Translations under genes and position numbers: made by a program
In this document: positions 1-64,000 of the stretch, piece by piece
Position numbering within the stretch: position 1 is the stretch's first letter
How the letters are laid out: every line of letters starts with the position of its first letter
Source: Mycolicibacterium gadium
GTDB taxonomy: Bacteria; Actinomycetota; Actinomycetes; Mycobacteriales; Mycobacteriaceae
Assembly (NCBI RefSeq): GCF_010728925.1
Contig: NZ_AP022608.1
Coordinates: 5,828,001 to 5,892,000, forward strand
Direction: 5' to 3'
DNA: 64,000 bases
The notes under the pieces: model-generated
Database searches by the model: none
Seen by the model: only the letters and a program-made list of their open reading frames with translations
Told to the model about the DNA's origin: nothing

Positions 1-739
<739 letters not shown>

Positions 740-744
740 ATACG

Positions 745-2742
745 ATGCCTGCCAAAGAATTAGCTACAGTCCTCATCGCCAACCGCGGTGAGATCGCCGT
801 CCGCGTGATCCGCACACTGCGAGCGATGGGAATCCGTTCGGTCGCGGTGTTCAGTGACGCCGACGCCGGCGCCCGTCACGTCGCCGAAGCCGATGTGGCC
901 GTGAACATCGGGCCTGCCGCCGCCCGGGAGAGCTATCTCGACATCGACGCGGTGGTCGCGGCGGCCCGGCGCACCGGGGCGCAGGCGGTGCACCCGGGTT
1001 ACGGGTTTCTCTCGGAGAACGCACAATTCGCTGCTGCCCTGCAATCCGCGGGTATCGTGTTCATCGGCCCACCCGTCGGGGCGATCGAGACGATGGGCGA
1101 CAAGATCGCCGCCAAGGCCGCGGTATCGGCATTCGGTGTGCCCGTCGTTCCCGGTGTGTCACGGCCCGGCCTCACCGACGCAGACCTGATCGCCGGTGCC
1201 GACGAGGTCGGATACCCGGTCCTGGTGAAGCCGTCCGCGGGCGGCGGCGGCAAAGGCATGCGGGTCGTGCGTGAACCGACGGAATTGGCGGCCGCGCTGA
1301 CCAGCGCGCGCCGCGAGGCCGCGTCGGCCTTCGGTGACGACACCCTGTTCCTCGAGCGGTTTGTGTTGAACCCGAGGCACATCGAGGTGCAGGTGCTCGC
1401 CGACGGCTTCGGCAATGTGGTGCATCTGGGTGAACGCGAATGCAGCCTGCAACGCCGCCATCAGAAGGTGATCGAAGAGGCGCCTTCGCCACTTCTGGAT
1501 GCGGTCACTCGCGCCCGCATCGGCGCCGCGGCCTGCGATACGGCCCGCAGCGTGCAATACACCGGCGCGGGCACCGTCGAGTTCATCGTGTCCGCCGACC
1601 GGCCGGACGAGTTCTTCTTCATGGAGATGAACACCCGGCTGCAGGTCGAGCACCCGGTGACCGAAATGGTCACCGGCGTCGACCTCGTCGAACAACAGGT
1701 GCTCATCGCCGCGGGGCACAAGCTGCCGTTCAGCCAGGACGACATCACTTTGACCGGGCACGCCATCGAGGCGCGCGTGTACGCCGAGGACCCCGGCCGT
1801 GGCTTCCTGCCGACCGGCGGCACCGTGCTGGGTGTTGCCGAGCCCGGTGGCCGCGGGGTGCGCGTCGACTCCGGGCTGAAAACCGGCACCGTGATCGGTA
1901 GCGACTACGACCCGATGCTGTCGAAGGTCATCGCGCACGCCGAGAACCGTGCCGGTGCCATTCGCGCCCTCGATACGGCCCTGTCGCAGACCGCTGTCCT
2001 CGGTGTCGTCACGAACATCGAGTTTTTGCGTTTTCTGCTGGCTGATCCAGACGTCGTCGCCGGGGACCTCGACACCGGTCTGCTCGACCGCCGTATGCCG
2101 GACTTCGAGTCCGCGGAGCCGAGTGACCGTGAGTTGATCGCCGCGGCCGCCCACAAGTGGCTGCGCGCCTGGCCCGACCCGGTCACCGACCTGTGGGCGG
2201 TGCCGTCGGGATGGCGGCTTGGAGAGCCCGCGCCGACGGTGCTTCGCCTGCATTGCGGTGACCGCACCGATCACGTCTACCTGACCGGGATCCCGGCGAA
2301 CGCGACCGCGGTTGTCGAGGACGGTGAATCTCACGTGCTGTCAGCGTCTCTCGACCGCGACGTGCTCACGATTACCCTGGATGGGCTGCGAACCGACTAC
2401 ATGGTCGCGGCCGTCGACGGGCGGACCTGGCTGTCCGGCCACGGGCACACCGCCGTCGTCGACGAGGTTCGGGAAGCACCCGTGCGTCCGGACGACGAAC
2501 TGGGCGGCGACGCCGAGCTGACCAGCCCAATGCCGGGGTCGGTTGTCGCCGTGGGTGTTTCCGCCGGTGACGCGGTCGAGGCCGGAACCGTCGTAGTGAC
2601 CGTCGAGGCCATGAAGATGGAACACGCACTGACCGCCCCGGTCGCAGGTGTGGTCGAGCTACTCGTGGCCGTCGGCGACCAAGTCAAGGTGGGTCAGACG
2701 TTGGCCCGGATCACCGCTAGTGAGAAAGCAGAACAGGCATGA
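745..2742 (+). CDS. accA1: Acyl-CoA carboxylase alpha subunit (biotin carboxylase plus biotin carrier)
   Basis: A 665-residue protein that carboxylates its own biotin with ATP and bicarbonate. The N-terminal biotin carboxylase part starts with [16 protein letters not shown]; the ATP-grasp loop reads [12 protein letters not shown] and the [14 protein letters not shown] motif follows. The C-terminal carrier domain holds the biotinylation motif VEAMKMEH, with the modified Lys at about residue 624. I chose ATG 745, just after the accD1 stop, over upstream in-frame codons that overlap accD1. The stop overlaps the fadE19 start (ATGA), indicating one operon. Length is usual for actinobacterial AccA1. 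Confidence 0.95.
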
Positions 2743-3899
2743 GCGATTTTCTGGCGACGGGCATGCTGCCCGATCACTATGAGCAGCTGGCCAAGACGGT
2801 CCGCGACTTCGCGCAGAGCGTGGTGGCGCCCGTCGCCGCCAAACACGATGAAGAGCACTCGTTTCCGTACCAAGTCGTCGCCGGCATGGCCGATATGGGG
2901 TTGTTCGGCCTGCCGTTCCCCGAGGAATACGGCGGCATGGGCGGTGACTACTTCGCGCTCTGCCTGGCGCTGGAGGAACTCGGCAAGGTCGATCAGAGCG
3001 TGGCCGTCACGCTGGAGGCCGGAGTTTCGCTGGGCGCCATGCCGGTGTACCGCTTTGGCAACGAGGAGCAGAAGCAGCAGTGGCTGCCGTTGCTGGCGAG
3101 CGGCAAGGCGCTCGGTGCGTTCGGCCTGACCGAGGCCGGTGGCGGCACCGATGCGGGCGCGACGAAGACCACGGCCAAGCTCGACGACGGGCACTGGATA
3201 ATCAACGGCTCCAAGCAGTTCATCACCAACTCGGGGACCGACATCACCAAGCTCGTCACCGTCACGGCGGTCACGGGGCAAACGGACCGTAGGAAAGAGA
3301 TCTCGTCGATCCTGGTGCCCGTGCCGACACCGGGTTTCACCGCAGAGCCGGCGTACAACAAGGTCGGATGGAATGCGTCCGACACCCACCCGCTGAGTTT
3401 CGACGACGTGCGGGTACCGCAGGAGAACCTGCTCGGTGAGCGGGGCCGCGGTTACGCCAACTTCCTGCGCATCCTCGACGAGGGCCGCATCGCCATCGCC
3501 GCGTTGTCGGTCGGCGCCGCGCAGGGTTGCGTCGACGAATGCGTGAAGTACGCCAAGGAGCGGGAGGCGTTCGGTCAGAAGATCGGCGCCCACCAGGCAA
3601 TCGCGTTCAAGATTGCTCGCATGGAGGCGCGTGCACACTCCGCCCGAACTGCGTACTACGACGCGGCGGCCTTGATGTTGGCTGGCAAGCCGTTCAAGAA
3701 GGCCGCGGCAATCGCCAAGCTGGTGGCCAGCGAGGCGGCCATGGACAACTCCCGCGATGCCACGCAGGTGTTCGGCGGCTACGGCTTCATGAACGAGTAT
3801 GCGGTCGCACGTCACTACCGCGACAGTAAGATCCTCGAAATCGGCGAGGGCACAACGGAGGTGCAGCTTATGCTGATCGCACGCGAGGCCGGCCTGTGA
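2739..3899 (+). CDS. fadE19: Acyl-CoA dehydrogenase, isovaleryl-CoA dehydrogenase-like
   Basis: A 386-residue FAD-dependent acyl-CoA dehydrogenase that introduces the alpha-beta double bond. The family signatures are visible: [15 protein letters not shown] (FAD-binding segment), [17 protein letters not shown], the REAFGQKIG motif and the C-terminal [12 protein letters not shown] with [16 protein letters not shown], which in isovaleryl/short-branched-chain dehydrogenases closes the active site. It sits between the methylcrotonyl-CoA-type carboxylase and the MaoC hydratase, with 4-base overlaps on both sides. This supports a role converting isovaleryl-CoA to 3-methylcrotonyl-CoA. The exact chain-length preference cannot be read from sequence. 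Confidence 0.93.
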
Positions 3900-4396
3900 G
3901 TGGACGAGAAGAGTCCAAGAAAGTCATTGTCCAGCGCGGTCTGTGGTTCGAGGAGTTCGAAACCGATGTGCTGTACCAGCACCGGCCGGGGAGGACCATC
4001 ACCGAGGCGGACAACGTCCTGTTCACCACGCTGACGATGAACACCCAGGCGCTGCACCTGGATGCTGCGTTCTCCGATGCGCTGCCTCCGTTCAACCAGC
4101 GGTTGGTCAACTCGATGTTCACGCTGTCGACTCTGGTCGGGTTGTCGGTGGCGCAGCTGACGCAGGGCACGATCGTCGGAAACCTCGGCTTCGGTGAAGT
4201 CGCGTTCCCGAAGCCGCTGTTCCACGGCGACACGCTGTACGCCGAGACCGAGATCACCGAGAAGCGCGAATCGAAGAGCAGGCCGGGGGAGGGCATCGTC
4301 ACCTTCTCCCACGTCGGCCGCAATCAGCACGGCGACATCGTGGCGACCGCGTCCCGCAAGACCATGGTGCGCAAGCGGCCCGAGGGAGCAGCCTGA
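3896..4396 (+). CDS. MaoC-like (R)-specific enoyl-CoA hydratase
   Basis: A 166-residue hot-dog-fold protein of the MaoC dehydratase family, translated from GTG 3896 overlapping the fadE19 stop. The opening stretch WFEEFETDVLYQHRPGRTIT and the later NTQALHLDAAFS are typical of the R-hydratase 2 signature with its catalytic Asp/His neighbourhood. It corresponds to Rv2499c by synteny. In the leucine route it would hydrate 3-methylglutaconyl-CoA to (R)-HMG-CoA for the lyase encoded next. The stop overlaps the next start by one base. Family is firm; the reaction is inferred from operon context and published work on the Rv2498c/Rv2499c pair. Confidence 0.88.
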   Translation: MSGREESKKVIVQRGLWFEEFETDVLYQHRPGRTITEADNVLFTTLTMNTQALHLDAAFSDALPPFNQRLVNSMFTLSTLVGLSVAQLTQGTIVGNLGFGEVAFPKPLFHGDTLYAETEITEKRESKSRPGEGIVTFSHVGRNQHGDIVATASRKTMVRKRPEGAA

Positions 4397-5214
4397 TGTC
4401 GTTGGGCAACAACGGGCCGGGCTGGCTGTTCTGTCCGGCCGATCGACCCGAACGATTCGAGAAGGCAGTCGCCGCAGCCGATGTCGTGATCCTCGACCTC
4501 GAGGACGGGGTTGCCGCCAAGGATCGCGAAGCCGCGCGCCAGGCGCTGATCGACACCCCGCTGGATCCGGCGCGCACGGTGGTCCGGATCAACCCGAGCG
4601 CGACGCCGGACCATCAACTCGACCTCGATGCATTGGCACGCACCGACTACACGGTCGTGATGCTGGCGAAAACCGAATCACCCCGCCAGGTCCGCGATCT
4701 GGCGCCGCGTGAGGTGGTTGTGCTGATCGAGACGCCGCTGGGGGCAATCGAAGTCAACGAGCTGGCCCGCATGGAGAATGCGTTCGCCGTGATGTGGGGT
4801 GCCGAGGATCTTTTCGCGGCCACCGGCGGTACCGCCAATCGCTGGCCCGACGGCAGCTACCGCGATGTGGCGAAGCATGTGCGGTCGCAGAGCCTGCTGG
4901 CGGCCAAGGCGTTCGGAAAGCTGGCGTTGGACTCGGTGTATCTCGACATCAAGAATCTCGACGGGTTGCGCGCCGAGAGCGACGATGCTGTCGCCGTCGG
5001 ATTCGACGCCAAGGTCGCCATCCATCCGTCCCAGGTCGCGGTGATCCGGTCCGCGTACGCGCCGACCGACGAACAGGTCGACTGGGCGCGTCGGGTGCTC
5101 GAGGCGGCGAACTCGCAGCGCGGTGTCTTCCAGTTCGACGGCCAGATGGTCGACATGCCGGTGTTACGGCGGGCCGAACGCATCATGGCCCTCGTTCCGG
5201 ACAATCCCGCCTAA
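4396..5214 (+). CDS. citE: CitE-like beta-hydroxyacyl-CoA lyase
   Basis: A 272-residue TIM-barrel enzyme of the HpcH/HpaI (CitE) family. The metal-binding and acyl-CoA segments are visible: DLEDGVAAKDREAARQ near the N terminus, ETPLGAIEVNELA in the middle, MWGAEDLFAATGG, and KVAIHPSQV near the end. It matches Rv2498c by position and length; that protein is known to cleave (R)-HMG-CoA and itamalyl-CoA rather than free citrate. It is the last gene of the accD1-accA1-fadE19-maoC unit before a 235-base gap. Its last residues (PVLRRAERI) are echoed by a short frame in that gap. Confidence 0.9.
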   Translation: MSLGNNGPGWLFCPADRPERFEKAVAAADVVILDLEDGVAAKDREAARQALIDTPLDPARTVVRINPSATPDHQLDLDALARTDYTVVMLAKTESPRQVRDLAPREVVVLIETPLGAIEVNELARMENAFAVMWGAEDLFAATGGTANRWPDGSYRDVAKHVRSQSLLAAKAFGKLALDSVYLDIKNLDGLRAESDDAVAVGFDAKVAIHPSQVAVIRSAYAPTDEQVDWARRVLEAANSQRGVFQFDGQMVDMPVLRRAERIMALVPDNPA

Positions 5215-5234
5215 GCGCAGGCGACACGTCCCCG

Positions 5235-5248
5235 CTCCCGATCGGGAG
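5235..5248. repeat. 14-bp perfect palindrome after the citE-like gene
   Basis: The sequence CTCCCGATCGGGAG is self-complementary and lies 21 bases past the lyase stop. It could form a short GC-rich hairpin, but no T-tract follows, so a role as terminator or protein-binding site is open. The rest of the 5215-5449 gap holds a CATAAT element at 5275-5280 and a short open frame. Confidence 0.4.
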
Positions 5249-5278
5249 GGCAGGGTTCTGATCCGCGGCGAGCGCATA

Positions 5279-5413
5279 ATGGTAAATGCCCCAGTACTGC
5301 GGCGAGCAGAGCGCATCGTTTTCGTTGGCTCCACACCCCGGCAGCCAGCGGTCGAACCCCCCACCAGGGGTTCTGCTCCGATCGTCTCCGTGCTGAGCAC
5401 CTCAGTCGCCTGA
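5279..5413 (+). CDS. Candidate 44-codon upstream ORF before bkdA
   Basis: An ATG frame running to TGA at 5411-5413 in the gap between the lyase gene and bkdA. Its residues 5-13 read PVLRRAERI, the same nine residues found near the C terminus of the lyase upstream, although six of nine codons differ and every difference is synonymous. No strong ribosome-binding site precedes it; the CATAAT hexamer overlaps its start codon, so it may also be promoter DNA. It ends 36 bases before bkdA and could be a leader peptide or a decayed duplicate. Function unknown. Confidence 0.3.
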   Translation: MVNAPVLRRAERIVFVGSTPRQPAVEPPTRGSAPIVSVLSTSVA

Positions 5414-5449
5414 CGGCGCGACCCGCCGTCAGTGACCCTAGGAGGCGGT

Positions 5450-6559
5450 ATGGCAGGGATCGACGCGACCCCGCGGACGCACACGTCACGACTTGGCGTC
5501 GAGCTGGACCCGATACAGCTGGTGGCTCCCGACGGGACGCCCACTGCCGAGTCCCGATACCGAAGAGACCTCCCGCCCGAGACCCAGGCCTGGCTCTACG
5601 AGTCGATGGTCGTCACCCGCGAACTGGACACCGAGTTCGTCAACCTGCAGCGACAGGGTGAGCTGGCACTGTTTGCATCCTGCCGCGGTCAGGAGGCCGC
5701 GCAGATCGGAACCGCAGCCTGCCTGCCCAAGACCGACTGGCTGTTCCCGCAGTACCGAGAGATCGGCGCGTTTCTGCTGCGCGGACTCACACCGGCGCAG
5801 ATGGGAGCGGTCTGGCGCGGCAAATGGCACGGGGGGCTCGGGTTCACCGAGAAGTGCGTCGCGCCGATCTCGATCCCGATCGGAACCCAGGGTCTGCATG
5901 CGGTCGGCGCGGCGATGGCGGCGCAACGGCTGGGCGAGGATTCGGTGACCTTGACGTTCATGGGCGACGGCGCCACCAGCGAAGGCGACGCGCACGAGGC
6001 GCTGAACTTCGCGGCGGTGTTCAACGCGCCATGCATCTTCGTTGTGCAGAACAACCACTGGGCGATCTCGGTCCCGGTCCACCGGCAGCAGGCCGGACCG
6101 TCCATCGCCCACCGCGCCATCGGCTACGGGATGCCCGGAGTTCGGGTCGACGGCAACGACGTGCTGGCCTGTTACGCCGTGGCGGCCGAGGCCGCCAAAC
6201 GCGCCAGGGGCGGTGGCGGCCCGACGCTAATCGAGGCGATCACCTATCGGATGGGTCCGCACACCACCTCCGACGACCCCACCCGTTACCGGTCCGACGA
6301 GGAACTCGATTACTGGGCGGCGCGCGACCCGATTCAGCGCTACCGGACGTACCTGCAGTCGGTAGGTGTGTGGAGCGAGCGGCTCGAGGAGCGGGTTGCC
6401 GCCAAATCGAAGCGATTACGCGCCGAGCTGCGGGAGTCGATCGTCGACGCCGACGATTTCGACATCACCGACGTGTTCGACACCGTCTACCACGACATCA
6501 CCCCGGACCTGCTGGCGCAGCGAGAACAGGTGCTGGCGGAGATCGCGAAGGAGGCCTGA
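5450..6559 (+). CDS. bkdA: Branched-chain alpha-keto acid dehydrogenase E1 alpha
   Basis: The 369-residue alpha chain of the thiamine-diphosphate E1 component that decarboxylates branched 2-oxo acids from Val, Leu and Ile. The ThDP-binding motif is clear: GDGATSEGDAHEALNF followed by VVQNNHWAISVP. AGGAGG at 5440-5445 fixes ATG 5450 as start, four bases downstream, rather than the GTG at 5432. The stop is followed one base later by bkdB, and bkdC overlaps bkdB, so the three form an operon. The equivalent M. tuberculosis gene is bkdA (Rv2497c, formerly pdhA). Confidence 0.95.
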   Translation: MAGIDATPRTHTSRLGVELDPIQLVAPDGTPTAESRYRRDLPPETQAWLYESMVVTRELDTEFVNLQRQGELALFASCRGQEAAQIGTAACLPKTDWLFPQYREIGAFLLRGLTPAQMGAVWRGKWHGGLGFTEKCVAPISIPIGTQGLHAVGAAMAAQRLGEDSVTLTFMGDGATSEGDAHEALNFAAVFNAPCIFVVQNNHWAISVPVHRQQAGPSIAHRAIGYGMPGVRVDGNDVLACYAVAAEAAKRARGGGGPTLIEAITYRMGPHTTSDDPTRYRSDEELDYWAARDPIQRYRTYLQSVGVWSERLEERVAAKSKRLRAELRESIVDADDFDITDVFDTVYHDITPDLLAQREQVLAEIAKEA

Positions 6560-6560
6560 C

Positions 6561-7649
6561 ATGACTCAGATCATCGAGCGGCCGACGTTCCACGGGGACG
6601 ACGAACCGCGCCGACCGTTGGGGGCACCTCCCACCCGAAGGGTAGGGGGACTGACCACCGTGCCGGACGCCCCGACGCTGACCATGGCCCAAGCGATCAA
6701 CCGCGCCCTGCACGACGCGATGGCGACCGATGAGCGTGTGCTCGTGTTCGGCGAAGATGTCGCCACCCTCGGCGGTGTCTTCCGGGTCACCGAGGGACTC
6801 ACTGAAACCTTCGGTGAGCAAAGGTGTTTCGACACTCCGCTGGCGGAGTCGGCGATCATCGGCATCGCGATCGGCATGGCGATCCGCGGCTTGGTACCCG
6901 TTCCGGAGATTCAATTCGACGGGTTCGCCGCGCCGGCGTTCGACCAGATCGTCAGCCATCTCGCGAAGTACCGGATGCGAACCCGCGGTGACATCGAGAT
7001 GCCGGTGACCATCCGGATCCCGTCGTTCGGCGGGATCGGGGCCGTCGAACACCATTCGGAGTCGACCGAGAGCTACTGGTTGCACACCGCGGGTTTGAAG
7101 GTGGTGGTGCCATCGACCCCGACCGACGCGTACTGGCTGCTGCGACAGTCGATCACGTGCCGCGATCCGATCGTCTTCCTCGAACCCAAACGCCGGTACT
7201 GGTCACGTGAGCCCGTCGACACCGTCACCCCGGGCCTGCCGATCGGGCGTGCGGCGATCCGGCGTAGCGGAGACGATGTCACGGTGGTGACCTATGGACC
7301 CCTGGTCGCCACGGCCGTCAGCGCCGCCGAACTGGCGGCGCAGCACCATGGTTGGAGCATCGAGGTCGTCGACCTGCGGTCGCTGAACCCGCTGGACTTC
7401 GATTCGGTCGCCGAATCGGTGCGGCGCACCGGTCGCGCTGTCGTCATGCACGAGGGGCCGCGGACGCTGGGCTTCGGTGCCGAACTCGCGGCGCGCATCC
7501 AGGAGGAGTTGTTCTACGACCTCGAGGCACCGGTCTTGCGCGCGACCGGATTCGACACCCCGTTCCCGCCCGCCCGGCTGGAGAAGCTGTGGCTACCGGG
7601 CGTCGACCGGCTGCTGGATTGCGTCGAGCGGACGCTGGAGGCGCCATGA
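6561..7649 (+). CDS. bkdB: Branched-chain alpha-keto acid dehydrogenase E1 beta
   Basis: The 362-residue beta chain of E1, with a pyrimidine-binding transketolase domain ([38 protein letters not shown]) and a C-terminal transketolase domain ([11 protein letters not shown]). ATG 6561 begins one base after the bkdA stop. The enzyme pairs with BkdA and passes the acyl group to BkdC. Oddity: residues about 20-31 ([11 protein letters not shown]) precede the conserved start of the domain and are encoded by a GC-rich imperfect hairpin that looks like a short inserted repeat; most relatives I recall have a shorter, different N terminus. Confidence 0.94.
6618..6652. repeat. GC-rich hairpin repeat inside the 5' end of bkdB
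   Basis: The DNA reads TTGGGGGCACCTCCC, then ACCC-GAA-GGGT, then AGGGGGAC. The ACCC/GGGT arms pair around GAA and the outer CCTCCC/GGGGG arms extend the stem after a bulge. From memory, similar GGGGGCACCTCCC elements occur scattered in mycobacterial genomes and sometimes add a GAPP-type peptide to proteins in frame. I see one copy in this window. Confidence 0.45.
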
Positions 7650-8830
7650 CTCCCCAGGTGCGGGACTTCCTCGTTCCTGATCTCGGTGAGGGGCTGGAGG
7701 ACGCGACGATCACGAGCTGGAGCGTCGCGGTCGGCGACACCGTCGAGCTCAACCAGACGCTGTGCACGGTCGAGACCAACAAGGCCGAGGTGGAGATCCC
7801 GAGTCCGTTCGCCGGGCGGATCACCGAGCTCGGCGGCGGCGAGGGTGAAACGCTGGATGTCGGTGCGGTGCTAGTCCGTATCGAGACGGATACGCCGACG
7901 GTTGTGGAGACCAAGCGTAAACCTGTCCTTGTCGGCTACGGCGCCGACGACGAGATGGACGAAACAAGGCGAACCCCGCCGTCCACGTCGACCCGACCAC
8001 GCGCGAAGCCTCCGGCGCGAAAATTGGCATCGGAGCTGAACGTCGACCTCAACGCGCTGGTGGGCTCGGGCGCCGACGGTGTCATCACCCGCGAGGACGT
8101 CTTGGCGTCGGCGGGCCGGTCCGCACCGAGCCCCGACATGGTGGCGGTGCGTGGTGTGCGGGCGGAGATGGCCCATCGAATGTCGCTGTCGCGCAGGGAG
8201 ATACCCGATGCTCATGCCAGCGTACAGGTCGACGGGACGAACCTGGTGCGGCTGCGCGACCGGATGTGTGACCAGTTGGGTGACGACGTGCCGATCACAC
8301 CGTTCGTACTCACGTTGCGGCTGTTGACGATTGCGCTCACCCACCACCAGAACCTCAACGCGACATGGGTGGATACCACCGAAGGTCCGCAGATCCATCT
8401 GCATTCCGCGGTGCATCTGGGATTCGGTGTCGCGGCACCGCGCGGCCTGCTGGTGCCCGTCGTCAAGGACGCCCAGGACAAGACGACCCGCGAGCTCGCC
8501 GACGTGGTCGCCCGGCTGATTCGGGACGCGCGGTCCGGCACGCTCATGCCGACCGAACTGCAGGGCTCGACGTTCACGGTGTCCAACTTCGGCGCGCTCG
8601 GGCTCGACGACGGCGTCCCGGTCATCAACTATCCGGAGGCGGCGATCCTCGGGATGGGCTCGCTGAAGCCGCGCCCCGTAGTCGTCGACGGAGAAGTCAT
8701 GGCGCGCCCGACGATGTCGCTCACGTGCGCGTTTGACCATCGCATCATCGATGGCGCGCAGGCCGCCGCATTCTTGGCCGAATTGCGCGGCCTCATCGAG
8801 GCGCCCGAGCTGGCGCTGCTGGACCTCTAG
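7646..8830 (+). CDS. bkdC: Branched-chain alpha-keto acid dehydrogenase E2 (dihydrolipoyl acyltransferase)
   Basis: A 394-residue E2 protein. Domain order: N-terminal lipoyl domain (about residues 5-80, with the lipoylated Lys in [12 protein letters not shown]), a linker, an E3-binding peripheral subunit domain ([18 protein letters not shown], then [10 protein letters not shown]), and a catalytic acyltransferase domain ending with the active-site motif [12 protein letters not shown]. It transfers the branched acyl group to CoA. ATG 7646 overlaps the bkdB stop. No E3 (dihydrolipoamide dehydrogenase) gene lies here, as is usual in mycobacteria, where Lpd is encoded elsewhere and shared. Confidence 0.95.
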
Positions 8831-8831
8831 C

Positions 8832-9584
8832 TCACCGGCGCTTGGCGGCGTCGAGTCGGCGCGCGAACTCCGGTGATTCGATGGACGTCGCCTGCGGGCC
8901 CAACTCCGTGTCCACCGCGATGCGGTGCTGGTCGCTGTCGATGAATCCGGGGTTGGCGGTAGCGCGCATCGAGGCTTTGGTCGCGAGAACCACCTCGCGC
9001 GGCGCGGCGGCCGGTCCCGCGGCGAGTTCGCGCGCGGCGGCCACGGGGTCCTCGGCGACCTTGAGCGCGAGTCCGTGGCGCACTGCCGCCTCGGCGTCGA
9101 AGCTCATCCCGAACAGCAGCGACGCGCGGGCCACCTGCGGGCCGACCGCGCGCTGCAGCATCCACGTGGCACCGCCGCCGGGATGGATGCCCAGCTTCTG
9201 GAAGCGCGGATCGAAAAGCGCGTGGGGACCGGCGATGCGGACATCGGCGGCTAGTGCGAGGTTCAACCCGGCGCCGACAGCCGCGCCGTTGACGGCGGCG
9301 ATCGTCGGCAGCGTGCAGTTGGCTACCGCGAGGAATCCGTCGTAGATCACGCGCAGGCCGTCCTCGGTGGCCTCGCCGAGCGCGGTGAGATTCGCCCCGG
9401 CGCAGAACGCTTTCCCGGCGCCGGTGACGACCACCGCGTGCACTTCTTCGTTGGCTTCGGCGGCATCCACCGCGGCGCGCAACGCCGCTGAGATCTCGAA
9501 CGTGACCGCATTGCGGCGGTCGGGGTCATTGATGGTGATGACGGCGACGTGGTGGTCGACGTGAACCAGTACGAGATCAGACAC
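8832..9584 (-). CDS. echA14: Enoyl-CoA hydratase/isomerase family protein
   Basis: A 250-residue crotonase-fold protein translated from GTG 9584 ([12 protein letters not shown]). The oxyanion-hole segments [15 protein letters not shown] and [20 protein letters not shown] are conserved. The longer open frame reaching 10055 was rejected because it overlaps the next gene and lacks family similarity. It converges on bkdC, with one base between the two stops. By synteny it is echA14 (Rv2486). The substrate is not evident; its position beside the leucine/isoleucine block suggests a short-chain enoyl-CoA, but it is not in that operon. Confidence 0.88.
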
Positions 9585-9622
9585 GCGGCTCAGCCTAGTG
9601 ACCGCGCACCGACCGCTGTGAG

Positions 9623-9991
9623 TCAGGCGATCGTCAGCGTGACGTTGTGCAGCGCTACCGCGACATCGGTGGGCAGGATGTCGACAAAGGTCGCGGCGTC
9701 GCGCTGGGCGGGGCCGGACGCGATGACGTTGCCCGGATAGCTGGGGCTGCACGGGAAGTTGTGGCAGCGGTACCAGAACCCTGGCGCACTTTGATACGGG
9801 AACATGCTTGGGGCCTGACTGACCCGGTAATGGCCCGGCGGGATGAACGCGGTCGCCCACCCGTCGCGCGGATTGGTGGTGACGTTGAAGACGCCGTTGC
9901 TGCCGTAGCTCGGTGGTCCGGCATCGGCAGGGACGGCCAGTGCCAGCGCCATCAGTGCGGTGCCCGCTGCCGCCGCGACCTTGGTCTTCAC
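9623..9991 (-). CDS. Small exported protein of unknown function
   Basis: A 122-residue protein from GTG 9991. An N-terminal signal peptide ([20 protein letters not shown] ending at ADA) predicts export. The mature part contains [11 protein letters not shown], two Cys in RCHNFPCSP that could form a disulphide, and a C-terminal [18 protein letters not shown]. It resembles small secreted mycobacterial proteins with a beta-rich fold, but I do not recognise a named family. The alternative start at 10048 would add 19 polar residues before the signal sequence and is less likely. Confidence 0.65.
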
Positions 9992-10051
9992 GTCGTGGAG
10001 TGTATCCACAGCGTGGCCCAGCCGAGGCAGATCTCGCGACGACGGCACTCG

Positions 10052-11497
10052 TCACGCCGCCGCGGCGGCGCCGTTGTCGTTGTTGGTGCCGGTGGATCCG
10101 CCGGGTTCGGTGCCGTCGCCGGCGCTGTCGCCGCCTTCGCCCGGGTTGCTCGGCGGCGGGTCCGTCGACTGCACGGTGCCCTCGCCGTCCTTCGGGTCGC
10201 CCCGCGTCGTGTCAGCGATGCCTTGGGCGTCGTCGTCGCCGCGGTTGCCGGGCTTGACCTTGAGGCCGTCCCGTACGACGTTCAGCAGAGGCCTTTTTGT
10301 CAGCTTCGGCTTCTGCGGCTTCAGATACTCCGACTGCGCGGCCACCTCGACGGCCTGCTCGACGTGTTCGGCGATCGAAGGCTTGGCTTCGGTCATGCCG
10401 GTGGTCGGCTCAATGATGTTGGCGGCCGGCAGATCACTCGACTGCAGAGGCGCCACCACCGCGGCGAACGTGCGCTCGATCGTCTCGGGGATCTTCGCGA
10501 TCGTCGTCCGAATGTCGGCGCTCGACGGGAGGAACGCCCCCGGGCGATAGGCGCTCGGATCGCTCGGAATCGGGTTGCCCTCGTAGTAGCCGAAGTTGAC
10601 CAGCAGCTCCAACACTGGGTCGAGGACGTCGGCCACGTAGTCGCCGAGGTAGGTGCGAATCAGCGCGGTCAGCGGCAGCTCGTCCGTCGTATAGGTGACG
10701 TACGTCGTGTTGTCCCGGGTCGTGACGTAGGCCGTGATTCGGTCGCCCGGCGAGCTGCACCGTGCATCCGGACAATCCAGCACGGCGCCGCTCTCGGTGA
10801 TCGCGCACGTGTTGGCGTTGCACGTGACCGACGGCGTGCCGTCGGCATTGACCGGCAGGTCGATCTCGGCCTGATTCAGGCGCGTGTTCAGATACGCCGC
10901 CAGCGAATTGACCGCCGAGAACGGATTCAGCACGTATGACGGGGCATTCGAGTTGTAGTCGTACTGGTAGCCGACGTTCACCGCCGCTTGAGCCGGCACC
11001 TCGCTGGGGGTCGGAATCGGGTTGACGCCGATGAGGGCGAACCACGGATAGCGGGTGCCGAAGCCACCGTCGGGACGGGCGACATCGTTGTCCAGGATGA
11101 AGACGGTGTTCGCGTAGGCCGGATCCTGCGTCAATAGCAGCAAACTTGCGTTCGCCGCGCCCCAGCCCGACGAGATGACGGCGTTCTGCTCGCCGGCGTT
11201 CGCGTCCAGCGCTGCTTTGATGCCGGCGGGCCCCTCACGGAAGTTCACGCGAACGATGTCCGTGCCATCGGCTCCGGTGTACATCGGGTCGCGGAACTTC
11301 CCGCCGTAGAAGTCCTCGACGCCCTCTCCGCTGGGATTTGTCGAGCTACCGACGACGATGAGGGCGGCAAGGTCGAGAAGGGATGCGGAGATGGATGCGG
11401 GCTGAGTGACTGCAACGGCACCAACGCTGGCTGCGACCCCCACCGCGGCAGCGCCGATCGCGACCTTGACCGCGCGTTTTCTGCCAGACTCCACCAT
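10052..11497 (-). CDS. Exported protein with a PE-PPE C-terminal hydrolase-like domain
   Basis: A 481-residue protein; GGAGGGGC eight bases before ATG 11497 decides the start. A basic, hydrophobic N terminus (about residues 8-30) is a signal or membrane anchor. Residues about 35-340 match the PE-PPE domain (alpha/beta-hydrolase fold found after PE or PPE domains): [20 protein letters not shown], the [10 protein letters not shown] region and [22 protein letters not shown]. No PE or PPE domain is attached. The usual nucleophile elbow (GYSQGA-like) is replaced by [11 protein letters not shown], so catalysis is doubtful. The tail is Lys/Pro-rich, then Gly/Asp/Thr-rich low complexity ending in Ala. 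Function unknown. Confidence 0.8.
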
Positions 11498-11602
11498 TGG
11501 CGCGCCCCTCCGAAGCGATTTCGCAGCAAACCTGTTGCCCACCGGGCATGGTACGCGAGATCGCCGATTTTCGGGCACTCCGGCCGGCGGTACTTCTGCC
11601 GA

Positions 11603-12568
11603 TCAGGCGCCCACTGCTTCGTCGAGCAGAGCGGCGGCCAGTCGGCACCCGGTATGCACGTCCCGCCACAGCCGGGTGACCGGATCGGTCAGCTCGAGCG
11701 CATGGCGACTGTTGCCGAGGATGTGGTCGGCGGCGGCCCTCGCCCTGGCCACCGCTTGCCAATACGCCCGGGCGTCGGCCGCTTCGGCATCCGGACGCCG
11801 CAACGCATCGATGATCTGGAGCCTGGTCGCGTCGATGTCGGATGCGGCCCGGGCCACTTGCGCAGGGGCGGCGTTGGCCAACTCGCCGCCGCTGTAGGAC
11901 GTGGCAAGTCGAGCCCGCATCTGTTCGACGTGGTGGCGCCAGACTCCCTCGGCCGAGCCTGTCACCGCCGCGGCCGCACCGGCCATGGCGATCGCCGCGG
12001 CACGCTGGTCACCTGCAAACGCGTGGCTGTCGTCGACGACGTAACCGGCGATCGTCACGTCGCAGACGCCAGCGACGGCGGAACCCTCGCGACGCGGTTC
12101 GAGCCGTGCGGCGGCACGCGGCACGAGGACGCGGCGGGCGTTCTCCGTGGGCAGCACCAGCCAGTCGGCATATCCGGCGCCGATGACCGATTCCCACCGG
12201 CCGGCCAGCCGCTGATCGGGCCCGACGGCACCCGAGCCGCGATGCGCGGTGGTAGCCACCGCTTCCGGGTCCGAACCCCATACCGCGTGGACAACAGCCT
12301 CTGGGAGCGTCGCGATGTGGTGGGCGGCCGCGTGGAACATCGCCGCAAGCCACCCGAGCGATCCGTCGAGGGACGCGAGTTCGCAGATCTGCGAAACGAA
12401 CTCGTCGGCACCCAATTCCGACCCGCCGTGCCGCGCGGGACGCATCGCGTGTGCGGCTATCGAACCGTGCAGCCCGACAAGTGATTCAGCCATGAGTGCG
12501 TCGTCTTCGCTGGCCAGCTTGTCGAGAATGGCGGTGACGACGCGCGGCACGGTCGTCCGCTCGGCCAT
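11603..12568 (-). CDS. Short acyl-CoA-dehydrogenase-like flavoprotein
   Basis: A 321-residue protein from ATG 12568, preceded by GGAGGTGAGT. It carries the helical N-terminal and C-terminal layout of acyl-CoA-dehydrogenase-type oxygenases (SQICELASLDGSLGWLAAMF is the conserved entry helix; VTRLWRDVHTG is the usual C-terminal motif). The middle beta domain is shortened and the protein is about 60-70 residues shorter than HsaA-type enzymes. It is divergent from the full-length homologue at 12629, with 60 bases between starts. It may be a non-catalytic or partner subunit. Substrate unknown. Confidence 0.72.
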   Translation of the reverse strand: MAERTTVPRVVTAILDKLASEDDALMAESLVGLHGSIAAHAMRPARHGGSELGADEFVSQICELASLDGSLGWLAAMFHAAAHHIATLPEAVVHAVWGSDPEAVATTAHRGSGAVGPDQRLAGRWESVIGAGYADWLVLPTENARRVLVPRAAARLEPRREGSAVAGVCDVTIAGYVVDDSHAFAGDQRAAAIAMAGAAAAVTGSAEGVWRHHVEQMRARLATSYSGGELANAAPAQVARAASDIDATRLQIIDALRRPDAEAADARAYWQAVARARAAADHILGNSRHALELTDPVTRLWRDVHTGCRLAAALLDEAVGA

Positions 12569-12628
12569 ACTCACCTCCACGCGGGCGCCGAACTGGTATT
12601 GAGAAATCGTGGCACGAAAAAGGCAGCC

Positions 12629-13732
12629 GTGAAGCAGAGTACGACGCCGTCGGTGCTCGATTCGGTTCGAGAGTTGATTCCCGAGATCGCCGCGGCCGCC
12701 GCAGCGGTGGACCGAAAGAGCGCGGTCGACCCCGACATGATCGCGCGCCTTCAGGACACGGGCTACTTCGCGCTGTTGCGACCGCACGGTTTTGAGAGCG
12801 AGGGTGACCCCGACGACTATCTGACCGCCACGCGTGAACTCTCCTCGGCGTGTATGTCGACCGGCTGGCTGGCCGGATGGCTGGCGATGAACAGCTGGGG
12901 GTTGTCGGTGCGCAACGAGAGGGTGCAGCAGGACATCTGGGGCGCCGAACCGCGCACGCTGCTGTGCTCGTCCTACGCCCCGACCGGACGGTTGGAGGCC
13001 GTCGACGGCGGGTTCCTGCTGTCCGGTCGATGGGCCCGCTGCACCGGCGCGCGTTATGCGACGTGGTTGAGCGCCGCGGCGCTCCGCGTGGGGTCTGACG
13101 GCGCCGCCCAGGACTTCATGGCGGTGCTGGTGCCGCAGGCTGACTACGTGATCGAGCCGACCTGGAATGGGTTGGGGCTGAGGGGGATTAGCGCAGACGA
13201 TGTCGTCATCTCCGGCGTATTCGTGCCAGAACATCGCGCGTTCAGCTGGCTGAACTTCGATCCGAACGCTGCGACGAAGCTGCTGGACCGGTTGCCGCAG
13301 CCGACGGTGTACACCCTGGCCGGAACCATTCCGCTGCTCGGAGCGGCCCAACGAGTGCTGGCCGAGCGGGTGCCGGACTCTTCGACACCGCTGGATCCGA
13401 TCGCCGTGGCGCGGGCGGACATTGAACTGTCGATGCTTCAGATCAGACGCAATCTAGCCGATCTGATGAACCGCGTGCGTGCCGGCGGATATCCGGATGC
13501 GGACTTGGTGCTCCGTGCGCGTCGGGACCAGGTGATGGCGTGCGAGCGGGCGCTCGCGGCGATCCGCACGGTCGTCCACAATCCTGGGTCCCATGTTGAT
13601 CACGTTCTGCTGGAACGAATCTGGCGCGATGTGCAGACAGCGCAACGCCACGTATCGAGCAATGTGGAACAGGTACTTTCCGTGGCCGGTCGGTTCGCCA
13701 TGGGTCTCAACGTGGACGACCTCATCTGGTAG
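12629..13732 (+). CDS. HsaA-like flavin-dependent monooxygenase oxygenase component
   Basis: A 367-residue acyl-CoA-dehydrogenase-fold protein resembling HsaA (Rv3570c) and related FMNH2-dependent hydroxylases: SSACMSTGWLAGWLAM near the N terminus, SSYAPTGRLEAVDGGFLLSG, GRWARCTGARYATW and GLGLRGISADDVVISGVFVP. GTG 12629 was chosen over TTG 12599. Such enzymes hydroxylate phenolic or cyclic substrates with reduced flavin from a separate reductase, which is not encoded nearby. It is divergent from a shorter paralogue and converges with an IclR regulator six bases away, suggesting a small catabolic module. Confidence 0.8.
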   Translation: MKQSTTPSVLDSVRELIPEIAAAAAAVDRKSAVDPDMIARLQDTGYFALLRPHGFESEGDPDDYLTATRELSSACMSTGWLAGWLAMNSWGLSVRNERVQQDIWGAEPRTLLCSSYAPTGRLEAVDGGFLLSGRWARCTGARYATWLSAAALRVGSDGAAQDFMAVLVPQADYVIEPTWNGLGLRGISADDVVISGVFVPEHRAFSWLNFDPNAATKLLDRLPQPTVYTLAGTIPLLGAAQRVLAERVPDSSTPLDPIAVARADIELSMLQIRRNLADLMNRVRAGGYPDADLVLRARRDQVMACERALAAIRTVVHNPGSHVDHVLLERIWRDVQTAQRHVSSNVEQVLSVAGRFAMGLNVDDLIW

Positions 13733-13737
13733 TGGGG

Positions 13738-14592
13738 TCACACCCAGTCGTCGGACGACAGGGTGCGAAGCACCCGCGACATCATGTCGTCGGTGACGGT
13801 CGTGGAATCGGTCTCGTTCCGCGCTGCGGGTATCGCTCTGCCGATGTGCTCCGATATGCCTCTCGCCGCACGCGTGAGAAACGGCGCCATCCGGTTGAGC
13901 CAGCGGGCGGGCATCGCGCCGGTGAGGGAGAGACCGGCCACCTCACCGTGGGCCATTCGGATGGGTGCTGCGACGCTCGACAGGCCCGCGGCCAGTTCCT
14001 GGTCGTCGTAGGCGAGGCCGTGCCGGGATCGGATCAGTGCCAGCTCCCGGTGCAGTGTGGGCAGGTCGGCGATGGTCGCCGGAGTTCGCTTGGGGAGCGG
14101 ATCGGTCAGCATCGCGTCGACGTCCTCGGCCGACTGTGTGGCCAGCATCGCCTTGCCCAGCGCGCTGGCGTGGGCGGGGGTGCGGCCCGCGACGCGGGTC
14201 GGAACCGCGACATCGCCGCTGCCACCGACCTTGTCGAGATAGACGACGTCCGCTCCCAGCAGCACGCCGAGATGTACGACGAGGGATGTGTCGGCGGCAA
14301 GACGCCTGAGCACCGGCGACGCGACGCCGCGCAACTCGGAGTGATCGACGGCGCGATTCGCCGAGAGAGACGACGCTGCAAGGCAATAACCGTCCGGCCC
14401 GCGGGTGAGCAACCCCGTCGCGTGCAGTTGATTGAGGATGCGGTGTGTCGACGAGCGCGGCAGGCCGGTGTGGGCGGCCACGTCATCGAGGCGGAGCTGC
14501 TTTCCGGCGCGGTCGAACGAGTTGATGATCAACGCGACCCGCGCCACCATCGACGCCGGCGCGTCAGACGCACTGTTCGCAGGACCGACCAA
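13738..14592 (-). CDS. IclR-family transcriptional regulator
   Basis: A 284-residue regulator with an N-terminal winged helix-turn-helix (about residues 20-70: LRLDDVAAHTGLPRSSTHRI with a following wing GLLTRGPDGYCL) and a C-terminal IclR effector domain (LVVHLGVLLGADVVYLDKVGG, HASALGKAMLA). IclR proteins usually bind small aromatic or aliphatic acids and control neighbouring catabolic genes. The likely target is the divergent flavoprotein pair at 11603-13732, with which it is convergent. No operator could be picked out with confidence. Confidence 0.88.
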   Translation of the reverse strand: MVGPANSASDAPASMVARVALIINSFDRAGKQLRLDDVAAHTGLPRSSTHRILNQLHATGLLTRGPDGYCLAASSLSANRAVDHSELRGVASPVLRRLAADTSLVVHLGVLLGADVVYLDKVGGSGDVAVPTRVAGRTPAHASALGKAMLATQSAEDVDAMLTDPLPKRTPATIADLPTLHRELALIRSRHGLAYDDQELAAGLSSVAAPIRMAHGEVAGLSLTGAMPARWLNRMAPFLTRAARGISEHIGRAIPAARNETDSTTVTDDMMSRVLRTLSSDDWV

Positions 14593-14643
14593 GGCCCCTC
14601 CCGTGTCGCGGTTGAGTCACTTCACTGTAGGTGGCAGAAAAAC

Positions 14644-14675
14644 AATCGGCCCCTTGCACGGGCAAGGGGCCGATT
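14644..14675 (-). terminator. Rho-independent terminator of the histidine phosphatase gene
   Basis: A perfect 13-bp inverted repeat (AATCGGCCCCTTG and its complement) with a 6-base loop lies just downstream of the phosphatase stop on the minus strand. It is followed in that direction by TTTTT. It is the clearest intrinsic terminator in the window and separates the phosphatase gene from the IclR gene read in the same direction. Confidence 0.85.
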
Positions 14676-14683
14676 GCTCTCGT

Positions 14684-16162
14684 TCACGCCGCGTTGCTTT
14701 GCGAACCTCCACCGTCGCCATCACCGGAGCCGGAGCTGCCGCTGTCGGCGCCGGCATCACCGGCGGTGCCGGTGCCCGACGTCCCGGATGACGTGCTCTC
14801 ACCTGTCTTGCCGGGTTTCCGGACGATGCTCGTGATGGCGTCCTTGATCCCCGAGAGCTGGCCACGGTTCCCGTTGCGGGCAGGGCGCGTGCCGAGCGTT
14901 CCCGGTACGGACTTGGCACCGTCGCTCGCCTCGTCAGCGTCGACCGCCTCCGACTTCTTGGTGGAGCTGCGCGGCTTGGCGCCGAACGAGCTCGTGGCAG
15001 CAGAGACGCGCGCCGCGATGTCGGTGGATTCCGCAGTCTGCGAGTTGCCGGTCGTCGCTGGGACCGAGGCGACCTGGCTGTGCACGGCCGGGGTGTTTCC
15101 GGTGTCGACGGACTCGGCAGGTTGCGACGTCAGCTTGCCGATCTCGTTGGTGATCTTGGCGGTGACGGCGCGCCTGAACTTGGCGAACGAGAACTGCGTG
15201 TCCGCGGCGCCGCCCTTGACCGCGGTCAGGATCGTTCTGACGTCCCCGGTGGCGAACGCATCGGCGACATCATTGAAGGTCGCGTCCAGCTGACGCGTTA
15301 AGGTGCGCTGCTGAAGGGCGATTTCGGCTTCGAGCGTGGGTTCAGGGCTGAACCGCTGCCCGTTCCAATCGACCAACGTCCAGCCGTCTTCGTTGTTGCC
15401 CTCGATGACGACGTAATCGGTGTTGCCCAACGCAGCCGTCTGCAGCAGCTGTAGCTTCTGGATCGGGGTCAGGTTCTCCACGTTCATCATCGTCCAGAAC
15501 ATGATGGCGCCGCCGTGCGAGTACACGATCACGTTGCGGTCGCCGTTGTCGTACATGGTCTGCAGTGCGCCGTCGACCCTGGCGTCGAACACGTACCCGT
15601 TGAGTCCGTCCGTACCCGGCATGACGGTGCCCTTGTTGAAACGGTCGACCGGGATCTGGGGAATGACGCCAGGCAGTGCCCACCCGATCGGGTACAGCCC
15701 GTACCCACGCGAGGCGTTGGCCTCCGGGGTGCCCTCGAAGACGCCGGCCTCGATCTCCTGAAGGCCGGGCAGTACCTGTACCGGCAGGCCCAGGTACTCC
15801 GACATCGGGGCCGCCGTGAGCTGGGTCCGCACCATCGTGGATGCGTAGATGGCGTCGTAGTTGTTGTCGCCGAGTAGGTCGACCACATCTTCAGCCTGCT
15901 GCTGACCCAACGGGGTCAGCACCGGGCCTGGGGTCGACGTGTCGATGAGTCCGGAGGCGTTGCCCTCGGATTCACCGTGGCGGACGAATGTCACCCGCAT
16001 CGACTCGGCCGCCGAGGCGGGCACCGCCGCGCCGATGAGCATGGCGATTGCGGCCACAACGACGCCGAGGATCCGGTACATCGCCGTTCTGCGCTGACGC
16101 CCTGGCAACTTCACTCGTGTTCGTGAACTCGCCTGGATGACGCCTTCAGACGCACCGTTCAT
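14684..16162 (-). CDS. Secreted histidine phosphatase (phosphoglycerate-mutase-like) with low-complexity tail
   Basis: A 492-residue protein. GGAGGA precedes ATG 16162; ATG 16081 is an alternative. A long basic n-region and a hydrophobic stretch ending PASAAES predict export. Residues about 55-290 are a histidine phosphatase domain: VTFVRHGESEGNASG carries the phospho-accepting His and IVYSHGGAIMFW the second catalytic His. The remaining 200 residues are unusual: a helical region rich in Thr/Ala, then Ser/Gly/Asp low-complexity sequence. The C terminus resembles the tail of the PE-PPE-domain protein at 10052 in composition. Substrate unknown; cell-wall or surface location is inferred. Confidence 0.82.
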   Translation of the reverse strand: MNGASEGVIQASSRTRVKLPGRQRRTAMYRILGVVVAAIAMLIGAAVPASAAESMRVTFVRHGESEGNASGLIDTSTPGPVLTPLGQQQAEDVVDLLGDNNYDAIYASTMVRTQLTAAPMSEYLGLPVQVLPGLQEIEAGVFEGTPEANASRGYGLYPIGWALPGVIPQIPVDRFNKGTVMPGTDGLNGYVFDARVDGALQTMYDNGDRNVIVYSHGGAIMFWTMMNVENLTPIQKLQLLQTAALGNTDYVVIEGNNEDGWTLVDWNGQRFSPEPTLEAEIALQQRTLTRQLDATFNDVADAFATGDVRTILTAVKGGAADTQFSFAKFRRAVTAKITNEIGKLTSQPAESVDTGNTPAVHSQVASVPATTGNSQTAESTDIAARVSAATSSFGAKPRSSTKKSEAVDADEASDGAKSVPGTLGTRPARNGNRGQLSGIKDAITSIVRKPGKTGESTSSGTSGTGTAGDAGADSGSSGSGDGDGGGSQSNAA

Positions 16163-16302
16163 TGAGCAATTCCTCCCGCCGTTGGTGTGGTCCAGCTCAC
16201 GGTGAACGGAAGGTGAACACGGAACAAGGCGCAATCTCATTCAGCGGGACTTGCCTTCGGGATACACGCGGCAGGGTGGGGAGGAGCCCCGGCCCCAGTG
16301 GG

Positions 16303-16375
16303 CGCCCCCGGCAGGATTCGAACCTGCAACCTACGGAGTAGAAATCCGCTGCGCTATCCGTTGCGCCACGGGGGC
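16303..16375 (-). tRNA. tRNA-Arg (anticodon TCT)
   Basis: A 73-base cloverleaf on the minus strand: acceptor GCCCCCG pairs with CGGGGGC, the anticodon loop reads TTTCTAC with anticodon TCT, and the T arm contains GGTTCGAATCC. The CCA end is not encoded. Confidence 0.95.
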
Positions 16376-16742
16376 AGCGCACGGAGTCTAGCCGAATCCC
16401 GCGAACCGATGGATGGCCCTGGGCATCGCCAAAGCCCGTGCCGATTTGGTGAGTCAGGGGTCTACGGTCCTGTTCCCAGCACGGAGCATGCGCCATTCGA
16501 CCTACTGCCCGGAGACCGACGAGTGCTACTACGTCCGCCCGCCGCGCACGGCGCATCCGTCACGCTGCGGATTTCGCCGAGCAAGAACGGTCAGCAGCTG
16601 GGAGTTCTGGACGCCGCAGCTTTCCGTGAGCTGCCGAGTCCGTCAACGCATCGCGACAGCCACTAAAGGCCCGTCGCGCTACCGTGCAGCGGACTAGCGT
16701 GGTGACCACCGAACGGCCTTATGGGAAGGGGAGCGACGGGTA
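16376..16742. other. Intergenic region between tRNA-Arg and the WS/DGAT gene
   Basis: A 367-base stretch with no convincing gene. Open frames here lack ribosome-binding sites and family resemblance, and one runs into the tRNA antisense. The last 20 bases hold GGAAGGGGAG, a likely ribosome-binding site for the acyltransferase at 16743. The promoter of that operon should lie here, but I cannot place it. Confidence 0.6.
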
Positions 16743-18227
16743 ATGAGCGATGTGCCGGACCTCGACGCCGACGGACTCCCGGAGGAACTGAGCGCGTTCG
16801 ATCAGATCCTGCATCGTGGTGAGGCCAACCCGCGCACCCGGTCGGGAATCATGACCGTGGAGATCCTGGACGCCGAGCCGGACTGGGAGCAGTTCCGGCG
16901 ACGGTTCGACAATGCCTCACGCAAGGTGCTGCGGCTGCGGCAGAAGGTCGTCACGCCCACGCTGCCGACGGTGGCGCCGCGGTGGGTCATCGATCCCGAT
17001 TTCAACCTGGACTTCCACGTCCGCCGAATCCGGATCGCCGAGCCGGGCACCCTGCGCCAGGTGCTCGACCTCGCCGACGTCGCCGCGCAGTCGCCGCTCG
17101 ACATCTCCCGGCCGTTGTGGACCGCGACGCTGATCGGGGGGCTCGAAGGCGGCGGTGCTGCGATCATGATGCATCTGAGCCACGCCATCACCGACGGCGT
17201 CGGCGCCGTGGAGATGTTCGCCAACATCTACGACCTCGAACGCGAACCCGCACCGCGAGCGATCCCGCCATTGCCGATTCCACAGGACCTCTCGCCCAAC
17301 GACTTGATGCGGCAAGGGGTTCGGCGTCTCCCCGGCACGATCGCGGGTCGCGCGCGGGGTGTGGTGGCCGGTGCCGCTCATGTGGTGACCGAGGCGATCC
17401 GCGACCCGGTCTCGCGATTGGGCAGCGTCGTCGGCTACGCGATGTCCGGCGCCCGCGTGCTGGGACCGGTCGCCGATCCGTCGCCGGTGCTGCGCCGACG
17501 CAGCCTGTCGTCGCGCAGCGAGGCCATCGACATCAAGTTCGGCGACCTGCATCGCGCGGCCAAGGCGGCGGGTGGCTCGATCAACGACGCGTACCTGGCC
17601 GGACTGTGCGGCGCGCTGCGCCTCTACCACGAGGCCAAAGGCGTTCCCATCGACGCATTGCCGATGGCGGTACCCGTCAACCTGCGCTCCGAGGCCGACC
17701 CCGCCGGTGGAAACCGTTTCGCCGGAGTCAATCTCGCCGCGCCGATCGGGCTGCAGGACCCCGAGGTGCGAATCAAGAACATTCGCTCACAGATGACGAG
17801 CAAGCGCGAGGAGCGGGCGATCGACATGGTCGGCGCCATCGCCCCGGTGATCAGCCTGTTGCCTGACTCGGTGCTCGAATCGATGGCGGGTTCGATCGTC
17901 AACTCCGATGTGCAGGCCAGCAACGTGCCCGTTTATGCGGGCGACACTTTCATCGCCGGAGCAAAGATCCTGCGGCAGTATGGAATTGGCCCGCTGCCCG
18001 GCGTGGCGATGATGGTGGTGCTGATCTCGCGGGCGGGGTACTGCACCATCACCACGCGCTACGATCGCGCCGCGATCAACGACCCGGACCTATGGGCTCG
18101 CTGCGTGTTGTCGGGGTTCGACGAAGTCCTCGCTCTGGGCGGCGACGGCCGTGCAGAGCCGGCGTCGTTCTCCGCGGACTCGCCCGACACTGCCCAAATC
18201 TCACCGAACGGAAGTGCGCTGCAATGA
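16743..18227 (+). CDS. Wax ester synthase/diacylglycerol acyltransferase (WS/DGAT) family protein
   Basis: A 494-residue acyltransferase of the WS/DGAT family, which makes triacylglycerol or wax esters from acyl-CoA. The catalytic HHxxxDG motif appears as SHAITDG within MHLSHAITDGVGAVEMF: the first His is Ser here, the second His and the DG are kept. The family C-terminal motifs are visible (AVPVNLRSEADPAGGNRF, SNVPVYAGDTFIAGAKI). It corresponds to Rv2484c by synteny. Its stop overlaps the plsC start, tying it to the glycerolipid acyltransferases downstream. Confidence 0.9.
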   Translation: MSDVPDLDADGLPEELSAFDQILHRGEANPRTRSGIMTVEILDAEPDWEQFRRRFDNASRKVLRLRQKVVTPTLPTVAPRWVIDPDFNLDFHVRRIRIAEPGTLRQVLDLADVAAQSPLDISRPLWTATLIGGLEGGGAAIMMHLSHAITDGVGAVEMFANIYDLEREPAPRAIPPLPIPQDLSPNDLMRQGVRRLPGTIAGRARGVVAGAAHVVTEAIRDPVSRLGSVVGYAMSGARVLGPVADPSPVLRRRSLSSRSEAIDIKFGDLHRAAKAAGGSINDAYLAGLCGALRLYHEAKGVPIDALPMAVPVNLRSEADPAGGNRFAGVNLAAPIGLQDPEVRIKNIRSQMTSKREERAIDMVGAIAPVISLLPDSVLESMAGSIVNSDVQASNVPVYAGDTFIAGAKILRQYGIGPLPGVAMMVVLISRAGYCTITTRYDRAAINDPDLWARCVLSGFDEVLALGGDGRAEPASFSADSPDTAQISPNGSALQ

Positions 18228-19894
18228 CTTCGGGAAACGGTCAAGGATCGTCGGCCATCCGCAAGACCATGCGACTGCCCGGCTCGGTCGCCGAGATCGA
18301 GGCGAGCCCGGCCGGACCCGAGGTCGGCGCGTTCTTCGATCTCGACGGCACGCTCGTCGCCGGCTTCACCGGTGTGGTCATGACGCAGGACCGGCTTCGT
18401 CGCCGCCAGATGTCGGTCGGGGAGTTCATCGGCATGGTGCAGGCCGGGCTCAACCACCAGCTTGGGCGTTCCGAATTCGAGGACCTCATCGGCAAGGGCG
18501 CTCGCATGCTGCGTGGCAATTCCCTCGACGACATCGACGAGTTGGCCGAGCGTCTGTTCGTCCAGAAGATCGTGAGCCGCATCTATCCCGAGATGCGTGA
18601 GCTCGTCCGAGCGCACATGGCCCGCGGTCACACCGTGGTGCTCAGTTCGTCGGCGTTGACGGTGCAGGTCGAGCCGGTCGCGCGGTTCCTCGGCATCAAA
18701 AACGTGTTGAGCAACAAGTTCGAGACCGACGAGCAAGGCCTGCTGACCGGCGAGGTGCTCAGGCCCATCATCTGGGGGCCGGGTAAGGCCAGGGCGGTGC
18801 AGGCGTTCGCCGCCAAGAACAGCGTCGACCTGGCGAAGAGCTATTTCTACGCCGACGGTGACGAAGACGTCGCGTTGATGTATCTGGTCGGCAATCCGCG
18901 GCCCACCAACCCGGCGGGCAAGCTCGCGGCGGTCGCCGCCAAACGTGGCTGGCCGGTGCTGAGATTCTCCAGCCGCAGTGGCAGCAGCCCGGTGTCGCAG
19001 CTGCGCACCGCCGCGGGCATCGCGACGATGATGCCGATCGCCGCAGGCGCTATCGGACTCGGCCTGCTCACCCGCAATCGGCGCACCGGCGTCAACTTCT
19101 TCACGTCGACGTTCGGCCGGACACTTCTCACGACCATCGGTGTCGATCTCAATGTGCTCGGCAGGGAGAACCTGACCGCCGAACGGCCCGCGGTGTTCAT
19201 CTTCAATCACCGAAACCAGGCCGACCCGCTGATCGCCGGGAGACTCGTCGAATCCAACTTCACGTCGGTCGGCAAGAAGGAACTCGAGAAGGACCCCATC
19301 GTCGGCACGATGGGCAGGATCATGGACGCGGCGTTCATCGATCGTGACGATCCGCAGAAGGCGATCGAGGGACTGAAAAAGGTCGAGGAGCTCGCGCGCA
19401 AGGGGCTGTCGATCCTCATCGCACCCGAGGGCACCCGGCTGGACACCACCGAGGTCGGCCCGTTCAAGAAGGGCCCGTTCCGTATCGCGATGTCGGCGGG
19501 AATCCCCATCGTGCCCATCGTGATTCGCAACGCCGAGGTGATCGCCGCCCGCGATTCGAGCACGTTCAATCCCGGCATCGTCGACGTCGTCGTGTATCCG
19601 CCGATCCCCGTCGACGATTGGACTCATGACAACCTGTCCGAGCGCATCGCCGAGGTACGCGACCTCTACCTCGACACGCTGAGGGACTGGCCGCGGGACG
19701 AGCTGCCCACTCCGGAGCTGTACCGTCGCGCGGCTCCCAAGAAGGCAGCGAAGAAGGCGGCGAACAAAACCCCCGCCAAGAAAGCCCCTGCCAAGAAAGC
19801 GGCCGCCAAATCGACGGCCAAGAAGGCGGAGGCGAAGAAGACCCCCGTGAAGAAGGCGGCGACGAAAAAGGCTGCGCCGAAAGGCCGGCCGTGA
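18224..19894 (+). CDS. plsC: Bifunctional HAD phosphatase / 1-acylglycerol-3-phosphate acyltransferase
   Basis: A 556-residue fusion. Residues about 30-270 are a HAD-IB hydrolase ([12 protein letters not shown] nucleophile motif; [16 protein letters not shown] final motif). Residues about 300-500 are a PlsC acyltransferase with FNHRNQADP (HxxxxD-type catalytic motif) and APEGTRLD. The last 50 or so residues are almost pure Lys/Ala/Pro/Thr repeats ([21 protein letters not shown]), like the tail of mycobacterial HupB or histone H1. ATG 18224 overlaps the upstream stop and GTG 19891 of plsB2 overlaps the end. It probably makes phosphatidic acid; the HAD half may act on a phosphorylated lipid intermediate. 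Confidence 0.9.
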
Positions 19895-22230
19895 AGTTCA
19901 GCGCGGACCAGGCCGCACCGTTCACCGCAACCGACGACTCGCTGGTGCTGGCGTCGGTGTCGTCGCCGGCCGAGCAGGAACTGCTCAACGACTGGCTGGA
20001 ACAGCAGCGCCGCGAGCATCCCGATGCCAAGGTCGACGTGTTACGGCTGCCGCACGACGATCCGCCCCCTGGCGTGCTCGCTCAGCTCGTCGCCGAGCTC
20101 GAGGCCGACGAGGATCGGTCCGTTGTCCCCGTGCGGGTGTTCTGGGTGCCGGGCGGCCTACCGACCCGGTCGAAGGTGGTGTCGCTGCTGTCGGGTCGCG
20201 ACACCTATCGGCCGCCGGAGCTTATCCAGCGCCGCATCCTGCGCAAGGATCCGTCTCGCGCGCGGGTGGTCGCCGGTGAGCCGGCGAAGGTCTCAGAGCT
20301 TCGGCAGCAGTGGGCCGACACCACGGTCGCCGAGAACTCTCGTGAATTCGCGCGATTCGTGATGCGCCGCGCAGCGTTGGCGATCGAACGCGTCGAGCTG
20401 CGCCTGTTGGGGCCGGAATACAAGTCCCCGCGCCTGATGAAACCGGAGATCCTGGCCTCATCTCGGTTTCGCGAAGGCCTGGAACAGATCCCGGATGCGA
20501 CCGTCGAAAAGGCGGGGGAGATGCTCGACGAGCTCTCCACCGGCTGGAGTCGCTTTTCGGTCGATCTGATCCCGTCGCTGGGCCGCGCCATCTTCAGCCG
20601 CGGGTTCGATCCCAACGTCGACTACGACCGCGCCGAAGTCGAGGCGATGCGAGACAACCTGGAGAATCATCCCGCGGTGCTGCTGTTCTCCCACCGGTCT
20701 TACCTCGACGGTGTGATCGTGCCGGTGGCAATGCAGGAGAATCGACTGCCACCGGTTCACACCTTCGCGGGCATCAACCTGTCCTTCGGGTTCATGGGGC
20801 CGCTGATGCGTCATTCGGGCGTGATCTTCCTGCGCCGCAAGCTCGACGACCCGCTGTACAAATACGTGCTGCGCCAATTCGTCGGCTACATCGTCGAGAA
20901 GCGCTTCAACCTGAGCTGGTCTATCGAGGGCACCCGCTCACGCACTGGAAAGATGTTGCCCCCCAAGCTCGGTCTGCTCGCCTACGTCGCTGACGCGTAT
21001 CTCGACGGCCGCAGCGACGACATCCTGCTACAGCCGGTATCGATCAGCTTTGACCAGTTGCACGAAACCGCCGAATACGCCGCGTACGCGCGAGGAGGCG
21101 AGAAGACGCCCGAGGGTCTGTCCTGGATGTACAACTTCATCAAGGCGCAGGGCGAACGCAACTACGGCAAGATCTACGTCCGATTTCCCGCGGCGGTGTC
21201 GATGCGTGAATACCTCGGCGCCCCACACGGTCCGATGGCCACCGACGAGGCCGCCAAACGCCTGGCCATGCAGAAGATGGCCTTCGAGGTGTCGTGGCGG
21301 ATCCTGCGGGCAACGCCGGTCAATGCAACCGCGTTGGTGTCGGCGCTGCTGCTGACCACCCGCGGTGTCGCCCTGACCCTCGATCAGCTGCACCACACGT
21401 TGCAGGACGCGCTGGATTATCTGGAGCGCAAGCAAACTCCGATGACCAACAGCGCGTTGCGATTGCGCACTTCCGACGGGGTGCGCGCCGCACTCGACGC
21501 ACTGTCCAACGGACATCCGGTCACGTGTGTCGACGGTGGCCGCGAGCCGGTGTGGCGGATCGCGCCCGAGGACGAGCACGAAGCGGCGTTCTACCGCAAC
21601 ACGCTCATCGACGCGTTCCTCGAAACGTCGATCGTCGACTTGGCGCTGGCGTACTCGGCGCGCGCCGAAGGTGACCGCCTGGAAGCGTTTTGGAGCCAGG
21701 CGATGCGGCTGCGCGCTCTGCTGAAGTTCGACTTCTACTTCGCCGACTCCGCCGCGTTCCGCGAGCATGTGGCCGAAGAGATGTCCTGGCACCAGGACTG
21801 GGAGTCGCACGTCGCGTCGGGAGACGTCGACAGCGTGCTACGCGCCAAGCGTCCACTCATCGCCGGCGCGATGCTGCGACCGTTCTTCGAGGCGTACGAG
21901 ATCGTGGCGGACGTGTTACGTGAGTCGCCCCCCGACATCGACGAGAAGGCGCTGACCAAGCGCGCGCTGGGGCTCGGCAATCAATACAGCGCGCAGCACC
22001 GGGTACAGAGCAATGAGTCGGTATCCGCCCTGTTGTTCGCGACAGCTCGTCAGGTGGTCGCCGACCAGGATCTGCTGACACCGGCCGCTGATCTGGACGA
22101 GCGACGCACAGCGTTCGCCTACGAGTTGCGCGGCATTCTGCGCGACATGGACAAGGTCGAGCAGTTCTCCCGCGAGCAGTTCTATGCGCGCGAGGTCGCG
22201 CGCCGCAACCTCCGCACCGAACCGGCCTAG
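19891..22230 (+). CDS. plsB2: Glycerol-3-phosphate acyltransferase
   Basis: A 779-residue PlsB-type enzyme that acylates sn-glycerol-3-phosphate in the first step of phospholipid and triacylglycerol synthesis, usually at the inner membrane. The acyltransferase motifs are present: [15 protein letters not shown] (catalytic HxxxxD), [17 protein letters not shown], and [12 protein letters not shown]. The large size and C-terminal helical extension match bacterial PlsB. The gene starts with GTG inside the end of plsC, so the three-gene unit WS/DGAT-plsC-plsB2 is probably one transcript. Confidence 0.93.
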
Positions 22231-22299
22231 CGGCTCGCCCACCACGCAATCCGGATATCGCCTGCGGGGCGGCGAACGGTCACGCCATACGCTGAACAG

Positions 22300-24306
22300 A
22301 TGACCACGGTCGCATCCCGCGTGCGCACCGGCCCGGTGTGGCCGGTGCTGGTCGGTGTCGCCGTGCTGGCCGGCGCGGTCGCGGCGGGTCTGGCCGCGCT
22401 GTCCCTCACGGATGCGCTGACGGCGACGGGGTTGCCCGATCCGGGTCCGGTGACCACCTATGGCCTGCCGTTTGTCCGCGCAGCGGGGGAGATCGCCGCC
22501 GTGATCGCGGTCGGGTCGTTCCTGTTCGCCGCGTTCCTGGTGCCCCCGCAGGCCAACGGGGTGCTCGACGCGGGCGGCTACCGTGCGCTGCGGATCGGCA
22601 CTTTCGCCTCCGGCGTGTGGACCGTCTGCGCCGCGTTGCTGGTCCCGCTGACCGTGTCCGACGTCACCGGGCAGCCCATCTCCTCGCGTTTGGATCCGTC
22701 CGCGATCTGGTCGGTAGCAAGTCTGGTCGAAACCGCCGGGGCGTGGCGGTGGACCGCCTTCATCGCCGCTGGCGTGACCATCGCCAGCATCCCGGTCCTG
22801 CGCTGGTCGCCGACCCCGCTGCTGTTCGCCGGGGCCCTGACCACCCTGCTGCCGTTGGGGTTGACCGGTCACTCGGCCGCTGGCGGTTCTCACGATCTGG
22901 CCACCAACAGCCTGCTCATCCACCTCGTGGCCGGCGCGATCTGGGCCGGCGGATTGCTGGCGCTGCTGGTGCACGCGCTGCGCGGTGGCGAGCATGCCTA
23001 CCTGGCGGCGCGTCGATTTTCGGCGGTCGCACTCTGGTGCTTCGTCGCCATGGCGTTCAGCGGTGTCGTCAACGCTCTCGTCCGGGTGCAGCCCTCAGAC
23101 CTATTCGACACCACGTACGGCTGGCTGATCCTGGCCAAGGCGACGGCGCTGTGCGTACTCGGTGCGCTCGGTTGGTTGCAACGCCGTCGCGGTGTTGCCA
23201 CGCTCGGGGCGGACCCTTTGGCGCGCACTCCGTTGATCAGGTTCGCGCTCGCCGAAGCGGTGGTGTTCGGCCTGACATTCGGTATCGCCGTCGCGCTGGG
23301 GCGGACACCGCCTCCTGCGCCCCCGATCTTCAATCCCTCTATCCCGGTGATCGAAATCGGCTATGACCTCGCAGGTCCACCGACCCTGGCCCGCATCCTG
23401 TTCGACTGGCGCTTCGACCTGGTATTCGGCACGGCCGCCATCGTGTTCGCGGTCGTGTACGTGGCCGCCGTCATCAGGCTGCGGCGCCGCGGCGACACGT
23501 GGCCGATCGGCCGTACGGTGGCATGGCTCCTGGGTTGCCTGGTGCTCCTGTTCGCCACGTCATCAGGCGTCGGCAGGTATATGCCGGCCATGTTCAGCAT
23601 GCACATGGCCGCGCACATGCTGCTGTCGATGCTCGCGCCGATCCTGCTCGTGCTCGGGGCTCCCGTCACGCTCGCGTTGCGGGCGCTACCCGCCGCTGGC
23701 CGCGATGATCCGCCGGGGCCGAGGGAGTGGCTGCTCGCCGCGCTGCACTCTCGGGTGTCTCGGGTGCTCACCAATCCTTTTGTCGCGACCTTCCTGTTCG
23801 TCGCGGGGTTCTACGGGCTCTACTTCGGCGGCATCTTCGACGCGGCGGTGGACAGCCACCCCGCCCACCTCGCGATGAATCTGCACTTCCTTCTGACCGG
23901 CTATCTGTTCTATTGGGTGGTGATCGGTGTCGACCCGACCCCGCGGCCGATCCCGCCGCTGGGCAAGGTCGGGATGGTGTTCGCCTCGCTGCCGTTCCAC
24001 GCGTTCTTCGGGGTCGTGTTGATGAGCACGAACACGGTTCTGGGAGAGCCGTTCTACAAGTCGTTGCAGCTGTACTGGCACAATGACCTGCTCGGTGATC
24101 AGCGGCTGGGTGGTGGAATCGCCTGGGCCGCAGGCGAGTTACCGCTCGTCATCGTGATGGCCGCACTGCTGATCCAGTGGCGCCGCAGCGACGAGCGCAC
24201 CGCGAAGAGGCTGGACCGCGCCGCCGATCGGGACGACGAGGCCGACCTCGCCGCCTACAACAGGATGCTCGCCGAGCTTGCCCGTCGCGAGGAGCCGTCC
24301 CAGTAG
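22300..24306 (+). CDS. Integral membrane protein: CopD-like plus cytochrome c oxidase assembly (CtaG/caa3-type) domain
   Basis: A 668-residue polytopic membrane protein (about 14-16 hydrophobic segments). The N-terminal half resembles copper-resistance protein D; the C-terminal half resembles the caa3-type oxidase assembly factor, with His/Met-rich helices MFSMHMAAHMLLSMLAPILL, DSHPAHLAMNLHFLL and VDPTPRPIPP. It is similar in size and layout to Rv0102. The likely role is copper handling or delivery for respiratory oxidase assembly. The acidic C-terminal tail is cytoplasmic. It stands alone, convergent with the next gene. Confidence 0.82.
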   Translation: MTTVASRVRTGPVWPVLVGVAVLAGAVAAGLAALSLTDALTATGLPDPGPVTTYGLPFVRAAGEIAAVIAVGSFLFAAFLVPPQANGVLDAGGYRALRIGTFASGVWTVCAALLVPLTVSDVTGQPISSRLDPSAIWSVASLVETAGAWRWTAFIAAGVTIASIPVLRWSPTPLLFAGALTTLLPLGLTGHSAAGGSHDLATNSLLIHLVAGAIWAGGLLALLVHALRGGEHAYLAARRFSAVALWCFVAMAFSGVVNALVRVQPSDLFDTTYGWLILAKATALCVLGALGWLQRRRGVATLGADPLARTPLIRFALAEAVVFGLTFGIAVALGRTPPPAPPIFNPSIPVIEIGYDLAGPPTLARILFDWRFDLVFGTAAIVFAVVYVAAVIRLRRRGDTWPIGRTVAWLLGCLVLLFATSSGVGRYMPAMFSMHMAAHMLLSMLAPILLVLGAPVTLALRALPAAGRDDPPGPREWLLAALHSRVSRVLTNPFVATFLFVAGFYGLYFGGIFDAAVDSHPAHLAMNLHFLLTGYLFYWVVIGVDPTPRPIPPLGKVGMVFASLPFHAFFGVVLMSTNTVLGEPFYKSLQLYWHNDLLGDQRLGGGIAWAAGELPLVIVMAALLIQWRRSDERTAKRLDRAADRDDEADLAAYNRMLAELARREEPSQ

Positions 24307-24312
24307 CGGTCG

Positions 24313-24711
24313 CTAGACGGCCCGTGCCGCAACGGCGGCGGGCCAGCTGCCATAGTGACTGATGTCGGGGCCGGTGTCAGCAGAAGCATCGCAACTGAAT
24401 CCGGTTCGCCATGTGCCGTCGTCGAACTCGACCTTGCCGAGCTGCATGGGCGCGGGCAGCGCCGCGAGGAACAAGCCGAGTAAGCGCGGGGAGAGCAGCC
24501 AGCGGTGACCCATGATCGAGGCGCCCGCAGCGCCGTCGGGCACGCGGGTGACGGCGGGCTTGGGCGGGTCAGTCGGGAGCACCGACATCCGGTACCTGGG
24601 GACCGTCGTGATCTCGCCGGCCCACCGCGCGCCCAAATCCGTGAGTTCGTGCGACAGCGGTCCACCACGCAGGTGCGCGCCGAACACCACCAACTCCAGG
24701 TCCTCGCTCAT
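24313..24711 (-). CDS. Stand-alone allophanate hydrolase C-terminal-like protein
   Basis: A 132-residue protein with the fold and motifs of the C-terminal domain of allophanate hydrolase (AtzF/DUR1,2): VFGAHLRGGPLSHELTDLGA at the start, PRYRMSVLPTDPPKPAVTRV, PAPMQLGKVEFDDGTWRTGF and DISHYGSWPAA at the end. In the full enzyme this domain acts with an amidase half; no amidase gene is nearby. The domain also resembles gamma-glutamylcyclotransferase-like folds, so an independent small-molecule role is possible. Confidence 0.75.
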   Translation of the reverse strand: MSEDLELVVFGAHLRGGPLSHELTDLGARWAGEITTVPRYRMSVLPTDPPKPAVTRVPDGAAGASIMGHRWLLSPRLLGLFLAALPAPMQLGKVEFDDGTWRTGFSCDASADTGPDISHYGSWPAAVAARAV

Positions 24712-24808
24712 GGGGCTTCAATGTACGGGGCATCGTCGCCGCCGCGCGCGGTAAACGCTTGCCGAATAGGAAGTTAACGCACGCATATTCGCGAGATGCT
24801 CACGCTGC

Positions 24809-25933
24809 ATGCCGCCCAGCGGTGACACTATTGATGCCGTGACCGGTGTCGACTTCTCGTTGCTGGACGTTCCGCGCGACCGACCCGTCGAGGACCCGGA
24901 CGCGTTTTTGCGCGCCGCGATCGCATGGCATTTCGGTGACGACACCGGCTGCGCGTTCTGGCTAAGGGCGGCGAAGGACCTGGACTTCGACCCGCTGACC
25001 GAGGTCACGACCTTCGGCGATCTTCGCAGGTTTCCGAACCTGCTCCCTGAACTCCGCGATGCCCCTGTGGAGGATCTGATCCCGCGCGGGTATGGCGACC
25101 CGGCGCCGGTCCCGCTGATCTTCGAATCGGGCGGAACCACCGGGGCGCCGAAGCGCACCGCGCAGCTGCCCGACTGGGTTGAGCAGGTAACCCGTTGGCA
25201 GGTCCAGGATTTCGCGACGGGCGGCTTCGTGGCCGGCAGAGGATTGGCTTGCCTGATGCCGAGCGGTCCGCACGGCGTCGGCTACTTCTCGCGTGAGGTT
25301 TCGCGGCGGTTGGGAGCGGCATTTCACGGCGTCGACCTTGATCCGCGCTGGGTGAAGAAGCTCGCCGCACGGGGTGCCGTCGCCGAGGTGTCGATGTACG
25401 TCGACCATGTCCTCGAACAGGCGAAGTTCATCCTGCAGACCCAGAACGTCGCCAATCTGCACACGTCGCCGCCGCTGTTCGACGCCATCGCGCGCAACGA
25501 CCGTCTCGTGGATCTGGTCAACGAGCGCATCCGCTATGTACTGCTCAGTGGCGCGCATGTCGACGTCGACACACTGGAGTTGCTGCGAGACATCTTCCCG
25601 CAGACCACGATCACGATGGCGTTCGGCAGCACGATGATCCTGTCGCAGGCGCTCACCCGCTCGGCACCGGATGGCCAGTTCGTGTTCCACCCCCGTGCGC
25701 CCTACATCGTGTTCTGGGTGGTCGACCCCGACACCGGCGAACGGGTGGGGAAGGGGCAGCGCGGTCAGGTGGTGATGAACCACGTCAGCAAGGGCATGTT
25801 CATCCCGAACAATCTCGAACGCGACACCGCGACTCGCATGCCGGGATTGTCCGGCCAGATCGGGGATTCGCTGAGCGAGGTCGCGCCGGTGGCGACCTTC
25901 GAAGGAGAAGTGGTCGTCGAGGGCGTGTACTGA
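24809..25933 (+). CDS. LuxE/PaaK-like AMP-binding acyl-activating protein
   Basis: A 374-residue protein (ATG 24809; GTG 24839 equally possible, neither with a good ribosome-binding site). The adenylation P-loop reads FESGGTTGAPKRT, as in LuxE and phenylacetate-CoA ligase-like enzymes, and the MAFGSTMIL and GQRGQVVMNHVSKG segments fit the AMP-binding core. It is shorter than a full acyl-CoA synthetase and lacks the usual C-terminal lid, like LuxE. The reductase gene starts 2 bases after its stop. I infer that it activates a carboxylic acid and hands the acyl group to the reductase. Databases often call such proteins phenazine biosynthesis related, which sequence does not prove. Confidence 0.75.
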   Translation: MPPSGDTIDAVTGVDFSLLDVPRDRPVEDPDAFLRAAIAWHFGDDTGCAFWLRAAKDLDFDPLTEVTTFGDLRRFPNLLPELRDAPVEDLIPRGYGDPAPVPLIFESGGTTGAPKRTAQLPDWVEQVTRWQVQDFATGGFVAGRGLACLMPSGPHGVGYFSREVSRRLGAAFHGVDLDPRWVKKLAARGAVAEVSMYVDHVLEQAKFILQTQNVANLHTSPPLFDAIARNDRLVDLVNERIRYVLLSGAHVDVDTLELLRDIFPQTTITMAFGSTMILSQALTRSAPDGQFVFHPRAPYIVFWVVDPDTGERVGKGQRGQVVMNHVSKGMFIPNNLERDTATRMPGLSGQIGDSLSEVAPVATFEGEVVVEGVY

Positions 25934-25935
25934 CC

Positions 25936-27294
25936 GTGACCGTCCTCGACGCCCTGGGGCCCGGCGGCGAATACCGAACCCGCAAGCGCGAATTGATCAC
26001 CGACATCTCCGGCTCCCCGGTCGCCGAGATCACCGTCGCGCCACCGCTCTATGTGGCGCGCACCGTCAACGCACTACGCAAGACGCGGCCGCTGACCGCC
26101 GCCGCGCGCGATGCGGCACTGGCTCGCGCGGCGACGATGTTCCTGTCCGATGAGATCGCCGGGCTTGACTTCGAGGGCTACGTCGACATGGCCAGCCGGG
26201 TGTCGGGTCTGCCGATCGCGGTGACGCGTGCGGGCGCGCGCAGCGTGGCGGACCAGGTGACCGCCGTGGACGAATCGGTGCGCGCGGCCCAGCCACGTGG
26301 CGCCGAACGTGACCAGCATGCGATCCACGGCGGCGGCGCAGTGTGGGCTCGCCGCGGCGAGGTGTTCGCGGTGCACGCGTCGGGCAACGCCCCAGGGGTG
26401 CACGGACTTTGGCCACAGGCGCTTGCGTTGGGATACCGAGTGGCGGTGCGACCATCGCGTCGCGAACCTTTCACCGGACAGCGATTGATCGCCGCTTTGC
26501 GCGAGAGTGGATTTCGCGCGGAAGACGTCTGTTATCTGCCTACCGACTACGCGGGTGCCGACGAGATCATTCGGGCGGCGGACCTTGCGATGGTCTACGG
26601 CGACCAGGACGTGGTCGACAAGTACGCCTTGGATCCGTCGGTCTTGGTGAACGGACCCGGGCGGGCGAAGATCCTGGTGACCGCCGATCAGGACTGGCGC
26701 GAACACCTCGAGATGATCGTCGAGTCGATTTGCACATTCGGCGGAACGGCGTGCGTCAACGCCACCGCGGTGTTGGTCGAGGGTGACGCCGCGGCGGTGG
26801 CCGACGCGATTGCGGAACGGCTCTCGACGCTGGTTCCGCTGTCGATCAGCGACGAGGCGGCTGTGCTCCCGGTGATGTCGACGGCCGCCGCGCGAAGGAT
26901 CGCGCAGTTCCTCGGCGTTCGCGCCGCCGGGACGACGGCCCTGCTGGGCGCCGACCAGGTGGTCGCCGATCTCGGTGACGGGACCGCCGCCCTGCGCCCT
27001 GCTGTTCACCTGCTCCCGCGCCCCGATGTTGTCAGGTTGAACACCGAACTGGCGTTCCCGTGCGTGTGGGTGTCGACGTGGGCGCGCGACGATGGACTCG
27101 AACCGCTGCGCCGATCGCTGGTGGTCACCGCGATCACCGAGGACGAGCAGCTGGTGAGCGACCTTGTCGACGAGCCGACGATCCCGAATGTCTACAGCGG
27201 TCGGTTTCCCACGTGGTTCAGTGCCCCGCACATCCCGCATGACGGGTTTCTCGCCGACTTTTTGATGCGCAACAAGGGCTTCATCCGCGGCTGA
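25936..27294 (+). CDS. LuxC-like acyl reductase (aldehyde dehydrogenase fold)
   Basis: A 452-residue protein of the aldehyde dehydrogenase superfamily closest in layout to LuxC fatty acid reductases. The segment AVHASGNAPGVHGLWPQALA and the VRPSRREPFTGQRL region fit the nucleotide-binding half. ESICTFGGTACVNATAVL holds candidate catalytic Cys residues, and NTELAFPCVWVSTW lies near the C terminus. GTG 25936 follows the LuxE-like stop by 2 bases, so both are translated together. The pair would reduce an activated acid to an aldehyde; the electron donor is presumably NADPH. Substrate unknown. No luxAB or other luminescence gene is present. Confidence 0.75.
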   Translation: MTVLDALGPGGEYRTRKRELITDISGSPVAEITVAPPLYVARTVNALRKTRPLTAAARDAALARAATMFLSDEIAGLDFEGYVDMASRVSGLPIAVTRAGARSVADQVTAVDESVRAAQPRGAERDQHAIHGGGAVWARRGEVFAVHASGNAPGVHGLWPQALALGYRVAVRPSRREPFTGQRLIAALRESGFRAEDVCYLPTDYAGADEIIRAADLAMVYGDQDVVDKYALDPSVLVNGPGRAKILVTADQDWREHLEMIVESICTFGGTACVNATAVLVEGDAAAVADAIAERLSTLVPLSISDEAAVLPVMSTAAARRIAQFLGVRAAGTTALLGADQVVADLGDGTAALRPAVHLLPRPDVVRLNTELAFPCVWVSTWARDDGLEPLRRSLVVTAITEDEQLVSDLVDEPTIPNVYSGRFPTWFSAPHIPHDGFLADFLMRNKGFIRG

Positions 27295-27443
27295 GGCGCC
27301 GGCTATCCACAACCACGGACTCATCCACAGCCGCTTGGCGGCGTCAACGCTTCCGCAGCCTCGATGTCGGCGGCCCGACGGTCAATGGGGGTGTCACCGA
27401 CGCGCCGGGTCGCCGGCCGTCGCACGTAATGAAAGGAAGCAAC

Positions 27444-27902
27444 ATGTTCGAGACGCCGTTTCACATCGTCGGCAATATCGTCACCGATCCGATCCACCGC
27501 CAGGTCGGCGAGCAGGAGATGGTCAGGTTCCGCGTCGCCAGCAATTCCCGCCGCCGCACCGCCGAAGGAACATGGGAGCCGGGTAACTCGTTGTTCGTGA
27601 CGGTGACCTGCTGGGGGCGCGCGGTCGCCGGTGCCAGCGCCGGTCTCGTGAAGGGCGATCCGGTGATCGTCGTCGGACACGTCTACACCAGCGAGTACGA
27701 GGACCGTGACGGCAACCGGCGCTCGTCGGTCGAGGTACGGGCGACATCCGTCGGTCCAGATCTGGCCCGCTGCACCGCCCGCATCGACCGGGCCAGACAA
27801 CCGGCCGACGCGCAGGTCACCGAACTTGCCGACGAAACCTCCGACGCCAGCGATGATGGCGCCGCCGACGAGTCAGGCCGGGAGCTGCCACTGTCGGCGT
27901 AG
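27444..27902 (+). CDS. ssb: Single-stranded DNA-binding protein, second SSB paralogue
   Basis: A 152-residue OB-fold protein: FHIVGNIVTDPIHRQVG, then FRVASNSRRRTAEGTWEPG, VTVTCWGRAVAG and VIVVGHVYTSEYEDRDG follow the SSB domain order. The acidic, low-complexity tail lacks the usual final DDDIPF-type hexapeptide (it ends SGRELPLSA), so protein recruitment may differ from the main SSB. AAAGGAAG before ATG 27444 decides the start over ATG 27429. By synteny it is the mycobacterial SSB paralogue Rv2478c. EttA follows after 105 bases. Confidence 0.88.
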   Translation: MFETPFHIVGNIVTDPIHRQVGEQEMVRFRVASNSRRRTAEGTWEPGNSLFVTVTCWGRAVAGASAGLVKGDPVIVVGHVYTSEYEDRDGNRRSSVEVRATSVGPDLARCTARIDRARQPADAQVTELADETSDASDDGAADESGRELPLSA

Positions 27903-28007
27903 CCGCAGGCACACGGTCGGCTCGACCGTAGGGGCCACGCCTAGGATGGTCGGCGGCTTGAAGTATCGAGAACGACTCGACCCTCTTTTGAAAGGCAACA
28001 CCACGGC

Positions 28008-29681
<1,674 letters not shown>

Positions 29682-29774
29682 TGTCCATCGTGCGGACCAC
29701 GTGGTCGCCTGCTCGTCGAGCCGGCGACGACGTCCAATGACGGGCGGTCCACGGGTACAGGCGAGGAGCGTGGC

Positions 29775-32700
29775 ATGTCGGTGAATCCGGGAGCCATCGG
29801 CGGGCCAGCTGATTCTGGTCCCGGTCGCGCCGGACCTTCAGCACCTCACGCGCTGAGCCCGGAAGACGTCGCGCGGCTCGCGCACGCCTATCTCGACACC
29901 TACCGCGGACCCCACGATGCCCCCGCATCCGACGCGTCGCTGACCCTGCCGGTAGACATGTCGTCGCGCCAGATGATGGGCCCGGCGCTGGTGACCGCGC
30001 ATCATCGCCTGGGGCAGCGTCGGGCGGCCGGCGAAACCCGGGTCGCGGTGTACGGCGGGGATGACCCGACGGGATTCGGTCCGGCGATGCAGGTCGTCAC
30101 TGATTTCAGCCCGATGGTGATGGATTCGGTGGCAGTGCTGCTACACCGATTCGGCGTCTCGTACACGGCGATCATGAACCCCGTCTTCCGAGTGCGCCGA
30201 AGCCCGCACGGCGAACTGCTGGACGTCCGGCCGTCCGCCGACCCGGCGGCGTCTCGTGAAGGCGTCGATGAGTCTTGGATCCATGTTCAACTCGGCCAAG
30301 CCGCGGACAGCGGCGCGCTCACCCAGGTCGCCCAGTTGCTGCCCGGCGTCCTGGCCGATGCACGACAGGTCGCGCTGGACTCCAGCGCGATGGGTGCCTC
30401 GATGCACCAGCTGGCGTTCGAACTCGACAACGACCACAACGGCCGATTCCCCGGGCGGGATCGCAAAGACGTTGCAGCGCTACTGCGTTGGCTCGCCGAC
30501 GGGCACTTCGTGCTGCTCGGCTACCAACGCTGCTCCGTTGACAATGGTCGCTCTGCGGTGGACCCGGCGAGCCGGCTCGGCGTGCTCCGGCTGCGCCAAG
30601 ATGTGCTGCCGCAGCTGACGCACAGCGACGAGCTGCTTGCGCTGGCCCAGGCGACCATCCCCAGCTACCTTCGCTACGGCGCGTACCCCTACATCGTCGT
30701 CGTACGCGAGCAGTTGGGTCCGTCGGTGATAGAACACCGTTTCGTCGGCCTGTTCACCGTCGCGGCGACCAATGCCAACGTGCTTGAAATACCGCTGATT
30801 TCCGGCCGAGTGCGCGAGGCGTTGGCGTTGTCGCAGCGCGATCCGAGTCATCCGGGCCAGTTGCTGCTCGACATCATCCAGACCATCCCCCGCTCGGAGT
30901 TGTTCGCGCTGTCGGCACGGGCACTGCTCGACATGGTCAAGGCGGTCGTCGACCTCGGGTCGCGGCGCCGCACCCTGCTGTTCATGCGGGCCGATTCGCT
31001 CGCCCATTTCGTCTCGTGTCTGGTGTACCTGCCCCGTGACCGCTACACCACCGACGTGCGGCTGGAGATGCAGAACATCCTGGTCCGCGAGCTCGGCGGG
31101 GTAAGCATCGAATACACCGCGCGTGTCAGCGAATCCCCCTGGGCCGTTGTACATTTCACGGTACGCATGCCCGATGGCTCGCGTCCGGCGGACATCGACG
31201 CCTCGCTGGAGAACGAAACCCGCATTCAGGGTCTGCTGACCGAGGCGGCTCGCACGTGGGGTGACCTGCTGACCGGTGCGGTCAAGACCGGTTCCATCGA
31301 CCAAGCCAAGGCAGCGCACTATGCGTCGGCGTTCTCGGAGTCCTACAGACAGGCCTTTGCGCCGCATGAAGCGATCAACGACATCGCCATCATCGAAGAG
31401 TTGCAGGATAATTCGATCAAGCCAGTTCTCCTGGACGCCGTCGAGGAACACATCGCGCAGCTCACCCTGTATCTCGGTGGGCAGTCCGCGTCCCTGAGTG
31501 CCCTACTGCCGATGTTGCAGTCAATGGGTGTCGTGGTGCTCGAGGAGCGGCCGTTCACCGTGACCCGACCCGACGGCTTGCCGGTCTGGATCTATCAATT
31601 CAAGATGTCGCCGCACAGTTCCGTGCCGGAGGTGCCGCCGGGCCCTGAACGCGATGCCGCCCAGATGCGCTTCGCCGATGCGGTGACCGCGATCTGGCAC
31701 GGCCGCGCCGAGATCGACCGGTTCAACGAGCTCGTCCTGCGGGCCGGCCTCACCTGGCAGCAGGTAGCCGTTGTGCGCAGCTATGCAAAGTATTTGAAGC
31801 AGGCGGGTTTTCCGTACAGCCAGTCGCACATCGAGAGCGTCATCAACGACAACGCCGCGACGGCGCGGTCGCTGGTCGAGCTGTTCGAGGCGCTGTTCAG
31901 TCCGATCTCCCCGACGGACGACGCGCCGCGACGACGCGACGCCCAGGCCGCCGCAGCAGCAGTCGCCGCCGACATCGACGCCTTGGTCAGCCTCGACACC
32001 GACCGCGTCCTGCGCGCGTTCGCGTCGATGATTCAGGCCACGCTGCGAACCAACTACTTCGTCACGCGGCAGGAGTCGGCACGCGCACGAAACGTCCTGT
32101 CCTTCAAGCTGAACCCCGGCCTTATCGACGAACTGCCGCTGCCGCGACCCAGATTCGAGATCTTCGTGTACTCGCCGCGCGTCGAGGGCGTGCATCTCCG
32201 CTTCGGGCATGTGGCCCGCGGCGGACTGCGCTGGTCGGATCGCAGGGAGGACTTCCGCACCGAGATCCTCGGTCTCGTAAAGGCTCAGGCGGTGAAGAAC
32301 GCCGTCATCGTGCCGGTCGGCGCCAAGGGGGGGTTCGTCGTCAAGAACCCGCCCCCGGCCACCGGCGACGCCGCCGCCGACCGTGACGCTCAGCGCAACG
32401 AGGGCGTGGCGTGCTACCGACTCTTCATCTCCGGTCTGCTCGACGTCACCGACAACGTCGACAAGGTCACCGGGGCGGTCGTGACGCCGGCCGACGTGGT
32501 GCGCAGGGACGGTGACGACGCCTATCTCGTAGTCGCCGCCGACAAGGGCACCGCGACGTTCTCGGACATCGCCAACGAGGTGGCTCTGTCCTACGGATTC
32601 TGGCTCGGCGACGCCTTCGCGTCGGGCGGCTCGGTGGGCTACGACCATAAGGCGATGGGTATCACCGCCAAAGGTGCGTGGGAATCGGTCAAACGGCATT

Positions 32701-34664
32701 TCAAAGAGATGGGCGTCGACACCCAGTCCGAGGATTTCACCGTCGTCGGCGTCGGAGACATGAGCGGCGACGTCTTCGGTAACGGGATGCTGCTGTCCAA
32801 GCACATTCGACTGCTCGCCGCGTTTGACCATCGGCACATCTTCATCGACCCGAACCCCGACGCGGCGACGTCGTGGGACGAGCGCAAGCGGCTCTTTGAA
32901 CTGCCGCGGTCCAGCTGGGAGGACTACAACGCCTCGCTGATCAGCGAGGGCGGCGGCGTGTACAGCAGGGAACAGAAGGCCATCCCGATCAGCCCGCAGG
33001 CCCGCACGGCACTGGGCATCGAGGACGGCGTGGAGGAACTCACGCCGCCGGCGCTGATGAAGGCGATCCTGATGGCGCCTGCGGATCTGCTGTTCAACGG
33101 CGGCATCGGCACTTACATCAAGGCCGAAACGGAGTCCGATGCCGACGTCGGCGATCGCGCCAACGATCCCGTGCGGGTCAACGGAAATCAGGTGCGCGCC
33201 AAGGTGATCGGCGAAGGTGGCAACCTCGGCGTGACATCACTGGGGCGGGTCGAATTCGATCTCGCAGGTGGCCGGATCAACACCGACGCGTTGGACAACT
33301 CGGCGGGCGTCGACTGCTCCGACCACGAGGTCAACATCAAAATCCTGATCGATTCACTCGTCACCGCGGGCAAGGTCAGTCCCGAGGACCGCACTGAACT
33401 GCTGCTGTCGATGACGGACGAGGTCGGTCGTCTGGTGCTCAAGGACAACGTCGATCAGAACGATCTGTTGGGCACCAGCCGCGCGAACTCGGCCAGTCTG
33501 CTCCCCGTCCACGCACGCATGATCAAGGACTTCGCCCACGATCGCGGGCTGAACCGGGAACTCGAGGCGCTGCCATCCGAGAAGGAGATCAGTCGCCGCT
33601 CCGAAATCGGAATCGGCTTGACTTCACCGGAACTCGCGACGCTGATGGCTCACGTCAAACTCGCTCTCAAGGACGACGTGCTCGCCAGCGACCTGCCCGA
33701 TCAGGACGCATTCGCTGCCCGCCTGCCGCTGTACTTCCCGGTCAGGCTTCGCGAGGAGTTCGGCGCCGACATCCGTACGCACCAGCTGCGTCGGGAGATC
33801 GTCACCACGATGCTGGTGAACGACCTCGTCGACACCAGCGGCATCAGCTACGCCTACCGGGTCGCCGAAGACGTCGGTGTGGGGCCGGTGGACGCGGTCC
33901 GAAGCTATGCGGCGACCGACGCCATCTTCCGGATCGGCAAGGTGTTGCGTGAGATCCGCGCCGCCAGCGAAAACGGGGTGTCGGTGGTGGTATCGGACCG
34001 GATGACACTGGATCTGCGGCGGCTCATCGACCGGGGCGGGCGCTGGCTGCTCAATTATCGGCCGCAACCGCTGGCGGTCGGCGCCGAGATCAATCGGTTC
34101 GCGGCCAAAGTCGCCGCGTTGACTCCGCGCATGTCGGAGTGGCTCCGCGGCGACGACCAGGCGATCGTGACCAAGGAGGCCGGCGAGTTCAGTTCGCAGG
34201 GAGTGCCTTCCGACCTGGCGTACATGATCGCGACGGGGCTGTACCAGTACAGCCTGCTCGACGTCATCGACATCGCGGACATAGTCGACCGCGAACCGGC
34301 CGAGGTCGCGGACACGTACTTCGCGTTGATGGATCACTTCAACACCGACAGCCTGCTGACGGCGGTGTCACGGCTCGAACGCGATGACCGCTGGCATTCT
34401 CTGGCGCGGTTGGCGATTCGCGACGATATCTACGGTTCGCTACGCGCGTTGTGCTTCGATGTGCTGGCCGTGGGCGAGCCCGACGAGACCGGCGAGGAGA
34501 AGATCGCCGAGTGGGAGTCGACCAACAGTTCGCGCGTCGGCCGTGCGCGGCGCACGCTCGCCGAGATCTACGAGGGCGGAGAACTCGACCTGGCCACCCT
34601 GTCGGTGGCCGCCCGCCAGATTCGCAGCATGACTCGGACGAGTGGGACGGGGACGTCCGGGTGA
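29775..34664 (+). CDS. gdh: NAD-specific glutamate dehydrogenase, large (180 kDa class)
   Basis: At 1629 residues this is the largest protein here. It belongs to the L_180 class of NAD-glutamate dehydrogenases, which deaminate glutamate to 2-oxoglutarate. The long N-terminal third contains ACT-like regulatory segments; the catalytic region begins around residue 800 with [20 protein letters not shown] and [15 protein letters not shown], and the nucleotide-binding part holds [22 protein letters not shown] precedes ATG 29775. It matches Rv2476c in size and position, and the thioesterase start overlaps its stop. In mycobacteria this enzyme is controlled by GarA; I see no local regulator. Confidence 0.95.
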
Positions 34665-35074
34665 CACATGGCTTTGTAGCGCCCGTGCACGTCCGTTGGT
34701 CGGACATCGACATGTATCAGCACGTCAACCACGCGACTATGGTCACCCTTCTCGAAGAGGCCCGGATCCCGTTTCTGCGTGAGCCGTTCGGCCCTGAAAT
34801 CGACACCATCGGCCTGCTGATCGCGGACGTGCACATCTCCTACAAGGCGCAGGTGCGATTGATCGATTCGCCCTTGCAGGTGACGATGTGGACGAAGAAG
34901 GTGCGGTCCGTCGATTTCACCATCGGGTACGAAGTGCGGCCGTTCGGGGCGTCGCCCGACTCGAAACCCGCAGTGATCGCCGATACCCAGCTGGCCGCCG
35001 TACATATCAAAGAACAGAGACTGCAACGACTTTCGGATGGTCAGAAGGCGTATTTGCAGCAATGGTTGAGATGA
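34661..35074 (+). CDS. Hot-dog-fold acyl-CoA thioesterase
   Basis: A 137-residue 4-hydroxybenzoyl-CoA-thioesterase-type protein starting at GTG 34661, which overlaps the gdh stop. The signature [20 protein letters not shown] contains the catalytic Asp and the conserved NH pair. It would hydrolyse a short or medium acyl-CoA. Rv2475c has the same length and position. Its stop overlaps the next start (ATGA), so gdh, this gene and the following one are translationally coupled. Why a thioesterase travels with glutamate dehydrogenase is not known. Confidence 0.85.
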
Positions 35075-35730
35075 CTCGACCCGAGCGCGGTATTTGGCTC
35101 GACAACACCTCTGATCGCGACGACCTCGCGACGTTCGTCGAGCGCGCCCTGCGGCTGGACGACGCGGCGGTGATCCGGTTGCGTGAGCGCGAAGGCGGGC
35201 TGGTCACGGCCTGGGTGTCGACCGGATTCGACGTGCTGGCCAGTCGTGTGGTGGCCGGTGAAGTCAAGCCTGCCGACCTGTCCGTGGGCGCCGACGCGTT
35301 GGCCGCGGGTCTGATCGCGATGGATGCCAACGGATATGTCGAGACGGGCTTCGCGATGGACTCCGCGTGGCGCGGTGCGTTGCCGCCGGAATCGGGCTTC
35401 GAGCACCTCGACGACGTGCCCGCCGGTGTCATGCTCGATCTGGCGCAGCGAGGAATGGCGCTCGCCAAGGAGCATTCCAGCTCGCATGGTCCACCCGTGT
35501 CGCTGCTGGACCAGGAGGTAGTCGCGGTCATCGCCGGCGACGCCAGCGTCGGTATACCGATGCGCTGTGTATTTGCCTTGACCGCAATGGGTTTCCTGCC
35601 GCAATCGGGTGATGCCGTCGGGGGCGACGAGATCGTGCGAGTGCGTGCGCTTCCGACATGGTTGCGCGTCGACGCACGCTTCGGTTCGGTTTTTCGGCGG
35701 CGTGGCGACCCAGCATTGGTCCTGCGGTAA
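35071..35730 (+). CDS. Conserved actinobacterial protein of unknown function
   Basis: A 219-residue soluble protein from ATG 35071, overlapping the thioesterase stop. No signal peptide, membrane segment or catalytic motif stands out. It contains AVIRLREREGGLVTAWVSTG and FDVLASRVVAG, an alternating hydrophobic pattern suggesting a beta-rich N terminus, then helices. It matches Rv2474c by order and approximate length. Coupling to gdh suggests expression with it, but no function can be assigned. Confidence 0.75.
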   Translation: MTRPERGIWLDNTSDRDDLATFVERALRLDDAAVIRLREREGGLVTAWVSTGFDVLASRVVAGEVKPADLSVGADALAAGLIAMDANGYVETGFAMDSAWRGALPPESGFEHLDDVPAGVMLDLAQRGMALAKEHSSSHGPPVSLLDQEVVAVIAGDASVGIPMRCVFALTAMGFLPQSGDAVGGDEIVRVRALPTWLRVDARFGSVFRRRGDPALVLR

Positions 35731-35748
35731 CAGCCTCTTCGCAGAAAA

Positions 35749-37332
35749 CTAGACCAGCCAAGCGGCGGCGTTCGGCGGCAGCTTGCCTCCCACCAGTTCA
35801 GCACTCGACAACAACACCTCATCGTCGGGCAGCGCTATCGCGTCGGCGCCGGCATTGAGCACGCATACCAAGCCCCCGCTGTTCCGGAACGCCAACGTGT
35901 CGGCGGGGGAGTCGAGCCATTCGATCGTCGGACCGTCGAATTCGGCTCGATCCCGTCGCAATTCGATCGCTCGCCGGTACAACGTCAGCGTCGACGCCGG
36001 ATCACCGTCCTGCTTCTCGACCGTCAACGTCGCCCAATCCTCGGGCAGCGGCAGCCAAGTGTCAGAACTGCCCGAAAAGCCGAACGGCGGTGCGTCGCCC
36101 TCCCACGGCATCGGCACCCGGCTGGCGTCGCGGCCGCGCCGCGTGTGACCTGAGCGCTCCCACACCGGATCGCGCAGCGCCTCGTCGGGCAGGTCGACGT
36201 TGGGCAGGCCCAGCTCTTCGCCGTTGTAGATGAACACCGCACCGGGTAGTGCCAGCATCGCCAGCGTCATCGCCTTGGCACGGTCCAGACCGACAGCGCC
36301 GCCGCCGTAGCGGGTCGGTTCACGGTCGACATCGTGATTGGCCAGCGTCCAGCTCGGCGTCGCATCCACGAGATGCGCTGCGGCAAGCGAGTTCTCGATG
36401 GCGTGACGGATGTCGGTGGCATCGAACTCCGCGCGAAGCAACCGGAAGTTGAAGGCCAGATGCAGCTCATCGGCCCGCACGTACTGCGAGAACTGTTCGT
36501 TGTCGTACACCCAGACCTCGCCGATGGCGACCGAGTTGTCGTAATCGTCGAACACCCCGCGGATCTGCCGGTGGATGTCGTGCACGCCGTCGTTGTTGAA
36601 CCGCGGGTCGTCGTCCATGTCGGCCAGCAGCACTTCGGCCTTGAGGTGCTCCATGTCGGGCAGTCCCGGTGGCTTGGCCATCCCGTGTGCGACATCGATG
36701 CGGAACCCGTCGATGCCACGCTCGAGCCAGAACCTCAGCGTCTTCTCGAGATCATCGAAGACCTCCGGGTTGTCCCAATTCAGGTCCGGCTGTTCGGCGT
36801 CGAAGAGGTGCAGGTACCACTGCCCGGGATTGCCGTCGGCTTCGACGACGCGCGTCCACGCCGGCCCCCCGAAGATCGACACCCAGTTGTTCGGGGGATG
36901 AACACCGCCGGGGCCGGTGCCGTCGCGGAAGATGTAGCGCTCGCGCTGATCGCTGCCGGGGCTGGCGGCCAACGCCGCCTGGAACCAGGGGTGCGCCGAG
37001 CTGGTGTGGTTCGGCACCAGATCCATCGTCACCTTGATTCCCGCGGCGTGCGCGGCTTCTGTCAGCCGGTCCAGCGCTCCGATGCCGCCGAACATCGGGT
37101 CGACGTCGCGGGGGTCGGCCACGTCATAGCCGTTGTCGGCCATCGGCGACACCATGACCGGGTTCAGCCAGATCGCGTCGATGCCGAGTGCCTCGAGGTA
37201 GTCCAGTTTGGCGATCACACCGTCGAGATCACCGAGACCGTCACCGTTGCTGTCGTAGAACGACCGCGGATAGACCTGATAAAACAGCGCGTGCGACCAC
37301 CAAGGATCACGGGCGCTTACGTCCTGACTCAT
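35749..37332 (-). CDS. aglA: Alpha-glucosidase, glycoside hydrolase family 13
   Basis: A 527-residue GH13 enzyme. The four conserved regions are visible: DLVPNHTS; GFRIDVAHGM with the nucleophile Asp; AIGEVWVYD with the acid/base Glu; and LANHDVDR with the transition-state Asp. The opening WWSHALFYQVYPRSF and NGDGLGDLDG are typical of oligo-1,6-glucosidase/alpha-glucosidase members. ATG 37332 was preferred to the in-frame TTG at 37341. There is no signal peptide, so it acts in the cytoplasm on maltose-like or alpha-1,6 oligosaccharides. Orthologue of Rv2471. Confidence 0.92.
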   Translation of the reverse strand: MSQDVSARDPWWSHALFYQVYPRSFYDSNGDGLGDLDGVIAKLDYLEALGIDAIWLNPVMVSPMADNGYDVADPRDVDPMFGGIGALDRLTEAAHAAGIKVTMDLVPNHTSSAHPWFQAALAASPGSDQRERYIFRDGTGPGGVHPPNNWVSIFGGPAWTRVVEADGNPGQWYLHLFDAEQPDLNWDNPEVFDDLEKTLRFWLERGIDGFRIDVAHGMAKPPGLPDMEHLKAEVLLADMDDDPRFNNDGVHDIHRQIRGVFDDYDNSVAIGEVWVYDNEQFSQYVRADELHLAFNFRLLRAEFDATDIRHAIENSLAAAHLVDATPSWTLANHDVDREPTRYGGGAVGLDRAKAMTLAMLALPGAVFIYNGEELGLPNVDLPDEALRDPVWERSGHTRRGRDASRVPMPWEGDAPPFGFSGSSDTWLPLPEDWATLTVEKQDGDPASTLTLYRRAIELRRDRAEFDGPTIEWLDSPADTLAFRNSGGLVCVLNAGADAIALPDDEVLLSSAELVGGKLPPNAAAWLV

Positions 37333-37406
37333 CGCCGCCAATCTACGTCAGCGGCGCGGTCGCACCGTCGAAGGAACGGCGCGTTCACCGCAGCTTGGCC
37401 CGCTCG

Positions 37407-37802
37407 TCAGAAGGGTGAGTTGACCATCGAGTGCGCGGCCATCTCCAGGTAGGCCAGCAGCTCGGCGCGATGCTCGTCGTCCAGCGTCTGTGAGTCGATC
37501 TCCGCGACGGCGGTGTGCATGCAGCGCAGCCATGCGTCGCGCTCGAGGTAGCCGATTTGAAACGGCGCGTGCCGCATGCGCAGCCTCGGATGACCGCGCT
37601 GATCGGAGTAGGTCCGCGGCCCGCCCCAATACTGCTCGAGGAACATCCTCAGCCGCACCTCGGCGCCGTCGAGGTCTTCTTCGGGATACAGCGGAAGCAG
37701 GATCTCGTCCTCGCGCACCAACTGGTAGAACCGCGACACGAGGGTTCGGAACGTGTCATGGCCACCGACTTCGTCGTAGAACGACCGCTGGGGCTGAGTC
37801 AC
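37407..37802 (-). CDS. glbO: Group II truncated haemoglobin
   Basis: A 131-residue truncated haemoglobin (trHbO) from GTG 37802. Visible haem-pocket features: [16 protein letters not shown] opening, [11 protein letters not shown] with the CD1 Tyr, [16 protein letters not shown] with the G8-type Trp region, and [11 protein letters not shown] with the proximal His. In mycobacteria GlbO binds O2 tightly, may interact with the terminal oxidase and helps in oxygen or peroxide chemistry. The longer open frame to 37970 was rejected because the added residues have no similarity. It is divergent from the HNH gene at 37942. Confidence 0.92.
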
Positions 37803-37941
37803 TCCACCATTGTGTCCTGCCGCCACAAAGCGCTGCCCAGCCGGTCGCGTCACCCGATGTTCATTGGACTGACCAGCGAACACGTGCAGAATTGTCGTGC
37901 GATTGACAGGAATCCGTGGTGGACTGTCCGACGGAGGACGT

Positions 37942-38610
37942 ATGGCGCATCGCAAGAAAGGCCCGTCCAAGAGGGCTGGCCACCGGCTTCACGACGCCGC
38001 AGCGGGCTTGTCCGGGCCCGCCGTGCCGCATTCGCAGTCGCGCGTTCTGCACAGTGTCGAAACCCATCCGCCCAGTACCAGGGAAGGCTCGCTGTGGGGC
38101 CGGCGGCGGGTACTCCTGCTGAACTCCACGTACGAACCGTTGACCGCTCTGCCCATGCGGCGGGCGGTCATCATGCTGATGTGCGGAAAAGCCGACGTGG
38201 TCCACGACGATCCGGGCGGCCCCGTCATCCACTCCGCCAGTCGCTCCATCGTGGTGCCCTCGGTCATCCGGCTGCGGTCCTACGTCCGAGTGCCTTACCG
38301 TGCGCGCATCCCGATGACCAGGGCAGCGCTGATGCACCGCGACCGGTTCCGGTGCGCCTATTGCGGCGGCAAGGCCGCCACCGTCGACCATGTGGTGCCA
38401 CGCAGTCGCGGCGGCGAACATTCATGGGAGAACTGTGTGGCGGCCTGCTCGACGTGCAACCACCGCAAGGCCGACCGTTTGCTCTCCGAACTCGGCTGGT
38501 CGCTGCGTTCGGTGCCGGTGCCGCCGAAGGGCCAGCATTGGCGACTGCTGTCGAGCGTCAAGGAACTCGACCCGGCATGGGTTAGGTATCTGGGCGAAGG
38601 TGCGGCCTGA
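37942..38610 (+). CDS. HNH endonuclease family protein
   Basis: A 222-residue protein with an HNH/McrA-type core: [20 protein letters not shown] followed by [20 protein letters not shown], giving the Cys-x2-Cys pairs and the His residues of the beta-beta-alpha metal fold. The N terminus is basic and includes [20 protein letters not shown], typical of the chromosomal actinobacterial family of Rv2469c, which has the same length. GGAGGACGT precedes ATG 37942. It is a housekeeping relative rather than a phage gene; the biological substrate is not known. Confidence 0.9.
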
Positions 38611-38633
38611 CGCATGACTGATACGGTTTGCGC

Positions 38634-38882
38634 GTGAGCACAGCACTTACTCATTCCCTCCTTGGCGGGGTTCCACTGGCCGTGCTGCTGGTGTTGATGT
38701 TCTTGATCTACGTCGTCGGTCCAAAGCGGAAGGGCCCGCATCCGGCTACCTACAAGATGTCCGACAAGTGGACGCACGACCCGATCCTGTGGGCAGCCGA
38801 TGAACCCGCGGACCACGGTCACGGAGCTGGTCATGGTTCGCACCCCGTCACGGTAGGAGGCGGCGCAAGTGGCAAGTGGTGA
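38634..38882 (+). CDS. Small single-pass membrane protein, possible cytochrome oxidase accessory subunit
   Basis: An 82-residue protein from GTG 38634. One transmembrane helix ([18 protein letters not shown], residues about 12-29) is followed by [20 protein letters not shown] and a His/Gly-rich tail. Its end overlaps the next gene by 14 bases. In M. smegmatis, two small proteins of the bc-aa3 respiratory supercomplex (CtaI and CtaJ) are, as far as I remember, encoded at this locus. I infer that this gene is one of that pair, but I could not verify it, so no symbol is given. Confidence 0.7.
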
Positions 38883-39351
38883 CGTCGTAACTGCTCGTTC
38901 CACCGAACTCGCCGAGCTGCCCCGCGGGTCGGTCGTCACGAACAGCGGCCGGATCTCCGGGGTCACCGAGCCCGGCGAGCTGTCGGTGCACTACCCGTTC
39001 CCGGTCAACGATCTGGTCTTTCTCGACGACGCGCTGAAATACGGTTCGCGCGCCGCCAAGGCACGCTTCGCGGTGTACCTCGGGGACCTCGGTGCCGACA
39101 CCGCGGCGACCGCTCGCCAGATCCTGGCGAAGGTGCCGACACCGGACAACGCCGTGCTACTCGCGGTGTCGCCGGACCAGCGCGCGATCGAGGTGGTCTA
39201 CGGCAGCGAAGTCAGCGGCCGCGGCATTGAGGAGTCCGCACCCAAGGGTGTGACCGCCGCGGCGGAGCTGTTCAAAGACGGCAAGCTCATCCCCGGCCTG
39301 ATCAAGGCCGTCCAGGTGATGAGCGCCGGCGTCTCACCAGCCGCTCACTAG
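38869..39351 (+). CDS. DUF5130 family protein
   Basis: A 160-residue protein from GTG 38869, preceded by AGGAGGCGG. The region [20 protein letters not shown], followed by [20 protein letters not shown] and [19 protein letters not shown], fits the DUF5130/TPM-like domain of Rv2468c. The start lies inside the end of the membrane protein gene, so the pair is co-translated and probably works together, perhaps at the oxidase. The C terminus GVSPAAH overlaps the stop of the convergent HNH gene by a few bases. Confidence 0.78.
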
Positions 39352-39698
39352 CCGGCGTCGGCCAACAGCGCCGCACGGATCTCGACGTATCGCTGTAGGA
39401 ATCTGCGTTCGTCGAGGCGCTTTCGGCGCATCCACCCGGTGACTTCGTCGTTGCACTTGCTGGTGTTGCACTTGGCGCATGCGGGCACGACGTTGTCGAT
39501 GGTGTAGCGCCCGCCGCGGGATATCGCCATGACGCAATCGCGCTGTAGCGCAGCGCCGGTCGCCCCGCAGTAAGCGCAACCTGCCCATGCATCCTTGATG
39601 GCTGCCCACTGCTCGGCGGTCAGGTCATGGTCGACGGCGGCCATCCGCTTCTTGCGCTTGCGCGCAGCCCGCGCTCGCCTCGTCCGACTGACCGCCAT
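39348..39698 (-). CDS. Short HNH nuclease-like protein
   Basis: A 116-residue protein from ATG 39698 (GTG upstream possible). The N terminus is very basic ([16 protein letters not shown]). The HNH core is clear: [20 protein letters not shown], then [20 protein letters not shown]. It lies downstream of pepN on the same strand and its stop overlaps the DUF5130 stop. No such gene stands between these neighbours in M. tuberculosis as I recall, so it may be a later insertion of phage-type origin. It looks complete. Confidence 0.75.
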
Positions 39699-39780
39699 CC
39701 ACAAAGAATGCCGCGCGAGTGACCGCAAAGTGCTCACGGTCTGCGGCGTGTCGCCGTACAAACACGGTCTGTCGCGAAGG

Positions 39781-42366
39781 TCAGCTGGCGTCGAAACCCC
39801 GTGCGCGCAGGGACCGCTCGACCCCGGCGCGGCCTTCCAGCACCAGCCGGCGTAGCGGCGGCGGCACGTCTGGGTCGGACAGGAACCTGTCGGCGGCGTC
39901 CAACCCCTCCTGGCTGATGTCCCATGACGGATACAGCCCGACGACGACGGTCTGCGCCACCTCGCTCGACCGCCGTTGCCAGACACCGGAGATGGCGCTG
40001 AAGTACTTGTCGCGGAACGGCTTCAGCAGTTCTTCCTGCCCCGGACGCACGAAGCCGATGGTGATCGACCGAGCGGTGACGTTGGCAAGGGTGTCGTCCT
40101 CCATGACCTCCTGCCAGTCGGCTTCCTTCACCGCCAACTGGGGCCGCGCCGCCGCGGCCTGCGCGGCATGCCGCCCACCCGCAGCCGTCGGATCGCGTTC
40201 GGCCTCCGCGTCGATGAACGGTGATTCGGGGCCGTCCGCGTCGATGACGCCTGCAGTGGCCAACGCGGTGACGATGCGCCAGCGCAAGTCCGTGTCGATC
40301 ACCAGGCCCGGCATGTTCACCGCGTCGGGTTCGTTGTCCAACAGCGTCGAGAGCACAGCGATGTGGTTGGGGGAGAGCACCGATGCGCACAGCGCATTGA
40401 CGAACGCCAGCTGGTGGTCAGAACCGGGCGCCGACTCGCGTGCGCGGTCCAGCAGAGCGTCGCCGAATGCCGGCCAGCCATTCTCTTTCGCCCAGACCGG
40501 GTCGGCGTAGGAGCCGAGCGCGGTCTGCGCCTGCAACAGGAGGCGTTGCGCGACACCGACTTCAGATTCGGCGTGCACACCGCTGATGACCAGCGCGACG
40601 AAGTCGCGGGCCTTCAGTTCGGCGTCGCGAGTCATCTCCCACGCCGCCGACCACGCCAGCGTGCGGGGGAGCGGATCGGCGATGTCGGCGATCCTCGTGA
40701 GCGCCGTCTGCAGCGACTGCGGGTCGAGGCGTAGCGAGCAGTACGTCAGGTCGTCGTCGTTGACCAGGATGAGCCGTCCTCGCGAAACTCCCTGCAGCGC
40801 AGAAACTTCGGTCACCTCACCCTCGATGTCGAGCTCCTCGCGGTGCGTTCGCACCAGCTTGCCGTTGCCGTCGTCGTCATAGATTCCGACAGCGAGCCGG
40901 TGCACGCGCGTCTCTCCGGCGCCCGGCTGTGCCCCGCTCTGGGCGATCGCGAATCGGGTGAAATTGCCGTCGGCGTCGAGGTCGAATTCAGGGCGCAGCG
41001 TGTTGAGTCCGGTGGTCTTGAGCCACTGCCTGCCCCAGCCGGACAGATCGCGTCCGGACGCCTTCTCCAGCGCGCCCAGCAGATCGCCGAACGTCGCATT
41101 CGCAAAAGCGTGGTCGCGGAAGTAATCCCGCAGGCCGGCCAGGAACGACTCGAGTCCGACGTACGCCACGAGCTGCTTCAGGACGCTGGCACCCTTGGCG
41201 TAAGTAATGCCGTCGAAGTTCACCTCGACGGCGTGCAGATCGGGGATGTCGGCGGCCACCGGATGCGTCGACGGCAACTGATCCTGCCGGTACGCCCAGG
41301 ACTTCTCGACGTTCGCGAACGTCGTCCATGCTTCTTTGTACTCGGTCGCCTCGGCCTGGCACAGCACGGAGGCGAACGTCGCGAACGACTCGTTGAGCCA
41401 CAGGTCGTCCCACCACTGCATCGTGACCAGATCGCCGAACCACATGTGCGCCATCTCGTGCAGGACGGTCTCCGCGCGTCGCTCGTACGACGCCCGCGTC
41501 ACCTTGCTGCGAAAAACATAATCCTCGAGGAAGGTCACGGCGCCGGCATTCTCCATCGCGCCCGCATTGAACTCCGGGACGAAGAGCTGGTCGTACTTGC
41601 CGAAGGCATACGGCACGCCGAAGTTGTTGTGGTAGAAGCCGAATCCCTGCTTCGTCTCGGTGTACAGCCGCTCAGCGTCCATGAATTCGGCGAGCGACTT
41701 GCGGCAGAACAGACCGAGTGGGATGTCGCCGTGCTCGTCGCTGTAGTTGTCGTCCCAGCGCGCGTACGGGCCGGCGATCAGCGCGACGAGATAGGTGCTC
41801 ATCTTCGGTGTGACGGCGAAGGTGTGCCGCTTTCCGGTGCCCGCATCTGCGGTGTCGGTGGTCGCGCCGTTGGAGACGACCTCCCAGTGCGACGGGGCCG
41901 TGACCGTCACCTCGAAGGTCGCCTTGAGGTCGGGCTGGTCGAAGCACGCGAACATGCGCTTGGCGTCGGCGGTTTCGAACTGCGAGTACAGGTAGACCTC
42001 GTCGTCGACCGGGTCGACGAACCGGTGCAGGCCTTCGCCGGTGTTGGAGTAGCGGCAATCGGCGTCGACGACGAGGACGTTGCTTTCGGCCAGGCCGGTC
42101 AGCGGAATACCGGTGGACTCGTCGTAACTCGACACGTCGATATCGCGGCCGTTGAGGACCGCACTGCGGACGCTATCGGCGGCGATGTCGATGTAGGTGT
42201 CGGCGCCGGGCAGCGCTTCGAAGTCGACGGTCGTCACCGATCTGAACGTGCGCTCGCCGGGCTTGCCGGCGCCGTCGGTCAGATCGAGGTCGATGCGGTA
42301 GTTGCCGACGGTGACCAGTGCGGCGCGTTCGACGGCTTGGTCACGGGTGAGGTTGGGAAGTGCCAC
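39781..42366 (-). CDS. pepN: Aminopeptidase N (M1 family)
   Basis: An 861-residue zinc metallopeptidase that removes N-terminal residues from peptides in the cytoplasm. Substrate-recognition motif GAMENAGAVTF and zinc site HEMAHMWFGDL followed by WLNESFA are intact. Length and order match Rv2467. It is read on the minus strand, with the small exported protein gene upstream and the short HNH gene downstream. Confidence 0.96.
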   Translation of the reverse strand: MALPNLTRDQAVERAALVTVGNYRIDLDLTDGAGKPGERTFRSVTTVDFEALPGADTYIDIAADSVRSAVLNGRDIDVSSYDESTGIPLTGLAESNVLVVDADCRYSNTGEGLHRFVDPVDDEVYLYSQFETADAKRMFACFDQPDLKATFEVTVTAPSHWEVVSNGATTDTADAGTGKRHTFAVTPKMSTYLVALIAGPYARWDDNYSDEHGDIPLGLFCRKSLAEFMDAERLYTETKQGFGFYHNNFGVPYAFGKYDQLFVPEFNAGAMENAGAVTFLEDYVFRSKVTRASYERRAETVLHEMAHMWFGDLVTMQWWDDLWLNESFATFASVLCQAEATEYKEAWTTFANVEKSWAYRQDQLPSTHPVAADIPDLHAVEVNFDGITYAKGASVLKQLVAYVGLESFLAGLRDYFRDHAFANATFGDLLGALEKASGRDLSGWGRQWLKTTGLNTLRPEFDLDADGNFTRFAIAQSGAQPGAGETRVHRLAVGIYDDDGNGKLVRTHREELDIEGEVTEVSALQGVSRGRLILVNDDDLTYCSLRLDPQSLQTALTRIADIADPLPRTLAWSAAWEMTRDAELKARDFVALVISGVHAESEVGVAQRLLLQAQTALGSYADPVWAKENGWPAFGDALLDRARESAPGSDHQLAFVNALCASVLSPNHIAVLSTLLDNEPDAVNMPGLVIDTDLRWRIVTALATAGVIDADGPESPFIDAEAERDPTAAGGRHAAQAAAARPQLAVKEADWQEVMEDDTLANVTARSITIGFVRPGQEELLKPFRDKYFSAISGVWQRRSSEVAQTVVVGLYPSWDISQEGLDAADRFLSDPDVPPPLRRLVLEGRAGVERSLRARGFDAS

Positions 42367-42403
42367 GAGTCCAACCTAGTGGTCGGTCTCGTGGTGAGGC
42401 GCG

Positions 42404-42808
42404 CTAGAACCCCGGTATCCCGAACCCGTTGAGTCCGGTGAGGCCGTTCAGCGCGCCCAGTCCGTCGAGCCCCTCCAGGATGGTGCCGTTGCCGATCTGC
42501 GCCATCATCGATGGGCAGTACATCGATATGGCGATCCCGGTGAAGAACGCCGCCATGTCGGGGTTGATGCCGTTGTTGGAAACGGTGGAGTACACCGACG
42601 CCAGGTTCTTGCCCGGTTCGACGAGCATCGGGCAGACCGACTGTCCGAGCCTTTCGGTGCTTGCGGCATCGCCGTACCCGATGCCGGCGTCGTTCAACGC
42701 GTTGAGGAACGTCCTGTCCACCGGCTGGGCGGACGCCGGTGCCGCGAGACAGAGTGCCACCGCGGGTCCGGCCAGGGTCATGGCGATCATGCGTTTCGTT
42801 TTAATCAC
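42404..42808 (-). CDS. Small exported DUF732-type protein
   Basis: A 134-residue protein; GTG 42808 is chosen, with ATG 42790 and TTG 42829 as alternatives. A signal peptide (KRMIAMTLAGPAVALCLAAP, cleaved after ASA) precedes a mature domain VDRTFLNALNDAGIGYGDAA with two Cys (SVCPML and MYCPSM), the pattern of the DUF732 secreted family common in mycobacteria. The C terminus carries hydrophobic Gly/Leu/Asn repeats (LDGLGALNGLTGLNGFG). Function unknown. A TTATAC element at about 42850 on the minus strand may be its -10. Confidence 0.78.
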   Translation of the reverse strand: MIKTKRMIAMTLAGPAVALCLAAPASAQPVDRTFLNALNDAGIGYGDAASTERLGQSVCPMLVEPGKNLASVYSTVSNNGINPDMAAFFTGIAISMYCPSMMAQIGNGTILEGLDGLGALNGLTGLNGFGIPGF

Positions 42809-42911
42809 AGGTGAAACACTGATTGACAACAGTCACATCGACAACACGCTTGTATAACTGTTTGCACACTATGCGTGTCCTGTGCGCCGGTACGGCGCAA
42901 TACGTGGCAGC

Positions 42912-42938
42912 GGGAACATGCGGGCGGGGTGCAAGGTT
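42912..42938 (+). promoter_or_regulatory. SigH-type promoter before the Rv2466c-like gene
   Basis: GGGAACA at 42912-42918 and GGTT at 42935-42938 are separated by 16 bases, matching the mycobacterial SigH consensus GGGAAYA-N16/17-CGTT apart from the first base of the -10. The start codon follows 39 bases later. Rv2466c is a known SigH-controlled oxidative stress gene, so the match is expected. Confidence 0.75.
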
Positions 42939-42977
42939 GTCTGAAAAAGACGTCTGACCAACTACCGAGAGGTGTTC

Positions 42978-43589
42978 ATGCCCGAGAAGTCTGTCGCCGG
43001 TTTCTGGTTCGACCCGCTATGCCCGTGGTGCTGGATCACGTCGCGTTGGATCCTCGAGGTCGAAAAGGTACGCGATATCGAGGTGCAGTGGCACGTGATG
43101 AGTCTTGCGGTCCTCAACGAGAACAAGGAAGACCTGTCTGAGCAGTACCGCGAAGGCCTCAAGCAGGCGTGGAGGCCGGTCCGGGTGGCGATCGCCGCCG
43201 AGCAGGCCAAGGGCAAGGAGATCCTGGCGCCGCTGTACACCGCTATGGGCACACGCATCCACAACCAGGACAACAAGGACTTCGATGTCGTGATCAAGGA
43301 GTCGCTGGAGGAGGTCGGACTGCCGGCCGAGCTGGCCGAGGCCGCCGACACCGACAAGTACGACGAGGCGCTGCGCAAGAGCCATCACGCGGGTATGGAC
43401 GCCGTCGGCGACGACGTCGGCACCCCGACGATTCACGTCAACGGTGTTGCCTTCTTCGGCCCGGTGCTGTCGAAGATCCCACGCGGCGAAGAGGCCGGAA
43501 AGTTGTGGGACGCGTCGGTGACGTTTGCGTCCTACCCGCACTTCTGGGAGCTGAAGCGCACCCGCACGGAGCCACCGGTATTCGACTGA
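42978..43589 (+). CDS. DsbA-like mycothiol-dependent reductase (Rv2466c orthologue)
   Basis: A 203-residue thioredoxin-fold protein with an inserted helical domain and the active-site motif DPLCPWCWITSRW (CPWC). The cis-Pro region GVPT-type loop reads VGTPTIHVNG. The M. tuberculosis homologue is a mycothiol-dependent nitroreductase induced by oxidants through SigH and activates thienopyrimidine prodrugs. ATG 42978 was chosen over GTG 42972. It is cytoplasmic, with no signal peptide, and sits behind a SigH-type promoter. Confidence 0.92.
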   Translation: MPEKSVAGFWFDPLCPWCWITSRWILEVEKVRDIEVQWHVMSLAVLNENKEDLSEQYREGLKQAWRPVRVAIAAEQAKGKEILAPLYTAMGTRIHNQDNKDFDVVIKESLEEVGLPAELAEAADTDKYDEALRKSHHAGMDAVGDDVGTPTIHVNGVAFFGPVLSKIPRGEEAGKLWDASVTFASYPHFWELKRTRTEPPVFD

Positions 43590-43596
43590 CCGCTCG

Positions 43597-43612
43597 CGGT
43601 CGCCTTCGACCG
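43597..43612. terminator. Possible bidirectional hairpin between convergent genes
   Basis: CGGTCG-CCTT-CGACCG forms a 6-bp stem in the 34 bases between the stops of the thiol-redox gene and the molybdopterin oxidoreductase gene. It has no T-tract, so termination strength is uncertain. Confidence 0.3.
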
Positions 43613-43623
43613 AGATGATCCCG

Positions 43624-45237
43624 CTATCCGACGGTGAAAAACATCGATTGCCAGCCGGTCGACCCGTCGGGCACCGGTCCGGGGTTGATCAGGCGAAGCC
43701 GGTCCTCTGCCTGCATCACCCCTGACCCATCGAACGCGCGAGACGTCACGGTGTGTTGGCCCGGCGCCAGTGGCCTGGTCAGTCGGAACATCCGCCAGGT
43801 GTTGCGGTTGACTTCGGTGGCCAGCTCGGCCGGCTGCCACTCTTCGTTGTCGAAGCGTAGTTCGACCTTGCTGATTCCGCGCCCCTGCGCCCAGGCGGTG
43901 CCCGCCACGGTCACGTCGCCGCTCGGCACCCGCTGAAACGAGCTGGGGGCGTCGATGCGCGACGAGATCTTGATCGGCACGACGCCAGGTGGTTGGCCGT
44001 CCCAGCCTCGTTCCACCCAATAGGGCTTGATGTTGTAGGTAGCCAGTTCAAGTTCGGTGAGCCATTTCGTCGCCGATACGTAGCCGTACAAGCCGGGAAC
44101 CACGGTCCGCATCGGAAATCCGTGTTCAGGCAGCAGCGCCTCCCGGTTCATGCCGATCGCGAGCAGCGCTTCTTTGCCGGCGTTTCGGAGCAGGTCCAGC
44201 GGTGTGCCTAGCGTGAAGCCGTCTACCGAATGGCCGACCACCTGCTGAGCGCCGTCCTGTATTCCCGCCTGATCGAGCAGGTCCAGCAAAGGCACACCGA
44301 TGAAGTTCGCCGTCGAAACATAGGGCCCGCCAACCTCATTGGAGACGCAGGTCATCGTGATTGTCTTTTCCACCAACGGCATCGAGCGGATTTCGTCGAA
44401 GGTGAACTCGACGGGCGTGTCGACCATCCCGGTTATACGCAGCACGGCGTCCTCGGCCCGCAGTTGGGGCACCGTCAGGTTGATGTCGATTCGGTAGAAG
44501 TCCGCGGCGGGCGTGATGAACGTTGGTGTTCCCAGCTTGGGGAACGCGGCACCGGCCGGTATCGGCGGAGCAGGCGTCGTCGGGACAAGTTCGCCGACGG
44601 CGCGTCGCGACGCCGTGACGTCGATCCGTTTCCCGAGGGCGAATCCGCCTGCACCAGCGACCAGCGCACCCAGCGCCGCGGCAAGCGAGCTCAGCACGAA
44701 TCGACGCCGGCCCAGTCCGCGGGTGGGAACGTCATCGGCAGCTTCGCCCGCTCCTGCGTCAGCGTCGTGGATCGCATCGACGGGCCGGGGTTGCGCGCGC
44801 CGATGCAACCACCAGAACGCTCCCACCCCGGCCAACAGCGATGCCAGCGGTGCCAGCAGCCCAAGCCACCCGGTGGACTGCTCGGCCACGGCCAACGTAC
44901 CGACGACACCGAGGAAGACGATCGCGGCCAGGCCGGGTACCACGCTGCGGCGCGACATCAGCCCGAGCAGGACTCCGAACAGGACGAGCGCGACCGCCAT
45001 GCCCACCAGCAGCGCCGGCTTGTCATTGGTGCCGAAGTGCGTGATTGCGAAGTCCTTGACCGCCGCGGGGGTTCGGTCGATCGCCGCGTTGCCCACCGCG
45101 AGAAACGGTGACGCGGCGGGCGTCAGGATCAGTCCCGAGATGAGATGGCCGACGCCGAGGGCGGCGAACACCGCGATCAGGCCGGTGAGCGCGGCGCGGA
45201 CGGCGGGCAGGCGAGACGTCGGCGTCATACGACTCAT
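43624..45237 (-). CDS. Membrane-anchored molybdopterin-dependent oxidoreductase (sulfite oxidase/YedY family)
   Basis: A 537-residue protein; ATG 45237 chosen, ATG 45228 possible. The N terminus holds about four transmembrane helices (residues 10-165). A Tat-like twin-Arg stretch GRRRFVLSSLAAALGALVAG then leads into a periplasmic oxidoreductase domain. The Mo-ligand Cys is in ITMTCVSNEVGG; the domain continues with VVPGLYGYVSATKWL and a C-terminal dimerisation domain (VELRFDNEEWQPAEL, RAFDGSG). Substrate and electron acceptor are unknown; protein methionine sulfoxide or sulfite are family possibilities. It is divergent from rpiB. Confidence 0.87.
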   Translation of the reverse strand: MSRMTPTSRLPAVRAALTGLIAVFAALGVGHLISGLILTPAASPFLAVGNAAIDRTPAAVKDFAITHFGTNDKPALLVGMAVALVLFGVLLGLMSRRSVVPGLAAIVFLGVVGTLAVAEQSTGWLGLLAPLASLLAGVGAFWWLHRRAQPRPVDAIHDADAGAGEAADDVPTRGLGRRRFVLSSLAAALGALVAGAGGFALGKRIDVTASRRAVGELVPTTPAPPIPAGAAFPKLGTPTFITPAADFYRIDINLTVPQLRAEDAVLRITGMVDTPVEFTFDEIRSMPLVEKTITMTCVSNEVGGPYVSTANFIGVPLLDLLDQAGIQDGAQQVVGHSVDGFTLGTPLDLLRNAGKEALLAIGMNREALLPEHGFPMRTVVPGLYGYVSATKWLTELELATYNIKPYWVERGWDGQPPGVVPIKISSRIDAPSSFQRVPSGDVTVAGTAWAQGRGISKVELRFDNEEWQPAELATEVNRNTWRMFRLTRPLAPGQHTVTSRAFDGSGVMQAEDRLRLINPGPVPDGSTGWQSMFFTVG

Positions 45238-45325
45238 TCGTTGCCGAAGCGGTTCGGGATTGCCGCCGACGTGACTCAAAGCTGACGTCGGGCTCGCGAG
45301 GGGCGGGTTGGGCCGCTCTGCCAGA

Positions 45326-45814
45326 ATGGCCGTCATGCGCGTCTACCTGGGAGCCGACCATGCGGGCTTCGAGTTCAAGCAGCGGATCATCGAGCACCTC
45401 AACGCCAATGGGCACGAGCCCGTCGACTGCGGGGCGTACGCGTATGACGCCGACGACGACTACCCGGCGTTCTGCATCGCGGCCGCGGCGAAGACGGTCG
45501 CCGACCCGGGTAGCCTTGGCATCGTGCTCGGCGGCTCGGGCAACGGCGAGCAGATCGCCGCGAACAAGGTGCCCGGGGTGCGGTGTGCGTTGGGGTGGAG
45601 CGTCGAGACGGCCAAACTCGCGCGCGAGCACAACAACGCGCAGGTGATCGGCATCGGCGGGCGCATGCACACGGAAGAGGAGATGCTCGCGATCGTCGAT
45701 GCGTTCCTCACCACGCCGTGGTCGAAAGCCGAACGGCATCAACGTCGTATCGACATCCTCTCCGAGTACGAGCTCACCCACGTCGCGCCGCCCGTGCCCG
45801 GCGCGCCGAGCTAG
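45326..45814 (+). CDS. rpiB: Ribose-5-phosphate isomerase B
   Basis: A 162-residue RpiB/LacAB-family enzyme interconverting ribose-5-phosphate and ribulose-5-phosphate. Conserved: MRVYLGADHAGFEFK, CGAYAYDADDDYP, VLGGSGNGEQIAANK with the anion-binding glycines, and REHNNAQVIGIGGRMH. ATG 45326 gives the 162 residues I recall for Rv2465c; ATG 45335 is the alternative. The next gene, a DNA glycosylase, begins 3 bases after its stop. Confidence 0.94.
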   Translation: MAVMRVYLGADHAGFEFKQRIIEHLNANGHEPVDCGAYAYDADDDYPAFCIAAAAKTVADPGSLGIVLGGSGNGEQIAANKVPGVRCALGWSVETAKLAREHNNAQVIGIGGRMHTEEEMLAIVDAFLTTPWSKAERHQRRIDILSEYELTHVAPPVPGAPS

Positions 45815-45817
45815 GCG

Positions 45818-46612
45818 ATGCCGGAAGGGCACACGCTGCACCGGCTTGCCCGGCTGCATCAGCGCCGCTTCGGCCGGGCACCGGTTATGGTGTCTAGCCC
45901 GCAGGGCCGATTCGCCGAAGGGGCCGCGGCGGTGAACGGACACATCCTCAAGAAGGCCAGTGCGTGGGGTAAGCACCTGTTCCACCACTACGACGGCGGC
46001 CGCGTCGTGCACGTTCACCTCGGGTTGTACGGAACGTTCAGCGAACTCCCGCTGCCCATGCCACTGCCCGTCGGTCAGGTGCGGATGCGGATGCTCGGTG
46101 CCGAGTACGGCACCGACCTGCGCGGCCCTACGGTGTGCGAGGTGATCGACGAGCCGGAGATCGCCGACATCGTCGCGCGTCTTGGCCCAGACCCGTTGCG
46201 CCGCGACGCCGACGGGACATTGGCGTGGAACCGAATCCGCAAGTCGCGCAGACCCATCGGTGCACTGCTGATGGACCAGTCGGTGATTGCAGGCGTGGGC
46301 AACGTGTACCGCAGCGAGCTGTTGTACCGACATCTCGTCGATCCGTACCGGCCGGGCACGCACATCGACGACAGCGAATTCTTCGCGATGTGGACAGATC
46401 TCGTCGCGTTGATGAAAGTGGGTGTGCGGCGAGGCAAGATCATCGCGATCCGCCCCGAGGACGACCATGGACTGCCGTCATACGGCCCCGGCCGGCCGCG
46501 CACCTACGTGTACCGGCGCGCGGGAGAGCCATGTCGGGTGTGCGGCACCGAGATTCGCACTGCGGAGTTGGAGGGGCGCAACCTGTTCTGGTGTCCGACC
46601 TGCCAGAGATAG
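45818..46612 (+). CDS. nei2: Fpg/Nei-family DNA glycosylase
   Basis: A 264-residue base-excision glycosylase/AP lyase. The catalytic N terminus PEGHTLHRLAR provides Pro2 and Glu3. The helix-two-turn-helix segment DQSVIAGVGNVYRSELLY and the C-terminal zinc finger (CRVCG and CPTC) for DNA binding are intact. It corresponds to Rv2464c (Nei2) rather than Fpg by position and N terminus. It removes oxidised pyrimidines. The open frame starts 3 bases after rpiB, so both are probably one transcript. Confidence 0.92.
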   Translation: MPEGHTLHRLARLHQRRFGRAPVMVSSPQGRFAEGAAAVNGHILKKASAWGKHLFHHYDGGRVVHVHLGLYGTFSELPLPMPLPVGQVRMRMLGAEYGTDLRGPTVCEVIDEPEIADIVARLGPDPLRRDADGTLAWNRIRKSRRPIGALLMDQSVIAGVGNVYRSELLYRHLVDPYRPGTHIDDSEFFAMWTDLVALMKVGVRRGKIIAIRPEDDHGLPSYGPGRPRTYVYRRAGEPCRVCGTEIRTAELEGRNLFWCPTCQR

Positions 46613-46631
46613 GGATCGAATCTGCTGGAGG

Positions 46632-47387
46632 CTAGAAGCCGCCGAAGTCGCCGCCGCCCCAGTCGCCGCCCCAGCCGCCATCGCCGCCGCCGTCGCCTCC
46701 ATAGTCCCCGCCCGGATCCCCGCCTTGATCGAATCCTTGGTCGTAGCCCTCCGCGAATCCCTGCTCATATCCGCTGCCGGCCATGCCCGAGAACAGTGCG
46801 CTGAACAGGAACATCGATCCCACACCCCAGGCGCCGGCGACCAACGCGGGCTTCCACCACGGCTCGGAGTACCAGCCGGCGGGCACGGGGCGGCCGGCTA
46901 CGCGGCCGCCGGGGTAGTAGTTCGGTGTGCGCTCGGACGGAGCCGGTGACGCCTCGATCTCGCGACCTTCGAAGTTGACCCTCCGGTCCTCGGTGACGGT
47001 GCCGGCCGAACGTTGGCCGGCAAGCGTCTCGAGCTCGGGGCCCGGGTCGATGCCCATCGCGGTGCGGGCAGCGCGCACGTAGTAGAGGCCTTCGAGCGCA
47101 CTCTCCTTGGCAAGCAGCGCCTGCTTGGCGGTGTTTGCCTGCTCGATCTGCGAACCCGCGGCCGTATACCGCTCCGAAGCGTCGGCAAGCGCCTGCTTGG
47201 AGGCGTCGTCGGTGCCGGTCAAGTTGATGACCTGGCCGCCGAGACGTTCGATCACGCGACGCGCGTCGGCTTTCGCGTCCTCCAGTGAAGCGGCGTTGCG
47301 CCGGTCGGAGGCCCTCATCGCTCCGTACACCACCGCCCCGAGAGCGACGACGACCACGACAACGAGGACAAGCAGCACGCCGTTCAT
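46632..47387 (-). CDS. Membrane-anchored protein with coiled coil and Gly/Asp-rich tail
   Basis: A 251-residue protein. An N-terminal transmembrane helix (VLLVLVVVVVVALGAVVYGA) is followed by a helical, coiled-coil-like region (KADARRVIERLGGQVINLTG to TAKQALLAKESALEG). A second hydrophobic stretch (PALVAGAWGVGSMFLFSALF) comes next, then a tail of YEQGFAEGYDQGFDQGGD and Gly/Asp/Trp repeats. The layout resembles actinobacterial hypothetical proteins with a DUF1542-like helical part. No catalytic motif. Convergent with nei2. Function unknown. Confidence 0.72.
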   Translation of the reverse strand: MNGVLLVLVVVVVVALGAVVYGAMRASDRRNAASLEDAKADARRVIERLGGQVINLTGTDDASKQALADASERYTAAGSQIEQANTAKQALLAKESALEGLYYVRAARTAMGIDPGPELETLAGQRSAGTVTEDRRVNFEGREIEASPAPSERTPNYYPGGRVAGRPVPAGWYSEPWWKPALVAGAWGVGSMFLFSALFSGMAGSGYEQGFAEGYDQGFDQGGDPGGDYGGDGGGDGGWGGDWGGGDFGGF

Positions 47388-47461
47388 GGCCTCCAGCGTA
47401 CCGACAGGAAACAGTCAAGATCGGTCGCGAACATGCAGCGAGTTACGCCCAGAGCGGAGAC

Positions 47462-48592
47462 CTACAGCGCGAGAGTCCTGCGCAGGTGCCAGGCGACATC
47501 ACCGTCGGCGTCCTTGTCAGGATGGCTGAAGTACTCGGTGTGCGCGGAACCGGGTTCGAGCCGCTCGGGCTGATTGCCGCTCACCGCGATATCGCGGATG
47601 CCGGCGCCGAACAACGGACCCAACGCGCCGCCGAACCAGTCGCCGCGGCGACTGCCCCGAGACACGGGAAACCACATGTTCGTCCACCGCGTGCCGGCGA
47701 ACGGAGACTCGGGTTGGCAACCGACGACTACGCCGCGCCGGATCAGTTCCTCGAACAGCTCACGCCGCGTGGTGACGTCCGACGTCTTCATGCCGCTGAG
47801 CAACGGCGGCCGAGTAAGCAACAGATCCGCAAGGGTCAGTGGTGCACCGATGGTGACGAAATCGGTTATGCACGAGCGCTTTCCCTGCTTGTGAAGCTGA
47901 GCCCAGAACAGCGTCAGCGCGTCATAGGCGATGAAGGTGCCGATGCCGTGGGCAACCACGACGATGCGCGTGTACCCCTCCCCGTGCAAATCGCGGAGAA
48001 GGTCGACCAGGCCGCCGCGAACGGCTCGTCGCGCCACATACGACGACGGCGACGGGTCAAGGTAGCGGGCGGAGTCGACCAGGGGCGCGGTCTTCTTGTT
48101 CACCAACGCTCGCGCCAGCATGCGGTAAAGGCCGAACCAGAAGATCAACACGACCGCGCTGATGGTCAACCCGATGATCCACGCCGGAACATCCGAATTC
48201 AGCGCGTAGCCGGACACGAACAGTATGGGGATCAGCAACAGGGCTGCCAGAACCACGATCCAGACGCGACGCCAAATGCCGAGGAGGGCGTCGGGCACGT
48301 TGCCGGGCCGTCGCAGAAAGAGCCGCAGCGCCGTCGACGCAACGCCGGCGTACTTGCCCGCCGTCATCAGGAATGGCCAGTGGTATTCGAAGAAGTCGAC
48401 CGGACCAGGGGCAACGTAGCGGCGCGCTTCGTAGGTGTCGGTGACCTCGGCCGGACGCGGATGGTAGTCCCATTTCCCGTCGACTGGATGCACGGCCGTT
48501 CTCACGAAAGTGTCGAACGTCTCCATCGGGCGGATCTCGCCCATTCCATGCACGACGACGACCGCTGTGCGTCCCGGGTCCTCCGCTGCCAT
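47462..48592 (-). CDS. Membrane protein with alpha/beta-hydrolase-like domain
   Basis: A 376-residue protein from ATG 48592, with AGAAGGTGAC before it. The start VVVVHGMGEIRPMETF is the strand-oxyanion loop of a hydrolase fold. Two transmembrane helices (about residues 130-190) are inserted. The expected nucleophile elbow reads VVVAHGIGTFIAYDA, where the usual AHSLG Ser is Gly, so activity is doubtful. The C-terminal part includes FVTIGAPLTLADLLL and GWQ-free regions ending DVAWHLRRTLAL. Function unknown. Confidence 0.7.
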   Translation of the reverse strand: MAAEDPGRTAVVVVHGMGEIRPMETFDTFVRTAVHPVDGKWDYHPRPAEVTDTYEARRYVAPGPVDFFEYHWPFLMTAGKYAGVASTALRLFLRRPGNVPDALLGIWRRVWIVVLAALLLIPILFVSGYALNSDVPAWIIGLTISAVVLIFWFGLYRMLARALVNKKTAPLVDSARYLDPSPSSYVARRAVRGGLVDLLRDLHGEGYTRIVVVAHGIGTFIAYDALTLFWAQLHKQGKRSCITDFVTIGAPLTLADLLLTRPPLLSGMKTSDVTTRRELFEELIRRGVVVGCQPESPFAGTRWTNMWFPVSRGSRRGDWFGGALGPLFGAGIRDIAVSGNQPERLEPGSAHTEYFSHPDKDADGDVAWHLRRTLAL

Positions 48593-48712
48593 GTCACCTT
48601 CTAAGACTGTTGTGTCGCGAGGAGAGTCCGCGATCCCGATGAATTCTCGACCACCACCCTGCTCTGCCAAATATCGTTTCGCCTAACGCGGGGATCGAGC
48701 GATGGGGGACGC

Positions 48713-49981
48713 GTGGTTCAAGAGTTCGAGTGTGAGGCCATGTCAGCCGAAGTCGTCCGTGACGGCTTCGTGCTCGCTCCCGAGGTCGAAGATGCCCGGA
48801 TGCGCTCTGTCGAGCAGCTGCACTTGCTGGGCTCAGAACCCGAAGAGCGATTTTCCCGCATCACCCGGATGGCGCGACAGGTGTTCGGTGTGCCGATGGC
48901 CGCGGTGTCGCTAGTCGATCGCGAGTGCCAGTGGTTCAAACAGAACGACGGTCTTGACCTGGCAGGCACGGTACCCCGGGAGCAGACCATCTGTCGGGCG
49001 ACCATCGCACGCGTGTACATGAACGTCGATGAACCGGCCCTGATCATCGAGGATGCGCGCCAGGAGCCGGATTTCTGCGAGTTGCCCGCGATCAAGGCCG
49101 AAGGCGGTGTCCGGTTCTACGCCGGCTACCCACTGTTCGGCCCCGGCGGTCACCCTGTCGGCACGTTCTGCATCTACGACACCGAACCGCGCTCGCTCGA
49201 CAGCGAGCAGGTGGAGACGTTTCGCGAGTTGGCAGGTTGGGTTCAGCGGGAACTGGAACGGTTCGACGAGATGGATCGTGCAACACAGGTGCAAAGTCAT
49301 CTGCTGCCGCGACCCCTCGGCGATCTGCCGGGCTACACGATGTGCGCCTTGTGTTTACCCGCCTTCGCGGTCGGCGGCGACTTCTACGACCATTACAGCT
49401 CGCAGCGCGGTGTGATCTTCACCGTCGCCGACGTGATGGGCAAGGGACTCGGCGCGGCGATCCTGACCGCCAGCGTGCGGTCAGCCCTTCGCGCGGCGTC
49501 GCGGGCGGTCGACGAATTGGATCACGGTGCCGACCTCGCCGACGCCGTGAACTCCGTTTCGGCGCAACTGTCCGACGATCTCACCAGCACCGAAACCTTC
49601 GTCACGCTGTTTCACGCGCGACTGGATACCGCCACGGGGGCAGTGCGCTACGTCGACGCCGGACATGGTCTCGCCGTAATAGTGCGTAAAACCGGTGTCG
49701 TCGAGCGGTTGTCGAGCGAGGGTCTGCCGCTCGGGGTGCTGGACGACGAGAAGTGGATATCGCACGACGTGATGTTGGAAGACGGAGAAACGCTTGTCAT
49801 CGCGTCCGACGGCGTGCTGGATCTGATCGGTGACGGCGCCGACGTCCGTCCGGCGTTGAAACTCGTCGCCCAATACCCCGATCCCGTCGAACTGTGCTCT
49901 CGAGCCCGTGCGCTCGCCGAGGCGGGCGCCGCACTCGACGACGTCACCCTGGTCGCAATCCAGAAGACGCCCGCCGATTAA
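48713..49981 (+). CDS. GAF-SpoIIE (PP2C-type) serine/threonine phosphatase
   Basis: A 422-residue RsbU-like protein. A GAF domain (about residues 30-190: FSRITRMARQVFGVPMAAVS, GYPLFGPGGHPVGTFCIYD) is followed by a linker helix and a SpoIIE phosphatase domain with the metal-binding motifs FAVGGDFYDHY, VADVMGKGLGAAI, YVDAGHG and LVIASDGVLDLIG. Such proteins dephosphorylate anti-sigma-factor antagonists in response to a signal sensed by GAF. GTG 48713 has GGGGGA ahead; ATG 48740 is the alternative. No partner kinase or antagonist is encoded nearby. Confidence 0.88.
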   Translation: MVQEFECEAMSAEVVRDGFVLAPEVEDARMRSVEQLHLLGSEPEERFSRITRMARQVFGVPMAAVSLVDRECQWFKQNDGLDLAGTVPREQTICRATIARVYMNVDEPALIIEDARQEPDFCELPAIKAEGGVRFYAGYPLFGPGGHPVGTFCIYDTEPRSLDSEQVETFRELAGWVQRELERFDEMDRATQVQSHLLPRPLGDLPGYTMCALCLPAFAVGGDFYDHYSSQRGVIFTVADVMGKGLGAAILTASVRSALRAASRAVDELDHGADLADAVNSVSAQLSDDLTSTETFVTLFHARLDTATGAVRYVDAGHGLAVIVRKTGVVERLSSEGLPLGVLDDEKWISHDVMLEDGETLVIASDGVLDLIGDGADVRPALKLVAQYPDPVELCSRARALAEAGAALDDVTLVAIQKTPAD

Positions 49982-50036
49982 AGGACATGAGCGTCGTCAC
50001 GACGTTTGGTAGCCCCGCTTATCGGAGCCGACCGTC

Positions 50037-50405
50037 CTAGGTGCTGTCTGCTCCCGCAACGTCCTGCCCGATCTGCTCGGCTTCGGCCGCCATCCGTTCC
50101 GCCTCGCTCGCTTGCGGATTGGTGGCCTCCGTATTTCCGCCCGGCGCGTCGCACTCTGCACCGGTGACCCCCGGGGGACACACTCCGGCGCTGGCGCCGG
50201 TAGCGGCCGTTGTGCGGGTATTCGGCGTCATGAACGGAACACACGTCGTGGTAAAAGAATCCGGCTCCTCGCCGCCGTTGCACTGCGCAAGGTAGGCGGG
50301 GAGATCGGTGGCTGAGGCGCCGATGACGCCGATCGGAGCGACGATCGCCAACGCAAAGCCCCCGGCGGTCATCAGTCGGTGAGCAAGTACCCGCAGAGCC
50401 CGCAT
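50037..50405 (-). CDS. Small exported Thr/Ala-rich protein
   Basis: A 122-residue protein from ATG 50405. The signal sequence (MTAGGFALAIVAPIGVIGAS with a basic n-region) precedes a mature domain with four Cys (AQCNGG, TTTCVP, AGVCPPG, AECDAPG) that could make two disulphides. The C-terminal 30 residues are Glu/Ala-rich helix (ERMAAEAEQIGQ). It resembles small secreted mycobacterial proteins but has no named family that I recognise. It is divergent from the repeat-protein operon across a 1.2-kb non-coding stretch. Confidence 0.65.
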   Translation of the reverse strand: MRALRVLAHRLMTAGGFALAIVAPIGVIGASATDLPAYLAQCNGGEEPDSFTTTCVPFMTPNTRTTAATGASAGVCPPGVTGAECDAPGGNTEATNPQASEAERMAAEAEQIGQDVAGADST

Positions 50406-50716
50406 ATTTCGTCACCTTCCCCCGCGCGTCACTGATGAATGACGACTGTAGGCCGCGCGACATGGCCGCCACATGCTTTACCGATTCCACCGTTTGGTTT
50501 GTCGTTTCGGTGCGTTCTGAATCCCGGTCGCGGCAGAAGCCCATGATGCCCGACATGCGCGCACATCCGAGTGACCCGCCGCCCGCCGGGTGCTCGGCCG
50601 CGTTGCCATAGGCGGTGTCGGAGCGCGCGTGGTGCAGCCGATTATCACGGTCAAATTGGGCCAACTCCATAATCGTTGATTTCAACGTCCGTTACACGCG
50701 CGATAAACGTCGAGAA

Positions 50717-50730
50717 ATTATTCGAATAAT
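50717..50730. promoter_or_regulatory. Perfect 14-bp palindrome in the AT-rich island (first)
   Basis: ATTATTCGAATAAT is exactly self-complementary. Such AT-rich palindromes in GC-rich DNA are candidate binding sites for a dimeric regulator or for Lsr2-type silencing. No regulator gene adjoins it. Confidence 0.4.
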
Positions 50731-50797
50731 GGCGATCGACCCATTTCATATCTGTTTCGAATTGTTGCGACAGGAAGGACCTCGCCAACATGTTTTA

Positions 50798-50811
50798 ATT
50801 TACGCGTAAAT
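50798..50811. promoter_or_regulatory. Perfect 14-bp palindrome in the AT-rich island (second)
   Basis: ATTTACGCGTAAAT is exactly self-complementary and lies 67 bases after the first palindrome. The two differ in sequence, so they may bind different proteins. They lie midway between the divergent exported-protein gene and the repeat-protein operon. Confidence 0.4.
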
Positions 50812-51305
50812 AAGTCAGCAAATCGTTTCTTCATTCGCTTGAGGAGGTCAATAGCATTTTTGGCGCTCGTCTGACTGCGATGGCAACCCCGGCGAGGGGG
50901 CGGTCGCGTTCGCTTCCCGGACAGGAGGGGTTGTCAACACCGCCCAAACCTAGGCTTCCAAGCTGCTGAGCAACCATTCTTATTTTGGGATCCTTCGTCA
51001 TCTGGCATTGCTCGGCGGCCGCTGCCGAACACTGCGGATTCGTGCTCGGAAGGCTCCGCAGCCGACGAGCGCTCGGCCATTATTCGGATTCTGCGACTTC
51101 GCGCCACTCGACTGAGGGCGGTGGTCATGAGAGCACGGATGAACAGGCAATCCCTCCCGTCGCAGCCCACACCAGCAAGCCGGCGTCAGCAGTCCAACAC
51201 TGGACTATGTGACAACGAGATCCGTCGCCCGACCGGCGGTGGCAGCCCGATCACCGCGTCGGACAGGTGACCTTCAGGTTCGCTCAGAATTCCGGTCTGT
51301 GATGC

Positions 51306-51335
51306 TTGACACACCCTCCAGCAAAGGAATATGTT
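51306..51335 (+). promoter_or_regulatory. SigA-type promoter of the repeat-protein operon
   Basis: TTGACA at 51306-51311 is a perfect -35; TATGTT at 51330-51335 is a fair -10 after an 18-base spacer. Transcription would begin near 51342, leaving about 230 bases of untranslated leader before ATG 51575. Confidence 0.6.
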
Positions 51336-51340
51336 CTCCC

Positions 51341-51439
51341 CAGTTCTCCGAACTGAGTGGGGTCGGTGGGGAAAGGGGGAGTGGCTTAGGACAGGACCAA
51401 ACGCGTGCGGTTCGGTAGGCGCCCGGTTAGGCGCCTTTC
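51341..51439 (+). promoter_or_regulatory. Structured leader with two hairpins
   Basis: CAGTTC-TCC-GAACTG (51341-51355) sits at the predicted transcript start, flanked by CCC and GGGG that extend the stem. AGGCGCC-CGGTTA-GGCGCCT (51417-51436) is a perfect 7-bp stem followed by TT. A transcript leader this long and folded suggests control of RNA stability, translation or early termination. Confidence 0.4.
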
Positions 51440-51574
51440 GAGATACAACCGGATGCTGCGGTGAAAACACCGGAATCACCCTGTTGTGCGCCATTCATTC
51501 ATAGCTGCCGTTCGGCGGAATTTCTCCGTGGACGGCTAGTTTCAATCTGCTCAAAAACAGCAAAGGAGCGCAAT

Positions 51575-52084
51575 ATGAGCAAGCACAGGACGCCAAGTCG
51601 GAGGTCTCCGCTGACTCGCACATTCGGTGCGGGAATCGTGACAAGCGGCCTCGCCTTAGGGGCGATCGGCCTTCTCGCTCCGGCCACGGCAAGTGCCGAT
51701 GTTTCGGTCGGCGGGCAGAGCGACAGCCCGGGTGCTGCCGGTGGCACCATGGGCGGATCAACCGCGTCGAACAACACGTTCACCAGCGGTGTCGGAAGCA
51801 TCACTACCGTCAACCAGACGAACGGCAACTACACCGGCGGCGACGGAAACACCTCCGTCCACATCCCGGTCACGGTCGGCGGCCCCAACATCCCGAGCTT
51901 CCGGTGGGGCGGCCAACGCAACAGCCCGGGTGCGGCGGGCGGCACCATGGGCGGGTCCTCAGGGTCCGGCAACACGGTCAACTTCCGAGGGTCCTTCACG
52001 CAAGTCATTCAAAGCAATCGCAACTTCCAGGGTGGCACCGGCAACACGTCGGTCCACATTCCGATCAAACTCGGCCTTCCGTGA
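51575..52084 (+). CDS. Exported repeat protein A (two Gly/Asn-rich modules)
   Basis: A 169-residue protein; AAAGGAG precedes ATG 51575. The 41-residue signal peptide (TRTFGAGIVTSGLALGAIGL, cleaved after ASA) is homologous to that of the seven-module protein at 52659. The whole mature protein is two modules, residues 43-108 and 109-169. Each begins x-x-x-GGQ-x-x-SPGAAGG and ends GG-x-GNTSVHIP. The first module has TTVNQTNGNYTGG between, the second FTQVIQSNRNFQGG. No enzyme motif is present. The Asn/Gln/Thr spacing suggests stacked beta strands, so a surface fibre, adhesin or wall protein is inferred. Confidence 0.82.
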   Translation: MSKHRTPSRRSPLTRTFGAGIVTSGLALGAIGLLAPATASADVSVGGQSDSPGAAGGTMGGSTASNNTFTSGVGSITTVNQTNGNYTGGDGNTSVHIPVTVGGPNIPSFRWGGQRNSPGAAGGTMGGSSGSGNTVNFRGSFTQVIQSNRNFQGGTGNTSVHIPIKLGLP

Positions 52085-52122
52085 TCGAGGGTTGAGGCCG
52101 AGATCGCTCGGGCTCAACCAAC

Positions 52123-52169
52123 AGGACACGCTGAACCGTCGTTTCACGACGGCGGTTCAGCGTTGTCCT
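52123..52169 (+). terminator. Long hairpin between repeat-protein genes A and B
   Basis: AGGACA-CGCTGAACCG-TCGT pairs with the later copy across a TTC loop, giving a stem of about 20 bp with a few bulged bases. There is no T-tract. It may act as a partial terminator or an RNA-processing barrier, letting gene A be expressed more than genes B and C, or it may protect the upstream mRNA. Confidence 0.5.
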
Positions 52170-52194
52170 CGCTCGGAGTGAAAGGAAAACAACC

Positions 52195-52575
52195 ATGAGC
52201 AAGCCGGAGAAAGCGCGCATGCGAACGACGCTCGGTTGGTCGGCGTGCTTCGGCTTCGCCGTATTGGGGGGCGCTGCCGCCTGGGCCGGGTTCGCCGACG
52301 GGCAGCAGGATTGGCAGCCGACCGATCTTCGTGCCGACGGGGTGCAGATCGGCGGCCAGAACAACAGCCCGGGTGCCGCCGGGGGCAACATCGGTACTCC
52401 GACCAATGACGGCAACTACCGCGGAGGCGACAACAACACCGTCGTGACCGTGGGCGAAGAGCTACCAATCTGGTTGTCGCCGCTCTTCGATACACAGCGA
52501 AACAGCCCGGGGGCCGCCACTGGCGAGAACACCCAAGGCGGAAGCGGCAACGTCGTCATCAACCTCGGCGGCTAG
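52195..52575 (+). CDS. Exported repeat protein B (degenerate modules)
   Basis: A 126-residue protein from ATG 52195, with AAAGGAAAAC ahead. The N terminus has a basic region and a hydrophobic stretch (GWSACFGFAVLGGAAAWAGF) that is a signal peptide or anchor. The mature part has one recognisable module start, VQIGGQNNSPGAAGGNIG (from residue 50), a shortened YRGGDNNTVVTVG segment, then a second partial copy TQRNSPGAATGENTQGGSGN. The signal sequence differs from those of proteins A and C. It is probably part of the same assembly, perhaps a cap or anchor. Function unknown. Confidence 0.75.
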   Translation: MSKPEKARMRTTLGWSACFGFAVLGGAAAWAGFADGQQDWQPTDLRADGVQIGGQNNSPGAAGGNIGTPTNDGNYRGGDNNTVVTVGEELPIWLSPLFDTQRNSPGAATGENTQGGSGNVVINLGG

Positions 52576-52658
52576 CTACCGCCGCGCCACAAACCCAACA
52601 CTCGTCGACCCGCTTCAGCGACCCGCTTTAGTGGCTATCTCGTCAGGAGAACATCAGA

Positions 52659-54107
52659 ATGGCCGATCACCGGATGCCGTGCCACCGGAAGCCGCTGAAT
52701 CACACCTTCGGCGTCGGTATCATCGCCGGCAGCCTAACGCTAAGCGGCGCAGGCCTTTTGCTCCCGGCAACCGCGAACGCCGATGTTCAGGTAGGTGGCG
52801 AGGCCGACAGTCCCGGCGCCGCAGGCGGCAATCACACCGCGGTCAACATCTCGAACAACACCTACGTCATCGGCCGCAGCAACACCACGAATGTCAATCA
52901 GACCAACCAGAATTCGGTGGGCGGCAACGGAAACACCGCCAGCGGGCGGGTGATCCGCATACCGGACGTCCAGGTCGGCGGGCAGAAGGACAGCCCAGGC
53001 GCCTCAGGCGGCAGAAAGACGATGCTCCGGGTGTCGAACAACACGATCGTCGTGGCCCGCAACAACAACACGACGGTCAATCAAGCCAACGAGAACGACA
53101 CGGGCGGCAGCGGTAACAGCTCGACCAGTGGAGGCAGCAGCAGCGGCGGAGCGATGCAGGTCGGTGGGCAGAGCACCAGCCCCGGTGCCGCGGGCGGCAA
53201 CACCACCGGACTCGACATTTCCAACAACACATACGTGGTTGGGCGGGACAACACGACCAATGTCAATCAGTTCAACCAGAACTCGATCGGCGGAAGCGGC
53301 AACACCGTCAACCCGGGCGGGGGCGGCGGCGGCGACTCTGCTCAGTTGGGCGGCCAGAGCAACAGCCCGGGGGCCGCAGGTGGCAACAAGACCGGACTCA
53401 GCTTCTCCAACAACACGTTCGTCGCCGGCCGCGGAAACACCACGACGGTCAATCAGTTCAACCAGAACTCCGTCGGCGGCAGCGGCAACACCGTCGCGCC
53501 GGGCGGAGACTCCGGCAGCACGGCGCAGTGGGGCGGGCAGAACAACAGCCCAGGCGCCGCGGGCGGCAACAGGATCGGCGCCAATCTCTCCAACAACACC
53601 TTCGTCGTCGGCAGTGGCAACGCCACCCAGGTCACCCAGGTCAACCAGAACTCCATTGCCGGCAGCGGCAACACTGTCGGTCCTGCAGGCGCCCCGAACA
53701 ACCCACTGTTGGCGCCCATCCAGATCGCGGGTCAGAACAACAGCCCCGGTGCCGCAGGCGGCGACAAAATCGGCCTGAATTTCGCCAACAACACCTACGT
53801 CGTCGGCCAGAACAACGCGACCCAGGTCACGCAGACCAACCAGAACTACATCGGTGGCGACACCAACGCCGTGAACATTCTGCCCGGCGTCGTCACCGGC
53901 AACGCTCCATGGATGATCCCAGTTCGCTGGGGCGGACAGCAGAACAGCCCCGGCGCGGCAGGCGGAAACATCGGCGGGGGCATCGCCAACAACACGTTCG
54001 AGTTCGGCCGCGGGAACATCACCCAGGTCACCCAGAACAACCAGAACATCGAGGGCGGCAGCAACAACTACGCCGGACCGCCGATACCAATTCCTCTGCA
54101 GCCGTAG
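52659..54107 (+). CDS. Exported repeat protein C (seven tandem modules)
   Basis: A 482-residue protein; CAGGAGAACATCAG leads to ATG 52659. Signal peptide residues 1-41 end at ANA. Residues 43-482 are seven tandem modules of 61-68 residues, with almost nothing else. Each module reads roughly: three residues, GGQ-x-x-SPGAAGGN, about five residues, SNNT-F/Y-VVGR, NTT, VNQ-x-NQNS-x-GGSGNT, then a variable linker. The regular Asn and Gln ladders recall curlin and other amyloid or beta-solenoid repeats, though the sequence is not a curlin repeat. Surface fibre or adhesin is an inference; PE_PGRS was excluded because no PE domain is present. Confidence 0.82.
   Translation: MADHRMPCHRKPLNHTFGVGIIAGSLTLSGAGLLLPATANADVQVGGEADSPGAAGGNHTAVNISNNTYVIGRSNTTNVNQTNQNSVGGNGNTASGRVIRIPDVQVGGQKDSPGASGGRKTMLRVSNNTIVVARNNNTTVNQANENDTGGSGNSSTSGGSSSGGAMQVGGQSTSPGAAGGNTTGLDISNNTYVVGRDNTTNVNQFNQNSIGGSGNTVNPGGGGGGDSAQLGGQSNSPGAAGGNKTGLSFSNNTFVAGRGNTTTVNQFNQNSVGGSGNTVAPGGDSGSTAQWGGQNNSPGAAGGNRIGANLSNNTFVVGSGNATQVTQVNQNSIAGSGNTVGPAGAPNNPLLAPIQIAGQNNSPGAAGGDKIGLNFANNTYVVGQNNATQVTQTNQNYIGGDTNAVNILPGVVTGNAPWMIPVRWGGQQNSPGAAGGNIGGGIANNTFEFGRGNITQVTQNNQNIEGGSNNYAGPPIPIPLQP
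52785..54104 (+). repeat. Seven tandem coding modules in repeat protein C
   Basis: Module boundaries by nucleotide: 52785-52967, 52968-53153, 53154-53339, 53340-53522, 53523-53717, 53718-53921 and 53922-54104. They were set at the residue three before GGQ/AGQ/GGE. Modules 3 and 4 are closest to each other; module 2 is the most diverged (VARNNNTTVNQANENDTGG). The linkers between modules differ, being Gly-rich after modules 3 and 4 and Pro-rich after 5 and 6. Confidence 0.85.
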
Positions 54108-54450
54108 GGAGTTGGCGCGTCGCTAGGCGTCTGGCCAGTTCGAACTCCACCGGTAGACCGTCGCTCCGTCGGGCAAATAGAGATCCGGCGGATTTCAACG
54201 GCGGAGCAAGGGTCGACCATGGCGCTTGACCGTGATCCGCCACCGAGCATGATCGAGCGGCGGCTGGGCTAAAACGAGCAGTACTTGGTGGTGGGACTCA
54301 TCGTGGCGTCAGGAGGCGCGATCGGCGCCCAGTTCGCTTCTGCCGTCGTGTTCGTGGTCGGAACCATGGGATTCATCGAGATAGCGGCGCAGCGGCCAGG
54401 GCGCGAAAAGCGCGCGCGACCAGCGGCAACGCCACTACCACCAGTTTTGT
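54108..54450. other. Intergenic region between repeat protein C and tRNA-Gly
   Basis: A 343-base stretch. On the minus strand a 23-codon open stretch (54126-54194) ending at TAG 54123-54125 reads like a protein C terminus (LYLPDGATVYRW, then SSNWPDA) but has no start and a stop just upstream, so it may be a gene remnant. On the plus strand a membrane-like frame from 54285 runs into the antisense tRNA and is not supported. Confidence 0.5.
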
Positions 54451-54524
54451 TGGAGCGGGCGACGGGAATCGAACCCGCGTAGCTAGTTTGGAAGACTAGG
54501 GCTCTACCATTGAGCTACGCCCGC
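54451..54524 (-). tRNA. tRNA-Gly (anticodon TCC)
   Basis: Minus-strand cloverleaf: acceptor GCGGGCG pairs with CGCCCGC, the anticodon loop is CTTCCAA with anticodon TCC, and the T arm has GGTTCGATTCC. The body is 54454-54524 (71 bases) and the CCA end is encoded at 54451-54453. Confidence 0.95.
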
Positions 54525-54643
54525 GTGTGTTGCACCAGGAGACTGTACCGGCGCCCGCGGAATCATCCAATTAAAGGCAGGGCGCGTCCAGGCCGTAGTA
54601 TCTCGCGTGGTCGTTCTGTGTTTCGAGGGCGACTGCATCGGCG

Positions 54644-54717
54644 CGGGGTGTAGCGCAGCTTGGTAGCGCATCCGCTTTGGGAGCGGAAGGCCGCAGGTTC
54701 AAATCCTGTCACCCCGA
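54644..54717 (+). tRNA. tRNA-Pro (anticodon TGG)
   Basis: Plus-strand cloverleaf of 74 bases: acceptor CGGGGTG pairs with CACCCCG, D arm GCGCAGCTTGGTAGCGC, anticodon loop TTTGGGA with anticodon TGG, T arm GGTTCAAATCC. CCA is not encoded. It ends 49 bases before tig and may share its upstream region. Confidence 0.95.
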
Positions 54718-54766
54718 CTGCACCCTAGATAGACAAGACCACCCAGGACCAATGAGGAGCATGAGC

Positions 54767-56167
54767 GTGAAGAGCACCGTCGAGAAGTTGAGCCCGACCA
54801 GGGTTCGCATCAACGTGGAGGTGCCCTTCACCGAGCTCGAACCCGAGTTCGATCGCGCCTTCAAGCAGCTGGCCAGCCAGGTTCGGCTGCCCGGCTTCCG
54901 GCCCGGCAAGGCGCCGCGCAAGCTGCTCGAGGCCCGTTTCGGCCGCGAGGCCATGCTGGATCAGGTCGTCAACGATGCACTTCCCGGCCGCTACAGCGAG
55001 GCGGTGACGTCTTCGGATCTGCGCCCGATCGGCCAGCCGGACATCGAGGTCACCAAGAAGGAGTACGGCGAGGACCTCGAGTTCACCGCCGAGGTCGACG
55101 TCCGCCCCGAGATCGACCTCCCGGACCTTGACGCGCTGGAGCTCACGGTCGACGCCATCGAGATCAGCGACGACGAGGTGGACGCCGAGCTGCAAAACCT
55201 CCGTGCCCGCTTCGGCACGCTGACCGGTGTCGACCGTGCCGCCGAGGACGGCGACTTCGTCTCCATCGACCTGTCCGCGACCGTCGACGGCGAGGACCTG
55301 CCCGAGGCCAAGACCGAGGGACTCTCACACGAGATCGGTTCCGGCCAGCTGATCGAGGGCCTCGACGAAGCCATCATCGGCCTCAAGGAGGGGGAGACCC
55401 GCGTCTTCACCACCAAGCTGGCCGCCGGCGCGCACGCCGACGAGGACGCTCAGGTCACCGTCACCGTGAAGTCGGTCAAAGAGCGCGAGCTGCCCGAGCC
55501 CGATGACGAATTCGCCCAGCTGGCAAGCGAATTCGACACCATCGACGAGCTCAAGAACAGCCTCACCGAGCAGCTGCGCACCCGCAAGCGCGTCCAGCAG
55601 GCCGAACTGATCCGGGACAAGGTGCTCGAGGCTCTGCTTGACCAGGTCGAGGTACCGCTGCCTGAGAACGTCGTGCAGGCGCAGGTGGACGAAGCCCTGC
55701 ACAACGCCATCCACGGGCTGGACCATGACGAGGCGCGGTTCGCGGAGGCACTCGAAGCTCAGGGCGGCAGCCGGGAGAAGTTCGACGAGGAGAACCGCAC
55801 CAACGCGGAGAAGGCCGTCAGCACCCAGCTGCTGGTGGACGCGATCGCCGACAAGCTCGACATCCAGGTCGGTCAGGACGACATCACCCAGCGTCTGATG
55901 CTGATGTCGCAGCAGTACGGCATGGAGCCGCAGCAGCTGCTGGCCGCCCTGCAGGAGAACAACCAGTTGGCGGCGCTGTTCGCCGACGTCCGTCGCGGTC
56001 TGGCCGTGGCGCAGGTCGTCGAGGGCGCCACGATCACCGATTCGAACGGTGAGGTCGTGGACACCTCGGAGTTCTTCTCCCGTGGCGGCGATTCGGAGGC
56101 GCTTGAAGCCCCCGAGACCTCGGCCGAAACGGCGGAGGCCGACGAGGAAACCGCCGACGCCAAGTGA
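54767..56167 (+). CDS. tig: Trigger factor, ribosome-associated chaperone and prolyl isomerase
   Basis: A 466-residue protein, the same length as M. tuberculosis Tig when started at GTG 54767, with GAGGAG ahead (ATG 54761 is possible). The N-terminal ribosome-binding domain includes the signature [20 protein letters not shown]. The central FKBP-type isomerase domain begins around residue 160 ([15 protein letters not shown]), and the C-terminal helical chaperone arms follow. The acidic tail (about 20 Glu/Ala residues) is typical of actinobacterial versions. It lies directly upstream of clpP1P2, linking folding and proteolysis. Confidence 0.96.
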
Positions 56168-56197
56168 CGCTGTGAGCGAAAGCGGCCTGTCTGGGGA

Positions 56198-56211
56198 GTG
56201 CGCGCTCGCAC
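56198..56211. promoter_or_regulatory. Inverted repeat upstream of clpP1, possible ClgR site
   Basis: GTGCG-CGCT-CGCAC is a 5-bp inverted repeat 54 bases before the clpP1 start. ClgR activates clpP1P2 in actinobacteria and binds CGC/GCG-type dyads. The match is partial, so the assignment is tentative. Confidence 0.3.
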
Positions 56212-56265
56212 AGGTTGGTTAGTGTCGGTGAGTGTTAGGACTTGAAAGAAAGCAGGTATCCAGTC

Positions 56266-56877
56266 GTGACTGACATGCGTGGTGCATCGCCCGGTCTGAA
56301 CCTCGTCGACTCTGTCTACGAACGGTTGCTCTCCGAGCGCATCATCTTCCTGGGATCACAGGTCGACGACGACATCGCCAATAGGCTGTGCGCGCAGATT
56401 CTGCTGCTGTCGGCCGAGGATCCAACCAAGGACATCCACCTCTACATCAACTCGCCGGGCGGATCGATCAGCGCGGGCATGGCGATCTACGACACCATGG
56501 TCCTCGCGCCGTGCGACGTCGCCACCTACGCGATGGGCATGGCCGCGTCGATGGGTGAGTTCCTGCTCGCCGCGGGCACCAAGGGCAAGCGATACGCGCT
56601 CCCGCACGCCCGCATCCTGATGCACCAGCCACTCGGTGGCATCACCGGCGGCGCCGCGGACATCGCGATCCAGGCCGAGCAGTTCACGGTCATCAAGAAG
56701 GAGATGTTCCGGCTGAACGCGGAGTTCACCGGGCAGACGCTTGAGCGGATCGAAGCCGACTCCGACCGCGACCGCTGGTTCACCGCGCAGGAAGCCCTCG
56801 AATACGGCTTCGTTGACCACATCATCACCAGCGCCAGCATCAACGGCTCTGGCCCGAGCGCAGGACTGGACAAATGA
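56266..56877 (+). CDS. clpP1: ATP-dependent Clp protease proteolytic subunit 1
   Basis: A 203-residue serine protease subunit from GTG 56266. The catalytic Ser is in [15 protein letters not shown] and the His in [11 protein letters not shown]; the Asp is further downstream. The N-terminal stretch [20 protein letters not shown] matches the mycobacterial ClpP1 N terminus. It forms a mixed tetradecamer with ClpP2 that works with ClpX or ClpC1, and the pair is essential in mycobacteria. Its stop overlaps the clpP2 start (ATGA). Confidence 0.96.
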
Positions 56878-57521
56878 CCGACCACACTGACTCACGCCTC
56901 CAGCCGCAGGCCCGCTACATCCTGCCGTCGTTCATCGAGCATTCGAGCTTCGGTGTCAAAGAGTCCAACCCGTACAACAAGCTGTTCGAGGAGCGCATCA
57001 TCTTCCTCGGCGTGCAAGTCGACGACGCGTCGGCGAACGACATCATGGCCCAGCTGCTGGTGCTCGAGTCGCTTGATCCCGACCGCGACATCACCATGTA
57101 CATCAACTCGCCGGGTGGCTCTTTCACGTCGCTGATGGCGATCTACGACACCATGCAGTACGTTCGCGCGGACATCCAGACCGTCTGCCTCGGCCAGGCC
57201 GCGTCGGCCGCCGCCGTGCTGCTCGCCGCGGGCAGCCCCGGTAAGCGCCTCGCGCTGCCCAACGCCCGCATCCTGATCCACCAGCCCGCTTTGTCCGGCG
57301 TCATCCAGGGCCAGTTCTCCGACCTGGAGATCCAGGCCAAGGAGATCGAGCGGATGCGCACGCTGATGGAGACCACGCTGGCCCACCACACCGGCAAGGA
57401 CGCTGCGCAGATCCGTAAGGACACCGACCGCGACAAGATCCTGACAGCCGAGGAGGCCAAGGAGTACGGCGTGATCGATACCGTCCTGGAGTACCGCAAG
57501 CTGTCCGCTCAGACCGTCTGA
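56874..57521 (+). CDS. clpP2: ATP-dependent Clp protease proteolytic subunit 2
   Basis: A 215-residue ClpP paralogue. The catalytic Ser is in [16 protein letters not shown], the His in [12 protein letters not shown], and the handle helix [19 protein letters not shown] is typical of ClpP2. ATG 56874 overlaps the clpP1 stop, coupling translation and fixing a near 1:1 ratio for the mixed ring. It provides the face that docks ClpX/ClpC1. Orthologue of Rv2460c. Confidence 0.96.
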
Positions 57522-57642
57522 GCCCGCTGCCAGGGCTTGCGCCGGCGTCAGTAATGCCGCCGAATCGGGGTCCGGGACCCGCCGTGCATGGCAAGCTGTC
57601 GACACCGTGCAGACTGGATACGGCGACAGGGGAAGGGCCACG

Positions 57643-57969
57643 ATGGTGGGGGTACGACTTCGCGGGGCGGTGCTCGCGGTAATCGCTTCGGCGGCCGCCG
57701 CGGTATTGGTGCAGTTCGGATCGTCCGCGATCGGCGGTGCGCAGCCACCGCCGCCGCCGCCACCGCCACCGTGCCCCTACGGGATGTACTGGGACGTGTA
57801 CACCCTCGTTTGCGTGCCGGTCGACGCGACCGTGTACGTGAACCCGCCGAACCCGGTGGTGGGGCCGGTCGGGCCCGTTGGTGTCGGCGGAGTCGTCGGT
57901 CCGGTGGGTCCAGGTCCGGTGGGTCCTGGCCCGGTGGGTCCGGGGCCGGTCGGCCCGGGTCGCCGGTAA
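57643..57969 (+). CDS. Small exported Pro-rich, collagen-like protein
   Basis: A 108-residue protein; GGGGAAGGG precedes ATG 57643 (GTG 57607 is an alternative). A signal peptide (RGAVLAVIASAAAAVLVQFG, cleaved near GGA) is followed by nine consecutive Pro, a two-Cys motif (PCPYGMYWDVYTLVCVP), and a GPV/GPG repeat tail ending GPGRR. The motif between the prolines and the tail resembles small mycobacterial exported proteins with a paired-Cys loop. It sits between clpP2 and clpX but is not obviously linked to proteolysis. The rest of the gap to clpX shows nothing else clear. Confidence 0.7.
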   Translation: MVGVRLRGAVLAVIASAAAAVLVQFGSSAIGGAQPPPPPPPPPCPYGMYWDVYTLVCVPVDATVYVNPPNPVVGPVGPVGVGGVVGPVGPGPVGPGPVGPGPVGPGRR

Positions 57970-58259
57970 GGGGTGCGGCACCGGGAACGCGCGGTTGCCG
58001 GCAACGGGTACTTTGGTTGCGGACGGCTCCCGAACGGGTAACGGCGGCGACACGCCAGGGGCGCGGCAGCGCGTTCGAGAGGGTTGCGGGGTGGTTAGGC
58101 GATATGTTCTGCCCACACAAGTGAATACCAACTACGCGATTCGGCTTTATCGGTCGCCTCGTGCCGGAACAAGCGGGTAGCGTCGGGATCAACACCCAGT
58201 GGGATCTCGAGCGAATCGAACCAGATCTTATTGCGAACAGGAAAGTAGGACTTCACCAC

Positions 58260-59540
58260 ATGGCGCGCATCGGAGACGGCGGTGACCTGCTGAAGTGCTC
58301 GTTCTGCGGGAAGAGTCAGAAGCAGGTCAAAAAACTCATTGCCGGCCCCGGCGTATATATCTGCGATGAATGCATAGACCTGTGTAACGAGATCATCGAA
58401 GAGGAACTGGCCGACGCCGACGACGTCAAACTCGACGAACTGCCAAAGCCTGCGGAGATTCGCGAGTTCCTCGAGGGATATGTCATCGGACAGGACACCG
58501 CCAAGCGCACCCTGGCCGTCGCCGTCTACAACCACTACAAGCGCATCCAGGCCGGCGAGAAGATGCGCGATTCGCGCGCCGAGCCCGTCGAGCTGGCCAA
58601 GTCCAACATCCTGATGCTCGGCCCCACCGGCTGCGGCAAGACCTACCTCGCGCAGACACTGGCGAAGATGCTGAACGTCCCGTTCGCCATCGCCGATGCC
58701 ACCGCGCTGACGGAGGCGGGCTATGTCGGCGAGGACGTCGAGAACATTTTGCTCAAGCTGATCCAGGCCGCCGACTATGACGTCAAGCGCGCCGAGACCG
58801 GCATCATCTACATCGACGAGGTCGACAAGATCGCCCGCAAGAGCGAGAACCCGTCGATCACCCGCGACGTCTCCGGTGAGGGTGTGCAGCAGGCGCTGCT
58901 GAAGATTCTCGAGGGCACGCAGGCTTCGGTACCCCCGCAGGGTGGCCGCAAGCACCCGCACCAGGAGTTCATCCAGATCGACACCACCAACGTCCTGTTC
59001 ATCGTGGCGGGCGCGTTCGCGGGTCTGGAGAAGATCGTCTCCGACCGCGTCGGCAAGCGCGGTCTGGGCTTCGGTGCCGAGGTGCATTCCAAGGCCGAGA
59101 TCGATACCCAGGACCACTTCGCCGAGGTCATGCCCGAGGACCTGATCAAGTTCGGCTTGATCCCCGAGTTCATCGGTCGTCTCCCGGTAGTCGCGTCGGT
59201 GACGAACCTCGACAAGGAGTCGCTCGTCACGATTCTGTCGGAGCCGAAGAACGCGTTGGTGAAGCAGTACACACGGCTGTTCGAGATGGACGGCGTCGAG
59301 CTCGAGTTCGACGAAGCGGCGCTCGAGGCCATCGCCGACCAGGCCATCCACCGCGGCACCGGTGCCCGCGGCCTGCGCGCCATCATGGAAGAAGTCCTGC
59401 TGCCGGTGATGTACGACATCCCCAGCCGCGACGACGTCGCCAAGGTGGTCGTGACCAGGGAGACCGTCGAAGACAACGTGCTTCCGACGATCGTTCCCCG
59501 CAAGCCGCCTCGCAACGAGCGTCGCGAGAAGAGCGCTTAG
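58260..59540 (+). CDS. clpX: ATP-dependent Clp protease ATP-binding subunit ClpX
   Basis: A 426-residue AAA+ unfoldase, the same length as the M. tuberculosis protein. The N-terminal zinc-binding domain has CSFCGKSQ and ICDECIDLC. Walker [13 protein letters not shown], Walker [14 protein letters not shown], the pore-loop region and the sensor 2 segment [14 protein letters not shown] are intact. ATG 58260 is preferred to an in-frame upstream start with no similarity. It feeds substrates to ClpP1P2. It is separated from clpP2 by the small exported protein gene and likely has its own promoter in the 290-base gap. Confidence 0.97.
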
Positions 59541-59543
59541 CCT

Positions 59544-59630
59544 TCAGCGCCGCGGCGTGTGGGCCAGCGAGCTCACCAGCCCCCACACGAGGAACGTCGC
59601 TACCGCGATGTACTGCAGCTGCTCGACCAT
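59544..59630 (-). CDS. Candidate 28-residue membrane microprotein
   Basis: A minus-strand frame from ATG 59630 to TGA 59544, convergent with clpX. It encodes MVEQLQYIAVATFLVWGLV followed by SSLAHTPRR, a single hydrophobic helix with an N-terminal Glu and a basic end, the usual look of a small membrane protein. GGTGAAG lies before the start. It is too short for certainty; synteny in other mycobacteria would decide. Confidence 0.4.
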   Translation of the reverse strand: MVEQLQYIAVATFLVWGLVSSLAHTPRR

Positions 59631-59745
59631 GGCTTCACCGTCGTCCAAATGCTCGCCAGCGGCACGCGTAGCCGCCTACGCCAGCTGATCCTGGGTTCCT
59701 TTTGCGCAGGGATGGGTGGGCGGCCGAACGGGTCCGCGCACGGGC

Positions 59746-61050
59746 TCATCGCTGCACCGCCTGACGCTCCGTGATGACCTCGTCGATCAGAGCGGCGATC
59801 TCGGCCACCCCGTCGCGTCTCGCGAAGGCCGCCTCCAGCTTCCGCGCAGCACGCAGATAGCTGCCGTCGCCCAGCACCGTGCGGACCGCCGCCCGGATCG
59901 CCCTCGGGCTCGGCGTCCCGGTCTTGAGGTTGACGCCGGCACCGCTCCACGCGACGCGCGCCGCGACTTCGGGCTTGTCCTCTGTGTTGCCGGCGACCGC
60001 CAGCGGAACACCCATCGACAACGCCCGCTGAACCGCGCCGTAGCCGCCGTTGGTGACCATGACGTCGACCTTGGGCAGCAGGACGTCGTGCGGGATGTAT
60101 TCGGCGACATACGTATTCAACGGAAGCGGGACCTTCAGCTGAGACAGTTCGCGTCCGCCGGTGGTGGCCACCACGATGACGTCCTCGCCGCCGAGCGCAT
60201 CGATGGTGGGTTCGAGCAGCCGACCGAGGTCGGCGTTGTCGATGGTGCCCTGAGTGACATGCACGACGGGCCGGTCGCCGTCGAGTTCCGACCACCACGG
60301 TGGACGGCGAAACCCCCGCGACGGACCGGGATGCACAGCACCGACGTACCGCACATTCGACGGTAGATCGCTTCGGGGATAGTCGAAGTCGGGCACCGTG
60401 GGTGCGATGTAGCGATCCGCCAGGACACCGGAGTCGAGAACGAACGTCGGCAGCTGGCGGCTGTTCAAGCGATCGAGTTGCAGATTGGCGGCGTTCTGGC
60501 ACTCGCGCAACAGCACCTTGTGCGACAGCACCGTCAGTGCCCGATTGCGCAGCCGTCCCAACATGGTCGAGGACGGTGTCATGCCTAGACCGCCGGGGGC
60601 GGTGTCGCGGCTACTCAGCATCAGCGGCGTCGTGCTGTAGCTCAGCACCGGCGGGCGGGCCGAGGCGTCACCGAGCAGGAACGGCAGGATCCCGAAGAAT
60701 GCCGAGTCGGCGAGGATCGCGTCGAATCGCGTCCGCGCCATCGCGTCCGACAGTGCGCGTGTGAGCAATGGCATCGGCTGCACGAAGATCCGCTGGATGT
60801 CGAAATTGATCCTCTTGATGCCGGAGGTGTCGGCCCGTCCGGGAAGGTCGAGGTCGAGGCGGGTCGTGTCGAAATCGGCTTCGGCGGGAATCGCGGCGGG
60901 GGTGGCGCCGACGGCGCGAATCTTGTCGGCATGTGCGGCGGCCGTCAGGACGGTGACGCGGTCGCCGCGGTCGACCAGACCCCGTGCGACGTTCAGCAGT
61001 GGTCCGATGTGGCCGGTGGGGGAAAGCGAGGGGATGAGGATTTCTGGCAT
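59746..61050 (-). CDS. UDP-glycosyltransferase family 1 (MGT-type)
   Basis: A 434-residue GT-B glycosyltransferase from ATG 61050. N-terminal acceptor domain MPEILIPSLSPTGHIGPLLN has the catalytic His (GHIGP). The C-terminal donor domain carries VVHVTQGTIDNADLGRLLEP and the PSPG-like end EYIPHDVLLPKVDVMVTNGG with GYGAVQRALSMGVPL. It resembles macrolide or sterol/flavonoid glycosyltransferases of actinobacteria. The acceptor is unknown. The longer frame upstream to 61179 has no similarity. Confidence 0.85.
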   Translation of the reverse strand: MPEILIPSLSPTGHIGPLLNVARGLVDRGDRVTVLTAAAHADKIRAVGATPAAIPAEADFDTTRLDLDLPGRADTSGIKRINFDIQRIFVQPMPLLTRALSDAMARTRFDAILADSAFFGILPFLLGDASARPPVLSYSTTPLMLSSRDTAPGGLGMTPSSTMLGRLRNRALTVLSHKVLLRECQNAANLQLDRLNSRQLPTFVLDSGVLADRYIAPTVPDFDYPRSDLPSNVRYVGAVHPGPSRGFRRPPWWSELDGDRPVVHVTQGTIDNADLGRLLEPTIDALGGEDVIVVATTGGRELSQLKVPLPLNTYVAEYIPHDVLLPKVDVMVTNGGYGAVQRALSMGVPLAVAGNTEDKPEVAARVAWSGAGVNLKTGTPSPRAIRAAVRTVLGDGSYLRAARKLEAAFARRDGVAEIAALIDEVITERQAVQR

Positions 61051-61203
61051 GCATCGATGCTCGCGATCCGCGCGGGCGCAAGCTTGGAGGTTATCTGGAG
61101 AACAGGTGGAGATCGCAGGTAGAAGCGTTAAGGTCGGGCTCTCGGTTGTCGGAGTTGGCTCGTTCTTCGAGTCGGGCACTTCACACCCACAGTTAGGGAG
61201 TCC

Positions 61204-61707
61204 ATGGCAGAGCTGAACGAGCGCGAGCGCGAGGCGCTGGAGTCATACCGGCGTTATGTCGCACAGCGTGAACGTTGTGTCGCTGGCACGGCGCCTTGGT
61301 CAACTATCGGCGAGTGGTTCACCGAGGATGCGGTCTTCATCGACCCGGCCTTTGGCCGGGTTCAGGGTCGCGACGAAATCGCGGCGTTCTTCGACCGCTC
61401 GATGGTCGGCTTCGAGGGATGGAGTTTCCCAGAGGAATGGACCATGGTCGACGGTGATCGCCTCGTCACGTACTGGTGGAATCGCTTGGCCGGGACACGC
61501 GCAGACGGCACGCCGTATCAAACGCCGGCGTTCTCGGTGCTGCACTACGCGGGCGACGGGCTTTTCGACTACGAACTCGATCTGATCAACATCGCCGAAG
61601 TGGGCGAGCTGCTTGTCGAGTCCGGCTGGCTGCCGAGTCCGGGTATGTGCGTTCCAGAGCCACACCCCGACCGAAATATCACCCCGCCGCGTCTCGACAC
61701 CCCGTGA
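61204..61707 (+). CDS. SnoaL-like (NTF2-fold) protein
   Basis: A 167-residue protein with the SnoaL/NTF2-like cone fold: an N-terminal helix (REREALESYRRYVAQRERCV), WFTEDAVFIDPAFGRVQGRD, EIAAFFDRSMVGF, and beta strands with YWWNRLAG and FDYELDLINI. Such domains act as small isomerases or hydratases, or as ligand-binding proteins. It lies 77 bases before the oxidoreductase at 61785, whose operator falls in that gap, so the two are probably separately controlled. Function unknown. Confidence 0.75.
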   Translation: MAELNEREREALESYRRYVAQRERCVAGTAPWSTIGEWFTEDAVFIDPAFGRVQGRDEIAAFFDRSMVGFEGWSFPEEWTMVDGDRLVTYWWNRLAGTRADGTPYQTPAFSVLHYAGDGLFDYELDLINIAEVGELLVESGWLPSPGMCVPEPHPDRNITPPRLDTP

Positions 61708-61747
61708 CGCGGTGAACTCACGCCGCTGTGTGATAGCGACTTCTATC

Positions 61748-61764
61748 TTGACAGTCACTGTCAA
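61748..61764. promoter_or_regulatory. Palindromic operator before the oxidoreductase gene
   Basis: TTGACAG-TCA-CTGTCAA is a perfect 17-base inverted repeat 21 bases before ATG 61785. It contains a TTGACA -35-like hexamer, so a bound repressor would block transcription. The same TGACAG-N3-CTGTCA core occurs upstream of the TetR gene. Confidence 0.75.
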
Positions 61765-61784
61765 AAACGACTTGAATGGTCATC

Positions 61785-62855
61785 ATGGCGATCCGAGTGG
61801 TGCAGTGGGCGACTGGTGGCGTGGGGCGAGCGGCGATCGAGGGGGTGCTCGCGCATCCCGACCTCGAGTTGGTGGGCGCCTGGGTGCACTCAGAGGGCAA
61901 GCACGGCAAGGACATCGGCGAACTCGTCGGCCGCGACCCGATCGGTGTCACGGCGACCACCAGCATGGAAGACGTCCTCGCTCTCGACGCCGACTGCGTG
62001 GTCTACAGTCCGCTGCTGCCGAACGAGGACGAGGTCGTAGCGCTGCTGCGCTCCGGCAAGAATGTGGTCACCCCCGTCGGTTGGGTCTACCCCGATCTGG
62101 ATAACTGCACGGCCATCCTCGATGCGTGCGCCGAAGGTGGAAGTACGCTGCACGGCACGGGTATTCACCCGGGAGGCATCACCGAACGGTTCCCGCTGAT
62201 GATCTCGGCGCTGAGTGCGGGGGTCACGCATGTGCGCTCGGAGGAGTTCAGTGACATCCGCACCTACAACGCGCCCGACGTGGTGCGCTACATCATGGGT
62301 TTCGGCGTCTCGCCCGCAGAAGCGATGGCAGGTCCGATCGTCGAATTGCTGGGTGCCGGATTCAAGGCGTCGGTTCGAATGATCGTGGCGGAGATGGGTT
62401 TCGACGTCGATCCCGAACTCGAGTCCGTGCAGGAGGTTGCCGTGGCGACTGCGCCGCTCGATACCCCCGTCGGTGTCATCGAGCCGGGTCAGGTCGCCGC
62501 CAGGAAGTTTCACTGGCGCGCCGTCGTGGATGGGACACCGGTCGTCACGGCAACAGTCAACTGGTTCATGGGGGAGGAGAACTTCGATCCGGCGTGGAGT
62601 TTCGGACCCGAGGGGGAACGGTTCGAGGTCGAGATCACCGGCGATCCTGACGTCCTGCTCACCTTCAAGGGTCTGCAGCCCGACACCATCGAGCAGGGCC
62701 TGGTGCGCAACCCCGGTATCGTCGCCACCGCCAACCACTGTGTCAGCGCGATCCCGTACGTCGTGGATGCCGATCCCGGCATCAAAACGTATCTCGATCT
62801 GCCCTTGCTGGCCGGCCGCGCAGCCCCGCAGTTCGGGCGTGATCGCAGCAGGTGA
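61785..62855 (+). CDS. NAD(P)-binding dihydrodipicolinate reductase-like oxidoreductase
   Basis: A 356-residue protein. The N-terminal Rossmann domain starts VVQWATGGVGRAAIEGVLAH with a GGVG nucleotide-binding loop, followed by an acidic EDVLALDADCVVYSP segment. The central domain contains GKNVVTPVGWVYPDL and LHGTGIHPGGITERFPL. This DapB-like actinobacterial family has 2,4-diaminopentanoate dehydrogenase-type and other reductase members; substrate is unknown. ATG 61785 is chosen; ATG 61776 is possible. It is convergent with the TetR gene and likely repressed by it. Confidence 0.82.
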   Translation: MAIRVVQWATGGVGRAAIEGVLAHPDLELVGAWVHSEGKHGKDIGELVGRDPIGVTATTSMEDVLALDADCVVYSPLLPNEDEVVALLRSGKNVVTPVGWVYPDLDNCTAILDACAEGGSTLHGTGIHPGGITERFPLMISALSAGVTHVRSEEFSDIRTYNAPDVVRYIMGFGVSPAEAMAGPIVELLGAGFKASVRMIVAEMGFDVDPELESVQEVAVATAPLDTPVGVIEPGQVAARKFHWRAVVDGTPVVTATVNWFMGEENFDPAWSFGPEGERFEVEITGDPDVLLTFKGLQPDTIEQGLVRNPGIVATANHCVSAIPYVVDADPGIKTYLDLPLLAGRAAPQFGRDRSR

Positions 62856-62892
62856 TCCTCCCATGAGAACCACCGAAAGACCGAGGTTCTCG

Positions 62893-63519
62893 CTATCGCC
62901 GACGCCGTGTGGTCCGCGCCGGACTGTTTAGTCCATGGGTGACCAGCTGGAGAGCCCGATGGGTGAGTGTGTGTAGTGACTCGTTCTGATCGTATTTGAG
63001 CCACCACTCATAGGCATACTCGGCCGCGGCGACGGTAGCGCGGACGAGTACGCCGGCCCGGATGTCCGACCCGGCAGCGGTGTTGTCGAGGCGGAGGGCA
63101 ACTGCGTCGATGAGCTCGTCGCAGTCCTCGCGGCTCAGTAGGGAGGCTCGCCGCAACTCTGCGGGTGCCGACGCCATTGACCGGCGCCACAGTTCGAGTG
63201 TCTCGTCGTCGTCCAGGAACTGCGAGGTGCGGGCGAGGATGGCCGCGGCGATGGAGTCCGCGACGTCCTCGTCGGCGGGGCGGGAACGGAAGTTGGCGAC
63301 GATTTGCTCGCGTCCCCGCTGGGTGGCGCCGAGCAAGAGGTGCTCCTTACTCGGTACGTGCCGGAAGAATGTACTCGGCGAAATGCCCACCTCTTCGGCG
63401 ATCGCTTCGGTGCTGACGTTGTCGAAACCCTTTGCGGCGAATAGTCGCAGCGCAGCATGCTGAATGTCGGCGCGTAGCGCAACGCGTTGCCGCTCGCGCA
63501 GCGGAATCGAGTCGGGCAT
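62893..63519 (-). CDS. TetR-family transcriptional regulator
   Basis: A 208-residue regulator from ATG 63519. The N-terminal helix-turn-helix is clear: HAALRLFAAKGFDNVSTEAI and EEVGISPSTFFRHVPSKEHL. The C-terminal ligand-binding domain is all-helical (VLVRATVAAAEYAYEWWLKY). Its own promoter region contains a copy of the operator found before the oxidoreductase gene, supporting repression of both by one protein. The ligand is unknown. An alternative start at 63579 would place the operator inside the coding sequence, which is less likely. Confidence 0.9.
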   Translation of the reverse strand: MPDSIPLRERQRVALRADIQHAALRLFAAKGFDNVSTEAIAEEVGISPSTFFRHVPSKEHLLLGATQRGREQIVANFRSRPADEDVADSIAAAILARTSQFLDDDETLELWRRSMASAPAELRRASLLSREDCDELIDAVALRLDNTAAGSDIRAGVLVRATVAAAEYAYEWWLKYDQNESLHTLTHRALQLVTHGLNSPARTTRRRR

Positions 63520-63541
63520 GGGACCAACAGTCTTCAGAACA

Positions 63542-63556
63542 TGACAGTAGCTGTCA
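63542..63556. promoter_or_regulatory. Palindromic operator before the TetR gene
   Basis: TGACAG-TAG-CTGTCA is a perfect inverted repeat 22 bases before the TetR start, with the same half-sites and 3-base spacing as the operator at 61748. On the minus strand it contains TTGACA. Autorepression is inferred. Confidence 0.75.
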
Positions 63557-63605
63557 AGTTCGAAGTCACTTTCGGCCAAAGGCTTTCGCGGCCGTGAGGG
63601 CGCGC

Positions 63606-64000
63606 CTAATGCGTCACGCGGTCGGGTCTGGTGTAGACGTTCATCGAGTCACCGCGCAGGAACGCGACGAGCGTCAGACCGGACTGGCTGGCGAGGTCGA
63701 CGGCCAGCGACGACGGCGCGGACACCGCGGCGAGCACCGGGATGCCGGCCATCACGGCTTTCTGGGTGAGTTCGAAGGAGGCGCGCCCGCTGACCAGGAG
63801 GACGGTGGCGCTCAGGGGTATCCGGTCATTCTCCAGTGCCCAACCGATGACCTTGTCGACGGCGTTGTGGCGGCCGATGTCTTCGCGCACCGCCAATGTG
63901 GTGCCGTCGACGTCGAACAGCGCCGCACCGTGTAGTCCGCCGGTGCTGGCGAACACCTTCTGTTCGTCGCGCAAGCGGTCGGGAAGGCCGGAAAGTGTTT
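63606..64000 (-). CDS. fdhD: Formate dehydrogenase accessory sulfurtransferase, 5'-truncated
   Basis: Only the C-terminal 131 residues are in the window; the start lies beyond 64000. The segment [20 protein letters not shown] followed by [20 protein letters not shown] and [20 protein letters not shown] is the conserved FdhD core. FdhD transfers sulfur from a cysteine desulfurase to the molybdenum cofactor of formate dehydrogenase. The catalytic Cys-x2-Cys loop lies upstream, outside the window. A formate dehydrogenase gene may be beyond the end, but none is visible here. Confidence 0.93.

Follow-up and report, generated by a model that had tools for sequence, protein, structure and literature searches.

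A candidate operon of exported, asparagine-rich repeat proteins beside a tRNA-Gly gene of Mycolicibacterium gadium

The window analysed here is a stretch of 64,000 nucleotides of the Mycolicibacterium gadium genome, and all coordinates refer to positions within it. It contains three uninterrupted open reading frames on the forward strand: gene A (51575-52084, 169 aa), coding for a signal peptide followed by two copies of a repeat module (51701-51898 and 51899-52081), gene B (52195-52575, 126 aa), coding for a hydrophobic N-terminus and two truncated modules that lack the predicted arch described below, and gene C (52659-54107, 482 aa), coding for a signal peptide followed by seven modules (52785-54104). 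A Shine-Dalgarno-like stretch was read by eye upstream of each gene. The first-pass annotation of this DNA had described an operon of three exported proteins lying head to tail behind a promoter and a long leader, spread over 50406..54107. The head-to-tail order is borne out by the open plus-strand reading frames, and the export of proteins built from one module agrees with the three linked genes and the signal peptides of A and C, while the extent of the operon only stands from 51297 onward, as no operon part was recognised in 50406-51296. We infer that A, B, and C are co-transcribed. The homologous 41-residue signal peptides claimed for A and C were likewise recovered, ending at A41 with the first module starting at V43 in both proteins, and the signal-peptide region of C is 55% identical to that of A. 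Charged residues are few (6.2% in A, 6.8% in C), whereas Asn and Gln together make up 14.8% of A and 23.6% of C; the mature chains of A, B, and C are free of Cys, and neither an LPXTG motif, a lipobox, nor a C-terminal membrane segment was seen by eye in A or C. The third-position GC content of the operon (0.78-0.85) lies inside the range of the eight neighbouring genes examined (0.75-0.91), and the composition therefore gives no sign of a foreign origin.

Upstream of A lies a promoter block (51297..51331, forward strand), which is 86% identical by blastn to a block preceding a gene of the sister genome G145, discussed below; a pattern derived from both blocks with three mismatches allowed matched in 2 of 198 genomes, namely the own genome and G145. 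The block contains a CRP-like site, TGTGATGCTTGACACA (51298..51313, forward strand), of the form TGTGA-N6-ACACA, which agrees in 9 of 10 bases with the consensus TGTGA-N6-TCACA given for the CRP of mycobacteria and E. coli in two reports (PMC7739888, PMC4117774), and which also occurs in the block of G145. TGTGA-N6-WCACA matches nowhere else in the window, against 0.08 matches expected and one found in 6 of 100 shuffles, the pattern having been picked after the site had been seen. The promoter itself is represented by the hexamers TTGACA-18-TATGTT (51306..51335, forward strand; two such sites found against 0.6 expected), the second of which is not conserved in G145, and is followed by the 239-nt leader (51336..51574, forward strand), in agreement with the earlier description. 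The leader folds more stably than its shuffles (z -4.54), whereas that of G145 folds no better than shuffles (z +0.78), and a conserved leader structure is thus unsupported. In the 110-nt gap between A and B, a hairpin of 21 pairs with one bulge and without a U run was found (52123..52169, forward strand), the gap reaching z -7.84 with none of 200 shuffles equally stable, while the B-C gap contains no hairpin (z -0.02). Intercistronic hairpins of this kind raise the first transcript over the remainder in other operons, and by this analogy A is probably the abundant product.

The modules are 61-68 residues long, as seen from the spacing of their SPGA turns, which is 61, 62, 62, 61, 65, and 68 residues in C and 66 residues in A. 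The best 40-residue self-match reaches 32 identities in C against a maximum of 17 among 100 shuffles, and 19 in A against a shuffle maximum of 14, whereas that of B (8 identities) falls inside the shuffle range (maximum 11), so that the two modules ascribed to B rest on its likeness to A and C. This likeness consists of a profile match to module positions 1-19 (E 7.7e-5), a copy of the DNA repeat at 52351-52423 (63%), and the string QRNSPGAA common to B and A; B retains the GGQNNSPGAAGG turn and a GG-N end without the middle of the module. Of the shared module assigned by the first-pass annotation to A (two copies), B (two degenerate copies), and C (seven copies), the copies in A and C are therefore well founded, their self-similarity exceeding all shuffles, while those in B hold only for the parts just named. 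The SPGAAGG turn was also said to be invariant, which is not the case: it occurs in 8 of the 9 full modules, the second module of C (C2) reading SPGASGG and the second copy of B SPGAATG. An alignment of the nine full modules contains 16 invariant columns. Values of dN/dS between modules are 0.24-0.71 in 31 of 36 pairs and 0.85-1.03 in the other five, all of which involve C2 or one of the modules of A (A1, A2), and dS is 0.44-1.14. The divergence of the modules is ancient and has proceeded for the most part under purifying selection, since dN/dS values mostly below 1 at such dS indicate an old array selected as protein; a recent tandem expansion is ruled out by the same dS values.

A view on possible relatives shows no family above cut-off in Pfam or NCBIfam for A, B, or C, no match in PHROG at E up to 1, and none among PDB sequences below E 0.1, which conforms with the earlier remark that no described mycobacterial system was recognised in it; no title or abstract among those searched describes the module, and SPGAAGG occurs in none of the papers searched. 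The module occurs nowhere else in the own genome. A search with C in 248 congeneric genomes gave two matches, the own genome and a spurious one, which by eye lies antisense to an aminotransferase-like reading frame. A profile of the nine modules matched in 4 of 396 congeners and 23 of 296 members of the class, the own genome included in each, in sampled groups with a limited number of candidates scored. Translation of the strand that matched, carried out for the three weak genus matches and all 22 weak class matches, yielded no repeat protein of the operon type among the 25, so that the taxonomic spread mapped in this way comprises no credible module outside the own genome. By eye, 20 of the 22 weak class matches represent one HAMP-repeat-like protein. 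Pattern matches without a confirmed relative also came from two scans covering 84,980 species genomes and from three of viral contigs, all of them made with short peptide patterns and possibly omitting near-identical records, and no relative was found among phages, plasmids, and viral contigs. A profile of the signal peptide matched in 27 of 198 genomes, 25 of them apart from the own genome and G145. Translation of 27 such loci revealed one exported transglycosylase-like protein in 14, which we take to be RpfE-like, other proteins in 10, and the loci L115, L116, and L130 as the remaining three; of eight further matches without a locus, five were retrieved and one, L096, was examined. Judged from its sequence, the locus is a putative orphan operon for exported Asn-rich repeat proteins, with a module for which no relative was found in the families and genomes searched.

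The module nevertheless resembles a known type of strand. Curlin strands follow the scheme N-$-Psi-$-Psi-$-Q and are connected by an X-G-X-X arc, as defined in PMC10192328, and a corresponding motif, [NS]-x-Psi-x-Psi-x-Q (here motif b), is present at columns 33-39 of all nine full modules in a single register. In tests that were selected after inspection of the sequence and from several tried, motif b in 9 of 9 modules was equalled by 50 of 20,000 column permutations, the X-G-X-X arc ahead of it in 7 of 9 modules by 56 of 20,000, motif b with strict N in 7 of 9 modules by 324 of 20,000, and the alternation of the invariant residues T35, V37, Q39, N41, and N43 by 407 of 20,000. A profile of the repeats of E. 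coli CsgA and CsgB chooses the same register, not significantly (204 of 2,000). At the sister locus in G145, the proteins P0004 and P0005 both lack motif b. The repeated motif, which would form a beta-arch, and the alternating conserved Thr, Val, Gln, and Asn residues fit self-assembly. The first-pass reading of the layout as a self-assembling surface fibre or adhesin with major, minor, and anchor parts is thereby supported in part, namely for the array of exported proteins, the common module, and the fit to self-assembly.

Among the readings of these data, the preferred one, with a probability of about 0.4, is that the operon products are exported and serve as structural subunits from which an extracellular fibre or matrix is built. 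A and C would leave the cell by Sec export with cleavage after A41, and each full module would form a strand-arc-strand unit, consisting of approximately S-N-N-T-[YF]-V-V-G, a short arc, and N-x-T-x-V-x-Q-x-N-x-N, which amounts to one curlin-like arch of presumably independent origin per module. Side chains of Thr, Val, Gln, and Asn may stack as ladders between modules and between subunits, with GGQ-x-NSPGAAGG and GG-x-GN serving as probable linkers. A would then be the abundant short subunit, C a long scaffold or nucleator, and B, in which the linkers are kept and the arch is missing, an adaptor or cap, and cAMP-CRP probably controls the operon via the CRP-like site. Against this reading it has to be weighed that the comparisons with curlin profiles gave no significant match, that P0004 and P0005 are without motif b, that the neighbours scanned showed no gene for secretion or assembly, and that Asn/Gly-rich chains can also be disordered. 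The same genes could alternatively code for secreted or loosely wall-bound repeat proteins which form no polymer, but act as ligand-, polysaccharide-, ice-, or metal-binding chains or as a flexible surface shield, a serious if rather unlikely option. The many modules of C, the Gly-rich linkers, the low charge, and the signal peptides would suit such proteins, but the strict alternation of conserved Thr, Val, Gln, and Asn, the single curlin-type motif in each module, and the distribution of modules over three genes in a row, with a hairpin of the kind that sets dosage, are features that argue for a fibre or matrix instead.

The genomic surroundings add a different aspect. The operon is flanked on the left by a GAF-SpoIIE phosphatase gene (48713..49981, forward strand) and a small divergent exported reading frame, and on the right by tRNA-Gly(tcc) (54451..54524, reverse strand), tRNA-Pro, tig, and clp genes. 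The best two of 395 scored genomes, G213 and G145, are 96% identical to the window from tRNA-Gly to tig, and none among the matches listed for the genomes scored covers the operon. Identity to G145 (93-96% in the left flank, 95.8% in the right one) stops at 49973 and restarts at 54451, the left and right edges of a swapped stretch, and the 4.1 kb in between differ. The slot of the operon next to tRNA-Gly is occupied in G145 by the gene of P0004 (181 aa, L085:3705-4250), a protein whose signal peptide shares 54% identity with that of C across 35 residues and is followed by two copies of another, Asn-rich repeat, which was found in 1 of 196 genomes, that of G145 itself. Homology of this repeat to the module is not supported (hhalign probability 0.9%), and clear homology is confined to the N-termini. 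The starts of C and P0004 are 70% identical; together with the 86% of the promoter block, this is far below the identity of the flanks, which makes a replacement by a diverged allele, inferred from the sequences, likelier than ordinary change. Asn-rich, low-charge reading frames were also sought in the slots of G145 and the other relatives and in eight further stretches; the screen picked out P0004 and P0005 in G145 and C in the window and nothing else, A being missed because its reading frame was read from an upstream start.

Six further relatives carry other contents at the same place: L088 and L091 have about 140 bp and about 60 bp, respectively, between the aligned flanks, the slots of L086, L087, and L090 contain other reading frames, some of them exported as judged by eye, and that of L089 a gene that is P450-like by eye. 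In G213, an integrase fragment at tRNA-Gly runs to the contig end, and G145 carries DNA 80% identical to it. No integrase was recognised by eye in 49982-54450 and no repeat of the tRNA end of at least 13 bases occurs elsewhere in the window, which leaves a delivery by an integrase element unsupported. The operon might accordingly be regarded as lineage-specific cargo at a tRNA-Gly hotspot, swapped between species without a fixed cellular role, in the way of antigenic variation, interplay of phages with the surface, or near-neutral turnover. Such an origin, favoured by the differing slot contents in all compared relatives, the integrase sequences in G213 and G145, and the very narrow distribution of the module, is considered quite unlikely, as the purifying selection between modules, the promoter block and signal peptide common to the sister allele, and the window slot without a visible integrase or duplicated tRNA end speak against it. 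A bolder combination of the observations, which is speculative and on balance unlikely, assumes a swappable mycobacterial fibre slot at tRNA-Gly, in which a CRP-type promoter block and a signal-peptide start are joined in close relatives to self-assembling Asn-ladder repeat proteins that are either unrelated or diverged in the extreme. In the window, the beta-arch of the curlins would have been invented anew, with a single arch in each 61-residue module, by proteins that stand outside the curli family and do without its export genes.

If the products do form a fibre or matrix, the operon would be a compact and testable candidate for the way in which a mycobacterium other than M. tuberculosis could build a protein fibre without a curli-type export machine. 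An amyloid matrix has been reported for the biofilm of M. tuberculosis, the proteins of which are still to be identified according to a 2026 preprint (PMC13251970). The sister locus moreover points to a rapid exchange of such surface proteins behind a promoter and leader that stay in place, and family searches would miss them for this reason.

Among known systems, the operon is most readily compared with the curli subunits CsgA and CsgB, which are also exported and consist of Gly/Asn/Gln-rich tandem repeats, and with which the module shares motif b and the preceding X-G-X-X arc. The repeat period is different, with one motif b per 61-68 residues compared to contiguous curlin repeats of 23 +/- 5 residues in PMC10192328, and motif a of the curlins, which starts with N or S and has Q as its seventh residue, is degenerate, as at the canonical spacing column 22 of the module is mostly hydrophobic or small and V is the most frequent residue of column 28. 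No curlin family matched A, B, or C in Pfam or NCBIfam at E up to 10, a search in which HMMER filters may drop weak matches, and both hhalign of the module profile against E. coli CsgA and CsgB and BLASTP against curlins were negative. Membership in the curlin family is excluded by repeat length, degenerate motif a, and profile tests, and an extremely diverged true curlin, as could be imagined from motif b and arc occurring in the published order, is highly improbable. The scanned neighbours (10 proteins plus five window proteins) gave no sign of csgG, csgE, csgF, or any other gene for secretion or assembly. The chaplins and rodlins of streptomycetes are surface proteins of Actinobacteria that are small, exported, rich in Asn, and able to self-assemble, the chaplins containing a conserved Cys pair; A, B, and C differ from these in lacking a chaplin domain match (Pfam, E up to 10) as well as Cys in their mature chains, and they show no Pfam match to the PE/PPE N-terminal domain at E up to 10. 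In M. tuberculosis, the curli pili called MTP (Rv3312A) represent a mycobacterial surface adhesin termed curli-like; MTP is one small protein that is not known to contain such modules. The closest counterpart by position is P0004 of G145, which has the slot, the promoter block, a homologous signal peptide, and an Asn-rich two-copy repeat in common with the operon and differs from it by a repeat without detectable homology to the module. By the tests made, the operon belongs to neither the curli nor the chaplin type, but its sequence features suggest that its products may work like the matrix proteins of either.

A tyrosine-integrase fragment adjoins the tRNA-Gly in the close relative G213 (L084:2461-2955, minus strand), and DNA of the sister genome G145 at L085:2325-2620 is 80% identical to this fragment; on these sequence traces, the tRNA-Gly looks like an integration hotspot. 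To the left of the operon, the window carries a small exported ORF (50037-50405, minus strand) belonging to a multi-copy family, matches to which (E up to 1) occur in all 12 genomes searched, with several copies per genome, some of them in tandem (e.g., G000:C1:3686762-3687904). The position of this ORF is occupied in G145 by P0005, an exported Asn-rich protein (L085:5311-5721, plus strand) with SGNNISVQ-SGPNNTNVQ-like runs and a Cys-rich end, for which family searches returned no match. Further upstream in the window, a gene (43624-45336, minus strand) encodes a molybdopterin protein that resembles sulfite dehydrogenases and carries a Big_7 domain; this gene looks like a single-gene gain in this genome, because positions 43620-45304 fall in no aligned block in any of the seven relatives whose fetched stretches span them (L085-L091).

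Exported proteins of other mycobacteria also start with a MAKHRK or MGKHTK leader weakly similar to the signal peptide of A and C (E 7e-4 to 6e-3), and a broader class of such leaders may exist. The protein of L142 (gene start 9705, minus strand) is a 230-aa low-complexity chain rich in Gly, Thr, Ser, and Asn; those of L143, L144, and L145-L148 form a non-repetitive family of 183-196 aa from six genomes. From residue 13 onward, the signal peptide shared by proteins A and C is similar to that of an exported transglycosylase-like protein (L103-L112, L114, L117, L127, and L129), which we take to be RpfE and whose gene shares a contig with tig in several genomes.
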